The translations under genes and the position numbers were made by a program. DNA of 64,000 nt from Theileria orientalis strain Shintoku (taxonomy: Eukaryota; Apicomplexa; Aconoidasida; Piroplasmida; Theileriidae). The stretch's first letter is position 1. Every line of letters begins with the position of its first letter. Under the pieces are notes generated by a model. It saw only the letters and a program-made list of their open reading frames with translations, was not told the DNA's origin and did no database searches. Below are positions 1 through 64,000 of this stretch, piece after piece. The DNA is taken from the NCBI RefSeq assembly GCF_000740895.1, contig NC_025261.1, positions 496,001 to 560,000 on the forward strand, in the 5' to 3' direction.

Positions 1-2368
1 GACACTATGTGTGCCATTTGTGAGCACGCCTAAACCAATTTTATTATACGGCTTTCACTATACTATCACTCCAATTACTACATACTGGTACCTGCCCATA
101 CTTAACCAACTACTTTAGTTATACTCACCTCGCTCAGTGTAGTATTATATCCGTGTATATACAATACTACTGTCTCTGAGATTAAGTCGCTCTTCGTCGA
201 TGGCCTTACTCTACACCATCCGTTTGCCACTATTTTATGGTTATACATTTGCTGTTTATTCTCCCACTCATCTTCGTCTCTTATCAGCATCGAGATTTTA
301 CTTTTAATTTGTTTGTTGCTACTTTCCTGTGCCTCTTTCGCGTCGTTGTGTTTCTGTGAAATAAATCTTGTTGTGAACGCTTTATACAGCGGCAACTCTG
401 ACTTCTTCGGCTGACTTGTTCTCTGCAGTGCCGGCATGCTTTTACTCTTCCCTTGGTACTTAACCAACTTGATAACCAACTCGTCCGGCGTGATGTTACT
501 TTTTTCTCCTGGTCTTACTCTATGCCCTTCTATCTTCAGTGAATCTGTCAGCTTATCCACGTATATACTCATGTGACTCTGATCGCTCGGCTTATTCAAG
601 TGAAACTGTCTTTTAAGCATTCCTATACACCACTGTGGCGATGATCCCATTATATTTTCAAAACTTCTTTGAAGCAAAAAGAAGACGTCGCACTTGTTCT
701 TATTCGATGTTTCTTTAAATTTGCGGTACTGAATATATTTTATTTTATTGTTTTTTATACAACTCATATACTCTCACACACATACGACTAATTACTTATG
801 CTTTTACTACTAAATATCTGTCCTTGTATACGTATGTGCATTGGTGCCCATATATCTGTATATGTCATCGTATTAACGTTCCTATTTCTGCTCCGTATCT
901 CGCTTACCTCTGGGTTGAAGAAGTATGTTCTTGGCATTTGTCTGAAGAAGTATCCTGAGATTGAGCACTCCGTTGAGGAGACTCCGTAGCGCCTTTTCCC
1001 CTTTGCCAGGTGCGTACCCGTCATGAATGCCACTCGGTTATTCACGAAGATCGAGCCCGAGCCTATTTCCTGCGACGTGAAGGGGCCCACTGGGTACCCG
1101 TGCCACCAGTATCCGTGCAGACGCTCTCCGTATATGTGGTCCTCCAGCCACTCGCCGTAGCCGTGAGGCAGGTTGTTCGAGTCTATTTTCCCGTAGTACC
1201 TCATCTGGTGCCCGAATAGCGGCGTGTCTACATTTTTTATTAACATATACTCCTTACCTCTGCTCTTCGAGAACTCCTTCCTTGGGTTCATCTTCTTTTT
1301 TATGTACATCACCAGTCTGTAGAGTGTTCTGTAGATGCACATGAAGAATCCGCACGAGCGCGTCTCCCAGATCGATGTGTAGTCGTTGTACCTGCTGACT
1401 GTTATGTTCATCTTCCTTTTCGTCATCGTCCTTTTCAGCAGTTGGAAGTGCTCCGTGCACGGGAAGAACTTCCCGTTAAGCGCCAGTATCGGCACAAAGT
1501 ATATGAACGCCCTCGTGAGTGATATGAGGAATATTTGCACTGACGCGTACGAGATCAGGAGCGGCCACACGTACTTCTCTATGTTCGCTATGTTCCTCAT
1601 GACGATAAGCACTATGAGCGTTATGAACATGAACATGTACGACAGGATCACTGGCAGTCTCAGCGGCAGCTTCAGCTGTATCTTCGCCAGCAGGAAGGCT
1701 GCTCCCAGGAACGCGAGCGACGACACGTAGGCCATTGCTCCTCTCTTCACTTGTATGCTCACCACGTAGTACTGGTCGAACTTTCTGAATACTATGAACG
1801 GCACCAGCGCCAGCACTGAGCAGAACAGGCAGATAAGTAGCGCCTTCTTGTTCGACACCGGCTTTCTTATCCCGTTGAACCTTCTTGAAAACCTTCGGTA
1901 GTCCATGAACCTTATCGTTTGATAAATCATCATTTCTTTTAAATCTACTGGCTCACTTTTTTCTTCGTCCGATTCTTCCATCGGCGACTCGTTTTCATCG
2001 CACTCGCTGATTGACGTGCTCGTTTCAGACACATCATCTGTGTAGTCCACCTGTTCTTCATTTAAAGGTTCTGTTGAGTCCGGGTGCTGTAAGAACGGCT
2101 TCTCTACTATCTCCTTTAACTTTAAAATAGTCTTAAAATCCAACAAATTGATCGTGTGTCTTTTATTATGAAAATTTTTATCAACATGATTTTGAATTTG
2201 CGATCCGGGCTCTAAATTTCCGTTTTTTAGTATATTCACTTCTTCGTTGACTGATGACTGTTTAGATCGTGAGCTGATTATGTTTTCGAGGCTATCTTTA
2301 TGACACAGCCATAGTGATTCCGTTCTTTCCAACTCGGAAATTTCACCGGAGTTATAGCTGGAGCCCAT
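1..2368 (-). CDS. Multi-pass membrane protein with MORN repeats and DUF900-type alpha/beta hydrolase (3' end cut by window)
   Basis: The main exon (2368 to 796) encodes an acidic cytosolic N-terminus, about four hydrophobic segments (roughly residues 175-300) and a MORN-like stretch near the end (YYGKID..GYGEW..YGERLHGYWWHGYPVG). A 23-base intron (795-773) joins it in frame to a second exon (772-129). That exon ends in VVLYIHGYNTTLSE, the oxyanion-hole strand typical of DUF900 (PF05990) alpha/beta hydrolases. A further intron (about 128-30) leads to a last visible exon (29-1) continuing ACSQMAHIV, which fits the family. The catalytic Ser, Asp and His lie beyond the left edge, so activity cannot be judged. 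The start is the first in-frame ATG; an upstream TTG frame was ignored. MORN repeats suggest membrane tethering; the substrate is unknown. Confidence 0.7.
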
Positions 2369-2878
2369 TCTATAGTACAAAAAGGTTAAGAACTGTTATT
2401 TTAAATGTATTATTGAACCATTATTGATTTTTATTTCAAAATCATTTAATTTGCTTTAACATATCTCTCTTTGGCTTATTTCTGCAAAGCTGATAGAATC
2501 CGCATCTTTATCTATTAAAAAATAGAATTTCCAAAATTTTAAATCAAATATGCAGAGTGCTATTCTATAATTTACATTAAACATTGAGATAACTATGTAT
2601 ATATTCTGACCACTATGTTCGACCTCGTGGTATATACAATAAATTAATTTTTTATTAACACATTGTTTTCAAACTTTTTATTTTTTTATTTTTATAACAT
2701 TTCTCTTCTTTTTTGTGTTTTGTGCTTTTATAGTTTCTGGATTTCACTTTTATTCTTATCTATTATTCTCTATGCGAATCAGTGGTAAACATTTAACAAA
2801 TATTTCTCACTTTTAAAAATCACGTAAATACACCTAAATCTAAATTATTTTTTCCTTTTAGGGTTCTTTTAGCCTGAT
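2369..2878. other. A/T-rich intergenic region
   Basis: About 510 bases between the start of the MORN/hydrolase gene and the 3' end of the next minus-strand gene. It is very A/T rich with T runs. No coding frame, RNA gene or repeat was recognised. It should hold the promoter of the MORN/hydrolase gene. Confidence 0.6.
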
Positions 2879-4168
2879 TCACTTTACATATTTGAGGATA
2901 TACTTGAATAACAGCACACTAAATATTATCAGAATGGGCACTGTTATTGCGAACTTGTTGACTATTTGAACCAGATGGTGGCTTTTATCTAGTTTGGACA
3001 CATGGGATTCGACCACGATACTCTCTTTGTAATCCAGTATTTGTTTCCTTTCTCCCTCTGGAAACAAATTGTGGAGACTAAATCCTGTAGATTTTGCCAT
3101 CACCTCTAAAATGTAAAAACTGCCTAAAGTTCCTATACTTCTAGGGTCTTTTAGTTTATACAATGATTCCATGTAGTTTCCTAGAGAATACAGCGCCAAC
3201 TCTAAGTTGTCTTGGCAGTGTGCCAACACATCTTGTACTACTTTATAAAACTCCCTGTTTGTTGTTATAACTGATAATGGTATGTGCATTTCCATTTTCT
3301 CATCTTTATCACCATCGACTGGCATCGGTATAAATGGTTCAACTTTACTCGTTGCTACGCTAAAATATTTTGACAGATTCATCATCTTTACTATGACCTC
3401 TCTGTTGTTGAGAAAATGCCTGTACCTTCTAAATAATTTTGAAAAAACTTTGCAATACATATAAAATCTTAGTCTGTACATCTTCTCAAATTTGTTAAGA
3501 AACTTTAGTAAGTATGCTCTTTTCCTTAAAGGCCTGAAAAGGTAGTAGTCCAGAAACAACAGTAGTGATCTTGAGTACTCATTAGTTGAATCAGTTTCAT
3601 TTCCGTACAGCTCCATTAAAAACTTTTCATCAAATGATGTCGTGTGCGATGCCTTTGCCTCAATTACAATTTTAGGTAACCCCAAAATCTTGTTGGCTTT
3701 ATCTTTAATCTGTGTAAGCCCTGATTTGGGCTCTTCAGCTCTTAGTTCTGCAGTAATATGTTCTCTTAAATGATCATAATACTCGTTATACTTAAGCTTA
3801 TAGTACAGGGGTGTAAATTTGGGTTCCTTGAGATAATTGTGTGTGTATAAATCTGATTGGTCCACCTCTTGTGGCACATCATTGTATATTACAGTGTTTG
3901 GGGATAGAACTGGCATAGAAAGTATCCAGGCATAGTATATGAGTTTATAGCGATTTGTTTTAATCTTATCTGGAGTATTGCTATGTGTTTTTAACAGACT
4001 TAATCTTGTACAATGGAATGCTCTATCGCCCTCCTCTAGTCTACATTTAGCCAGTTTCGACTCAATATAAGAACCTTCTATGCCAAATTCTTCATCGCTA
4101 TGAGAAATAGTTATTTTAGTCAATAAATATATGGAAAGAACGGCTTTTATCCGTGTTAATTTGACCAT
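2879..4168 (-). CDS. Conserved hypothetical protein with N-terminal signal sequence and C-terminal membrane anchor
   Basis: A single uninterrupted exon of about 429 codons. The N-terminus (MVKLTRIKAVLSIYLLTKI) is a probable signal peptide or signal anchor. The last ~25 residues (ITVPILIIFSVLLFKYILKY) form a transmembrane helix followed by a short basic tail. The middle is charged and helix-rich with many Tyr/Arg/Leu residues (around residues 215-270), and I recognise no family. Type I topology with a lumenal or surface body is the likely arrangement. The start is the ATG at 4168, because the frame above it opens only with GTG. It is probably a piroplasm-specific protein. Confidence 0.65.
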   Translation of the reverse strand: MVKLTRIKAVLSIYLLTKITISHSDEEFGIEGSYIESKLAKCRLEEGDRAFHCTRLSLLKTHSNTPDKIKTNRYKLIYYAWILSMPVLSPNTVIYNDVPQEVDQSDLYTHNYLKEPKFTPLYYKLKYNEYYDHLREHITAELRAEEPKSGLTQIKDKANKILGLPKIVIEAKASHTTSFDEKFLMELYGNETDSTNEYSRSLLLFLDYYLFRPLRKRAYLLKFLNKFEKMYRLRFYMYCKVFSKLFRRYRHFLNNREVIVKMMNLSKYFSVATSKVEPFIPMPVDGDKDEKMEMHIPLSVITTNREFYKVVQDVLAHCQDNLELALYSLGNYMESLYKLKDPRSIGTLGSFYILEVMAKSTGFSLHNLFPEGERKQILDYKESIVVESHVSKLDKSHHLVQIVNKFAITVPILIIFSVLLFKYILKYVK

Positions 4169-4312
4169 CACTTATAATCAATTCAATTGAAGTAGAATTG
4201 TTGTAATTCCATCAATAATATTAATAATATTATTACACATCTATTGGCTGTTTAATTTGTTGGTTTATAACGTAATAGTTATTGAATAATAATTATTTGT
4301 GATCATGATTAT

Positions 4313-6230
4313 TCACTCGTGTGTAGTTGGCGTTGTGAGGCTCTCAAAGTCCAGGTTCACCTTCCCGTCCACCTTAGGGGCCGCTTCGTACTTCATTTTC
4401 ACGTTTTTCAGCAGAGCCCTTTCCGTTTCCGCGATCTCCTCGTCCGACAGCACTCCGACAAATCTTGGCTTCGCTATGTATCTGTAGTGGTTGTACATCT
4501 CGATTGCCTTCTTCAGATCGTATGCGTCCGACGCTTCCTGGTCGCTTTTGTATAGGTGTTTGTTCTGCTTTAACCACTTCTTCTTTTCCACGAACCACTT
4601 CAGCTTGAACATTTCTCCTCTTTTGTTGTGGTTGTGTATGTTTATGTCGAAGTTTTCCTCCTGTCCTTCCACTGTCGTCGCTATGTTACTCTAAACTGGA
4701 TTGCGCACATCTTTTACTTACCACCTTCACCTTCGAATCTTCTCTTGGCGTTCCCATGTTGATTATGATCTCTCTTGACTTTTGTTCTTCAGTCAGCTCC
4801 TTTTCGTAATCTATTTTGTATTCTTCTATCTTATTTATTTCCTCCAGTTCGTCTGATATGTTGACGTCGCTTCCTTTTCCGAAGTAGAAGTAGTTCATTT
4901 CGTTCAATAGTGCCAGGTGGTTCTTCTTTAGGGTAATGTTGACTCTTCCGTCCTCGGCCTCGGTGTAGTCGAAGAACTGACTCTTGCTTATTTTCAAAAT
5001 CGGTTTTGAGGGCCCCTTCCACCCTTTGACCTGCTTCATAAAATCCGGTACATCCGGGTATATCAGTCTCCTTCCCAGTACTATTGCGTCGTATCCTGCA
5101 AGCGCCAACTGATGCACTTGATCCATTGTCATGATTCCTCCAGCTGCTATTGCTGTCACATTTTCTGGCAGTGCCTCCTTAACTTCTAGTGCTCTGGTCG
5201 GATATAAAACATTCTTTATTCTGTCCCATTGGTTTACCTATGAAATAATCATATCTCCGCACATATCAACAGACTTATCTAAATATTTGTTGCCATACCA
5301 TGATGTGTGTAAATCCCATGTCTATTGACTTTAGTGCTTCGGCCACCGTATGCACCTCTGCTATTGCCTCTATTCCCATTGTAACGCAGGTGCCTAAAAG
5401 ATCTCCCAGGACCTTTCCCAGAATTGCTGCGTTCAATATCACTCCATCTGCTCTCAACTCAGCTGCTTGTGCAATCTATGGTTTCCTTTACACCTAAACA
5501 AATACCTGGATTGGGTGTAGTATGATATCTTTCATAACTATAGCTGGCCTCTCCCTCCTTCCTAACTTCCTCAACTCCAAAAACGTCTTATATAGGTCGT
5601 TAATGTGCCCTCCGTAGTTAACCTCGTCCGTGTTGACAAAGATTATGTCAAACCCTTATTACCATATTATCTTTACAGACTTACCGACTGACGCCATACT
5701 CAGGCCCACTTCCCCTGCGTTCGAGTACGACAAGACATTATTATCACAGGTCGGATTGTGTGTCGGCGTTCTCCTCTTCATATCCGCTATCACTGATAGT
5801 TTGTGATGTTTTTGATTACTGTTTCTTCTGAGCATGTCCGACAGCTTCAAATTAGAAGTACATTGTAGGAAGTTTAAACGGAGCTAAAGAATATTAAATT
5901 GATCAAACTAACCTGTAGATTGTCGTTGGGATCACTGTGACCTTCTATCAACTTATCCACTTCCGAGTACTTGTCGGTTATCATTTTATAAAACCGTTCC
6001 TCGGCCACGTACGATACTCTCGAATCTCTCGAAGAGAGTTTATTATTGCGATATAATGAGCAGTCTTCCTTACTGGAAACAGTGTTAAATTGCGGTGAAA
6101 CAAATGAAAATGATGTGTTTTTTCCATTTTTTAGAGTTGCGATAGGATTAATTGGAGGACTAATAATACATAACAAATGTGTGATATGGTACAGTAGATT
6201 AACAGGAAAAGTTATAGTCAGAATATTCAT
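4313..6230 (-). CDS. Indole-3-glycerol-phosphate-synthase-like TIM-barrel protein with C-terminal extension
   Basis: At least six exons splice into one frame. After a hydrophobic N-terminus (MNILTITFPVNLLYHITHL, possibly a targeting signal) comes an IGPS-like barrel. It has IADMKRRTPT near 5790 (family IAE-K-SPS), VNTDEVNYGG, IVMKDIILHPIQ near 5530 (catalytic Lys strand), IEAIAEVHTVAEAL near 5350, an IMV/NQWDR strand split by an intron, and TAIAAGGIMTMDQV near 5145 (family AESGI). A roughly 215-residue Lys/Glu-rich C-terminal extension follows, joined across an intron near 4720-4689. IGPS catalyses the ring closure in tryptophan synthesis, but here the first catalytic Glu is Asp and the last is Ala, so the reaction may differ or be lost. 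The start is the first ATG; the frame above it begins with GTG. Confidence 0.7.
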
Positions 6231-6605
6231 AGAAATCTTTGAATTACAATTGTATGGATACACATTTGAATAAGATAATTTAAAAAGTAAAAATTTTTAA
6301 GTAATAAAAATGCGAAATATTTGGTTTAGGATTCCTATATAAAAACAACCAGAATGTGGCAAATATTATCTATAATACATTAATATATAGAACTAGATTA
6401 TTTTAAGGAAATTTTAATTTTATTTAAATGTAAATTTATTTGTGTTATGTGACAATTCCCCATTCGTGCAATTTACTTGAAATTTTACTATTTGTTTATA
6501 TTTTTTGTAAATAAGTTTATACTACTTTGTGATAATAACTGGTTTTTGAATGAATAACACCTTCTTTAATAATTTATATTGACTTAAACGCTCGTTTTTC
6601 GTTTG
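6231..6605. other. Bidirectional A/T-rich promoter region
   Basis: This lies between two divergent genes, the IGPS-like gene (minus) and PLAA/Doa1 (plus). It is strongly A/T rich with poly-A/T tracts. It presumably contains both promoters; no specific motif can be assigned. Confidence 0.5.
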
Positions 6606-8908
6606 ATGGATTCTGAAGGAATCTCCGAGAATAATCTCACCCCTTTCAATTCATCGTATCAATTACATAGGGAATTGTATGAACATGAGAAGGGCGTGAG
6701 GTGTGGATGTAATATTGACGCAAAGTACCTTTCTCTGCTCGATACGGACAAAGCTTATGCCGACGGCTCCTATGAATACGAGTATCTGGTGACCGGAGGA
6801 GTGAATGGGGACCTGGTCGTCTGTAAATTGACGAAGTGCGGAGAGTATAAGGCGGTGTCAAGGTTCATGGCGCACGTTAACACAGTAATGTGTGTGTGTC
6901 CGTCAGTACTGCTGAACGACTACATCGATGTGTCGTTCTTAGAGTCCTCCTCGAACACGGAGTTGACGCTGGTAGAGGTTAAGATGTGCATATATACCTG
7001 CGGAAGGGACAAACTGATACACAGATACAACCTTGCGGGCAAAAAGCTGCTGACTCTGGAGGTTAGTTTAAGCACAGTCACGGTTCCTAGGGCCACGACG
7101 ATGTCGTGTGCAGCCTGCACGAGCTTTCGGACCCGTCGAAGCTAGTGAGTGGGAGCTGGGATGGAACAGCAATTGTCTGGGATGTGCTCTCAGGCACCCA
7201 GGAGTATCGCATTAAATCGGACCAGTACAAGTATTCAGGTACGCAACCAGAATAACACGTTCCCTCAGTCTATGTAAACAGTCTCCCCAGCGGAGAAATA
7301 GTGACCGCAATGCAGAACGGAGACGTGTGCTTGTGGAAGGGAAATCAGCTAGTGACGAGCAAGAGTAGGTTACAACGGTTGATAGACGCAATTAGAACTG
7401 CACTCTGACGCCGTGAGGGCAGTGAGCGTGGGAGAAAAATATCTGACGTGCTCAAACGACTGCACAATTAAAGTTAACTCAAACAACTTGGAAACAATTT
7501 TTACAATTGATAGACACGAGGGGTTTGTATACGGTGAGTATACTGCTGGGCGAGTTAAACGATTGACACGCCTCAACAGTCGGCAATTAACACGTGGTTG
7601 TAGACGTCAAGCACTCTCGATTCTTTGAAGTGGCATTCAGCGGATCGGAGGATAAAACGGCGCGAGTGTGGAGCACAGTCAACGGACACCTGCTGCAAAC
7701 AATAAATCTGGAGTCGTCAGTATGGCAGGTAGGCTATCAGCGTTTTAACAACGCCCAGGTGGTTGAAACGCAGTACAATGGAATTGCAACAATTGAGCTG
7801 AGCGGCAAGGTGACGCTTTGGTCCCTGAGGCCGGGGAGAGTGGAGGAGAACTACGTGCCTAAACTAGTAAGTTCGGCGCTGCGGTGATTAGCACAATTTA
7901 GTCGCAACAGTCGACACTCAACGCAAGAGTTGAGCCGCAGAGGCCGGAGAACATACTGGACATGAACCTGTTTAAAAAATTCAACAGCGAGAAGGCGAAG
8001 GAGCTCATCTTGAAGTATAACGAGGAAAAAAACGTAAGTCGCAGTGTTTTAGTGTCCTTTAGACGCTGGTGGACAGGGAGGTGCTCTACTTTGAGGAGTT
8101 GTTCGAGAAGGGCGTGGCGAATCTGAGAGACGGGTACGTTGCACATTTGTGCGCGCATCTTCGTGTTACTGAACGCCAATTAGGTACGACTTCACCTGGG
8201 TGCTGAAGATGTTGGAATGGCCGGAGGCGGAGCGGCTGCCGGTGTTCGACCTGATCAAGGCGGCGAGTCTGCACATGGTCACCGAGAAGCTGTTCAAGGT
8301 CAGAAACAACGGGTAAGTGGAGGGCCTGACGACTGTGGCTTTAGATCGAGGATACTGTTCTCGGCAAACGAGGTCCTCAAGAACACCGACAACCCGCAGC
8401 TGATATCGGTGTCGCTGCAGATGTTCTCAAACCTGCTGCACCCTTCAATATCGAGGAGCGTCATGTTCAGGCAGCACGAATCGGTAAGGCGTCACGTCCA
8501 CATGGCCTTTAGATCTTCGAGGCGGTCGCCGCGGTCACGAGGGTCAACTCGAAGCTGGCGCAGCAGTCCCTATCGGTCTTCTGCCAGAACTTCGCAATAG
8601 CGTCCGTGCACAACAGGGAAAGCAGGGTCATCGGGCCGCTGGTGCAGTGCCTCTGCGGGTCGGTGAGCGTCTGCCTCGAGGTCCTGGACTCCGAGGACCT
8701 GTCCTGGGTGGGCGCGGTGAGCCTGAAGCACTTCAAGACCATGGAGCTTCTGCTGGACAACTTCACGGTGCCCACCATGGAGCACTCCTTCAAGCACGGC
8801 CTGAACGCTCAGATGGAGTTGGTAGCGAATAAGTTGCATGAGAAGAAGATTATGGATGCAGGCAGCAGTGGATCGGTTAAATTTGTACTCGACAGCCTGA
8901 AAACGTAG
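6606..8908 (+). CDS. PLAA/Doa1/Ufd3-like ubiquitin-binding WD40-PUL protein
   Basis: A multi-exon gene with about ten short introns. The N-terminal half is a WD40 propeller, with repeats such as [56 protein letters not shown] and [12 protein letters not shown]. From about 8200 a helical PUL-type domain follows ([23 protein letters not shown] ... [11 protein letters not shown]). Doa1/PLAA binds Cdc48/p97 through PUL and ubiquitin through WD40 and PFU, acting in ubiquitin recycling and organelle quality control. Only about 60-70 residues separate the propeller from PUL, so a recognisable PFU domain seems absent. The start is ATG at 6606. Its 3' end converges on the bL9 gene. Confidence 0.85.
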
Positions 8909-9156
8909 CTTCCACAGTCCCAGCGGTGCCTTTGTTCGATTTGGTTCATTAAAGCTTAATCTTAGTGTGCGATGATTTAAGCTGCATTAGTCCGAATTCT
9001 GAGCCAGGTAGATGTCGAAGCTGCCATCGTCTTGTTGAACCCTAAGCATCATTAGTCATAGGAAACGAGTAAAATAAGCAGAATGAGTAGAGTAATCAGA
9101 CGGTTGCAATGAATGTGTTATAAATACATAGTTGAGTGAATAAGTAGTATGCGTAA

Positions 9157-9907
9157 CTAGGTGATTGCCAGGGTAGCTGTAATAACTGGGAAGAGTAAGA
9201 GGTACTTTAGCTGGAGGGGCACTAGTTCCAGTGTGAATTTAAATTCGTTTTCCGGGTCCTCAACCAGTGGAAACTTGACCAGGAAGACATATTCGCCGGC
9301 TTCAGTGAATTTGACGTACTCGTAGTCCCCGAAGGGGCAGAGAGGTGAGTCGGAACCCCGTTTCCGTACTTCAACGATTTGGTACGGAAGGATGTCGATG
9401 TTGTGCTTTTTCGAAAACTCGTCCAAGACGTTGTACAGCGATACGGGAGAAGTGAGTCGGTTGCGATCGCTCGAGAAAGTATTCACGTTTAGGGTCAGTG
9501 CGTAGCCCGCCAGCTGGCCGCTGAAGAGAATGTTCTCTGGTCTCGAGTCCAGTATGGACTGACTTTCGTCCGGTTTGAGCTTGAGATCTGGGAATTGTGA
9601 GTCGATGTAGGCTGAACTAACCTTTTCTCGATTGAACGAACTCGCTCGATTCCTTGCAGTATTGATCTATGTTGTACCAGTTGGCGTAGCAGGCCACGCC
9701 CTTTGGAATTAGGTGGTAGTTTGCATAGCCCCTCGAGGTCTCGACTATATCCCCGGTTTTGCCGAGCCTTTCAGAGTCCCTTAGCAGTATTACGCTGATC
9801 TTCTTCGTGTCGACCCTAGGGTACCAAGTCCTCCTGGAAATGGTACCCCTGGTTGGGAGGATCTTAAATCTTTTGAAAATGTAGATGTGATTGTAGTTTT
9901 TTATCAT
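9157..9907 (-). CDS. Organellar 50S ribosomal protein bL9
   Basis: Two exons joined by an intron of about 35 bases (around 9625-9591), in frame. Exon 1 carries the bL9 N-domain signature: ISVILLRDSERLGKTGDIV then RGYANYHLIPKG. It is preceded by a ~35-residue basic leader (IFKRFKILPTRGTISRRTW) that looks like an organellar presequence. Exon 2 has a C-domain-like region (LTSPVSLYNVLDEFSKKHNI ... FGDYEYVKF..GEYVFLVKF). bL9 is a bacterial-type protein, so the product should act in the mitochondrial or apicoplast ribosome; the leader favours the mitochondrion but cannot settle it. Start ATG at 9907. Confidence 0.85.
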
Positions 9908-10026
9908 TAAAAATGGTTAATCATGAATTCTTGGATCATGGGCGCTTTTACACTACAACATCACTTTGAAAAGATTGTACACACTTTCACAAAATATTAA
10001 TGTTTATGCTTATAATTGTTTTTTAA

Positions 10027-11183
10027 ATGGTTTCAATTGGCTTAAATGTAACAAGTGTGTTTGTTTCACTCGTATTCTTTACAATATATACTAGTTTTTT
10101 CCTACACATTTCATGTGTATCTACATCGTTAAATCAAAAGTCCAAGGTATGATATGTGAATCGTAAAATTGCTTTAAATAATGTTTTAGGAACAGAGCAA
10201 GCAGTCTTCTAAATTTATGCCGTACACCCAGCCTTACTACAATCAGGCCTTCTTCAATCAGCAATACCCTTATTCCACGCCCGATTATTACACAAATTTC
10301 GATTCAAAAAATATGGTACTGCTATAATAGCAATCGTATTTATCTACTTTTATATTTTATTTTGTTTTAACTTAGATGTGTAGACCATTGAAGTTCTTCC
10401 GAACGATGACGAGGATGAGGATGGTATTTTGTCACACACTCAATATCTTTAGATGGATTCTTGAAATTTGGACTTTTGCGTGATGCCTACGGCTACGGAG
10501 ACTCCATTCAGGTACTTTACGAGACCTCTCAGTTTTAATTAGTCGTATTGAAAGTCCTTTCATTCTTGGTGGTACTGCCCACTCTATTCATAGTAGTTTA
10601 AAACCTCGTCCTGGCAAGATGGAGCTTAACTCGACTCTATACAACTGCAACTACACTACCAACATATATACTAAGTCTAAGAAGTGGAATACTGGGTTTC
10701 TCAGGGCTAAGTCTAATCACGGCTCAGTCACGTTAACTTTATACGAGGCTGATGAGAATACGAATTCTTGTGGAAAGGTCATTGATCGATTCGACGTTTT
10801 CAATGCGAAGACCACCGCTCTATCAGGGTTCGTTTCTTGATCTCATTTATGTGTTCAGGCGGGAGTTTATAACTGGCCGTAACCTCATTGACGTTCAAGA
10901 CTTTGTCGGTCAGAAGTACAGTAAGCCTGCTGGAGAGGCTCATGTTTCTAAACCTAAAATACGAGCCGGCTTGCAGAGGCCCTATAAGTCAAATGTGACT
11001 CCTTACAAGAGGCCGCAGAAGTGTTCTGATGTGGCTATTAAGCCTAGCCCACTGCCTTCATTCAATCCTACTTTCGAACCTAAACCGAACAATGTTTTCA
11101 GGCCTGAGCATGATCTGCCCACTTCAAACGTAAACGTCAGTGAAATTATAAAGAACATAGAATTAATGCTAGACGAAAATTAA
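10027..11183 (+). CDS. Secreted protein of unknown function, multi-exon
   Basis: The first exon opens with a hydrophobic signal peptide (MVSIGLNVTSVFVSLVFFTI ... FFLHISCVST). Several small exons follow: a Tyr/Gln/Asn-rich piece (PYTQPYYNQAFFNQQYPY), an acidic piece (PNDDEDED) and FGLLRDAYGYGDS. Larger exons then encode a probable beta-rich region with two Cys (YNCNYTTNIY, NTNSCGKVIDRF) and a Pro/Lys-rich C-terminus ending IKNIELMLDEN. The splice between about 10510 and 10600 could not be made to fit one frame confidently, so exon borders there are provisional. No FAINT or other known domain was recognised. Likely an exported or parasitophorous protein by its signal only. Confidence 0.6.
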
Positions 11184-11344
11184 TTTAAATGTAATAAACG
11201 TTATGCGTGTATTCATATTTGTATACACGCACACTTGATACATAACTATTTGTATATACACACTTGTATGTAATATGTACGTAACACCTACGTATATTTA
11301 CACATTTATACACACATACGTGTAAACACATGTATAGGGGTATA
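11184..11344. repeat. Alternating purine/pyrimidine run between convergent genes
   Basis: The gap between two convergent 3' ends is filled with runs of alternating TA, CA, TG and CG steps (for example cacatacgtgtaaacacatg). The same style recurs in other convergent gaps of the window. Confidence 0.6.
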
Positions 11345-13794
11345 TTATACTGATACCACCTTAACGGTATTTAAGCTGGAGTCGTAGCAAATGATGTTTT
11401 TAAACGAGTCGAAGGTCGATTCTAAATTGGCGTTAAATGTTGTGTGAAAATACCACAATTTGTGATGATACACTTGTTCTTCAGTCCGTGGTATCTAACG
11501 AAGGCAGGAGACGTTGTGTCCCCGAGGCATATCTATGCTTCATTAACTGCACGTAAACTTACGAAATCTGGTAACGGGTGAAGAAGTAGACTGGAATCGT
11601 GTTCAAGTATCGTTGATAGCCCTGGCTTGTTTGGCGACAGGTGGCTCTGGCCAATTATCGTCTCCACCAACTAAAGCGTTAAGACTATCGATTGCAATTC
11701 ATACCATTTCCGCCAAGTCGTCGCAGCTCTCCATGTACTCCGAAGTCGACGTCGTCACCACGGAGTCTATCAGCAGGTGTGTCATTATATCGTGTCTGAA
11801 AAATATCATCTGCCTTCCCCAGTGCCTTATTCTGCACGGGTTTGACGCCATTATTATGTGGCCTAGGCACTCCGGCCTTGTACTTTCCAATCTCTCTGTC
11901 GCAGTTAAATGATCTTCTTGAATTTACCTTTGAACCTGTTTATTGCGAAACTTAGCAGCGGGTTCCTTGGTATCCGTTCTAAATTACTCGCATTACTTAA
12001 GTCGGAGTGCACACTTACGTCTACACAGACTTGCGTCCTTCGGCCCTGGCACGAACACTATGTAACAGCCTACGTATCATTTGCTGTGACTACAAACCTA
12101 CAGGTCAGTATCATTATAAACTTCGGTTTAGTCAGGAGTTTAAACAGGTTTTCGAAGCCTGACGAGTACGAATCGGCGTGCGACGCGTTCGCCTTCTTGT
12201 CTAACTCGTCCGTCCAGTTGTGATGTAGGTCAAAATTGTATCCCGATGAACTGAAATTTCCCATGAACACGAATCCTGCTGGCAATTGCTCCTTGTTGTA
12301 GCTCTCCACGTATGCTAATTCACGTGAGATCGCGCAAACTTACAGTTGAACAGTTTTTCGAGCGACTGGATGTTTGACGCTCTATCCAAGTGCAAATCCG
12401 ATATTATCACCCATTTTGAGCTTATATTCTTTAGGCTAGGCAGGTTTACACACTCTTTGAACATTGCCTAAGTATTCAGTTATCTTACAGTAAGAGCACA
12501 TTCACATGTGTTTATATACAAATCCGTGTATCTACGTGTATACTACTGGACTACATATTCTCTTTTACCAGTTCCATTGGACTATGCAGGCCTCCAAATA
12601 AATTTAAATGCGATAGGTTATTTTTGTTTGTTAGCGGTGGATGTGTGAGTGATTTCACAGCGAATATGTTCTATATGCACATAATTTCCCTAAAACTCAC
12701 ATCGAATGGAAGCATTGTTCCGAACACTATTACAACTTGGCCATAGCAGTAGATTCCACTTGATATTTTACACTAAACAACTGTGACTCCCATATACCAT
12801 ACATCTTTCGACAGTCTTATCTTCATTTCCACCAGGCAACCCTGCATACACAGGTCCCCTTCTTTCGACTTAGCTAGGTTCCCAATCAGCAGTTGCGCGT
12901 CTAATATGCGTTAATGCCGATGAAGTTACCTTTGGAGCTGAACGATACCGAATCGACTGGGACCAACATAATGTTTGTGTGTGAGTCAATGCCCAGCCAT
13001 TCGTTGAAGTTATATCCTCTACATCTCTAAAAATCAGTAAAATTCAATTATCAACAATCATTAACAGCTATATGATCAATTTTTTAGAATAATGCCACTA
13101 TCTATCGGTGATAACACCTAATTGTTCTACTGGGCGTTACCTCGAACAGTAGTTGGTACCGAATCGAACATATCCTTTCTATCAGGTCAGCCTGTGGCTC
13201 TATTTCCGAGTCTTCCTTCTTAAACGACGATAGAAATTTCTGTTTACATGCTGTTTTCGTCTGTTTTTGTTACCTGCTTCTTCACTGAGTAGTATACTCT
13301 CGGCACGTCCTTCACTGCGTTGTAAATGTATACGCCGTCGCTTCCGTACTTCAAAATACCGGAACCGAATTTGTTTTTAATGTCCACCATGAACTCGTTC
13401 TGATTCCTGTACAGATCCGAGTTTTTGATCTCCTCCAGGAGTGCATCGATGTATGCGACGTCTACGGCGGTAGATTTTGTTCCGTAGAGCCTCGAGACCA
13501 GGTGATTCCATATTCGCGAATCCACAAACGAGTCGATGTCAAATTGCACTGAGTTTTTGCGATGTGTAGTTCTCACTTACGCGTGTAGATGTTCGGTGTG
13601 TCGACGACCGTCTGGTTCGCTATGTGCTCAAATACGGCCTCCGGGACCTGCAGATTTATCCCGTACTTTATCAAATTCGATATTATTAGGTGCGACTTGG
13701 TCTTCTTCGCCTCGTTCAGCTGATTCAGCTCGGAATCCGGGTCGTGCTCGTAGATGATGGGCGAGTCGTCGTACTGCGTGAACAGGGACTCCAT
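11345..13794 (-). CDS. DNA polymerase epsilon subunit B (Dpb2/POLE2-like)
   Basis: A multi-exon gene. Exons 1 and 2 (13794-13244) encode the helical N-terminus. Downstream exons read WVIISDLHLDRASNIQSLEKLF (about 12415-12350), FVFMGNFSSSGYNFDL (about 12265) and MASNPCRIRHWGRQMIFFRHD (about 11850-11790). These are the conserved blocks of the inactive calcineurin-like phosphoesterase fold of B subunits (family pattern: SDLxLD ... GNF ... SNPCRI). The last exon ends SFKNIICYDSSLNTVKVVSV. The protein partners the Pol epsilon catalytic subunit at replication forks. Introns near 12480-12560 carry CA/TG repeats. The 3' end converges with the secreted-protein gene. Confidence 0.8.
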
Positions 13795-13839
13795 GTACTG
13801 TGTAGTCGTCTACTTAGCTACTGTGAACGTTTTAAAATA

Positions 13840-16800
13840 TTACGCGAGTTTTGTTATGTAGTTTTTCACATTGTTCAGCAGGCCCAGGTTATCTTGGGAA
13901 TGTTTTTCCAACAGGCGGGTCAGCGAGTCCACGTCGTGGTACAGCACCTTCAAATTGGTCCTGTTGAACTTGTAGTCCTTGTGGCGCATGTATCTGATCA
14001 CGTAGAAGATCGACTTCAGGAACGCCTCGAAGAAGTTGTTGTAGGCGAACTGCACGTAGGCCTCGGGCAGCCGCTCCACGAAGAGGTGCACCGTTTCCGG
14101 GAACCTCTCGACGATGTTTTCGATCTTGTGGCCCTCGAGGATGTCCGGGCTGTAGAGGCTGTAGAATATCTGCTTCCTGAAGTCCACGAAGACCACCTTC
14201 CACATCACGATCGTGATGACGTCGAGGATGCACTGGTTCGCGTCCCTCTTGAGTATCCTCTGCGAGGCCAGGATGAGCGAGCTCAGCGACTTCGAGTGCG
14301 GGAGCTGCAGCAGCTGGTGCGGCTCTATAAAAAAGAAGCGCTCCGCGTCGGACACCGTGCTCGTGCCGATCGCCTTGTGCAGGAACTCGTACTCAGGGTC
14401 CCGGCTGCGCAGCTGGTTGTAGTAGAACTGGAAGATCTCGCCCGGGATCTCTATTATCTGGTTCGCGACGTAGTCCAGGCTCGAGACTCGCGCCAGGTCC
14501 TCCATAACGGACTTGTTCTCGAAGTGCTTCGCGTAGCTCTCCAGGTTCGCCAGGAAGTTCGCGTGCGTGGAGCCCTTGGGCGACTTCCCTCCGATCGTGT
14601 GCTTCAGTCTCTTCCAGAGAGTCCTCTTGCTCTTCTTTTCGATCTCATCGTCGCTTCGCACCTCGCCGTTGTCTCCGCACAGCCCTCCCGGCCCGCTCCC
14701 TCGCGCTCTCCCCTCGCTCTGTCCCTCCTGGTCTGGCAGCGCCGGCTCTCCCTGCACGAGGTAGAAGTGTATGTTGTAGAGCAGCTTCAGCGCGTAGATG
14801 TTGGAGATTCCTCGGTAGTATGACCTCAGCGAGCTTTCGCAGGCGTTAGTGAAGGGCAGGATCAGCCACTCCACTGGCGGAGCGAGCTCGAATGAGGCTG
14901 AGATTGAGAACTTGAGAACCGTGATCAGGTCCACTGCTCCCGAGGTGCACATGTTCTCAGGCCCTATTGACTGCCAGTTTTCGTGCTTCACTGCCGAGTC
15001 GACCAGCTCCGTGATTCCCACGAACTTGTGCTCCAGCGCTCTGATCAGGCTCTCCTTGATCATCTTGATGAACTCGATGTGCCCGCTCAGCTTGTGGTTC
15101 GAGTTTTTGTAGGTGAAGAACATGCAGTTAAGCAGCCTCTGCTCCTGCAGCCCCGGGTCCGAGACCGGCGCCCTCACTATGTAGCTTGCGTCCACTTCTC
15201 TCTGGAAGAGCATCAGCTTCCTCAGCTGGAACATCAGCACTGCCGGGTTCACTGCCACTGTTCTGTACGCCCTCTTCAGGTGCAGGATCGAGCAGTTGGC
15301 CAGCAGCGAGGAGAACTCTGCGTACTGCACGAAGCCGTTCCAGATGCTGCTCGAGACCGTGCACTGGTGGCGCAGCATCTGCAGCATTTCCTCGACGACC
15401 AGCGGGAAGAGCGCGTTTTCGTCCAGCGAGACATCGTTCGTCTCCCGCGTGCCCTCGATGCACTCGTCCGTGAAGATTATCGCGTTTTTGTTGACGATGA
15501 ACCTGAATACGTTGATCATGTTGTACAGGTCGCTTTCCTCGTCCGACTCGAACAGGCTCAGGTACGGGATGTTTTCCGAGAGCCGTGGGTAGAGCACTCT
15601 GAACATGATCACGAAGATCGCCAGGATGTAGAAAAGCGCCTCCTCCTTGATGAACTTCGCGTACTCGCACAGGCACTTGAATAGCTCGTTTTTAAAGGTG
15701 GCTGCTATGAAGCGCAGGTACAGCGCCGTCGCCGCCGTCCTCTCCTTGCGCGAGGGCGTCAGCAGCGAGTAGTTCCACTGGTCCCATTCGTCCAGTTGGT
15801 TCCGCTGGTTCCGCTGGTTCCAATGGTCCCCCTGGTGCCATTGGTCATCCTGCTCCTCCATGCTCAGCGTCACTGGCGCCTGCTCCTTCAGGAGCTTCGA
15901 CATGAACACGTGCACCTTGTTGTACGCCTTGTCCAGGTGCATCCCCTTCATCTGCGTCACCACTGACTTCGACACGTCGTTCAGGTTCTTCAGCGTGACG
16001 AGTTCTATGCAGCTCTTGTCGTGGTAGATGTACTCCGGCAGCAGGTCCTCCGGCTTGTACACTCCTCCGCTTCTGTACTTGCCCATGTCGAACAGCAGGT
16101 ACGAGTTCAGGTCGCCCAGTCCCGTCGGCAGGTAGTGCACGTTTGACGGCATCTGCAGCAGTATGTAGAGCTGCTTCGCCATCCCTTCGGTCACCTTGAA
16201 CTTGCTGTTCAGCATCGAGTGCAGCCTCTCCTTGATGCCCGTGAGCGATATTCTCAGGCGCTTGTAGAACTCGTCCGTCTGCTCCGTCGCTCCCTCCTCC
16301 TGCTTCTGCGTCTCCGACTCCCTGGCGACGCTCTCGTCCACCCCCTTCGCTTCCGGGTTAACTATCTTCGAGAACCAGTACGCCCTCGCCGCCAGTATTG
16401 AGTGCGCCACGATCGGGACCTGGTTTTTAAAGTTGCTGTTTTCGTTTCCCTTAACGCTCCGCTTCAGCACGTTAAAGTTCGGCAGCACTCCCGTCTGCAT
16501 GAACGAGGTCGTGTATATCACTGCTTGGAAGTACTGCGGGAACTCCGAGTATGCGATATTGTCGCAGCTCAGGTACTTGTGCAGCGAGCTGCAGATCATC
16601 AGCACCACTGGTTCCTCCATTCCCCAGCACTTTGAGAGCGCGATCGGGTCCACTCTCTTCTTAAAGTACCTGTTCCAGCCGGTTGGCGACGACAGGTCGC
16701 TCTTCGCCGCCTTCCTCGAGATGAACTTTCCCGGCTTCGTCCTGTACTCCCTCGGTATGCACTGTCTGAAGCAGAGCGCTCTTCTTCTTCTCAGCTCTGC

Positions 16801-19800
16801 CAGCACTGAGATGTCGTCGTCGTTGTAGAAGTCCAAGTCGATTGCGAAGTCCTCCTCCTTCAACTCCACCTCTTCTTCGTTGTTATTCCCTTCACACTGC
16901 CCAACCTGCCTCGACTCAATCATATTTTCCTCCCTTTTCTCCCCCTTTTGTCTCAAGGCCGATGCTGAGGCTCTCGGCTTAAAGTGGTCCGACACGTTCT
17001 CGTCCAACTCCTCCACTGTCACCATCGACTTCAGCAGCTCCAGCAGCATCGCCTTCACTCTATCCAGCGGCTCCTGGTACGTCTTCTTCGTCATCTTCGA
17101 GATCGCGAACTCCTTCAGCCCGTTCACCTTTCCCAGCGCCTTCATCAACTCCAGGAGCACCTCGTTGCACATCTTCGACGCCTTCGCGTCCTCCTCGAAC
17201 TTGAACCCGTGCTTCAGCTCCTCCTCCGGGCTCTTCGAGTTAAGACATCGCAGCCACTGCTCCTGCAGGTCCTCCGAGTGCGTCGGTATCAGGTTAATGA
17301 CTCTCGAGAGCTTCTGCAGCAGCGAGACTTGCACCACGTGCAGCTGTCTGTACATCCAGCGGTAGAACTCCGGGATCACGAACAGCTTTTCGCTGTGTAT
17401 TGCTATTTCCCCCTTCGAGAACGAGTCGATAAGCAGCAGTACTCTGTAGCGCACGTCCATAATGTGCACGTTCGTCGACGGGCTCTGGCTCGTGAACGTG
17501 TCTCTCGGCTTAAGCACTATTTCCAGGATCGCGTACTCGAAGTCCGTGACTGCGCACCTGCTTCTGTACGTCTCTATTGTCTTCCTGAACTTGATGAGCG
17601 TCTGGTCCAGCACACCCAGGTTCGCCAGCAGGTAGTCTCGCAGGTCCCCCTCGTCCTTCGCCAGCTCCGGGTGGTTGACGAAGCTCGAGATGTGCCTGTG
17701 TGTCAGCATCAGCGCCTCCAGACTCAGCAGGTCCCACTGACCTTCGTCCATGTACTTGTCGAACAGCGCGTACCTCAGCATTGGCACGTTAATGTCTGAG
17801 GGCCTCTTGAAATGTGCCAGGTTTTCGTAGTCGATTGTGAAGGGGTACGTGTCGTAGTCCTCGAATATCTTAACTATGTCCTCTATCTCGTCTGCCAGCC
17901 AGTCGAACCTCGACCTTGTGTTTTTTGTTCTACACCTGTTGAACAGGTTAAGCATGTGGTTGTCCAGTCTCCTTCTCGTCGACTCCAGTATGAACATTGC
18001 TTCTCCCGGCTCTCCCTTGCTATCCTTCAGGAATCCAAGCCCGTACTCGTTTGTGATCCTTTCTGGCTCCTCTTTCTTCACTGCCTTAATGACACTGTCC
18101 ACTAGCAATGACGCGTTTATCTCTCTATTCTCACTCTGCTTACTCGTGCCTTCATTTCCCTCTTTGTTATCTACTCTACCTGTTGCAACCTTATCTCCTT
18201 CTCTCGCCTTCACAACTGCCACCTTCACCTCTCCCAACTTTGTTGACAGTCTTTCCGTTTTTTGCACCAGCTGACTGTATGCGTCCTGGTTCACCAGCTT
18301 CGCCCCTTTGTTCTCCTGGCTGCTTTGACCAACTTCTGCTACCTTCTCACCAACACTACTCCTTCTTTCCCGTCCACTTTTTGTCTCTACTGTGCTCCCT
18401 GATTTACCTGATTCTGTTATTACGCCGCTTACTTTCCTCTTATCTTCTGGCACACCTGACTTACCACGATTTACCTTTGCTGGTGCTGAACCAACACTTG
18501 CTTTGTTGTCACTTGACTCGACGGATTTATCCTCTAATTTTACCTCAATTTTTTGTTCCTGACTCTTTTCAACCGTTTCAACCTTTTCATGTTCATGCTG
18601 AACCCTGCCTTCTTTATCTTGTTGACTTCTCCTCTTCAGGGCCCACTCAGGTGCCTCATTCACGGCTGTCGGTGATTTAACATTCGTCGACGATGACTGT
18701 TGTTGGTTTCCATGTTTTTTTCCTGGTCTGTGGTCTCTATTCGCGTCCTTTTTATTTGAAGGTGGAGTCGTGGCGTGCCCCTTCATCATTTGCACTACTG
18801 TTAGGTTGTCTATTGTATTCCGCCCTGGCACGCTTCCTACCTGTGAGTTCACGTTCAAAGCTTCTGATGTTCTTTGCTTATTGCTCACTACATCAACCTT
18901 TCCTCCTTTATTTCCCTTATACAGGTCGTATCTTTCCATGTCGTATCCTTCGTTTTCTGATACCTCCATTGGTGTTGATGGGTTTGAAAACGTGTTTAGT
19001 GTCAAGGTCGTGTAGTCGTCAATCGGTCCCGGCTCTCGCGGCATAAACATTCTCGAGTGCTTCGCCTCCACCTGCACGCTCTTTCCCGTCAGGTGCGCCT
19101 CGAACTTCTGGTAGTCTCCGTTCGGGTAGAACTTTGCCACGTCCTTCCACAGCTTTTCCAACTCCGAGTACACTCCCTTTTCGTACTTCGCGTGGTTGTC
19201 CATCCAGTGCTGGAAGCAACTCGAGATGAGGTCCAGTCTCTTCTTCTCCAGGTCGCAGAACTTCGTCTGGTACTCCGCTGCGTTTCCTGCGAAGTTAGCT
19301 CCTTCTCCCTTCTGCTGATCTTTGTTCTGCGACTCCGCCTGCTTCTTCGACAGCTTACTCAGCTGCGAGAGCGTGTCCACGTCCGAGTTTTTCAGGCTTC
19401 CTATTTCGTTCAACTCCGGCGCCGCTGCGAACAGGTCTCTTATTTGATTTCCCAGCGCCAGCTTCGCTCTCGCAGTTCTACTTTTTGCCTTAGATATCTG
19501 CTTCGGGTCGTGCGACCCGTGGTGCGCCAGCTCCTCCTCGGTAGCCGTGCACTCCTGCAGCTCCTTGTGCGCCTTCAGCACTCCGTCGACGTATTTTTTT
19601 ATCTGGCTGTGCGAGTAATTCGGCGACTTCTTGAACTCCTTCAGCTTCGGGATGAATCCTGATATGTCCTGTCTGAACGCTCTCTTTTCGTCCTTTCCGA
19701 ACGTCTTCAGGTACTCGGTTGAAAACGCCGAGAACGGGATCACCACTTCCTTTTCCAGTCTGTTTGACAGCTGACTCGACTCCTCCTTCACTCTGTTCAG

Positions 19801-20164
19801 AAAACTCACCATTCCCTGCATCACGCTCAGCACTCCTACACTTGTTTTTTCTTAGTTTCAACTTACCGGCCTGCTCCGCCGTCGCTGAGAGCACTACGTT
19901 CGACACGTTTGCCATGTTTCCTCTCACCATCAGCAGCGCTTCGCACGCCTGCGGCGTTAAACTTCCTGACGATGCCAGGTTGTAGCACGTTAACAGCTTC
20001 TGCTCCGCATCTTTGATCGAAGTTGCGAATGTGTCATATGCTTCCGCCAAGTCGCTGAATACGTCCCTCAAAACAACCAGGGAATCTAGAGAGACGTCCG
20101 TTTTTAGTCTAATTAGCGGGTGAAGCAGCTCCTGTTGGCTTTCTGATAAGTCATTCAGCTCCAT
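13840..20164 (-). CDS. Giant (~2,090-residue) conserved hypothetical protein with BAR-like helical N-terminus
   Basis: Exon 1 (20164 to about 19868) ends ATAEQA. A short intron leads into one uninterrupted exon to 13840, making this the largest gene of the window. The N-terminal ~420 residues are long amphipathic helices ending in a segment like the tail of BAR/F-BAR domains (YQTKFCDLEKKRLDLISSCF). Next comes a disordered Ser/Lys/Glu linker (about 18,950-18,050, visibly more A/T rich), then ~1,350 largely helical residues that I could not assign. Around 15,850-15,780 there is a low-complexity Trp/Gln/Asn/Asp stretch (WHQGDHWNQRNQRNQ). A membrane-remodelling or tethering role is only an inference from the N-terminus. 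The opposite strand has long open frames, which are shadows. Confidence 0.7.
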
Positions 20165-20554
20165 TGCTCAATTCCTTTTTATATTTTACAGAGATTGACT
20201 ATTTTACAATCATAAACTCACATAAGATACATTTTTCTTTAATTTGTTAAATTTTAGTCTTAAATAGTGTTTAAATTTAAAATGTTGCAGATGTTTCTGT
20301 TTAGATCAGAACTATTGCCTCATTTTATCTACATCAGTTTATCAACACTATTTATCTTTATTCTTCACATTATTTTCTTTTAAGTCTTCTTCTTTTTTTC
20401 TTATTCAAAATAAATTGTGGAAGTGATACAGATTCATTTATAACTTCCTTATTTGGTGTGTAGGATAAATAGTGTGTTAATACTGTTTTAGATAAAAACA
20501 TTCAGGACGATGTGTAACTATTTTAATAGCGCTTTAGTTTGCTTCTGTTTTATG
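20165..20554. other. A/T-rich intergenic region
   Basis: About 390 bases upstream of the giant gene and downstream of the RAD51-like gene. T-rich tracts; no coding frame, RNA gene or repeat seen. It presumably carries the giant gene's promoter. Confidence 0.5.
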
Positions 20555-22031
20555 TTAAAGAAAGTTCGAGAAATCGTAACTACATTCTTTGTATGTACAT
20601 TGCTCGTCGATTCTGTAAACTCTGAAATTGTGTTCGGACAGTATCTCTTCTCCTAGGGAGTGTTCGTTTTCCTTGCTTTCCTCTTCCGCCCTTTCTTCCT
20701 TTCCGTCTATTTTGTTTCTGTGTGTTTCTTCTCTGAATTTAATTTTGTGCTTCTGCGATTCCCTCTTCCTTTTTCCTGTCGATTCTTTTATCTGCTCTCC
20801 CGTACTCAATTCTCCAGTTTCAGGCTATATGTTTTTTCTTAGCTTCTTAAACTTACCTTTTCTTTACTCTTGTCTATATGTTGACTCCTGGTTCTACCGT
20901 CTTTGGATACGAACGTTATGTAGTTCCTTTCTAAATTTCTTGAGGATGACATAAAAATCTCCATTTGTTTCTCTGGTTTGCTCTGACTTGGCTCCTTTGA
21001 TATCCAGCTTCCTGGTATCGAGCCCTTTATTCTTACTTTGTCCCACTCGTAGACTTCCGCTTCCTTGTTATTCTCCTTTTTAAGCATGTGTTCGTTGGCT
21101 TGGTCGTTACTCCACTGGTCAATCTTATATTCGTTTGAGTTGACGCTTTCGTAGGAAAGCAGCATGTCGTTGAAGAACAGCATATCATCCAGTGTGTGTT
21201 CATTTGGGCGCTTGCGTACTGGAGTTTGTAGCACCTCGTCTTCAACCTTCACCGACTGATCGCCCTCCCTCTCGGCAGTTGTGCTTTTCAGATCAACATA
21301 AAAGTGTTTTTTTTCAAAATTGGACTCAATGTCGTTCGTGTAAATTAGGAATACCGAATTCTTCCTGCACATTTTCACTATGGAGTTCAATTTCTCTCCG
21401 GCCAATTTGTTGAACTGATGCTTGTCCTGCGCCAGTCTCTTGTACAGCCCAAATAGCGAATCGATTACTAGGCAGTGTATATACAGTCTGTGACTTGCCA
21501 AACATGCTTCCAAACAGTTTAGAATTGTTGCAAACTCATCTAAGTCTCTAGCCGGCAGATACAGGAAATTCCTATATATTATCTCGTCTGCGTTAAACTT
21601 ACTTGAGTTCATTGTACTCTCTGTTCAGTCTACGTTCAGAACCCTGGAGGTTAATAAAATGAATATTTGTTTACACATACCGAAGAATCCAACATTTTCT
21701 TTAAGTGTTCGTATTTGAATCCTAGTTCAGTGTCTATTAGTACTATTTTCCCGTTAAGATCCCTTGTATTGATCAGGTCATATATTATGTGCTAATGGCC
21801 GTCATTGTTTTTAGACTTACCGATATGAGCATTGTTTTCCCTGAGCCTCTGCGTCCTGATATGCTTAGTACGTTCCCTAGTTTGTAGGATTCTATACATT
21901 TTTATCACTTCACCCGTCTTACTTAGGCTTGTTTCTTGTATGTATGGGCATGACTCAATTGTGAAGAATCTGCAGTTTTTTGTGAAAATATCATAGAAGC
22001 ACTCGTTGTATGTACATGTTCCGGTCGCCAT
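20555..22031 (-). CDS. RAD51/RecA-like ATPase (RAD51 paralogue-type)
   Basis: Five exons splice in frame. Exon 1 ends ETSL and joins, across an intron of about 31 bases, to KSYKLGNVLSISGRRGSGKT, giving an intact Walker A (GRRGSGKT, about 21,845). Next come IVLIDTELGFKYEHL, and in the long exon LYIHCLVIDSLFGLYKRL, a Walker B strand followed by the conserved Ser-Leu. Then VFLIYTNDIE and a long charged insertion. The final exon adds a Lys/Glu-rich tail with CTYKECSYDF, echoing CTYNECFYDIF of exon 1. The arrangement resembles RAD51 paralogues in homologous recombination rather than RAD51 itself: the N-terminal DNA-binding domain is missing and the core is divergent. Start taken as ATG at 22031; GTG only above. 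Confidence 0.6.
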
Positions 22032-22192
22032 TGACTTACATATATCAAATGTGTCAACATACGCCCCTATTCCCCTCACTCCCCTACACCATCCTTCTCT
22101 AACACACCTATATAGCCTTCCTCTTTTTATTTATTTAATTTAAAAGCACGTAGAGAATACAAAATTACTAAAATACACTTCAAACATCAAAT

Positions 22193-23828
22193 TTAAATTT
22201 TATCTATTTTATTCAGCAGTTCCAGCTCCTTTTCTGAGAGATTCTTTGGCAGCTGCACGTTCAACTTCACGTAGTGGTCCATGTCCTTGTACGAGCCTAT
22301 CTTTATTTCGTCCCCCTGCTGTGAGTACGCCGGGACTTCGACTTGCTTGTCTCCCATGAACGTTGCCACTGTCACCTAAACCGGCATTACTCCCTCGGTC
22401 CTCACCTTGTCGCCCAGTATTGCCTTCGTGTATGGAATATTGTACACTGTCACTATTCTTCCTGCTTCGATGTACTCGTTTTTGTTTTCCTTGAGGTTCA
22501 GCTTGACGTGCCTACTCCATTTTAAGTCCTTCAAACTTACAGGTTCCCGTCCTTCATGTGCAATCCTCCGTAGTGCCCCTTCCCCTTTACTGTGATCACC
22601 GACCCTATTTTAGCGTTGAACGGCACCTCGACCTATAAACTGTCAATATTGCCCAGCGTACCTTAACTGTCGTGTCCCTCAGCACTCTTCCTGTGTTTTC
22701 GCACTTGTTGCAATCCTTTAGTCTATGGTGCCCTGTTCCTTGACACTTCATACACGTTCTTGACGTTCTCACGAACCCAAACGGCGATCTCTTTTCCTAT
22801 TAATGTTATGTTATAATGCCGTTGTCATTATGTTATAATGCTATTATGCTATTATGCTATTATGCTATTATTCAGTGCTATTAACCTATTACTAGTAACA
22901 TTGTTACTACACTATGACTATCATTTCTTGCACCGACCTTGTGTTCCATTCCTTGCCCGTTACATCTTGTACAGGTATCAATATATGATTTTGATGCTGA
23001 CTCGTTGAAGTTGCAAAAGTTGCAGTGGTCCCACTTCCTCACTGGAACTGTCACTTCTCCGCCCAGCAGTAGTGTTTTCAGGTCAATTTCCGCGTTGCAC
23101 GACACATCGAACTTGGACGATCCTCTCTTTCTCATCGACTGGTTTCCCTTTCTTCTTTCGGACTTTTTACTTCCGAACAAGTTCGAGAAGAAGTTTCCGA
23201 ATAAATTGGTGCCGAAATTTGGTCCAACTTCCTCATCGTCGTCCATTATTGATATCTCCAGTTCCTCTGAGGTATCGTCCATGTCGTCTTCGTTTGAATC
23301 TCCCAGGGATTCCATGTAATACATGTCCTCCGGGCCAGCGTACTGCTCATAACTCCTATCGTACTCATCTCTCATCTTCTTATTTGACAACACCCTGTAT
23401 GCTTTATCTATGTCCGATCTTAGCTTTGGGTCCACTCCCGGCAGGCTCTTCAACGACTCGTTGATGTGTTCATACTTGCTCCTAACATCTTCTGCTGTAC
23501 ACGACTTATCCAGAGAGAGAATCTTATAATAATCTACAAATCCCGAGTTTCCTTCATAAAAATTATTCTTTGCTTTAGTTTCTGTGAAATGTTTTAGAGT
23601 CTCATATTTTGACTCGAAATTGTCATAATAAGGTGCTATATCAAAACTATCCCGATAGAATCCTATTCCTGGCCTTCTTATAAAGAGCAATCTTGCTCCT
23701 AGGGTTGGAATTATGATGTTGTACGAACTGTTGTTTCGGATTTTTATCGAATGTGTCAGTTTGTTTGACTGGATTACGAAGAGTATATATATGCATATGT
23801 TCATATAAATAATTTTAATCAATAACAT
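22193..23828 (-). CDS. DnaJ-family co-chaperone with Cys4 zinc centres but no HPD motif
   Basis: Four or more exons. The N-terminal ~90 residues begin with a hydrophobic signal (MLLIKIIYMNICIYILFVI) followed by a basic region, suggesting secretory or bipartite targeting. A J-like domain spans residues ~99-160 (DYYKILSLDKSCTAEDV ... AYRVLSNKKMRDEYD), but the HPD expected near residue 127 is replaced (ESLKSLPGVD). An acidic linker and a Phe/Asn/Gly patch follow. Four CxxC motifs (CNFC, CTRCNGQG, CMKCQGTG, CNKCENTG) form the DnaJ-type zinc region. The C-terminal substrate domain includes IGSVITVKGKGHYGG. Without HPD it probably cannot stimulate Hsp70 ATPase in the usual way. An intron holds an 8-base microsatellite. 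Confidence 0.8.
22838..22871. repeat. 8-base microsatellite in DnaJ-like gene intron
   Basis: About four head-to-tail copies of atgctatt, in an intron of the DnaJ-like gene. Degenerate copies extend to both sides. Confidence 0.7.
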
Positions 23829-24020
23829 TGCGATTTTTAAATTTTAAATGGCCATAAATGAAACACTGATTCTTTATTTGGCCATTTAATTCTTGTGTTA
23901 ACCCACATATTTCAATCTCAGGCAACATCACCTAGTTTATTTATTCCAATATTAGTTTTTATTATTTCTTTTTAATTTTTTAATATTTACTTGGTTTTCC
24001 TGATATTCATCTCTTCTAGT

Positions 24021-24831
24021 ATGTCCGAACTTGAGGATATAAACCATGAAATTGCAAGACTAAGACAAGAATATGAATCTGTTCGTAAACTTATTTAATA
24101 TTTACCTATTTTACTCTGTTATAATTGAAATTGTTTTTTTATTTTTTTATTTATAGCCAGGTTTTGTACAATACTTATGCAGATAGCCATTTTATTGTCC
24201 TTAATTGACTAATGATTTGTAGCACTTAAATAACAACACTCCTTCGGCCAGGGTGCAGTATGAGTACGCTTGTATGCTCATGTGCTCTCCCAAGTCCTCC
24301 GATATTTCCACCGCCATCGACTTGTTCGATGAGTTGATAAGGATACAATACCAAAGGTACTCGATGACCATTTATTTCTTTTTAGCGTAAACTGTATGTA
24401 TCAACTGGCTATGTGTTACATAAAGAAGAAGAAGTATGGGAAGGCAAGGAAGTACTTGGAGCTGATTCTAAGAGTCGTATGTCGCTCCCTTTTAATTGAA
24501 TTGCTTAGGATCCTAGAAATCAGATGGCTTTGTCCCTTAAGAGCGTTCTTTATGTCTTACTTTCAGAGGGTTCGTTGTTTATTACTCATTGTAATTTATA
24601 GAGGCGATGTTCGGAACCATCTTTGCCATAATGACTGGTTTGTTTTTAGGCTTTAACGCCCTTCAGGATTCTGCGTGTTCTCTATGTATAAGCTTTGGAG
24701 GAGATAATGTTTTAATACTTTTAAGTACTTGGGTATACACGTTTCTATGCACATTATATATAAGTCGTCGATACATGGAGCATATGTGTTTATTTAACAA
24801 GGTTATCTTTAGAAATCAACGAAGGTTGTGA
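24021..24831 (+). CDS. FIS1: Mitochondrial fission protein FIS1
   Basis: Five small exons give a TPR-like helical protein: [20 protein letters not shown], then [77 protein letters not shown], and the C-terminal anchor [15 protein letters not shown]. This matches FIS1: the FEYAW-like helix, the two TPR units and a single tail anchor on the outer mitochondrial membrane, where it recruits the fission machinery. The frame stays open past the anchor to 24831, longer than usual for FIS1 and overlapping the end of the convergent gene, so an unseen intron may end it earlier, near 24,710. It is divergent from the DnaJ-like gene. Confidence 0.8.
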
Positions 24832-25115
24832 AGAAGTCGTAGGCTGCGAACACGAAGATCCAATTTGCGTAGAAAACTCTGTGGTTCATCGATTTCATTG
24901 CGCTCTTCGAAGCCTTATAGTACAGGAGAGGCAGTCTGGGACTTGCGTTGTGGATCGTCTGCATATTGCTGTGTAGCTATGAACATACCTCGGAGCCCGT
25001 TGTGAAGTGTCTCGACGACGTTACATTCCTGCCACATCGGTTCGAGATGGTCTAAAAATTTTATGATTGTTCTTGTAATTACCTTTAACGCGTTGAAGGT
25101 GCACAACAGTCTCAT
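24809..25115 (-). CDS. Small (~80-residue) probable mitochondrial single-membrane-span protein
   Basis: Three exons, all joined at phase 0, give a basic presequence-like N-terminus (MRLLCTFNALKTISNRCGRN, then SSRHFTTGS), a central LPLLYYKASKSAMKSMNHR and a hydrophobic C-terminus ([19 protein letters not shown]). Both introns (about 30 bases each) start GTAAT or GTATG and end in AG. The shape (cleavable presequence, one short membrane segment, under 90 residues) fits a small subunit of a mitochondrial inner-membrane complex. That is inference; I recognise no family. Its stop codon overlaps the downstream frame of FIS1 on the other strand. Confidence 0.55.
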
Positions 25116-25299
25116 TATTGTGTATAATATTAAATATAATTACAAACACAACATGAGGCTGTGATGGTGAACTAAGTTCGATAAATCCCGTTGGATTTGA
25201 AATTCCCGGTATACAAAGGAGGATATATGTATATGACTATTCACATAGATTGGTGTTATCAAATTATGCTAGAAGATTTGAATCTGAATGTGGTTGAAA

Positions 25300-25585
25300 T
25301 TAGAGCTTCAGTTTCGTCCTGCGCCAGTACCTCCTCTTGGCATTATACCTATAAATTATTAGTAACATGATTGTGTATTATATTACAATATCATACCTGA
25401 TTCGGTTGTCGGTCTTTAGTCTGAACCAGTGTGGTATTGGACGATTCTGTTTCAACTTCTTTGCAAGATGCTTCTTCATTACCAAAGTCTTGTTAGAACC
25501 CTGAAATATAATATTAGTTAAGAAAATAAAGTTACAAGGTAGGCAAAGATGTCAGATTCTACTCTTATTTATTTTCATGTACCAT
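25300..25585 (-). CDS. RPL39: 60S ribosomal protein eL39
   Basis: A 51-residue basic protein built from three exons. The first exon is only the ATG (25585-25583), directly followed by a GT donor. The second begins GGT TCT after the acceptor, giving [20 protein letters not shown]. The third gives [16 protein letters not shown]. The core [15 protein letters not shown] is diagnostic of eL39, which lines the ribosome exit tunnel. Length and basic composition match the family. Confidence 0.9.
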
Positions 25586-25889
25586 AAACATCAAATAACT
25601 ATCATTATTGAAATAACTATATATCCAAATATTCTAAATAATTATAAATAAACAAACCATTGTTAGGAATCTTTAAAGTTACTCTTATTAAGTGATAGTA
25701 AGTAATAAAAACTTTTATTATGTTTAATGGGGAATATAGTGAAACTGTTATTGTGTATATAATTATAAGTAATACACGGAGAATAAAATATAACATAGAA
25801 TGATATCGATGTTAATTGGTAATATGAATCAAATTTTGTTAATTAATGATTCCTTATGTATTTAATATAAACAGTGTAAAATATAGTCA
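25586..25889. other. A/T-rich bidirectional promoter region
   Basis: Just over 300 bases between the divergent eL39 and small membrane-protein genes, nearly all A/T. No coding or repeat signal recognised. Confidence 0.45.
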
Positions 25890-26425
25890 ATGGAATCAAA
25901 TATTGAAACGAAATGTTATAAAGGTGTTCAAAAATTAAACAAACTATATGTTTTGATATCTGTGTAAGCACTTAGTTATATATTTTATTATAATTTTTAA
26001 GATTCATAATTGTGTTCACTTATTTGTTCAGAAGCGCCCCTTCTTCATCGGAATCACAAAATCACAATGGGTTTTACATCTCAACTTTTGACTTTGAGTC
26101 ATATTTTAAATCAAACATACTACTTCAATATGGAATCTTGGGGTATTTGGGATTCCCCTTCAAAGTAATCGAATTTATTAAAAATAAAAATTGTTTTATT
26201 GTTCAAATTAATAGTGAGTATGTTTATATTAAAAATAATTGTAATAACTTTAGTTGTTTGTCCAAATTGCAACTAATCGTCAACAACATTTTCCCGGCAC
26301 ACTCACCTATTGAATTTTCATTTAATGGAACAAATGGTGAATCTAAAGTGAAATTTGAAATATTGAAGTTTAACAATAGCTTATCTAGCTTAATCGATGA
26401 TGATTTAGTTTTAAACACAACTTAA
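25890..26425 (+). CDS. Small membrane-anchored hypothetical protein
   Basis: Two exons. Exon 1 starts at ATG 25890 (MESNIETKCYKGVQKLNKLY) and ends in the middle of a Val codon at 25963. A 38-base intron (25964-26001, GTAAGC...TTTAAG) joins it in frame to exon 2. The join creates a continuous hydrophobic segment (LYVLISVFIIVFTYLF), a likely N-terminal membrane anchor. The remaining ~130 residues (GFYISTFDFESYFKSNILL ... DDDLVLNTT) show alternating beta and helix character but no recognised family. Codons are A/T rich, like the genes that follow. It opens the accessory island. Confidence 0.55.
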
Positions 26426-26668
26426 TCTTCTAGTATTTTCATTCTGATATCTAGTAGGATTTTTATATACATTTAAGAATTTTATTTAAATATAACATAT
26501 CAATGATATAATGTATTGCCATAAGGCCACCACTGGAACATTTTTGATAAATATTGGTCATTGTGTAAAATCCCATGTATCCATGTTTTATATATATATA
26601 TTTTGGTTTATTCATTAGATTTGTAGTATTTATATTTTATTTGTTTTTTCCTATATATATTTTGAGAA

Positions 26669-28468
26669 ATGGGTGATAACGAAGGCTCAAATCCTCCATC
26701 CAAGCGATATAACACCAGGCCCAAAACAAAGAGCAGTTTTGTGGCCCTTGAGGATAAATATTCAGCATACATTGTTGACACGAGCCCCAAGGTTGGTAAA
26801 AGATCTAGAAATTCAATCAGTGCAGACTATGCTGAGTACCAAAGGTATGTACATCCACAAATGCTCCCAAGGACTGTACAACATAACCAAATTAGCCAGG
26901 AATATGGCTATAGAAACATACAGGGATATCAAATGGCAGGTGAACCGATGAACACGATGGCTTTCAGAGGAAGAATGATTAACACGGGGTATAACAACAT
27001 GTATCAACCGAGTCATGGGTCAACAATGGCCCCGAACATGAATATAATGTATAAGAATCACCAGTATGGTATGCACATGAACTATCAAGGGGCTCAGATG
27101 GCAAGCGCTATGGTACCGCAGCCTCAGAACGTAAGAGTGGTGAACCAGATGGTTTATCCGCGGGACGCATCTCCATATGGCATCCCAAATGAGCACTTTA
27201 ACGCAAATGTGAATATGCCAATGAGAATGAATCAAGGTTATAACGTTCCACACCATTCATTCGTGCCACACGCAGCTCAACAAGGTTATGTTGGCACCAA
27301 CTATAACCCTAACCTGCAGTTTCCTAGGCCAACGCAGCCGGACCACGCCACTAATGCTATGGACACGAGTAACGTGGCACAAGGATTCGGTGTTCAGAAC
27401 GTACTGTACCATCAAAGAGCAACGCCACTAAAAAGGGACGTGGAAAACAAGGTTGAATTTTCGCCTAAACCCGAACAAGAAAAACACATTCAAAGGGCAC
27501 CCGAAGCGGATGAAATTAAAAGTTATTTTAAAGCAGTAGATGTCATTCTCAAGGATTTGTCAGATGATTCAAAGTTAGAAAGGTATGAAGGTAGCTCATT
27601 CGGATGTGTGTCAATAGTGGACGAGTTCAAACTCACAGACCCGTATAGAATGGTAAACATAGAGTACGCTATCACCCAAGAGCTGTATTCGGAGATCACA
27701 CAGTACTTGGACTCCATTAGCAAGTCGTATGTTCAGTTGCCGCTCAACGTGCCTCAAAATAGAAGAAACGGAAATAGAGCCGGAAATCGCGCACAAAATC
27801 AGAAAATTTTAACGGCAGATGACGGCAATGGAGAATTGGACGACAATACGAGTTCCGAGCCCACAGCCGACAAGGTGAACGAAATCGATCTTGAATTCAC
27901 AAACAATAATATAAAGTTGAAGCACGAAAGGAAGATATGCCCTATAACGATAGACTCGTACAAGCAGCTTTCGCTGAACGAGGCGAGAAGTTTGATGAGT
28001 TTGCTTAAGGACTCGAACGCAGTGAAGGCAAACCCCGTCGCCAAAAACAGAGTGAAGATTATAATCAACAGCCACGACGACACAAACTATAACTACTGGG
28101 TTTACTTCCCCGAGGACTCGAATAATGAGTATGTTCTTAAGCACCAGTTTGGCTCCTTTGTGGCCAACGATTTCTTGAACAAAAGGGTGCCGCTTTACAC
28201 TAACGTGGATTTTGGGAAGACTGACCCCTCGTTCCTGTTTGGCGGCAGCGCCAATAGAAAAGTAACCAAGCTTTCACATGTGTACGGGCAAGTTTCGAGA
28301 TCATACGACCTTTTTCTCGCAAACTTAAACGGTAATATTAGCTTGGGGCTTTCAAAAATTATATCTGAGTCTGAGAAAGATATAGGAAAGGCAATACACA
28401 CTCTATCGATTGGATGTAACATACTTTATATACCAACTCTGTTTAAAACAATACACTTAAATTTTTAA
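26669..28468 (+). CDS. 599-residue hypothetical protein, Met/Asn/Gln/Tyr-rich N-terminal half
   Basis: A single exon from ATG 26669. Residues ~60-250 are low complexity, rich in Met, Asn, Gln, Tyr and His (for example MNIMYKNHQYGMHMNYQG), typical of disordered RNA-associated or condensate-forming regions. From ~residue 280 it becomes ordered (IKSYFKAVDVILKDLSDD ... VSIVDEFKLTDPYRMV), with an Asn-rich gap before RKICPITIDSYKQLSLNE. Then come FLFGGSANRKVTKLSHVYGQ and a segment like LFLANLNGNISLGLS. No family recognised. The last ~22 codons lie in repeat A, whose other copies are non-coding, so the present C-terminus may be secondary. Confidence 0.6.
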   Translation: MGDNEGSNPPSKRYNTRPKTKSSFVALEDKYSAYIVDTSPKVGKRSRNSISADYAEYQRYVHPQMLPRTVQHNQISQEYGYRNIQGYQMAGEPMNTMAFRGRMINTGYNNMYQPSHGSTMAPNMNIMYKNHQYGMHMNYQGAQMASAMVPQPQNVRVVNQMVYPRDASPYGIPNEHFNANVNMPMRMNQGYNVPHHSFVPHAAQQGYVGTNYNPNLQFPRPTQPDHATNAMDTSNVAQGFGVQNVLYHQRATPLKRDVENKVEFSPKPEQEKHIQRAPEADEIKSYFKAVDVILKDLSDDSKLERYEGSSFGCVSIVDEFKLTDPYRMVNIEYAITQELYSEITQYLDSISKSYVQLPLNVPQNRRNGNRAGNRAQNQKILTADDGNGELDDNTSSEPTADKVNEIDLEFTNNNIKLKHERKICPITIDSYKQLSLNEARSLMSLLKDSNAVKANPVAKNRVKIIINSHDDTNYNYWVYFPEDSNNEYVLKHQFGSFVANDFLNKRVPLYTNVDFGKTDPSFLFGGSANRKVTKLSHVYGQVSRSYDLFLANLNGNISLGLSKIISESEKDIGKAIHTLSIGCNILYIPTLFKTIHLNF

Positions 28469-28611
28469 ATCTACTGTGATATGTGATAAATTATTAGAAT
28501 GTGTATGTTAATTTAATCGATTTGTTTTACCAATGTTTAGATCTAATATATAGATCGTTATAATAGTGATCATAAATAATTGTAATTATTTTTTATCAAC
28601 ATTGTACAAAT
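28403..28611. repeat. Repeat A, copy 1 (5' flank of paralogue 1)
   Basis: This block is repeated at 29658-29866 at a constant offset of 1,255 bases. I count two substitutions and no indels over about 210 bases. It includes the last codons of the 599-residue gene and runs up to the ATG of paralogue 1. Confidence 0.9.
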
Positions 28612-29574
28612 ATGATAGATAATACGATAATAAACTCGTTTATATCTTATATCACAGATTCAGTCTCTAAATGTAGTCATTGCGTACAATATGTCGTTAA
28701 GGAATTCGATTTAAGTTACATGAACCTTAATATATTATTTTCTGGTAATTACGTAGGATACTGCAATTCGATGTACGATGTATTCAACGAACTTTATGAT
28801 TTTTCGTCCATTGCTTATTCTAAAATTTTAAAAAGATATAAACGGTGGGTTGCTGTGGAAGTGGTTGACATGGATAAGTGTATGAAGCTGATGAGTTATC
28901 CAAACTGGGAACTGTACTTCTATAATGTCACGTACGTTCTGACCGTAGAATCAATCAAGTTCTCGAGGATTTCACTCTGTGTAATACAATTTTTATCACT
29001 CATATATGTACCATATTGCTGTCACGTTTTCATCACAACTCCGAAATCTGACCCGTACTATAATAACTACACTGTAAAGGATTGGATTTTTACATATTTA
29101 GTTTTTTCTTTTAGACGTTACGGCAGTATCATAGAGTCATATTATATGATGATCGTCTTGACATCATACTTTATAGATAATATTAACAGGGGTAAGCTGG
29201 TTTCAGGCATGACAAAGGTTGAATTAATTGGCTATATTGATTATTCTTGTTGGTTAATTAAGTTATCAAATGACAAAATTAAAAAATTCAGGGATGTCAT
29301 AGGAAGAAAAAATATTTTAAGATGTAAAGAGAGTATGACAAGAAAGCTGTCATCGTTGTCGTTAAAATCATTGATCACACTTGACAAATTAACCATGAAA
29401 ATTTACTTAGATACAATTATAATGAAACAAGCCAGGTTTTTAATTTTGCTAAGGGAGTTAAGCAAAAAAATGCTATACGATGCAGTTGACGAGTGTAAGT
29501 CCAAAGGCATACATTACATCAAACTGGACGATGAAAGAATAGGAATAGATAGTTTAAATGTGGATAATCTATAA
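28612..29574 (+). CDS. Tandem paralogue 1 of an unrecognised family
   Basis: An intronless gene of 320 codons, A/T rich. It shares with the following gene the N-terminus (MI..TI.NS.IS..TDSVS.C) and a central block: K.RYK.W(V/I)...V..VD...C..LM....W..YF.N.....LT.ESI.FS..S...IQ.LS.I. The middle holds hydrophobic stretches (ISLCVIQFLSLIYVPYCCHV; YYMMIVLTSYFI) that may be membrane helices. The C-terminal third is Lys/Leu rich and helical. There is no signal peptide and no known domain. Its 5' flank is nearly identical to that of paralogue 2 while the coding regions are far apart. Confidence 0.65.
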   Translation: MIDNTIINSFISYITDSVSKCSHCVQYVVKEFDLSYMNLNILFSGNYVGYCNSMYDVFNELYDFSSIAYSKILKRYKRWVAVEVVDMDKCMKLMSYPNWELYFYNVTYVLTVESIKFSRISLCVIQFLSLIYVPYCCHVFITTPKSDPYYNNYTVKDWIFTYLVFSFRRYGSIIESYYMMIVLTSYFIDNINRGKLVSGMTKVELIGYIDYSCWLIKLSNDKIKKFRDVIGRKNILRCKESMTRKLSSLSLKSLITLDKLTMKIYLDTIIMKQARFLILLRELSKKMLYDAVDECKSKGIHYIKLDDERIGIDSLNVDNL

Positions 29575-29612
29575 ATATGTAAAATGTAAATATATATATA
29601 GTATAAAAATAT

Positions 29613-29866
29613 GGATAATTAATAATTAATATAAACTGCAATGAGCATATACACACACTATCGATTGGATGTAACATACTTTATATACCAACTCTGTTTA
29701 AAACAATACACTTAAATTTTTAAATCTACTGTGATATGTGATATATTATTAGAATGTGTATGTTAATTCAATCGATTTGTTTTACCAATGTTTAGATCTA
29801 ATATATAGATCGTTATAATAGTGATCATAAATAATTGTAATTATTTTTTATCAACATTGTACAAAT
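29613..29866. repeat. Tail of repeat B plus repeat A, copy 2 (5' flank of paralogue 2)
   Basis: 29613-29657 matches the last ~45 bases of repeat B (seen again at 30,992 and 35,303). 29658-29866 is repeat A copy 2, which stops at the ATG of paralogue 2. Together they fill the intergenic gap. Confidence 0.9.
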
Positions 29867-30832
29867 ATGATAAATTGTACGATATTAAACTCGTATATAT
29901 CTGAAGTCACAGATTCAGTATCGGAATGTTATCAAGATGTTAATCGATGCATTAGTGACATATTATCTGGTAAATGTATACCATCTGACAGTAATATAGA
30001 ATTTAAGATAAAATGTATTGAATTTACTGATTGTTTACTCAACAATGTTTCAAGGTTTTCATCCCGTGTACGTTCTAATGTTAAAGCAAAATATAAAAAA
30101 TACATATCTGTAATGGTTGATTCTAGTACGTGTGTTCAATTAATGAATTCGGCTAAATGGGATGTTTATTTTTCAAATTTTGTATTTTTGCTAACTAAAG
30201 AATCAATTAGATTCTCAGTTGTTTCGGTATGGATGATACAAATGTTATCCTTTATAATTCGGGGTAACAAATATTCAATTCAGTACAACTACGATAAATT
30301 TGATTACGAGACTTCTAATGATTGTTTTCTTCGTATCAAAAACCTTATTAGCGATATTGATAACTTATTTTGGTTAAGATCATTTGAGTGTAATTCTCAC
30401 ATGTACTTAAACATGTTCACTAACCAAATGGTATATAATCGTTTTTATATAAACACAAATCCTTCATCATTAATAAGTAAAATACTTGAAAATGAGCACT
30501 ATTGTGAAATGTTTAATAGTATAAATGATTATTTTATTAATACTAGAAATGACCTTTATTCATTTTTTTCTAATAGGTGTTCTGGCTTGTTTTTTTATGA
30601 TGATCTAGATGATAACAAAAAACACCAACCAATCAATTTAAGAAGTCATTATATTGTAAGTATCAATAGTGTTATTAAACATGAAATTATTTCTAGAATC
30701 GTTAAATATAATGATAAAATTGTGGATGCAACTAATAATAATTTGTTAATAGATTCTGAATATGCAAAAAAATTACTTTTATATGATCCAATTCATAATA
30801 TCAATATTAAAAAGACTAATATTTATATATGA
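29867..30832 (+). CDS. Tandem paralogue 2 of the same unrecognised family
   Basis: An intronless gene of 321 codons, almost the same length as paralogue 1. The first ~20 codons align closely, then only a scattered pattern remains (IKAKYKKYISVMVD-type block, W.VYFSN..FLLTKESIRFS, MIQMLSFI). Its second half is Asn/Asp/Tyr rich and differs fully from paralogue 1. One hydrophobic patch (VVSVWMIQMLSFII) is shared in position. No known domain. The stop codon lies at the first bases of repeat B copy 1. Confidence 0.65.
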   Translation: MINCTILNSYISEVTDSVSECYQDVNRCISDILSGKCIPSDSNIEFKIKCIEFTDCLLNNVSRFSSRVRSNVKAKYKKYISVMVDSSTCVQLMNSAKWDVYFSNFVFLLTKESIRFSVVSVWMIQMLSFIIRGNKYSIQYNYDKFDYETSNDCFLRIKNLISDIDNLFWLRSFECNSHMYLNMFTNQMVYNRFYINTNPSSLISKILENEHYCEMFNSINDYFINTRNDLYSFFSNRCSGLFFYDDLDDNKKHQPINLRSHYIVSINSVIKHEIISRIVKYNDKIVDATNNNLLIDSEYAKKLLLYDPIHNINIKKTNIYI

Positions 30833-31085
30833 TATTATGTTATTAATAAAAATGGATTGTTCAAATATATCATTAGACTGACTTTATTATTGGGTACGTT
30901 ATTATCATAATGTATATAATTTAAAGAATATACTTGAATAATATATCTCAAATATCCCCAAATTGCAATAATACACATATTGAATGAAGAAGGTTAATTA
31001 ATAATTAATATAAACTGCAATGAGCATATACACACACTTTCGATTGGATGTATGATTATGTATGTCCATACTGTTTAAAACAATT
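30830..31085. repeat. Repeat B, copy 1, with the head of repeat A
   Basis: 30830-31040 is duplicated at 35141-35351, at a constant offset of 4,311 bases. I count about four substitutions and no indels. It begins at the stop codon of paralogue 2. Past 31041 about 45 bases resemble the head of repeat A and then decay. Confidence 0.9.
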
Positions 31086-32622
31086 AACATAATATGCTAA
31101 AATACATACTACATTCTTTTATATTGTATTTATCTATAGATTTAGTGATATACAATAATTATATACTAATCTTTTACTGTTTCTATAAGTCAATTTTCAC
31201 ATAAATTATCTGAATTCTAACATCACGTCTTAAATTATATTTATGCTAATTGGTAACAACAAACTATACAAATAATTGATAGGCCTTTTTTATTCTTAAT
31301 ATGTATGAATAGGGGTGATTTATATAAGTAAATACTTAATTGAGTCAACATAGAACAATAATGTTATGAATTTTACCGTGTATAAGTCTTGATAAAGGAC
31401 ATTTGTTGACTATAATAGCAATATATCCTTTTTGATGTACATCTAAACCATCACATTCTGTATACACCACATCTAATATTCTTGTCACACAAACTAGCAT
31501 TCCCCTATATATATTTAGTTTTTTGCCCCAATCTTTCACAAAGGTTCATTATATTGTGATATATATCTCTGGATTTTACCTGTTAATTTATTGTTATATT
31601 CCATGTATACCTATGTTTCACATCTTCAATTTGTTTAATGTTCCCTCGCTATCTCACCTTCTTGTACTCTACACTATGTTGATTTTTGATATATCAACAA
31701 TGATATATTCTTACTTTTCCTGATTTCTTGATATGGTTATATTTACGACACTTGTTGATACACCCTAATTTGTATCCTTTCTCTTCATTTCGGCTGATAG
31801 GATACTTGATTTTTGGCCTATTATTGGTCTCTTTTTTGATAAAATTGATGATAATTTACCCTCTTTTGCTTCATTATGGCTCTCCTTTCTTCTTCTTTTA
31901 AAACTTAATGTACTATAATTTTAATTTATGTTAAATAATTGCAGTTTTCTTACAAGGCTGTGTTCTCCCTTCCGTTTTGTGTTACTTAATGTCATTTTTA
32001 TTATCTACAGGTTATAATTTGCGCAGGGCTCAAAATGGTTTTTACACACTTGTATTTTTGTCTAATTACTGGTTCAATTTACAACTGGATAATGATCTGT
32101 ACACCAACGGATAGTTTAATACTTATCTTTAGTTACTTCTTTACCTACTTACTATCAATTACCCAAATAGCTATCTAATATTAACTATAGTAACATTTAG
32201 TTAACTTCAGTTAGCTATTTATATAGAGTACATTACCTAGATATCTATTTAACTTCAGCTACCTAATTATCTACAATACATCACCTGGACCTTTATTTAA
32301 CGTAAATTGTTTATGCGGTTAGTTTGTCTTAATCATTTTAAAATAAATATGTATTTTATTCATAAATTTATTGATTTTTTTTCAGTTGTCCTATTGGTGT
32401 GTTTCTCTTCGCACATTAAGAACCAGTGGATTAACACTGCACATTTCTTTGGTGGTGTCCAGTTTTTTAATGCTCCCATCAACGCGTCATGGCATCCTAT
32501 TTAATTAGGATTTGGACGATGGCATTGCTGATTTCGAGTTGATTTTGCCTTGCCCCAGTCTGCACACCGGACATTCTATCTCAAATATAAAATTAGAATG
32601 TCTTTTTGAACAAACTTTTAGA
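31086..32622. other. Long A/T-rich stretch without a convincing gene
   Basis: About 1.5 kb. Short open frames exist on both strands (31345-31539 minus, 31523-31723 plus, 32307-32504 plus), but none starts well, shows domain features or splices clearly. The last ~110 bases (from 32509) are open in the frame of the following gene just after a TAATTAG acceptor-like site, so they may be coding. Confidence 0.5.
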
Positions 32623-33579
32623 ATGGCTCAAATTTCGATTCATTCTAGGGAACGTTTGGGAAACCTTTTTATGCTGGTTGCTACGAGTGTTGGATCTCTT
32701 TCTGTTGACGCATTTTCTGTTTATCAGCTTATTTATTTAACCGAAAATGCACATAAGCAGTGGCAGCATTGTTACCTTTATGCGGGGTTCATATGTGTGG
32801 GCATGGCATCTATTGTGTTGTATAACTCTTATAAATGCTATAAGCACTACTCCTGTGCACCAGAAGACTCAAACATTTTTACCAACCTCGGCATTGTAGG
32901 AGTTGCAACCCTTATTCTCTTGTGCTTTTATTTGGGTTTCAAAATATTCCCGAATGAACGCCTAAAATTGGAATCTGAGCCATTTCTTTCTGGAGACTTA
33001 AACAAGCTCATCGAGCAGAAGCTGTTTATCATACAAATGATGCTGATCATGGCTACTATTCTCGGGTGGGCAATGGTCAGAGCGGAAGTTTTCACGGGTG
33101 TAAAAGAGACAGGGAAGGTTCACGTGCTGCTGTTCCTAACGTATTTCATTGACACCTTGCCCCTGGCCGTGCAGTACCACCCTGACTACGATATCCAAGA
33201 TGGCTTTTTTGTCCTGGCTCTGTTGAACGCGGCATGTGTCATACTCACGGTCCTCCTCCTCACAACCGGTCATAACAGTTCCACAGTGTTTCCACGAATT
33301 CAGAGTGTGCCTCCATCAAGGTACAATACTTACTCAATGATAAGTGTTATAGGAGAATTGGGAGGAACCAGTGGAGAAGGGGGGGCAGTGTATCTTCTGG
33401 CCCAAGTAGCGCTCGTTCAAGGACGGACGAAAGAACGCCTCTTCTACCCAGGATACCCTCTGTATAGTCATCAGCGGATGATTACCAGGATGTCGTGCAC
33501 AGGGGCCAGACAAAGGTATTCGAAACGGTGCCCGAGTTTGTATGAGACGAAATATCGGTTAACGATACTTGAAGTTTAA
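32623..33579 (+). CDS. Multi-pass membrane protein of unknown function
   Basis: Starts at the first in-frame ATG (MAQISIHSRERLGNLF). About six hydrophobic helices follow, including LFMLVATSVGSLSVDAF, CYLYAGFICVGMASIVLY, LGIVGVATLILLCFYLGF, LFIIQMMLIMATILGWAM, VLLFLTYFIDTLPLAV and FFVLALLNAACVILTVLLL. The ~80-residue C-terminus is hydrophilic and basic (RMITRMSCTGARQRYSKR). The frame stays open upstream to 32509 with protein-like codons (DLDDGIADFELILPCPSLH) directly after an AG acceptor, so an upstream exon may extend the N-terminus. No transporter family was recognised. It lies between the two full copies of repeat B. Confidence 0.6.
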   Translation: MAQISIHSRERLGNLFMLVATSVGSLSVDAFSVYQLIYLTENAHKQWQHCYLYAGFICVGMASIVLYNSYKCYKHYSCAPEDSNIFTNLGIVGVATLILLCFYLGFKIFPNERLKLESEPFLSGDLNKLIEQKLFIIQMMLIMATILGWAMVRAEVFTGVKETGKVHVLLFLTYFIDTLPLAVQYHPDYDIQDGFFVLALLNAACVILTVLLLTTGHNSSTVFPRIQSVPPSRYNTYSMISVIGELGGTSGEGGAVYLLAQVALVQGRTKERLFYPGYPLYSHQRMITRMSCTGARQRYSKRCPSLYETKYRLTILEV

Positions 33580-34152
33580 GAGCTAGTCAATTAACAAGAG
33601 CATTCCATTCCGATGTTGAACCGATTAATAGGAAAGCAGCTGGTGTGTTCGTATTTTAATGTTTCATTGTAAATAACAAATCACAATGACGTTTATGACT
33701 GGAATTGGCCCCGTCATTGAGTGACACTATGGAATGATTTGTGCAACAAACTGCCCAGAAGCACATGTGCCGCGTATAATTGAACAAATTTGGGCATCGT
33801 TTAGAGTTGCAATGTTATATATGTGTATGTATGTTGCGAATCATCTTGATCATATGTACATAAATTTGGGCCGGTACATGTTGTAATATACGTGGATGCA
33901 TATTTATTATTGTTATAATTGATATTATAAGCAAACATTATTAAAATTGTTATTTATAAGTAAAATGTTTATAAAATTGTGGAATCTTCGGTAAATTTTT
34001 ATTATACTAATATTTAGCGTATTCTATATTTTGTGAGGTGTGTAAACTGAATATATTCATGTATTTCATACAAAACCTTAATTATAAAAACATAGTCTTA
34101 AAATAAATACCGATTATTGGTGTATTTTCATAAATATTACACGAGATTAAAG
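33580..34152. other. Convergent intergenic region with alternating purine/pyrimidine runs
   Basis: About 570 bases between convergent 3' ends. It contains TG/TA-rich alternating stretches near 33,810-33,900 (for example atatatgtgtatgtatg) and A/T-rich flanks. No gene seen. Confidence 0.5.
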
Positions 34153-34833
34153 TTAAATATTATCAAGAATGTGATTTTGTGGTATGTTAGGCACGTTATC
34201 CAATTTATTGGTTGAGCCAGTGCTCAAATAGATTTTGTGCCTTTTAAATACACGGGGCTCGTATATTAAGTTTGATCTCTTTCCTCCTGTGACAGACTTG
34301 CCGAGTTTTTTAAATTTGCGTATTGATTTGTCATCCTCCTTGACAACCTTATATAGCTTCGCGGTCTCTCTGTTCTTTTCAGAATTTATATCTCGGTCCT
34401 TCCACTTGCTTCGCATAACACGAATAGGGCGATTTCCTACAAATTTGTTGTTCATTTCCTTCAGTGCTCTAAGCATATCGTCAGGGTTTAAGAGGGATAC
34501 AAACCCGTATCCTTTCGTCTTTCCAGAGTTATTATCTCTAACTACCCGGGCTCTTTGAAATGAAGGGTATCTTTTAAAGGCGTTAGCTAATATTTCATCT
34601 GTTACTTCATTTCCTAGGTCTCCACAAAATATGCGATAGTCATTTTTTGGCCAATCTTCGAGGGTAGGGTCATTCCAAATAACTCCAGCAGCTTTTCTCA
34701 AATGTACATTGGTAGAGCATTTTTTACCAGCGGCCATTCTCCCTCCTATAGTAGCCGCTTGCTCATCTGTCACGTTAATCATATGATTGTTGAGGGGCTT
34801 CAAAGAGGAGTAACCATGAATCATGTTCGACAT
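34153..34833 (-). CDS. RBM42-like RNA-binding protein
   Basis: A single exon of 226 codons. It carries the RBM42 hallmark: AAGVIWNDPTLEDWPKNDYR, then the RRM with RNP2 FRIFCGDLG-type strand (YRIFCGDLGNEVTDEILANA) and RNP1 KTKGYGFVSL, followed by NRPIRVMRSKWKDRD. The RRM covers residues ~75-160. The basic C-terminal tail (VTGGKRSNLIYEPRVFKRHK) has low complexity. RBM42 is an hnRNP K and splicing-associated factor in other eukaryotes. Start ATG at 34833. Unlike its neighbours it is a clear housekeeping gene. Confidence 0.85.
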   Translation of the reverse strand: MSNMIHGYSSLKPLNNHMINVTDEQAATIGGRMAAGKKCSTNVHLRKAAGVIWNDPTLEDWPKNDYRIFCGDLGNEVTDEILANAFKRYPSFQRARVVRDNNSGKTKGYGFVSLLNPDDMLRALKEMNNKFVGNRPIRVMRSKWKDRDINSEKNRETAKLYKVVKEDDKSIRKFKKLGKSVTGGKRSNLIYEPRVFKRHKIYLSTGSTNKLDNVPNIPQNHILDNI

Positions 34834-35604
34834 AATGACAATTTAAATATATATATATAGTATATATAATTGATATAATAAATAATGATTATAAAGTTAT
34901 AATATTAGTAACTATAATATTACAATGGGGAAAGATAGTAATATACAAATATAAATAAAAAACAAAAACGGGTCAAAACAGGATAAAATAATGTATAAAC
35001 ACAATTGTTATAATAGTGTATAATATAAAAATTGAAAATGAGGTATTAAATAACATTAATATTATTATAATAAAGAGGGGCTATAGTTGATATATATTAA
35101 TTTAAACGATTCAAGTATTATAAAGATTGTTATTAATCAATGATATTATGTTATTAATAGAAATGGACTGTTCAAATATATCATTAGACTGACTTTATTA
35201 TTGGGTACGTTATTATCATAATGTATATAATTTAAAGAATATACTTGAATAATATATCTCAAATATCCCTAAATTGCAATAAAACACATATTGAATGAAG
35301 AAGGTTAATTAATAATTAATATAAACTGCAATGAGCATATACACACACTTTCGATTGGATTTATAATTGTGTATGTCAATACTGTTTAAAACAATACACT
35401 TAAATTTTTAAATCTACTGTGATATGTGATATATTATTATAATGTGTATTTTAATTTAATCGATTTGTTTAGCCTTACATTATTTAATTTACACTTCTTA
35501 ATTATAATATATATCTTTTTTCATACTTGATTTATTTTATTATTTTCTATTTTTTATTTTTAATTTGTAATTTGATTTACATATTATCTCTTCTTATATA
35601 CCTG
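34834..35604. other. Divergent promoter region with repeat B copy 2 and partial repeat A
   Basis: About 770 bases, extremely A/T rich, between RBM42 (minus) and the SMN-like gene (plus). Apart from the repeat block at 35141-35475 I see no gene. Just before the repeat (35,100-35,140) the sequence weakly resembles the 3' end of paralogue 2. Confidence 0.6.
35141..35475. repeat. Repeat B, copy 2, joined to partial repeat A (copy 3)
   Basis: 35141-35351 matches repeat B copy 1 with about four substitutions. Directly after it about 120 bases match repeat A (for example aaacaatacacttaaatttt), with a diverged stretch near 35,362-35,380. The match is lost in the T-rich DNA upstream of the SMN-like gene. 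Confidence 0.88.
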
Positions 35605-36386
35605 ATGGAGGATATATTCGATGATTCTTTTGATATCATTTCTGAATCGATAAGGGTTTGTTATTTCATATATAACATTGTTTTAGGAAAGGATATTTAA
35701 TATTCAATCAAATTCTAAACTAAAAATGGTAAGTTTTGATATCCTATATGATTCAGGCTCTAAAAACGCTGGAAAAATTCATGTTAGGTAATGATAACGA
35801 TTCACAAAATAGTGAAATTAATAAGTGGGATTCCAGTGAAAATCACTTTATAATCGATGATTTTAATAGTGAATTAAATGTTTCGGGGAATAAAGATGAA
35901 AATTGGTCCGGGTCTTCTAGTTTTTATAAAACCAACGATAACTCAACTTTAGAGTTTAGGAAGGCACTTAAAAATTTAATAGTTTTATATGATAATGTCA
36001 AACAATACTCAGATGTTTCGAAAATATTAAGGCCGCCTCCGGTTCCAGTAACCGAATTGTTTAGGAAGCACAACCCCGAAGCCTCGAACATTTTTGACTT
36101 TCATAACACTAATTATGAAAATCAAGTAAATTTAAATGAATCGAAATCATTCTCGAACGATATGGATAAGATGGTAAGGGAGGCCATACACACTTGCCTC
36201 ATTCAACCCAACCATCTTAAAGAAGCTTTTAACGATACAAGTTTAGCTGATGATTGTACATTAAATTCATTGAAAATTTCGGATTCTGGCGTGGATTCGA
36301 ATTATGAAATGCTAAGAGTTTTATTTGGCTGGTATTTTTCGGGTTACTATACAGCCAGGATGGAACTTCTGACTCAATCTGATTAA
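35605..36386 (+). CDS. SMN-like protein (Gemin2-binding helix plus YG-box, no Tudor domain)
   Basis: Three exons joined at phase 0 by introns of about 31 and 28 bases. Exon 1 and 2 give MEDIFDDSFDIISESIRERI, resembling the acidic Gemin2-binding helix of SMN (DDSDIWDD..L.KAYD). The central ~150 residues are Asn/Asp/Ser rich without a Tudor domain, with RPPPVPVTEL as the only Pro motif. The C-terminus, LRVLFGWYFSGYYTARMEL, fits the SMN YG-box used for oligomerisation. SMN assembles Sm rings on spliceosomal snRNAs. Total about 247 residues. A Tudor-less SMN also occurs in fission yeast. Confidence 0.65.
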
Positions 36387-36485
36387 TAATAGCATATATT
36401 TTTGTATTTCAGTAATTTTTATGCGTTTAATTAAAAATTTTTTAAAATATAAGTTTGAACTTTGGTGAGCTAGTTTTGTTGTAAC

Positions 36486-39458
36486 ATGAGTAAAAAGTCA
36501 CTTAACTCGTTGTCAAAGATTGACATCTCAGACTCGATTTCTGATTTTATAGATTTATCGCAAATATATAGCCTTCCTTCTGTCAAGTTTTGTCCGAGAA
36601 AGGATGAAGTTTTGTCAAATGTGTCCTCAGAATCAGATAAAAAGTCGGTCGTATCAAACTGCTCAGACTCCATAAGTTCAATGACATCATCTGACTCGGA
36701 TGACTCCATAGTGTCGCTTAATATGGAGGATAGTAGGAAGGAGGGCCCGGAGGCTGTGACGGAGCTTCAGGACTCGTATTTGGCAGTTTCCTCAGGTATC
36801 TTGTGCACATTCACATTACCTTTAGATGCGGTGATAAGCTTTGATAAGCATCTCGATTACATGAGTGGTCTGACCAGGCACCTGAAAATTATTTACAAAC
36901 ACCTATGCGTTCAAAGCAGTTTCAACGTGGAGTCGATATTGAAGTGCTCATTCGAAGTCTTTGGAAAGCTGCACAGCACAGCCTGCGTATTGTCGTCATT
37001 CGATTATGCGTCGAAAGGGCCCGAGAAGAACAGTCGCGAGTTTCTGAGCAGGTTGCTTGACACGTTCAAGGAGTCGTACAGTGATCTGGTGCTTTTCAAC
37101 ACACACGTGTGTAAGCTGCTGTCCTCGGAAATAACATCGAGCATCGCCACAATGCTCCTGGAGTTGATTCCATACCTCATGGACACGCTATGTTGCACAC
37201 TGTTTCCTCTGCTGAGGCACCTTGACCAGAATGAAACGAAGGATGACCTATCAACGCTCTTTGAGAAGATTTTGGGATATTACGTGGTTTTCTGTTATAG
37301 TTTCCTGGATCATACGGAGGAATTGTTGAATAAAATGGCCTTGCTGACGCTATATAGATTAACGATAACGTTCGTCCCACTGGATTTGATACATACCAAT
37401 AAAGACGAGGGAAAGGATGAAAAGGAGATGGTCGGAAAGGATGATAGATTAGAACTGGTGAATCATCTGAAGGAGGAATATCTGAGGGATGAATTTAAGC
37501 CGTCAAGCGTCGTTATGTTTGAATTGAGATCGAAAGCGTATGTCAGTGAGATGAGTAAACATGAGGTTGACTTGGTTAAGAGGTCGGTCAGTGTTTTAGA
37601 GAGTTGTTTGAGGACAGGCATTAGTAGACGGCAGTATCCGACGACACACATCGATAACGTTGGCTGTTTTGAAATGCTAACATCATCGTCAGTCACGAGT
37701 CTCGTGAAAAGTTTGAACTTCTGGCTTCTGCAAAGACTAGAGTGCAGCAGCGTGTGTATTAGGAGAGTGGCGCTGATGATTATGAGGCACGCACTGTGCA
37801 CGATCCACTTCGTAGAGCGGGACAGGCAGTTTGTGCTATCGTACGTGTACAACTGTCTGTCGGAAGAGGACACGCTGGATGAGTCGCTCTCGCTAATAAG
37901 CTGTTTGTCGAAGCTCTATCCCATGAAGGACGGAGCAGTCAAGAAGATCGCAAGCCTGACGCTAAAAGGCTCAAACAGAGGAGTGAGGCTGAGGGTTCTG
38001 GAATGTCTGTCGAGCTGCAAATTCACAAAGAAGGGCGTCTCGTTCGCGGTGTCGGTCTTAAAGTCGCTGGCGAAGACCTCGACCGCAGGGCAGGGGTACG
38101 TGAACCACCAAGGCGAGGCGGCGGGCGCTGGAGACACTGGGAAGGCCCAGGAGTGCGCGTTCGGAGCGAGTGAGTGGCCAGCCATCGTTGACACACTCGT
38201 GTCAATTGCACGGTCGAACTCGAACGGCGGGGAAAAGACCCAGACGGTTCCGCAAGAATTCGCGCGCCACGTTAAGAGGAGAAAGCTGGGTCCCGTCTCA
38301 GCCTCAGGCTGGATATCGCTGTTGTGGAGCTACCTCACTTCGACGGAAGATGAAAGGGCGCAGCTGTTTAAAAGTTTGTGGTTCACGGAGGCCATGATTC
38401 GCTTCCCGCGAATCGTTAAATCAGTGTTGGAGCTCGACAGTAGGTTTTTTCGCTCACACGTGGCAGTTTACGACAAGTTCCTCCTCCTCGGAGGAGAGTG
38501 CGGCGAGGAGAGCCTCGCCTTCCTGAAGGACAAGAGCAACTGGAAGGCGCTCCATGACCTGCGCGTCCCCTACTCGCTGGACCACTTTGAGAGGGCCAAC
38601 ACCGCCTTCAACGACAGCTACACGGTAACGGGTGCTGGTGCTAAAAATTCCATGAAAAGAAAATTGGATGAAACTAAGAGAAGCGCGGACGATTCACATT
38701 CAGGTGTCTGCAGTTGCGTGGATTGTAGAATCGACCACGTGATAAAGGAGTACCACAAGGTTCTCGTCGCGCTCAACGTCAGCACGGGCGTCCCTGCCAA
38801 GCAGGACAACCCGTTGGACTCACTAGACTTTCAATTCGACTCTCTCCACGATGTGTTCGGTTCTGCAGTCTGCAACAAGTACGAGGCGCCCCAAGAGGAC
38901 GAACAGGCTTTTGAAATACTGGGGCGGGTGCCTAAGGCAGCGACTGCTGAGTCGTGGAACGCTTGCCCTCCCGCTGCAGGTGCTTCTTCGACCCCACAGG
39001 ATTTCGAAGGGATTCGTTGCAACATTGAGGACCTGGATTGTTTTGAATACCCCGCCTCCATGGGAACTGAGGTGAGCCTCAATTTCAGCTGCAGATCTTC
39101 CAAATACCCCTCGGATCTGTCCGTCTTCTACAGGATGCCATTTATAGTTAACCCCAGACCCGATAGGCGGAACCCCAATAAGCACTGTAAAATTGCTGAT
39201 ACCAGCCCGATTTGTGCCCCAAGTGTGAGGCTGGACTCCGGTATGCGCTCCAAAGACCCCGGTAAATCCTTCAATTTTGTAAAAGCTCACTTGAGGGCCG
39301 ATGAAAAAGTCAAAAATTTGTACCACGGCACTGTCAGACTTCGCCTCAGTTTTCATAATCCAATCGTTATCCCCGCCAGGATCCAGTTTTATTACATGGT
39401 TGACGGCGCCAGGGGACCTCTGGGGTCCGTCTGGATCCATCCCAGATGCAAGTATTAG
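36486..39458 (+). CDS. 990-residue conserved hypothetical protein, probably helical-repeat (HEAT-like)
   Basis: A single exon from ATG 36486. After a Ser/Asp-rich acidic N-terminus (residues ~1-95) comes a long helical region with HEAT-like rhythm, for example LECSSVCIRRVALMIMRHAL, then YVYNCLSEEDTLDESLSL and KIASLTLKGSNRGVRLRVLE. A disordered insertion sits near residues 540-580. The C-terminal ~140 residues look beta-rich (LNFSCRSSKYPSDLSVFY ... ARIQFYYMVDGARGPLGSVW). I considered an Integrator- or adaptor-type scaffold but see no decisive signature. Part of the gene (37,540-37,705) is duplicated at 44,510-44,680. The gene ends in a convergent gap. Confidence 0.65.
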   Translation: MSKKSLNSLSKIDISDSISDFIDLSQIYSLPSVKFCPRKDEVLSNVSSESDKKSVVSNCSDSISSMTSSDSDDSIVSLNMEDSRKEGPEAVTELQDSYLAVSSGILCTFTLPLDAVISFDKHLDYMSGLTRHLKIIYKHLCVQSSFNVESILKCSFEVFGKLHSTACVLSSFDYASKGPEKNSREFLSRLLDTFKESYSDLVLFNTHVCKLLSSEITSSIATMLLELIPYLMDTLCCTLFPLLRHLDQNETKDDLSTLFEKILGYYVVFCYSFLDHTEELLNKMALLTLYRLTITFVPLDLIHTNKDEGKDEKEMVGKDDRLELVNHLKEEYLRDEFKPSSVVMFELRSKAYVSEMSKHEVDLVKRSVSVLESCLRTGISRRQYPTTHIDNVGCFEMLTSSSVTSLVKSLNFWLLQRLECSSVCIRRVALMIMRHALCTIHFVERDRQFVLSYVYNCLSEEDTLDESLSLISCLSKLYPMKDGAVKKIASLTLKGSNRGVRLRVLECLSSCKFTKKGVSFAVSVLKSLAKTSTAGQGYVNHQGEAAGAGDTGKAQECAFGASEWPAIVDTLVSIARSNSNGGEKTQTVPQEFARHVKRRKLGPVSASGWISLLWSYLTSTEDERAQLFKSLWFTEAMIRFPRIVKSVLELDSRFFRSHVAVYDKFLLLGGECGEESLAFLKDKSNWKALHDLRVPYSLDHFERANTAFNDSYTVTGAGAKNSMKRKLDETKRSADDSHSGVCSCVDCRIDHVIKEYHKVLVALNVSTGVPAKQDNPLDSLDFQFDSLHDVFGSAVCNKYEAPQEDEQAFEILGRVPKAATAESWNACPPAAGASSTPQDFEGIRCNIEDLDCFEYPASMGTEVSLNFSCRSSKYPSDLSVFYRMPFIVNPRPDRRNPNKHCKIADTSPICAPSVRLDSGMRSKDPGKSFNFVKAHLRADEKVKNLYHGTVRLRLSFHNPIVIPARIQFYYMVDGARGPLGSVWIHPRCKY

Positions 39459-39706
39459 TTAACATTCTACTCTCATTACCTTACTTGGCTACTTATACAT
39501 ATACACATACATGTGTGTAGGTTTACGTATGTGTATATACACTTGTTTATACTTTTAACCATACTATATACATCGGTCTCCATATTTAAATATATATACA
39601 CATATATCGACCTCTACATAGTGAGTAAACTGATTTGAAGCATGTTTACGTGATGATGTTTTAGTGGCTCAACTTAAAGGCGAGTGTGTGTAGCATAAGC
39701 CTAATT
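39459..39706. repeat. Alternating purine/pyrimidine run between convergent genes
   Basis: Rich in TA/CA/TG/CG alternation (for example acatatacacatacatgtg). Lies between the convergent ends of the 990-residue gene and TAPT1. Confidence 0.6.
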
Positions 39707-42182
39707 TCAGAGCGCCCCTATTCTGTAGAACGAGGGGTCCAGCACATATATTTCCTCCCTCTTCTCAATGCTGTAGGCAGTTAACAGTATCGATATTGAT
39801 ATCTTCATCAGCAGCAACGACAGCCAAATCAGCAGAGATATCGTGAACGTCTTGATTGAGAGGTGGAACCCGAGTTTTGGCAAGCTGCACACGATCAGTG
39901 TCACGATCGGCGACGATATGAAGCCTAGGCGCCTAAAGCATCAAATTTCCATTTAATTAATCGACGAAGTTACGAACACACACGTAAACGAAAAAAAACG
40001 GTCACCGATATCCTTACCAATGGGCTCCACTTACCTCGAGGAAATGTGGGAGAACGAAAAGGACCCTTTGCATGGCACTTCGAACCTCGACAACGTCAGC
40101 CTCTCCACGTTGTACACTGCCCGCGACAGGAGCGTGTCAATCACCAGCGTGGAGTTGTACTTCTCGAACGTTTCAGACCTGATTTTGTTGAACTTGATCA
40201 GGTACCCGTGCTTCAGCAGGTCTATCAGCACCTCCAGCCCGTAGATTACCACGAGCCAACTTAGCACTGTTATGTACGACCTGAGGTGCCTACAAATCAA
40301 TGAGCTGCAATCGTCAACGTTAAAGCACTTGTAACTCTTTTCATTTTAAGTGCTAGACGCTCTAGTTACCACTGCGTCTAACTGGCCATTAGCTCCAGTG
40401 GTTACAGCTGCGTACCTTTTGGACGTCGACATCTTCAAGATCACCAGGAGGCCGTCGCAGAACAGATAGCAGCGCTCCACTGCGTCCGAGGCAAATATCA
40501 CGAACAGCGACACTGCGTCGTACTTTTTGAACACCGTCGACTTGATTTCCGAGAAGTTGTTTGTGATGAGCAGCAGGAACATTGTCGACTCCGGCGAGTT
40601 GATCGCTATGTTCAGGCTCAGCACGCGGACCAGGTGCAGGAACGAGTGGAAGGAGATTGTCGCCACCACCGACACGTACAGGAACGCGAACTTGTAGTAT
40701 ATGTTAAAGCTGTCGCTGTACTTCCTGCAGCTGTTCAGTATGCTTTCCATGTGATTTGGCGCGAGCGTGTCCAGGGGTAGGAAGTACGGCGATTTCGCAG
40801 TCGCGAACTCTAAGTCGTCCCTCGGATCCCTTTTGCCCTTGCCCTTACTTTTATTGCGATTTATTGAAGCGGCCGACTTGACGCTCACCGATTCAGCATT
40901 GCCCACTCCCTTTAACCACTCCGACTCCGACAGCGACCCCCCGTCCATTCCGTTTAATTCTGACGACCTGCCCTTTCTGTCTTCGTCGTATTTTGAGGAC
41001 ACTGACTTCACCAGGTCCTTTATCTGGTTGAACGTGCTCTTTACTGCCTCCGTCACTTCCAACTTGCTTGAATTCGCGTTTTTAGCCGTTTTAAAGTCCC
41101 AGTCTCCGTACTCGTCTCCACCTCCGAACGCCTCCATGTTATTTGTGCTGTTGCTGCTCGTTTCTTCCGGGAAGTGGTGGAAGAAGATTTTGATTGTGGT
41201 TCTCACCAGGCTGTCCATGATGTCTCTGCTGAAGGACCTGCACAGCCTTTCGCATATCTCCAGCATGTTGAATATCACGTACAGCTTCATCAGCGGCTGC
41301 CCCTTGATGTTGTGGTACACCTTCGACGTGTCGATGTGCGAGAAGATGTATATTGTCGCCACCAGCACCAAGAATCTGACGCAGCCGCAGATCTCCGTCA
41401 GCGTCACCTGGCTTTCGGTTCCCTGGGCTCCGCTCGACTCTCCGCCTTTACTCCGAGCGTCTTTAAACGATTTCTCGCTTCTCACTGTTTCGAAACCCCT
41501 GTCATCGTTTTCTCCCTTTTTCTTATATCTCCAGATCTTTGCCAACCTGCTCAAGCCTACTTGTTTCTATTTCCTTTATCACTTACTCATTGTGCCAAAC
41601 ATGCTAATTGTTGGCTTATATATTTCATTCTTTACTAGGTACTTAACTTCCCGTGCTATGTATAGTCCGAATTTAGTGATGAAGTGCGATGTTGTTGTGA
41701 TTGCCTACGATATCTTTTTACCTTCCTTTTTACCTGGATTGGCATGAACGTCATCTCGAACAGCAGTGAGTCGAAGCATATTCCCACTGAGTGGTATATG
41801 AGCCTTTCGAAGAAGTATGGCAGCCTCGCCATATGCACCAGCAGGTTCTAAGGTTCACTGTTTACGCGTGGCCACTCACCTGCGGTATTGCGTTCACTAT
41901 GTAGCTGTAGTTCTGCGATCTACTATCTCTCGGGCGCGCTTCTGCTATTGACAGGGTGCTCTGTCTCGTCTTCAGCGATTTCAGGTCCAGTTCCACGTTT
42001 TCTCCGTTAATTTCGATAGTCGTGACCGAATTTGTCGCTTCCGAGTCACTTTTGCTGATAAACGGCTCGTTACTGCTGGGATTCCTGGTGTTTATCCTCT
42101 TATTATAGAACTGGACGTCGCTCTTGTGCCCTCTTATCTCCAAATTAAGAAACTTCAAAAAGTTTGACAGTAGCAGATCCAT
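39707..42182 (-). CDS. TAPT1/EMP65-family endoplasmic-reticulum membrane protein
   Basis: At least five exons. The N-terminus (42182-41862) is hydrophilic. Next a short exon encodes LPYFFERLIYHSVGICFDSL ... FMPIQ. The main exon (41554 on) holds the family blocks: LMKLYVIFNMLEICERLCRS (about 41,300-41,240) and STMFLLLITNNFSEIKSTVF (about 40,600-40,540), separated by a charged insertion. The next exon has KHGYLIKFNKIRSETFEKY and LVIDTLLSR. These match the TAPT1 pattern (LYILFNMLEI, SNNF.EIK..VFKK, KHAFI.KFN). The last exon ends in two hydrophobic helices. TAPT1 proteins are multi-span ER proteins linked to membrane-protein folding and cilia in animals; the parasite role is unknown. Confidence 0.8.
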
Positions 42183-42427
42183 GTTGCCGATCTATATCGT
42201 TACTGCTTACACATTTTAGAAACCGCTAACAATTTTATATAATTTCAATTTATTTATTTATTTGACACTTTTAAATTGACTTTTGTCCTTTTGTTTATTT
42301 ACGACACGACACTCCGTCGTGTGCCACAGATCTTCCCATGCATCCTCTTTATCTACATAACAAGTACACGTATCCTTTTTATTTTTTATTTTTACTTTTG
42401 TTTCATTTATTTTACAGGCTTTCGCGG

Positions 42428-44361
42428 TCACTCCTCTTCTGACGTGCTAGGTATCTCGTCCGTTGCGCTGTACTCCTTCCCGCGCTGGCTCTTGTCCTCG
42501 TTCGGCGCCGACGACAGTGACTCGCTCGACCCGCTCTTCTGATGCTTGCTCGCCACGAACGTGCTGCTCCTGGCGCTCATTTTCTCCTCCTCCGACGCCC
42601 TCTTGCCTTTCCTGCTCCCTTCCTCATGACTCATAATGCTTCCTCTCGACATGTATTCCAAGAAGTCCAATCCCGCTCTCCTCGCCTGCTTGTACGGTCC
42701 GTAGGTGAGTGCGAACTTTTTCAGGTGTTCCGGCACTTCCACTTTCACCTTCGCGTTCCTGCTCGCCGACTCCAGGTGGTTCGCTATGTACGCTCCCAGC
42801 TTGTTGTCCTGCTTCGTGAGCAGCGTGTAGCTCACTCCTTTTGCGTTCGCTCTTCCGCACCTGCCAACTCTGTGCAGGAACGTGTGGAAGTGCTTCGGCG
42901 CGTCGTAGTTGACCACGCAGCCCACCGTCGCTATGTCCAGGCCTCTGCACACCAGGTCCGTTGCGACCAGCGTCTTGAAGTAGCCCTTTTTGAAGTAGCT
43001 CAGTGTGCTGTGTCTCTCCGTCGGCGGCATGTCTCCGTATATCATGCAGCACGTCTTATCTGTGCTCGACAGGAATGCGTACACCTCCTCCACTGTCTGC
43101 CTCGTGTTACAGAATATGATTGTCTGCGACTTCGCCTCCAGCTGTGGTATGTTGTCCGCCAGCCACGTCTTCTTCTGCACTGTGACGTTGTTTGAGAACA
43201 TCATCATGTACTTCAGCTCAATTTTTTCCAGGTTTACTATCTGCGTCACTCCCACCTTCACTGTGATTGCGTTTCTCACCAGCGACTTTATCTTCTTCTG
43301 TATTTCCTCCGTGCTCGAAGCCGACACGAACACTGTCTGCGTGTTTTCTCCCAGCTGATTCAGTATGCTCTGCGTCTGATCTTCGTACTCTCTCGTGAAC
43401 ATTTTATCTGCCTCGTCCACCACGAAGTGCTTGCACTCTTCCATTCTCACTCCCTTCAGCGTCATCAGGTCGATCAGTCTTGCTGGCGTGCATATTGCCA
43501 TTTCGCATCCGCTCAGCATCGCCTTGAACTGCTCCGTCTTGTCCACTCCGCTTGACGCCATCACTATTCTCAGGTTTATGTTTTTACATATCTTCAGCAC
43601 CAGCGTGTACACTTGGTAACTCAGCTCTCTCGTCAGCGTCAGCACTATTGCGTATACGCACCTCTTCGATGCCACTGTCTTCCACTGCTTTATCAGACTC
43701 AGCACTTGTGCTACTACTGGTATAACGTACGATACTGTCTTCCCGCTTCCTGTTTCCGACAGTATTATTGTGTTTCTTCCTTGCAGTATGCACGGCATTG
43801 CTTGGCACTGCACTGGCGTCGGCTCAACATATCCCATTTTTTCCATTCTATTCAGTATTGCCTTCGGCACACTCTTCGACAGGTGCAGGAACGACGATAT
43901 TGGCTTTGGCACTCTCGTTCCAAACGTCTCTATACTCAACCTCTTCTTATACTCTACACATTCCTCCAGACTCATTTTACTCACTTCCTCGTCTACTATG
44001 TAGATATCCTTCACGTGCTCCCTTGTGCTTATTTCTGTAGATTTTACGCTCGGTGCTACTGTCTTGTGTTGACTTGGAAACGAGTCCTTCTTCTCCGACT
44101 CTTTGTCATTCCAATTTTCACTCTTCTCCTTCTTTTTACTTAATATTGTATAAAATTCTTCCAAATTTTCCTCATTTTCGTTATCGCTGTAGTATATTTC
44201 ACAGTTGTTCACTTTGTTCGTTTGGCTTTCTGCCAGCGTTTCCATGTATTGATCCAAGGAATCATCGTTATTCTGCTTGGAATCTATAATGTAATAATTT
44301 TTGTTAGTTGACCTAGTAGTTTTTATTTTACAATACCTGAGTTTGATGTGCTATAATCCAT
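42428..44361 (-). CDS. DEAD-box RNA helicase
   Basis: Two exons. A short first exon (44361 on, MDYSTSNS) joins in frame across an intron to the main exon. After a ~115-residue acidic/Lys-rich N-terminus come the helicase motifs: Q-motif region (GYVEPTPVQCQAMP), motif I SETGSGKT (near residue 185), Ia LTRELS, Ib CTPARLID, II VVDEADKMF, III SAS, IV IIFCNTRQT, V ATDLVCRGLDIATV and VI HRVGRCGRA. Several deviate from consensus (SETGSGKT for AQTGSGKT, LTREL for PTREL, SAS for SAT, a Cys in motif VI), but ATP-binding residues are intact. The C-tail is Ser/Lys/Glu rich. It is probably involved in splicing or ribosome biogenesis; the subfamily is unresolved. Confidence 0.9.
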
Positions 44362-44729
44362 TTGCGAACGCCCTCACATATTTATGCGAAATTAAAGTTA
44401 AAATACTATTTAAAACCATCATTCAAATCTAATGTACTATATTAGACAAATCTAAACCAGATTCTACGAATAAAAATGACTTAACTCCAAAAATATGCTA
44501 TATATGTGGCTTATGTCAGTGATATGAGTAAACATGAGGTTGACTTGGTTAAGAGGTCGGTCAGTGTTTTGGAGAGTTGTTTGAGGACTGGCATTAGTAG
44601 ACGGCAGTATCCGACGACACACATCGATAACGTTGGCTGTTTTGAAATGCTAACATCGTCGTCAGTCACGAGTCTCTTGTAACGAGTGTATGAAGCTAAT
44701 CTAGGCCGTGTAAATATATTTTTACTTTA
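44362..44729. other. Intergenic region holding the duplicated gene fragment
   Basis: A gap of about 370 bases between the DEAD-box gene's start and the PDE12-like gene's end, both on the minus strand. Apart from the duplicated fragment it is A/T rich and featureless. Confidence 0.6.
44510..44690 (+). pseudogene. Duplicated fragment of the 990-residue gene
   Basis: About 165 bases match 37,540-37,705 of the 990-residue gene, in the same strand orientation. I count five differences, three of them synonymous. The fragment keeps an open frame from ATG 44524 to TAA 44680-44682 (52 residues, including GISRRQYPTTHIDNVGCFEM). It lacks the rest of the gene and has no obvious splice partners. Sequence either side is unrelated. 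It lies between the starts and ends of two minus-strand genes, so it is most likely a non-functional insertion of coding DNA. Confidence 0.85.
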
Positions 44730-47001
44730 TTAAAAATCTACGGCAATCGATAAGTGGTCCGACGGGTACAGTTTTGAGGGCAGTCCTATGTACTCCGATG
44801 CGTCCTCAGCTGATATTCCCGGCATGGTCCTCTTAACCTAAGCGTCCAGGTCATTGATTGCACGTTACCTTTACGTTGTTTGAGTGGAATATGAAGTCCA
44901 GCGTGCCGTTGAACACTTCGCAGTAGTTCGTGAACTCCAGGGGCGTTTGCGCGTACGAGTCCGTGTAGCCCTGATAGTTGTCGACTATGAGGTAGTTGTG
45001 CTTGTCAAACGGCCCGGGCCCCTCCTCAAAGTCTCCCTTGACCGACCTGTACCCCTGGGGTACCATCAGATTCTTGTCGTAAACGAACGTCTCACCTACA
45101 TGGGTTTAATTTCTGATAAGCTTACCTAGCTTCCAGTCCGGATGATCGTACGGTATAAAGCCCTTTCTCACGAAGGTGTGTATCGACTCGTTGGGAAAGG
45201 AGTTGAAATCGCCGCAGATGAGCGTGTACGAGTCTCCGCTGATGTCGAAGCCGTACTTTCTGCTCACTGCCACTTTAAACTTCTCCAGCTCGTTCAGCAG
45301 AACGTACGTCTGCAGCAGTCTTATGTGACTCGCCATCGGGTGGAAGTACAGGTGCGTGTTCGCCAGGAAGACGAACTTGTCGTTGCTTTTGATGCGATAT
45401 AGGCCAAACTGGTACACCGTGTGGTACTTGTCGAAATAGTTGTCCTAAGTGAAGGCATGGCTATTAACACAACTTACGTTGAAAAACAACCAGTTCGTGC
45501 ACAGTCTTTGGATGACCGGTTTATACTCCTCCGTCCTCATTGCGTCCTTGAAGTACATCCCTGCCAGCTCCAGCGGCTCAAAGGCGCTCCTGTTCACGAG
45601 CATTGCGCAGCCCTCGCCCGCCTTCCCTCCCTTAATTGTGAACCAGGAGTGGTACTTCGCCCCGAAGAGGTAGCTTAGGTACTCCGAGTACACCTTTGCC
45701 GAGCACTCCTGCAGGCACAGTATTTGCGGGTTCAGGTAGTTTATTTCCCTTCCGATGAGCTGGTTTCTGTAGTTCGACTCTATGTACTCCGTCGGGCAGT
45801 AGGGGAAGAAGTTTGACGTCGAGTCCGTCGAGGACAGGTACGTGGGCGAGAGTATGTTGAATGACACTATTCTCACGTCGTCCTCCTGGTCCTGCAGCTC
45901 CGGGTTAACCCTGTTTTTGGGCGCCGCGTTAAAGCTGCTGATTCGCTCCAGCTGCCATCCGCAGAATGGCGAGACCTCCACCTTCGACAGGTTCGACTCG
46001 AACACGTCGTACTTCATCAGCTCGTTCGTCACTCGCACCTTTATCTTCTTGCCCAGGTCCGCCAGACTCGGCATGTAGAGCAGGTTGTTTCCCAGCAGGT
46101 TCCCCTCAGCGTCCAGCCACTCCACTGCCACTCGCGCGTATATCTTGTCCTCCTCGTCCTTCGCCACCACCAGTGCCGGGCAGTCCACCATCGACGTGTG
46201 CAGCAGCTTCACCTTTTCCAGCTTCGGGATGTTCGTGTACAGCTTCAGCAGGTTTCCGTTGATCGATATGAACGACGACTTCATGATCGTGTCTTCGCAG
46301 TTCGAGTCCTCGTCGAACGTTTTGAACAGGTTCGTCAGGAAGGACACTGCGTGCTCCGACTCCTCCTCCACGTAGCCTCCTCTATTTTTCGTATCTCTTC
46401 CGCTCTCCGCCTTGTAGAGATTCCTCTTCAGCCTTGCGATTGTCGAACCTATTGTTTCGTTCTTCTCCCTCTCCAGCTTCAGCTTATGCTGATTCCAGAA
46501 CACTGTTAGGTACAATTTGGTCCCCTCCTCTGGTATCCTCGCTATTGCGTAGTTGTTTTCTGACATATCTCGTGATTGACTTTCCGATTCTGTATTTTGC
46601 TGAGTCCACTCGTTCAGGTTTATTGCTTTGCTGATCAAGCTCTTTTCTCTTACTGGTCCTATCAAGTTCGGAATTAACTCGCGAACTAGTGTGCTTGATC
46701 TATCAGTTTGTGGAACACTGAACTCCGATTTACTATGTTCAACGTACCTTATGGTATTTATCAACCTATTCCTTGGTTTTTCATTAAAATATGTTCTAAT
46801 GTTCGATAAGAACAACAAATTATTTTTTACAGGCAGTCTTTTTACTCTATTATGGGTAAGGCAGTTTGACAAGACTCTATTTCTGTAACCATGTAAGCTA
46901 GAGCCTGTATACATGAAATAAAGTATCACACTCAGACTAAAATACTTAACAAAAATCCAATGTAAGGAAACGACAACGGTACAAAGTTGAAATAGGTTCA
47001 T
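44730..47001 (-). CDS. PDE12-like exonuclease/endonuclease/phosphatase-fold nuclease
   Basis: Four exons. The N-terminus (MNLFQLCTVVVSLHWIFVKY) is hydrophobic, followed by a basic region that could be an organellar signal. After a ~300-residue N-terminal domain comes the EEP fold: VRIVSFNILSPTYLSS, NPQILCLQEC (metal-binding Glu), FVFLANTHLYFHP (conserved His), TLICGDFNSFPNES (GDFN), the LDFIFHS strand, and IGLPSKLYPSDHLSIAVDF with the catalytic SDH. The LPS..YPSDH ending and the extra N-terminal domain resemble PDE12, which trims poly(A) and 2'-5' oligoadenylates in mitochondria. The CCR4 deadenylase group is the alternative. Start ATG at 47001. Confidence 0.8.
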
Positions 47002-47212
47002 ATGAGTTATGTTTTATTACCTTTTCGTTGCCCATCTTGTTTATTGAACAATGCCTAAATATAAAGTAAAAGCTCAGCCATTTTTACATGATTTTTCCTA
47101 GAATCCCGATATGGTATTCTTCCACTATTTATTTATATTCTCTTGTGTTTTTTACCCTTTTGAATTATGTATCGTGTTTTATTAATTTTATTTCCCCTGA
47201 ATAATCGTTAAT

Positions 47213-47765
47213 ATGTCCACTTTTGCTCGTCGTCGCATTGTTCAGGACATTACTCGGATTACCAAAGATCCTCCCAAGGGGACCAGCGCTCTTCCCTTTT
47301 CCAACAATATGATGTACTGCCATGCCATTATAAACGGTTCCGAGGGTACCATTTGGGAGTGTGGCACCTTCCACCTCATTATTAAGTTTTCCGAGGACTA
47401 TCCTACCAAGCCTCCCAATGTGCGTTTTCTTTCCAAGATGTTTCACCCTAATAGTAAGTTTTTGCCTCACACACTTTTACTTTTCAGTTTACAATGACGG
47501 CTCTATTTGTCTTGACATTCTTCAGAACCAGTGGACTCCCATGTACGACATTGCTTCCATTCTCATGTCGATTCAGGTACTTTTTTTTACCTTCATTTTT
47601 CTTCAGGCTCTCTTGAACGACCCTAATCCCAAGTCTCCTGCTAACACTGAGGCCTCTGAAATATACACTGATAACTTATTTCTTTACAACAAGCGTGTTC
47701 TTGAGTGCGTTGAGGACAGTTGGCACGTTCCTGTTCTCACCGAGTCCTTCCTCGAGGGGTTTTAA
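47213..47765 (+). CDS. RAD6/UBE2A-type ubiquitin-conjugating enzyme E2
   Basis: Three exons. The UBC fold begins [20 protein letters not shown], the RAD6 pattern. Key parts: [40 protein letters not shown], then after intron 1 the active-site block [13 protein letters not shown] (catalytic Cys), and after intron 2 [20 protein letters not shown]. The C-terminal helix runs on to FLEGF. RAD6 ubiquitylates PCNA and histone H2B and serves N-end-rule degradation. Length (~150 residues) is normal. It is divergent from the PDE12-like gene with a ~210-base promoter region and convergent with CCT5. Confidence 0.9.
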
Positions 47766-47955
47766 TTATAAAATTTCTGTAATATTTAATGTTTGTGAGT
47801 GAAGTACATATTTACAAACGTGTGTAATTTCTCATTTGTTCTTACGTAACTATAAGTGTGTGTACTTGCTCATTCTGGCCGACATGACTATATCTGTATG
47901 TGTGAGTGAGTGCAAGAGTGTAGAGGTGTGTACGCGTAGTCGGTATACATTAGTC
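47766..47955. repeat. TG-rich alternating run between convergent genes
   Basis: Contains gtgtgtac, gtatgtgtgagtgagtg and ggtgtgtacgcg in the gap between the convergent ends of the E2 and CCT5 genes. Confidence 0.55.
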
Positions 47956-50090
47956 CTAGTTGTTGAAGTCAGTTGGCGTTATCACGTCGTCTATCTTGAG
48001 TATCATCTTCACGACCTGCGTCGCCAGGGACAGCTGCTGCACCTTCGAGTGCAGAGACTCGAAGATTCCCTGGTTCGCGAGGTCGTCGATCTCCAGGTTC
48101 ATGCAGTCTATCCCTATCCTCGGGTTCCCCTCCTTGATCTGCCTCGCCTTCGCCCTCGTCACGAAGTCGAAGGAGTTTAAACCCGAGTTGTCTGCCAGCG
48201 CCAGCGGCAGTGAGAGCAGTGCTTCTGCGAATCCTGTCACTGAGTACTGCTCCAGTGTGTTAAACTGTGCCGCTGCCTTTTCCACTGCTATTGAGCAGGC
48301 TATTTCTGGCGATCCTCCTCCTGCCACCACCTTCGAGTCTCTGATCAGGTTCCTTACGCAGCATATTGCGTCGTGCATTGACCTTTCCGTCTCCGCCACT
48401 GCCATCTGATTACCTCCTCTTATGAGCACTGTTACTGCCTTCGTGTTTGGGCACCCTGTACTTACATTAGTAATTCTACTTATTTTAAAACCACTGCAGT
48501 CGACCATTAAAATGGCGTGCTTACACATTTTTTTCCTGACACTTACCTTCTATCACTACTACTTCTGAGTGCTCTGTTCCTGTTGCTATCTCTCTAATCA
48601 GCTTTGCGCTTCCCAGTTTTTCTGGCGTTAAGTCTTCGAACCTTGCTACTATTTGTCCTCCTGTCGCTATTGCTATTAGTTCCATCTCCACTCCTCCCAC
48701 CCAGCGCACTGCTGGTATTCCTCTTTGCATCAGCAAATGGTTCGCTTCATCATCGAATCCCCATTGGCAAATGACCTATATTGTTTTATCATATTAGCTT
48801 AGTTATTGTTCAAGTGCTAACAACCAAGTTAATGTGTATATACTAGTGTGTCAATGTCGTATACTGATAGCTGCGCTAATTTCTGTGTGCTGATAACCAT
48901 GTAGATGTGCGTATATTCTAATGTGAGTATAATTGGATAAACCACTCTACTCTATCTGTCTGCCTTTACTAATACATCTACAGCCATCGCTGGACTTACA
49001 AAGTTTGCTCCTGACTTCTCCACCTTTTCTATCATGTCCAAGAAGTACTTCTGTTCACATTCTTGAAGCTTCTCGTAGCTTTCCACGTCCTTGATTTCTA
49101 TCTTATTCTTCGTCTTCGGTTTCGGCTAAAAATTATTATGTATTCGTTATATCTACTTATCCAAATCAACTCCTATTAACTTTGTAGATGCACTCTGTTT
49201 AACTTACTGGTTCAAATGGGCACGTCAGTATTGCTATCTTTGCGTCATGCGTCGTTTTTTTCATCTGGGAGTGGCTCAGGTCCTTGTTGAGCACTATTCC
49301 ATGGATCAGCTCCGTCTGCTCCAGTCTTCCTCCCGGCTTACTCTCAATCTACATTACGTCTATTTTATCTCAACTCTCACCTTTATCAGGTCTAGGTTGA
49401 CGTCTCTTCTCTCTCTATCTGCCACTGCCAGTACTGCTTTCACTGCCACTTCTGAGAGGTGTTCTTGGCAGCTTGACACTACTTTCGAGCCCAGTGACGT
49501 GAAGGCCGCTTGTTTTCTATAGAATCCGTTATTTTCCGTTCCTTGTCTCACTACCAACTACTATTTAATTTACTTACAGGAGCTTGCACTCATCGCTGTA
49601 TATATCTTGCTCCACTGCTATTTCCTTAAGTCTTGAGACTGCTATTGCGCAGGCTTGTTCGAATCCGTCCGCAATGTGTAGAGGGTGCAGTCCTCTGTCC
49701 AGGAACTTGAGCGCCTTGTCAAGCAGTGCTCCTGCGAGGATCACAACTCCTGTTGTTCCGTCGCCCACTTCCTCGTCCTGGCTCCTCGACAGGTCCACCA
49801 GCAGCTTTGCACATTGGTGCTGTATCTGAACACCAATTTAGATCGCCTTCTCAACTTACTTCCATCTTCTCCAGCATTGTTGCTCCGTCGTTCGTTATTG
49901 TCACTTGTCCGTCGGGGCCAACTATGATTTTATCCATTCCTTTGGGTCCTAGTGATGTCGAGAGTGTATCTGACACTGCGCGTGCTGCTAGTATGTTAGA
50001 TTTATGTGCTTCCAGTCCCGTTATTCTCTTCTTTTCCTCTTCTCTAACTATCACGAACGGTTTCCCAAACTCATCTACTGCTACGTTCAT
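47956..50090 (-). CDS. CCT5: T-complex chaperonin subunit epsilon (CCT5)
   Basis: About seven exons. The N-terminus ([20 protein letters not shown]) and [19 protein letters not shown], then [14 protein letters not shown] and [19 protein letters not shown], are the group II chaperonin ATP-site motifs. Later exons give [40 protein letters not shown] and [19 protein letters not shown]. The C-terminus is [19 protein letters not shown] ... [24 protein letters not shown] and the [19 protein letters not shown] block point to epsilon. CCT folds actin and tubulin in the cytosol. The start is ATG 50090; the frame above starts only with GTG. The C-terminus replaces the usual GGM tail with DFNN. Confidence 0.9.
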
Positions 50091-50373
50091 TTTCTGCACT
50101 GTAAAACGATTTATTCACCTTTTTTCATTAAACTTACTTTTTACTTCACTTTTTATATTAAATATGAAATATTATTTACACTTTTGTTATTACAATTATT
50201 ATTTGCCTTACTTTTATTTTTTTAACAAATATTTACTGCTCAACTATGAAGTGTAACGGGAGACATAATATGTGGTTAAAAAATTGAATACTTAATTTAC
50301 TAAATTATTTTACGCGTACGAATTTAGTACAAATTTAATTTTATGTTTATTTGTACGGTTAACAGTTCGGCTT

Positions 50374-51165
50374 TTACGTTCTAACCTTGTGTAGCACAAG
50401 GTACAGGAGAAGTACTATTACAAACAATGCTATTCCAACCGTTGTATATTTTCTGACCATGTAATCTCGATTCAATTTTTTCGATGCGAATCTGAACTTT
50501 TGTGTTTGTTGCTTCAGTCCGTCTGCCATCCTTCCGATATCTGAAAGGTGTGTGAGATTCTATTCAAATACTAACCTTCTAGGTTTTCTCCTCTCGACAA
50601 TATTTCGTCTATGTTTTTCTTCATTATGTTCGTCACTTCACTCAGGCTGCTGTTTATCATATTCAATGATTTCACCGAATCCGGGTTTTTGAACTCATTC
50701 TTTATTTTATATATTCTACGATCTGAAATATTTTAAATTTTACTTCTATCGATTTATCTTACCGAATGATATGAAATGGTATGGCTTCTTTATACTTGCT
50801 ATTGCCGATGTGAACGTAACATGGGTCGAGCTGAATTGCTTCATAACTTCCTCCGTGAACGCCTGGCAAATCTGCGCTAAAAACAGGAATAATATTTTTT
50901 TAGGCTGTTCCGAGGGTGCTATGCACATATAACATACTCCCTCCTCCACTATGTAATGGTATGACATTTCCCCTTCTAGGACAGAACATTTAGTTTCTTT
51001 AGAGGACAAATTTTTACAAATCATGCGCGAATTCATTTTTATTGTCTGTAGGTCTACCTTTTTCCTCTGTTGTGTGTTCATGTTAAGATTTAGGTTCCCC
51101 TCGTTCCATATTTCCACCAGGGGCAGAGCGTCAGACGATCTACACAATATTACTATATCCGCCAT
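50374..51165 (-). CDS. SEC22: SEC22-type longin R-SNARE
   Basis: Three exons. Exon 1 holds an N-terminal longin domain (MADIVILCRSSDALPLVEIW ... EGEMSYHYIVEEGVCYMCIA ... LFLAQICQAFTEEV). The second encodes most of the SNARE helix (LNMINSSLSEVTNIMKKNI, then EILSRGENLE with the zero-layer Arg). The third continues DIGRMADGLKQQTQKFRFAS and ends in a membrane anchor (VGIALFVIVLLLYLVLHKV). SEC22 acts in ER-Golgi vesicle fusion. Total about 215 residues, normal for the family. The internal order longin, R-SNARE, tail anchor is unambiguous; YKT6 is excluded by the anchor. Confidence 0.85.
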
Positions 51166-51440
51166 TATCTATTATACATTATACTTACAAACAACTGGAT
51201 TTTACTAAAAATTTAAAAAATTAAAAGTATATTTTTTGTTTTCTGTCTGAATGGTGTTACAATGTCAACCATACACACTGGCTGAAAAATTTGCGGCGTA
51301 TAAAATACACTTGTGATTAAAACATTATTCTCGATCGTTCTTTTGACCTTTTTGTGACTATACTGTGTTACTCTTCGTAGGAGAGTTTCCCTTCCTCCCT
51401 GTGTATTCATTATAACATATACATTTTAGTCTATTTTTGA

Positions 51441-51977
51441 CTAATTACTATCTAATGCCAACTTGAGGGCCTTTATTGTTTTATATTCATCGTAGTGTTT
51501 CTTGCGTTGTTCTTCAAATAGTTTTTTCTTTTCTGTATCTTCCTTTATTTCCAGCAGCCTGTGTACTACTTCTTCTCTCATCGATTGCTGAACCTGTAAA
51601 TTCATCGGCATTTACGTTTACTCATTTTAATTTCCTTCCGTATTTACTGTCTATTTACTCAGTTTTTATTACTATTATTGGTGTGTACCTGAGTTAGCCT
51701 CTCGGCTTTTGCGGCGAAATCTTCCTCCGATCCAGAATCCTGTAAAATCGTTTAAAATAGGCTCAGAAACACAGGTTTCAAATATTTCCACTTACCCAGG
51801 TTTCGTAGTTGAATGGTGTCGATATTTCTGGTATTTTCATCCTCGTACCACGTTCCTTGTCCTGTTCTCTTATACAGTTTTCGTCCCAGGATATTGTCTT
51901 TTTTCTATTCGTTTGTTTTATTAAAATTGATTTTCAACATACTTGCGATTAGGGTCCTTTTCCTTTGAAAGAGCCAT
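51441..51977 (-). CDS. Protein phosphatase inhibitor 2 (IPP-2) homologue
   Basis: Four small exons. They give MALSKEKDPNRK, then the PP1-binding region with KTISWDENCIREQDK and RMKIPEISTPFNYET, matching the family pattern (K..WDE.NI ... MKI.EP.TPY). The third exon holds the acidic DSGSEEDFAAKAERL. The last has REEVVHRLLEIKEDTEKKKL and FEEQRKKHYDEYKTIK, corresponding to the conserved F...RK.HY.E motif that blocks the PP1 active site. About 130 residues, shorter than animal IPP-2 but like other parasite forms. It inhibits or chaperones PP1 catalytic subunits. Confidence 0.8.
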
Positions 51978-52238
51978 TGCAATAAACTTATGCGTTTATT
52001 CTTATATATATTATAAACATCAATTTATTTCCATGACTTTTGGTTAAATTATTTATTAAACAGGTAAATTCATTTCAATTGTCCGTTTTTGGTTAATCTA
52101 CCGGGTTAAATTCATTTATTATTAGTGACTCAATTCTTCCCACACTCCATAATTTTATGTACAATATAATACACACATTAATTTGAAATCTCTTTTATTC
52201 AGTCCAGGTTTCCTTTTGATTCTCTTTTGTTTTGGAAT

Positions 52239-54547
52239 CTATGACTTTTCTTTGAACCAATTAGGCACATATGTTGTTAACCACTGTTCTGATATTTCCG
52301 TTATGTTTTGTATGTAATTTTTCTTCGTCAGTATGCAATCATTGAATACAACATGGCTACACATCGCGTTTGTCAAAATGACTTTAAAATACCTTGGTGG
52401 TGGCCTTTTGTTGAACATCACTGACGCTGGGTGTATATACACTGTCTGGTTATTCACCTAAGTGCGATTAATTTTTCACCGTGTTCCCTACCAGTGTTTT
52501 GTATGACTTTGAGTCCTGGGCGAACCTTGCTGCGTGTGTCCAGGTTCCCTTTGCTAGGCACATTCTCACCTGATCCCACTCCGATGCGTCCTTGCACTTT
52601 GTTATGTTTTTTACGTTAAACGGCTCCGACGTCACCAGCGACACCAGCTGATTCCTGATGTCCAGCGCCCTCAGCAGTGAGTGGTGGTTTATTGCGAACT
52701 CCTTTGAGAACTTCTCCCTCGAGTTGGCCTAGTACAGATTAGTCGGTTAGTTACCCAAATCTAGCCCTAGTCTTAACTATCTAATATTTATCTGGCTGAG
52801 CCAACATTTTCCCATAGGTCGTAGAGGTTCAAGAGGGTCAGGTGGTCTCCGTGCTTGTTGTACAAGTTGCTCCGTAGCTTCACTCCTTCCGGGTTGTACT
52901 TCTCTGTTCGTTTTGTGATCCGTGGTTTTTACCTGTGTCAAACAGCGATATTTCTGAGGACAGCATCGACACGATCGTTAATATCTCCGAGGTGCATCCG
53001 AATTCGAATGACGTGATTAGCAGCTTCGAGTGCAGAGGCAACAGTGGTATCCTCGCCATCAGCTTCCTACCCTTCCATTATATATCTAGTGCGTACCCTG
53101 TTTTCGTCAAACTCCCTTCGGAATCCAGTGCTCCTAGTCTATACAGGTTTAATGCTGCTGATAAAATTGTGTTCTTTTCCGGCGGGTCCATGAATGGGAA
53201 CTCCAGGATATCCTTAACTCCAATCATCTGCAGCAATTTTATCCCCTTTACCCAACTCACCTTCAGCTCCAAGAATATGAACGAGAAGTCTACCAGGTGT
53301 ATTTCCGGCGTCGTGAACTGCGGCATTTCTTCGTACGAGTCCCGTGTATACAGCCTGTATATCCTTCCTGCACGTTCTTGTTTTCTCATCTCGTACCTGG
53401 ACCCTCTCTTCCTGCCCTTCCTGCTCTCTGCTTCGCTGACGCCTTCGATGTTATCGTCAGCGTCAGGGACTCCAGGTTGTGCTTCGCGTTATACTTCCTC
53501 TGCTTCACCAGTCCCGTGTCCACCACGTACGTGATTCCCGGTATCGTCAGCGACGTTTCTGCGATGTTCGTTGCCAGCACTACCTTTCTTGAGTTCTGAG
53601 TTGTTTTCTTGAAGACCAGGTACTGCTTATCTATTGACAGTGCCGAGTACAGCGGCACTATATCCAGTGCCTTCCACAAGTTCATTTTATACTTGTTATC
53701 TCCAAACTTAACGTAGAGCCTTCTACTCTTCTTCACTGGGCCCATCGATTCCTGGAGCTGCGATATCTTCTCCTTTATGAGCTTCTCCAGCAGCTCTATG
53801 TCCTCCTGGCCTGGCAGAAACACCAGTATGTCTCCCTGCCGTGTTGTTAGGTTTATTTTAAACACTGCTATCATGGCTGCCTATTTTTACATCAATTTAT
53901 TGTCTTATGCCACTCTAACTGCCTATTTATATCCTTGTATATCTATTTACCTCTATGTAGTCTTCAAATGGCTTCGGTGTGTAGTATATTTCCACTGGGA
54001 AGTGCTTTCCTGGCACTTTAATTACTGCTGAATTTGTGAAAAAATCTGAAAATATGCTTGATTCTATTGTTGCTGACATTATTATCAGCTTCAGGTCCGG
54101 CCTTTTCGGCAACGCCAGCTTGATTATTCCCAGCAGTATGTCTGACCTGATCGACCTCTCGTGGACCTCGTCGACCACTATTACTGAGTATTTGCTCAAG
54201 GTAGGATCTGTTGTCGCTTCTCTCATGAGGATTCCGTCCGTTACGTACTTTATTCTCGTCCTGTCGCTGGTCTTGTTCATGAATCGCACGCTGAATCCTA
54301 CTGTGCCTCCCACTTCTGATTTCATCAGCTTTGACACGTATCTGCACAGTGAAATTGCTGCCACTCTTCGTGGCTGTGTTACTACCACCTTTTCTCCATC
54401 TTTCAGGTACTCCTTGTACACCAGGATTGGGACTGTGGTCGATTTTCCGCTCCCCGTTGAGCCTTCTATTATTACAAACTGATTTTCTCTTATCTTTTCT
54501 AATATTTCCCCCTTTACTGCCTCTATCGGCAACTCTCCATGGTTCAT
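52239..54547 (-). CDS. DEAH-box RNA helicase
   Basis: Seven or so exons. The N-terminus lacks any S1 or RS extension and starts straight at the helicase core: FVIIEGSTGSGKSTTVP (Walker A), VVVTQPRRVAAISL, FSVRFMNKTSDRTRIKY, IVVDEVHERSIRSD (motif II as DEVH, a DEAH variant), LIIMSATIESSIFSDFF, ILVFLPGQEDIELL, VVLATNIAETSLTIPG, and KQRAGRAGREGPG. The HA2 and OB-fold follow (ALNLYRLGALDSEGSLTKTG; VYIHPASVMFNKRPPPRYF; WLTTYVPNWFKE). The compact form resembles DHX35/DHX40/DHX33-type enzymes more than spliceosomal PRP22. Start ATG 54547. Confidence 0.85.
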
Positions 54548-54703
54548 TTTGTCTGATCTTCCTCCCCTGCCTCACATACAATCATTCGTCCTAACTTTTA
54601 CTAAACGCTTACACATTTAGTCACAAATTTACCAAACTTGCGCACATATATTCACCTTTCTGTTCCCCCTGTTTAAATATGTATTCATCTAAATATACAT
54701 ACA

Positions 54704-56164
54704 TTACTCGATCTTGTGGACCTTCCTCTTCAGGTAGTGCAGAGTCGCCACCAGCGCCAGCTGCATGCCCACCAGCACGTCCACGAAGATGAGCATCTGT
54801 GTGATCCATCCGAAGCTCGCCAGCAGCTCCTGGAAGACTGCGCTCGCCCCGAACGTCACCAGCCCTGCCAGCGCGTTAAGCGTTCCCAGGATCAGCGTGT
54901 TGATCTCCGGGTCGAACGTCTCCACTGCGAAGAGCCATATCTGCCCGTTGCTGTAGGCTGTGAACATCGAGTAGCACACGATTGAGAGTATCTTCGTGCA
55001 GCGGTGCGGCAGTACCACCAGGATCATGCTCAGCAGCAGACATGCCACCTCGTACCACATGATCGGCATCGAGCCCAGCTTGTCCAGGAAGGGCGAGGCC
55101 AGGATCGCCACTGCGAACGAGGAGGCGATTCCCACCGACAGGTACCCTCTCTCGGCCTGGTTGTACAGCCTGCTCGTGATGATAACGTAGTAGGTGGCTG
55201 CGATTGTGATGATCGTGAAGATAAGCGCCAGGATAAGCATGTGGCTCGAGAGCATCGACCTTTTCAGCAGGTCGAACTTAGCGCTCGTCACTCCGAAGAT
55301 TGAGAGGAACCTGTCTCTTCTGCTCCTTCTTCTCGAGCTTCTGCTCGTTTCGTCTCCCCAGGCCACTCTTCTCGGCGACTCGAGTTGCGATTCCATGTTG
55401 CTCAGCTGGTATGCGTTGTCGATTTCGCACTGTTCGTAGAACCTTCTCGGCGGGTAGTACAGCATGAACAGTACGAAGAGCACTCCTCCCGTCAGTGCTG
55501 CGTACGTCAGCATTACGTACGAGAACTTAAAGTTCAGCTCCCACACCATGTACTTCATCAGGATCGGGATGAACATTCCTGCTGAGATTGTCGAGGTGAG
55601 CAGCGACGTGATCAGCAGCTTTCTTTTCGGGAATAGCATTGCTGCGTTAAAGCTCGGGAATACTATGAAGTCCATTCCAAATCCCACCATGATTGCTCCC
55701 GGTATATACATTCTGAATGAGCTGTTTGAGAATCCCAGCGTCACGATGCCCAGGAACATCGAGGTTGCTCCCATCATGCTCGATATCTTTGCTCCCAGCG
55801 CCACGTTTGCTGCCGACGCGAAGATCGAGCCCATGAAGGTCGACCCTGTCACTGTCAGCAGCACTGCGTTAATCGCCATGTCTCTCAGCTCGCACGTGAA
55901 CTCTCCTGGCGCTCCCTCCACTGCTCTCCTCGCTCCCTCTTCCTCGCACAGCCATCCGTACGCTCCTGACTTGATGAACATTTCGTAGAACGACGGGTAC
56001 GCCCACATGAACCTTCCCAGTGTCAGCATTCCGTAGAGTGCTATTCCCAGGAACACGTATCTGTTAACTCCGTATTCCTTACACTGCGTTTTCGCGTCTC
56101 TTCCATTTTTTGTGTTTACTAACTCCTTCAGTGAATGTTTAAAATGAAGACGGTATTTTCCCAT
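54704..56164 (-). CDS. Major facilitator superfamily transporter, ApiAT/SLC43-like
   Basis: A single exon of 486 codons with about twelve transmembrane helices and a charged central loop (residues ~255-300, SRRRSRRDRFLSIFG). The first helix and loop (YVFLGIALYGMLTLGRFMWA ... SGAYGWLCEEEG) resemble the SLC43/NPT1-like apicomplexan amino-acid transporters, which import cationic, neutral or aromatic amino acids. Other helices include MYIPGAIMVGFGMDFIVFPS and MLILALIFTIITIAATYYVI. No drug-efflux signature was seen. Substrate is not predictable from what I can see. High G/C third positions mark it as strongly codon-biased. Confidence 0.7.
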   Translation of the reverse strand: MGKYRLHFKHSLKELVNTKNGRDAKTQCKEYGVNRYVFLGIALYGMLTLGRFMWAYPSFYEMFIKSGAYGWLCEEEGARRAVEGAPGEFTCELRDMAINAVLLTVTGSTFMGSIFASAANVALGAKISSMMGATSMFLGIVTLGFSNSSFRMYIPGAIMVGFGMDFIVFPSFNAAMLFPKRKLLITSLLTSTISAGMFIPILMKYMVWELNFKFSYVMLTYAALTGGVLFVLFMLYYPPRRFYEQCEIDNAYQLSNMESQLESPRRVAWGDETSRSSRRRSRRDRFLSIFGVTSAKFDLLKRSMLSSHMLILALIFTIITIAATYYVIITSRLYNQAERGYLSVGIASSFAVAILASPFLDKLGSMPIMWYEVACLLLSMILVVLPHRCTKILSIVCYSMFTAYSNGQIWLFAVETFDPEINTLILGTLNALAGLVTFGASAVFQELLASFGWITQMLIFVDVLVGMQLALVATLHYLKRKVHKIE

Positions 56165-56887
56165 TTCTAGAACCTACTTTTATAGCTTGTATTATTACGT
56201 TTTACACTTTTGACTCTTTATCTAGACGTTGTTTTTGCTATGTTTTCTAGCAATTTTAATATAAAAACTTAAAGTGACAATTATTATTAACTTCCGTTTT
56301 TGGTGATTTACAATAGTTTACAAATACACTACTATTGGTCATAGAGGCTAAATATGACCAGAATTACAATTGACGGTGTGATATGATGACGTTGTGTAGC
56401 TTCCTGGGTTTTCTTTCGACAAAACTTTGATCATACGATCTATCTTACAACGTGTTAAAGCTGTAACTTTATTTTACACCCTTTATTGTTTACTTTTTAT
56501 TTTTACCAACATTTGTTTTTTGTTGCTAAAAATTTGTTAAATATAGTACTCAACCGTACGTGGCATATGAGGCTATAATACTAGTGTCAAATTAATTTTT
56601 TGAATTTTTGTTTTACAATATTATGAATTAACTCTTTTTGGGTCTATTATTTCTGCAATATAACTAATTATGTTTCGTAGATCTCTGGGGTGACTTCAAT
56701 CTATTGATAAAGTCAATCTTCCTCCAAATCTCCTTAATATCTATGTTAATCTGTGTTTCTCACTCATATTGTATATATCATCTACTAGATTCCAATGAAA
56801 TATTTACTATATTACACTTAAAATCCAACACATTGATTTTCAAATCCATGTACGAGAATTACAATTTTATTTTACACAATTCTTTTT
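56165..56887. other. A/T-rich intergenic region
   Basis: About 720 bases between the MFS transporter start and the end of the next minus-strand gene. T-rich runs; no gene, RNA or repeat recognised. Confidence 0.5.
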
Positions 56888-57650
56888 TACCAACAGTATT
56901 TGTCTCTGCTTTGCTTTACTCTTTCATTAAGCTTGTCTTCCGCCGTTAAACGCCCTTTGACTGTTTTTGTTACGTTCTTGTAGCTCCACATACCAGTCTT
57001 CTCCCTGATTGATATGGTCGAGCTTTCCTTCTTGTCTAACTTTTTGGCATATTCTTCCCCCAAAACATTAGCTTCAGAATCTTCTGTTATCTTCCCTGAA
57101 AAATATTTAGTATGTGTGGGACTTACTTATGTTATATGGTATGGTAGTTATCACATCTACGCTGAACGGTTCATCGATGTTTATTGTTCTGTTACTCAAT
57201 ATTGATTGTATAGTTCTCTCTTCAGTTGCGTGTGTCATTGGGTGTTCAATCACTATTTTGTCATTAACCGAGGATTCCTCGGCAAACTTTGTTTCAAACC
57301 TATAGAATTTTGAGCCAGTGCTCCACCTACCCTTGAACTGTAGTTCCTGAAGAAACTATCCTTCCAGACCCGGTTAGTTCATTAATAACATTACTGTGTT
57401 TTTTGGAGTCTAACGATTGACTTTTCTCATCCTCCTTTTTCTTTTTCTTATAAAGCTTCGAGATTCCTTTAAGCTTAATCTTCCCCGAAATTTTCCTATC
57501 ATACAGATTAGTGTTGGACATTATACATGTTAAATACAACAAATAATCATCAAAATTATTTTTTTGGTGTAAATTACTCAAAATACTAAATAAGGATTTA
57601 TATTTACAATTACTATTCCCATAATTAACACATCGGTGTGGAGTGAACAT
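56888..57650 (-). CDS. Conserved hypothetical protein with Lys-rich N-terminus and beta-rich core
   Basis: Three or more exons. A Lys-rich part (SGKIKLKGISKLYKKKKKED) resembles the opening of FAM32A-family proteins, but the rest does not. Next comes a probable small beta barrel: SGRIVSSGTTVQG, then FETKFAEESSVNDKIVIEHP and RTIQSILSNRTINIDEPF. The C-terminal exon is charged (VLGEEYAKKLDKKESSTISI ... ERVKQSRDKYCW). Two starts are possible, ATG 57650 or ATG 57521 (MSNTNLYDRK); the latter drops a Cys/Asn-rich leader. Function unknown; a nuclear or RNA-related role is guesswork. Confidence 0.55.
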
Positions 57651-57736
57651 AGGTTCTTAAAATTAATAAATATTTGTAAATGGTGATAGTATTTGTATTT
57701 TGTTGTATCATATAATGAAAAGTTTTAATTTTTAAG
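57651..57736. promoter_or_regulatory. 86-base bidirectional promoter gap
   Basis: Only 86 bases separate the outermost start codons of two divergent genes (minus at 57650, plus at 57737). The gap is nearly all A/T. Confidence 0.5.
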
Positions 57737-59750
57737 ATGGCTAATGTTGTTTCTAGCGGCTTTTACCTTTCTGGTATAAATAATGTGAAAATACGTTTAT
57801 ATCCCCAAGTTCTTGGTATTTATAAGATACATGAGCATAATTTGTGTAACGCCTTGAGGGACTTTGGATTGCTAATTAAATCAGATAGGTATGTTCTTTA
57901 CGTACACATGGAACTTTAGCCGGCGCCACTTACTAAAGTATAACTATGATTTCCTCAAATTCGTGCCACTGATGCGTGGCAGTGAATTGTGTATGATAGC
58001 CCACGGATATTCGCTTTTGAACCTGCAAGATACTGTTTGGTGGGACTCGTTTACGAAAGTTGTGTACAACGTAAGTTGGAACACCTATAACGATTTTAGT
58101 CACTGTATGATATGGATGGGAAGGAGTTGGCAGGTTTACTCTACAGTTTAACGAAGGTACGTTTTTACAGTTTACTATCGACTCAGGTGTATTCCACAAA
58201 GACCCATGCGATTTGTAAATTGATTGAATGGACTAAATCATGGATTCACCTTTTTACACCCTTTTGCCTGTCGCTCATGGGTTAGTTGCTGTATATTTGA
58301 TTGCTTAGTTAAGGTCGCAACTCACTTCAAATCCGGCCATGAGATTATGAGGATGCTGAACAACAGGGCGCTCGAGCTAATAGATGACCTGAAGATCGTG
58401 GACATAGTCTTTTTCAGTAAGTCGGACGTGAATTATTTTCTTCAGTGACCTGCAATGTTGAGTGCAGGACCCAGGAGATAAACTTCTTCAGACAGATGTG
58501 CATTAAGTGCATAGAGCTTATAGATGACATTGAGCTGCACCAACTGAGGGCAATAGGTAATTTTATAAACGAGTCTGAATAATTGATTTTAGTTTCTTCC
58601 CTGAGTCTGGGAGGATTCAAGTCGCTGGTTATGTTTAACATACTGACAATTAAACTGGCGCAGCTGGTAGAAAGGTACGTTGAGGCTTCAAATAAGGGTT
58701 TTAGGACTCCACTGAAAGAAGGAGATGTGATATCGCTTTGTCTGGGCTTCACGACCCAGGCGTTTCTGGTAAAGAATGACCTGTGCATAGACACGAAGGT
58801 GTACAAGGACTTCATCAGTAAAAATCCGACCTCCAGTTCAAACATATTCAAGTTCCCGCTTCCAGAGCTAGGCCCAGTGCTTAGTAAGGGAGTTGTGGAC
58901 AACAAAACAAGGATCACGGCAAACGGCATGCCGATTCTGCTAAGAGGATTCTCGCTACTGGAAATCCCAGCAACGGATGAGCTTATGAGGTACCTAATAG
59001 AGAAAACGTGCAAGTATCTGGACCAGGACGAGTACACAGGGCTTAAACTGTCGAACCTAGTAGTGGTACGTCTAGTCTCAAGTGTTTTAATGAGTATTAT
59101 AGACGCTCGTGAAGTACGACGGCATGAAGTACGACTTCTGGAAGGCAGTACACGGCACCCTAGTGAGACAGTAAGTCAAGAAATATGCACCTAGAGCGAT
59201 TCATCGAGCAACAGTGCGTAAACAAAACACGTAGGAAGGACCCGAGACTCAGCGGTGACATGATATCGAAGATGCTGAACACTATTTTCAGTATCGGCAG
59301 GGAAGGGTTATCGGAATCTAGGGACCTCACGCTGGTTTACGAGTGTCTTCTCAAGGTGCGCCTTATTGCTCTTAATAATCGCTTTAGAAATGCCCCAAGC
59401 ACTTTGGAGATATGTCTGTGAGGTCCATATTGTCCTTGACGAGGCACTTTTCACTCACGTGCAATATTGCGATGTTGGCGTCGGACGAGTTCCTGGGAGC
59501 CATTCTGAACATGGTACAGCGACCCACGCATAGATATCACCACTTTCAGGCCGAGGACTTCTCAAACGCAGACATGATTAAGATACTGAAGACCTACGGT
59601 GGGTTTGTGGATAAGCTTAGGTCAAACCCTAAGTTCCTGCAGCTGCTGGAAGTCTCAGAGAGGAGGATGAGCAGCACGTCTGGTTCAAAGAGCTTCAGCG
59701 GTGAGCAGATGGACAAGGTGTTGGAGTCTCTGAAATCGCAACTCGATTAA
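57737..59750 (+). CDS. Helical-repeat mitochondrial-type protein (HPR/FASTK-like)
   Basis: About eleven short exons. Each repeat is a helical pair of ~35-40 residues, as in FLKFVPLMRGSELCMIAHGY followed by SLLNLQDTVWWDSFTKVVYN, then MDGKELAGLLYSLTK. Later blocks read HEIMRMLNNRALELIDDLKI, VECRTQEINFFRQMCIKCIE and SDEFLGAILNMVQRPTHRYH. The pattern (layered LSxLAxxYSxLN-like helices) is that of apicomplexan heptatricopeptide or FASTK-like proteins, which bind mitochondrial RNA. No RAP domain was seen at the C-terminus, which ends in a Ser-rich tail (SSTSGSKSFSGEQMDKVLES). Exon borders near 58,080-58,320 are provisional. Confidence 0.5.
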
Positions 59751-59864
59751 CTCGTGCAGGCACGTGACATTTTAATCATTTATTAATGTGTAACCGGCGT
59801 GTGCTTGTATGTCTGTGTATGGTATTGTAGAGTAGTTTAATAACGTGGCTGTGGCCACTGCGTT

Positions 59865-60513
59865 TTACACGTTGTTCAAACTGTCGTCCAGAAACGGGTG
59901 GCAGAATATCTGTTTCAGGTAGTTCTGGTCCCAGCCCTTAGGGTATATGGCCTCGTCGCCCCAACGGCCGTTGCCCTTGACCGCCTCGCAGCACAAGTTC
60001 AGCGACCTCGACGAGTACTTGGGGAGCGTTTTAGGCCTGTTGGTCACACCTGAACGGTTTATCCTCTTGAACCATGAAAGCGACTGCATCTGGCTGCTTA
60101 AACTCGGCTTCCAGAGCCCCTAAGAATCGTAAATAATTACGTGTGTACCTGTATTGACCTGTTGGTGGTCCACACCCTCGACTGGCCGTGCTTCATGTAC
60201 TCCATCCTCCCGCACGAATTGCGATGAAACTGCATGACCTCTTCGATTTGTCTGGCCTCGAGGTCCTTGAGGCTTATTTCGTACTTAGATCCGTCCCTGT
60301 AGCTGAGAACGATGAGATCATGTAATGGTACCTGAACGTGGCGCGCGGAGCTTCATACTGCTCATGGTTGATAGACACTTCGATTTGCGGGTTTTTGATC
60401 TGAAACGTGTTGAGCAGGTGCCTCAGATAGTAGCGGAGTCCGCGACTGCTGTGGCCCGTCTCACTATACTTAATGAGTATCGATTTCAGCTGCCAAACGC
60501 CATTGCTGGACAT
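59865..60513 (-). CDS. Mitochondrial large-subunit ribosomal protein mL43
   Basis: Three exons. The N-terminal L51/S25/CI-B8 (thioredoxin-like) domain is clear: NGVWQLKSILIKYSETGHSS, RGLRYYLRHLLNTFQIKNP and QIEVSINHEQYEAP, matching the mL43 pattern (GV.QL..L...Y...GGSSRG.R.F). Later residues include IQGLWKPSLS, like the family's VQG.W.P. A ~75-residue C-terminal extension follows (NRPKTLPKYSSRSLNLCCEA). The alternative, complex I subunit NDUFA2, shares the fold but is much shorter, and piroplasms lack complex I. Start ATG 60513. Converges with the helical-repeat gene. Confidence 0.8.
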
Positions 60514-61104
60514 GTCAAAGAATATATCACAAATTATACAATTAACGTTTAAATAATATCAGTAGAATCAGGAGAAGAATAATGTGGAATACAATGTTGT
60601 GGATAACATGGAATTGTAAATTGAATTAATATTTATAAGAAGGTACTAGTAAAAGATGATGAAAATAATTTATCAAAATTGTCAATATGTGATTTAAATA
60701 TAAATAAAATGTGTGAATGAATATGTATATAAATGGTTATTGTGGGCTACACATAGTGGAATGGACAGTGATATACCCAAATTGAAATTAGAATATATAA
60801 CTGGGTACATGAGCCCCTATAATTAATTTAAAATTGCCTTTTGACCTTGCTACATAAATAGATGTTGGCCAAATTGATGTTTTTTTCTGTCATTTCCCCA
60901 TTTGGCTCTTGTTTACATGGCCCCATGGCAGAATCTAAAGATTCCACCTTTTACTTCAATTATTTTTATTCATATCGGTTTTTCGTATATTTACAATCAA
61001 CTTTTATTCATCGTTGGTTCAATTCTGTATTGATTATTCTTATTTTAGCATTACATCTCAGCTACACTACATCTTTTTCCTATTCTACCGTTTAGAATAT
61101 AAAT
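60514..61104. other. Divergent A/T-rich promoter region
   Basis: About 590 bases between mL43 (minus) and uS17 (plus). A weak open frame at 60862-61095 (plus) lacks domain features and is probably 5' untranslated DNA. Confidence 0.5.
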
Positions 61105-61616
61105 ATGGATAAGAGTGACGTTCAGGTATGTTATTTTTCGTATTCTCGGCTTATATTTTTATTTAGGTTCACAAAGCTTTCCAAAAACAACCCACTGTCA
61201 GCGTCAAGAAGCTCCAAAAACTTGGCAAAAGGGCCAGGTATTGGAAGGACGTTGGTATGGGCTTCGTTACTCCGAAGGAGGCCAAGGAGGGCCACTATGT
61301 TGACAAGAAATGCCCTTTCACTGGCAATGTTTCCATAAGGGGTAGGGTTCTCAAGGGCATGGTTTTGTCGCATAAAATGAAGAACACGCTCGTCATGAGG
61401 GTCAGCTACCTCCACTACGTCCCCAAGTACAACAGGTTTGAGAAGAGGCACAAGAACATTCCTGCTCACGTTTCTCCCTGCTTCACCGTCTCCGCCGGTG
61501 ACATCGTAACTGTTGGTCAGTGCAGGCCTCTCTCCAAGACCGTCAGATTTAACGTTCTTAAGGTTGAGAAGAATGAGATTTTCGGAAACCCTCGCAAGCA
61601 ATTTAGACTTTTCTAA
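61105..61616 (+). CDS. RPS11: 40S ribosomal protein S11 (uS17)
   Basis: Two exons. The first is MDKSDVQ, then a 43-44-base intron, then [20 protein letters not shown]. The body contains [39 protein letters not shown] and the uS17 ring [31 protein letters not shown]. It ends RKQFRLF. Length (~156 residues) and sequence fit cytosolic uS17, which binds 18S rRNA. Codons are strongly G/C-biased at third positions, as expected of a highly expressed gene here. Confidence 0.92.
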
Positions 61617-61846
61617 TTTGGTAAACCCCTATTGGTATACACGTATATATACGAATGTATACATACACTTGATTCAGATACGTATACATATTGATGCATA
61701 TACTTATATATAAATATACACACACATATACGTACATTGTATACTAAGGCACGCATATTCACGTGTCTCCAATTTATAAATACACACACTTGCATGTACT
61801 AATTACTTAAACTTTGGATACTATTAAATGTTAGTTGAGTCACTGG
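61617..61846. repeat. Alternating purine/pyrimidine run between convergent genes
   Basis: Dense TA/CA/CG/TG alternation (for example tatacacgtatatatacg, cacacacatatacgtac) between the convergent ends of uS17 and the last gene. Confidence 0.6.
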
Positions 61847-64000
61847 TTAGCTTGTTTGCACCCCCTCTAGCGTGGGCTTAAATCCCCTCGGGTACCTACA
61901 ATCTTGTTTAGAATTGCGGCCAACTAACGTGTTTTTTAACCACATTGACCTGAGGATTTCTCTCTGTATGTTTCCGGATAGAGTTAGGTCGGTGATCACT
62001 GAGTTGTACTGGCGAGCGTTAAACTCGTCACTCACTTCGGCCAGCCTGAGTGCCATCAGATTCAGCAGCTTCACGTCTGTCATATCCTCCCTCTTGAGTC
62101 TCCTCTAGTATCACACGAATAAACGTTTGTCTAACGTACCATAACTCGGGCTGCTCTCATGAAATCGCAAGGTTCAAGCTTACTCAGCAGCCTCCTCGTT
62201 TGATAGCAGAACAGATTAAACGCCTCACCATCCAGCTTAATTTTAGAGGTTATGACTTCAAATAACTTTGGTGCGTCGTACTCTGACCTATCCTTCCTTG
62301 CGTTTTTGATCAAATTGGCCACTACTGAGCTTAACAACTCGGGCTTACTAAGTCCGACATTGTGTGCAAAAATTGCAACATCAGTCAACTACAGTTGGTA
62401 TCAGTATTAGTAGTTGTAAATATATTAGTGTTGGTAATAGTTTTATTAGCACTGGTATCTGTATCAGTAAAACTTAGTTATACTATAATAGCACAAAGTT
62501 GTTAGATTGTTGTTTTATGTCTTTATATGTTTAACTATGCATTCCTCGTACTGCTTTGTTGTCCATGCTGTCCATATATGAAGTTAGATGCTTCATACAA
62601 TCCTCAAATTGCTAAAACAATAAGTCAATAGCGATGAGCACATACACTGTGGTATATCTTTAATGTTCTTGAAATCATAGACGACACGCTCCTTAACATA
62701 GATGCCATGCTAAAGACAAAAAATTATTAGACTTAGAACTTACTGCGCCGGAGGGAAGTTGTAAGGCGTAGCGTGCACCTTCTTTAACACCTAAATGAGA
62801 AGTGTGACAATCATAATCCTAATGGCTTACCTCTTCCATTAGTGGTATGTCATTGATTTTAAGTGTACTGTACACCGATATTGCCTTTGCGATCATTACT
62901 GGGTCAAATTGGTCTACAATTTTACATTGTTCTCAGGTTGTTCTGTTATGGTACCTGGTTGATTTACATGGTCCACTAGCAGTGCTGACAGCATATTGAA
63001 GTAACCAAGGTCCTTGTATTTTGCAGTTGCAAAACACTCTCCTAAGACACGTTTCACGCTTCTTTGTCCAACGCTTACCTAGTTCCACTAATTCGCTCAG
63101 CGATGGTGGTTCTTTCGGTGGCTTGAATGAAAATGTTAGGTGTGCCGTGTTAACCATTCTCTCCTTTGTGTGCAATATGTCCCTGTTCACTCTTCTCTGG
63201 AACTCAAAAGACACTGTGTTGAACAAACTGAAGTTATACACCATGCAGTTCGCGAACGCCTTGTAGGTTCACTCAATTTTTTCTAAACGTACCTGAGTCA
63301 CTGATATTATTGAACTGTTTGACGCTATCTCTATCAGACTCCTGAACCTCGTCGACAGCAGTGAGAACAGGTACTTGTTGAATAGTCTACACGATGAAAA
63401 GGCCGACGCTATTCTTCCCAGCTGCAGCGGCGAATAGTACTCCATCCTCTCTATCAGGTGGTATGTTACCTTTTCAAGTGCTTCGACACACTTAAGATTT
63501 CCCAGGTAGTAACACACTGCTGGGAGGTCTACATTCACATCTTGTCTATCCTTAAACTCTTACCTGTGAAGTACCTTGCTCTCTTAACCACTTTGCTTAT
63601 TATCAGCTTAAATCTCCAATCTGAAATATCTATCTGCTTTATTTCATTCAATCTCTTCAATGCCATCACGTAGTGGTACAGTTTCTTCCTCTTGTGCCTA
63701 CACATGGTTGTTTTACGTCTTGTCAACTATATATGCTTACCTATAATACACCCATGATTCCAGTAACTGATTCGACGTCGTCGATGCTGCTATTCTTTTC
63801 GGCAACTCCCATAGATACGAAACTGAATTCTTCGTTGATTGATACGACGCTTTATAATTAAAATATATTGGCTGTGTGTTCTCTATTGATGCCGGTTTTG
63901 TATATCTCTCTACGTATCTGTTCCAGTTCCCCTTTCCAATCCTCTTATGAAACCGGTAGTGTGTAAAATATCTCTAAAACCAAGTGAGCAGACTCAAAAA
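61847..64000 (-). CDS. Helical-repeat mitochondrial-type protein (HPR/FASTK-like), N-terminus beyond the window
   Basis: At least six exons. The most upstream visible exon starts after a TTTTAG acceptor at about 63973 (RYFTHYRFHKRIGKGNWNRY) and joins HKRKKLYHYVMALKRLNEIK. Repeat-like helices follow: YYSPLQLGRIASAFSSCRLF then NKYLFSLLSTRFRSLIEIAS, and LTDVAIFAHNVGLSKPELLS, SVVANLIKNARKDRSEYD. It ends with MALRLAEVSDEFNARQYNSV. The layered helices resemble apicomplexan heptatricopeptide/FASTK proteins acting on mitochondrial RNA. No RAP domain is visible. The initiator lies right of the window, so the gene is partial. The region 62,400-62,900 has short exons and degenerate TAGT-rich introns, and its structure is provisional. 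Confidence 0.45.

Follow-up and report, generated by a model that had tools for sequence, protein, structure and literature searches.

Two adjacent genes of Theileria orientalis Shintoku (Ikeda genotype) carry nearly identical 5′ flanks beside strongly diverged coding sequences. The sequence pattern makes us fairly confident that the genes are old tandem paralogues in a small, decaying array and that ectopic gene conversion, or an equivalent recombination between tandem modules, has overwritten the non-coding module between them. The window analyzed was the 64,000-base stretch chromosome 2:496001–560000, and coordinates without a prefix are positions in it; the locus lies ∼524 kb into the 2.2-Mb chromosome 2 (C2), in an interior position.

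Divergence of the flank and of the coding sequence

The locus begins with an upstream gene (26669–28468), a single ORF of 599 amino acids, whose stop codon is separated from the start of gene 1 by 143 bases. Gene 1 (28612–29574; 320 amino acids) and gene 2 (29867–30832; 321 amino acids) are the two adjacent intronless ORFs described in the first-pass annotation; these and all features below were read on the plus strand. Gene 1 is without a family match, and gene 2 is its paralogue, detectable as such over residues 1–130 only. With a hydropathy threshold of 1.6 (19-residue means), each protein has one stretch only, that of gene 1 at about residues 120–142, and by hydropathy alone neither N terminus has signal-like character.

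To locate the change in divergence, the two units were compared along their length. At an offset of 1255, positions 28403–28617 differ from 29658–29872 at exactly two of 215 bases (28489 and 28514) with no indel, confirming the ∼210-base near-identical flanks reported earlier. The best three-segment fit to the ungapped alignment of 28403–28799 gave 0.9% differences for 28403–28617, 21% for 28618–28679, and 66% beyond, and identity computed along the units thus bears out the statement that the flank is more alike than the coding sequence. The intermediate segment (28618–28679), which covers the initial ∼60 coding bases, suggests an older and longer conversion tract. The alignment between 28394 and codon 131 has 596 sites, with differences at 3 of 218 in the flank and at 157 of 378 in the coding part. 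The longest identical run was 103 bases, a length reached in none of 20,000 shuffles (maximum 45); an identity run that so far exceeds the expectation from the surrounding divergence is the pattern by which interlocus conversion is recognized.

The collapse of similarity ∼60 bases into the coding region, as first described, holds for the DNA but not for the proteins, which are alike to residue 131 (37% identity, E = 9e-19). There the similarity ends, and the C-terminal parts showed no detectable alignment (global z of 1.2 for the C-terminal halves). In codons 22–131, dN was 0.60 and dS was 1.61, with synonymous sites near saturation; the resulting ratio of ∼0.37 does not bear out the suggestion of rapid adaptive diversification of the coding part. 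The first 21 codons carry 9 non-synonymous and 2 synonymous changes (pN 0.18, pS 0.15), on too few sites to judge selection. Because a flank with 2 differences in 215 bases and coding sequence with a dS of ∼1.6 cannot share one age under ordinary divergence, the flank appears to have been reset.

Module copies at the locus

The flank is part of a recombining module present in four copies, A to D, of which C and D are partial and additional to the two 5′ flanks. Copy A (28391–28611) is the 5′ flank of gene 1. It adjoins the coding sequence of the upstream gene, whose final 25 codons and stop (28391–28468) it contains; its similarity to copy B therefore starts inside that gene, at ∼28391, with a left edge blurred over 28391–28394. 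Copy B (29613–29866) consists of a left core of ∼30 bases, which is common to B, C, and D and missing from A, followed by the 5′ flank nearly identical to that of A. Copy C (30801–31084) starts within gene 2, close to its end, crosses the 3′ flank of that gene, and breaks off after the first part of a third module. Copy D (35111–35470) has a 3′ flank of the gene 2 type and then a mosaic module, with no recognizable family gene downstream.

Copy D differs from the gene 2 3′ flank (30833–31056) at 6 of 224 bases and from the last 32 bases of gene 2 at 10. Within its module, a switch from C-like to A/B-like sequence occurs at ∼35382, at a shared block. When the two differences between the A and B flanks were compared with copy D, one appeared derived in A and the other in B. 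Sequence searches of the assembly found no module copies beyond this locus. We considered whether copies A and B could be LTR-like direct repeats bounding gene 1 and rejected this, as their similarity extends into both coding regions, which are homologous, and a scan of six ORFs gave none that resembles a mobile-element protein.

Taken together, the young flank, the old coding parts, and the mosaic structure of copy D support the earlier proposal that the 5′ flank underwent gene conversion or recombination. In a recent event, ∼215 bases of 5′ flank would have been copied between genes 1 and 2, in either direction, and an older one may have extended across the first ∼60 coding bases. Related events would account for the likeness of copies C and D and for the mosaic nature of D, and the coding bodies would have continued to diverge under moderate purifying selection. 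Conversion would halt at these bodies because they are too unlike to pair. From the pattern as a whole we infer the mechanism, the number of events, their timing after the split of the Ikeda and Chitose genotypes, and a promoter within the flank.

Homologues and other genotypes

Searches of the 9.0-Mb assembly with each protein (E ≤ 10) returned only genes 1 and 2, a member count that is a lower bound. Within the window, tblastn with either protein gave no sign of additional, decayed members, the best match apart from the two genes having E = 0.42. In the protein database, neither gene had a match at E ≤ 10; the same database gave the Fish Creek (Chitose) and Goon Nure (Buffeli) orthologues of the upstream gene, and no Shintoku records were among the matches for the three queries (gene 1, gene 2, and the upstream protein). 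Genes 1 and 2 are possibly orphans specific to the Ikeda genotype.

The family went unrecognized in the first-pass annotation, and neither gene received a Pfam or NCBIfam assignment: the only Pfam match was that of gene 2 to Vanabin-2 (E = 0.18), far under its cut-off, and NCBIfam gave a single match at E = 0.98. The FAINT profile PF04385 matched neither gene at E ≤ 1; as a positive control, three of four ORFs at C2:400672–405126 passed its cut-off, and the fourth, entered without its first residue, scored 15.7 versus 20.7. The one profile match to a solved structure (E = 0.67) was taken as chance, AlphaFold2 run on two-sequence alignments gave mean pLDDT values of 32.6 and 33.9 with no usable fold, and Rfam found nothing in the window at gathering scores.

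The upstream gene allowed comparison with the other genotypes. Its Goon Nure orthologue diverges at the module edge, at codon 575 (28391). In the Fish Creek orthologue the module-coded end is retained at the same place, but 5 of its 25 residues have changed, which requires no fewer than 6 base changes in 75; such base counts are minima inferred from one protein, in which silent changes are invisible. The A and B flanks are 99% alike within Shintoku, against a published genome-wide identity of 81.7–82.0% between Ikeda and the other two genotypes (PMC9323827).

An initial comparison of unequal stretches, 2 of 215 for the whole A–B tract versus at least 6 of 75 for Fish Creek, gave a Fisher p of 0.0045 (4 of 72 and p = 0.036 without the last residue) and was stronger than its like-for-like version over identical bases. 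There, A–B versus Fish Creek differences were 4 of 75 (3 at the blurred edge) versus at least 6 of 75 in 28391–28465 (p = 0.75), 1 of 72 versus at least 5 of 72 in 28394–28465 (p = 0.21), and 0 of 63 versus at least 5 of 63 in 28403–28465 (p = 0.058), the last becoming 0 of 60 versus 3 of 60 without the final residue (p = 0.24). The Fish Creek sequence thus agrees with recent conversion over a stretch too short for like-for-like significance.

Alternative explanations and related systems

On a further reading, the module would be a regulatory cassette spread by recombination: conversion would keep one shared promoter on an Ikeda-specific orphan pair with diverging proteins, and the cassette would also rewrite the C terminus of the neighbor between genotypes. 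We regard this as unlikely; if it were true, homogenization of the flank would edit a protein too. The position of the tract in a flank is probably incidental, because crossover-associated (allelic) conversion tracts described for T. parva are of similar length (medians of 277 and 426 bp; PMC3575351) and because tracts in a FAINT array lie within coding sequence. This array (C2:400672–405126, ∼120 kb away), found in a base-rate control for conversion tracts over 260,000 bases (C2:300001–560000), contains three tracts of 219–414 bp with 97–99.5% identity inside otherwise diverged tandem genes.

It is improbable that the flank is a shared promoter or 5′-UTR held by extreme purifying selection while the coding parts drift. 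The tract does span all 143 bases that separate gene 1 from the upstream stop codon, with its 2 differences, and it contains, at 28498, AATGTGTA, close to the Spe2 motif AATGTGTAA that PMC4761415 describes near Theileria transcription starts; this 8-mer is present in A, B, and D (28498, 29753, and 35441), and the Fish Creek comparison is too short to decide against constraint. However, the tract also includes 66 bases coding for the end of the upstream protein and its stop, an end that is changed in Fish Creek. Copies C and D are eroded, with D 88% identical to A and 91% to B, and AATGTGTA occurs 13 times in the window on both strands, those three included (a raw count rather than an enrichment figure).

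We consider it very doubtful that the genes belong to a larger variable multigene family, with conserved flanks as recombination anchors and coding parts diversifying under selection. The unalignable C-terminal halves, the failure of both genes to find a database match where their neighbor found orthologues, and the proposal in PMC4066756 that non-coding flank repeats aid variant-gene recombination would all fit such a family. Against it, as against the first-pass suggestion of one, stand the two members in the assembly, the restriction of module copies to this locus, the interior chromosomal site, the N termini, and the dN/dS of ∼0.37, a paralogue comparison that is uninformative on strains. 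An assembly artefact, with one flank duplicated or collapsed in the reference sequence, might be suspected from near-identical ∼285-base repeats just 1.25 kb apart. It is highly improbable, since the copies differ in substitutions and left ends and the Fish Creek protein, which derives from a separate long-read assembly (PMC9323827), has the same module-coded end in the same place.

Recent copying of the flank is most likely, a recombination process that is itself ordinary in an unusual position. The locus is a clear example of apparent conversion in Theileria that affects regulatory and not coding DNA, with three levels of divergence (1%, 21%, and near saturation) inside a few hundred bases, and it cautions that flank similarity gives no indication of how old such paralogues are. 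Genes 1 and 2 may set the Ikeda genotype apart from the other two; this sequence analysis gave no evidence for a disease link.

A short, sharp-edged tract of near-identity in old paralogues, with partial homogenization of the unit, resembles interlocus conversion between tandem paralogues. Ectopic conversion of this kind is reviewed for Caenorhabditis in PMC3966223, and several of its passages describe similar coding sequences with flanks that have diverged, the reverse of the present locus. Babesia ves1 variant antigen genes likewise undergo segmental gene conversion in a piroplasm, but they involve active-transcription loci and many members (PMC4066756), whereas genes 1 and 2 are two genes known from sequence. 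The Tpr family also consists of non-subtelomeric Theileria genes of unknown function with a diverged part; its defining feature, however, is a C-terminal domain that is conserved and typically contains five transmembrane helices (PMC10730637), and the C termini of genes 1 and 2 are unlike each other. The FAINT (DUF529) array on the same chromosome shares the arrangement of tandem ORFs with tracts of near-identity beside strongly diverged sequence, but in the array the near-identity falls in C-terminal coding sequence, and one tract extends also over 132 bases of 3′ flank.

Divergence of the flank and coding regions of two adjacent genes

The examined assembly comprises 9,010,364 bases in six contigs, with contig 2 (chromosome 2, C2) accounting for 2,216,979 bases; the window corresponds to C2:496001–560000. 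The first-pass annotation had described a pair of adjacent intronless genes behind near-identical 5' flanks, and both parts of that description were borne out. Gene 1 (28612–29574, plus strand; window positions carry no prefix) and gene 2 (29867–30832, plus strand) each consist of a single ORF, with 320 and 321 codons respectively, and their 5' flanks, copies A and B of a recombining module, differ at 2 of 215 bases with no indel (28403–28617, offset 1255). ORFs of these lengths are not expected by chance at the local composition (about 1e-12 and 1e-13, treating bases as independent).

Residues 1–131 of the two proteins are 37% identical (E 9e-19), and their global alignment score lies 17 standard deviations over shuffles, versus 1.2 for the remainder of both proteins, where 54 of 500 shuffles were equally good. 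Synonymous sites of codons 22–131 are close to saturation (dN 0.60, dS 1.61, pS 0.66). The genes are thus old paralogues, and with a dN/dS ratio near 0.37 both look like moderately constrained protein genes. At third codon positions, GC stands at 37% in gene 1 and 21% in gene 2.

Change points of A–B divergence were fitted at 28618 and 28680, giving three levels (1%, 21%, and near saturation) that point to two or more events differing in where their right ends lay. The final A–B difference left of 28618 is at 28514, so the true right edge of the tract may lie anywhere between these positions, and little weight is therefore placed on its closeness to the start codon of gene 1 (28612). The 21% stretch holds 2 synonymous and 9 non-synonymous changes over 21 codons (pS 0.15, pN 0.18), too few for a claim about selection. 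Given where it lies, the flank most probably holds the promoter of both genes. AATGTGTA, at 28498, 29753, and 35441, is close to the Spe2 motif of PMC4761415, but this 8-mer has ten further occurrences on the two window strands.

Copies of the recombining module

Self-comparison of the window followed by alignment yielded four module copies: A (starting at 28391) and B (starting at 29613) in the 5' flanks of gene 1 and gene 2, C (30801–31084) spanning the end of gene 2 and its 3' flank, and D (35111–35470). When the whole assembly was queried with the 5' flank, with the 3' flank, and with a 27-base core allowing no more than 3 mismatches, each query gave at least three places, a lower bound, all belonging to these copies. 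Over 30833–31056, 6 of 224 bases distinguish C from D. Left of a common block at ∼35382, D matches C at 76 of 80 aligned columns versus B at 67 of 79, and right of it D matches B at 91 of 101; copy D is thus a C-like/B-like mosaic that switches at this block. Of the final 32 bases of gene 2, only 22 are identical in D, so a weak trace of the end of that gene is the most that D can retain. No gene of this family follows copy D in the window, and we take D to be what is left of a unit that was lost or displaced.

A minus-strand RRM protein (34153–34833; Pfam E 6.8e-17) is encoded between C and D, so the recombining modules are separated by an unrelated gene. Directly downstream of D is a small ORF (35748–36386), which a short intron may separate from a lone ATG at 35726; it gave no Pfam match in the profile scan. 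Its C-terminus recalls, by eye, the YG box of the survival motor neuron protein.

Age of the flank tract

Copy A supplies the final 25 codons and the stop of the upstream neighbor gene (26669–28468, 599 aa). The Fish Creek (Chitose genotype) orthologue (599 aa, 72% identity) keeps the module-coded end with five replacements (residues 575, 582, 588, 597, and 599). The Goon Nure (Buffeli genotype) orthologue (585 aa, 72% identity) diverges directly after residue 574 (base 28391), coinciding within a few bases with the start of A–B similarity. From the shared Fish Creek end and the departing Goon Nure end, we infer that the module was probably already at this site before the Ikeda (Shintoku) and Chitose genotypes separated; in Buffeli, it was probably lost, replaced, or differently annotated. 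PMC9323827 groups Chitose with Buffeli, but with low gene concordance on that branch.

In the module-coded end, Shintoku and Fish Creek differ at a minimum of 6 of 75 bases, counted from protein because silent changes are invisible. Against the whole A–B tract (2/215) this gives p = 0.0045, or p = 0.036 with the last residue omitted (4/72). Like for like, A–B versus orthologue differences were 4/75 and 6/75 (p = 0.75; three of the four A–B differences are the edge itself), 1/72 and 5/72 (p = 0.21), 0/63 and 5/63 (p = 0.058), and 0/60 and 3/60 (p = 0.24). The contrast over the same bases is not significant, so the case for conversion depends mainly on the difference between flank and coding divergence, supported by the copy D mosaic and the neighboring FAINT array. 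Given the published identity between genotypes of about 82% (PMC9323827), the 99% A–B identity is likely younger than the genotype split. Recent ectopic gene conversion of the 5' flank between gene 1 and gene 2 is, in our judgment, the probable explanation.

Conversion-like tracts on chromosome 2 and prior accounts

Across C2:300001–560000 (260,000 contiguous bases), self-matches of at least 80 bases and at least 85% identity, taken at E ≤ 1e-10 with word size 16, gave 16 rows at six loci, all direct. Short-period tandem repeats account for two loci; the remaining four are the gene 1/gene 2 locus, a FAINT array, a pair of long ORFs, and a pair within the window. Conversion-like patching thus appears at several loci, and in this small sample of four dispersed-repeat loci only that of gene 1 and gene 2 has its tract in the 5' flank.

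The FAINT array (C2:400672–405126), identified by self-matches and Pfam, consists of four tandem minus-strand ORFs, three above the Pfam cut-off (the fourth scored 15.7 versus 20.7). Its three tracts (219, 369, and 414 bases, 97–99.5% identity) sit in the C-terminal coding part; two are entirely coding, and one combines 282 coding bases with 132 of 3' flank. The long minus-strand ORFs (C2:480808–481952 and 488773–489908; 1191 and 1073 aa) are alike in patches of 89–99%, with more diverged stretches between them. In the window, a 168-base piece (37536–37703, codons 351–406 of a 990-aa ORF) is repeated 7 kb away at 44509–44676 with 97% identity; all 5 differences fall at third codon positions, the copy remains open, and the assembly search returned no further place.

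Protein database searches gave no relative at E ≤ 10 for gene 1 (2600 candidates) or gene 2 (865 candidates), and the same database gave both non-Ikeda orthologues of the neighbor gene. The search depends on shared five-residue words, and the Fish Creek and Goon Nure proteomes are possibly incomplete at the locus; this is not proof of absence, and in non-Ikeda genotypes the genes may be absent, unannotated, not in the database, or much diverged. PMC9323827 reports 246 Shintoku-specific genes. Pfam, NCBIfam, solved-structure profiles, and structure prediction found no family or fold for either protein. Gene 1 has a single hydrophobic stretch, in which the highest mean over 19 residues (1.85) starts at residue 123, and that of gene 2 is weaker (1.67, from residue 113). 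Among the papers listed in literature searches on Theileria gene conversion, none concerned this locus judging by title or abstract opening; the present instance, not found described there, belongs to a kind of event that is already known.
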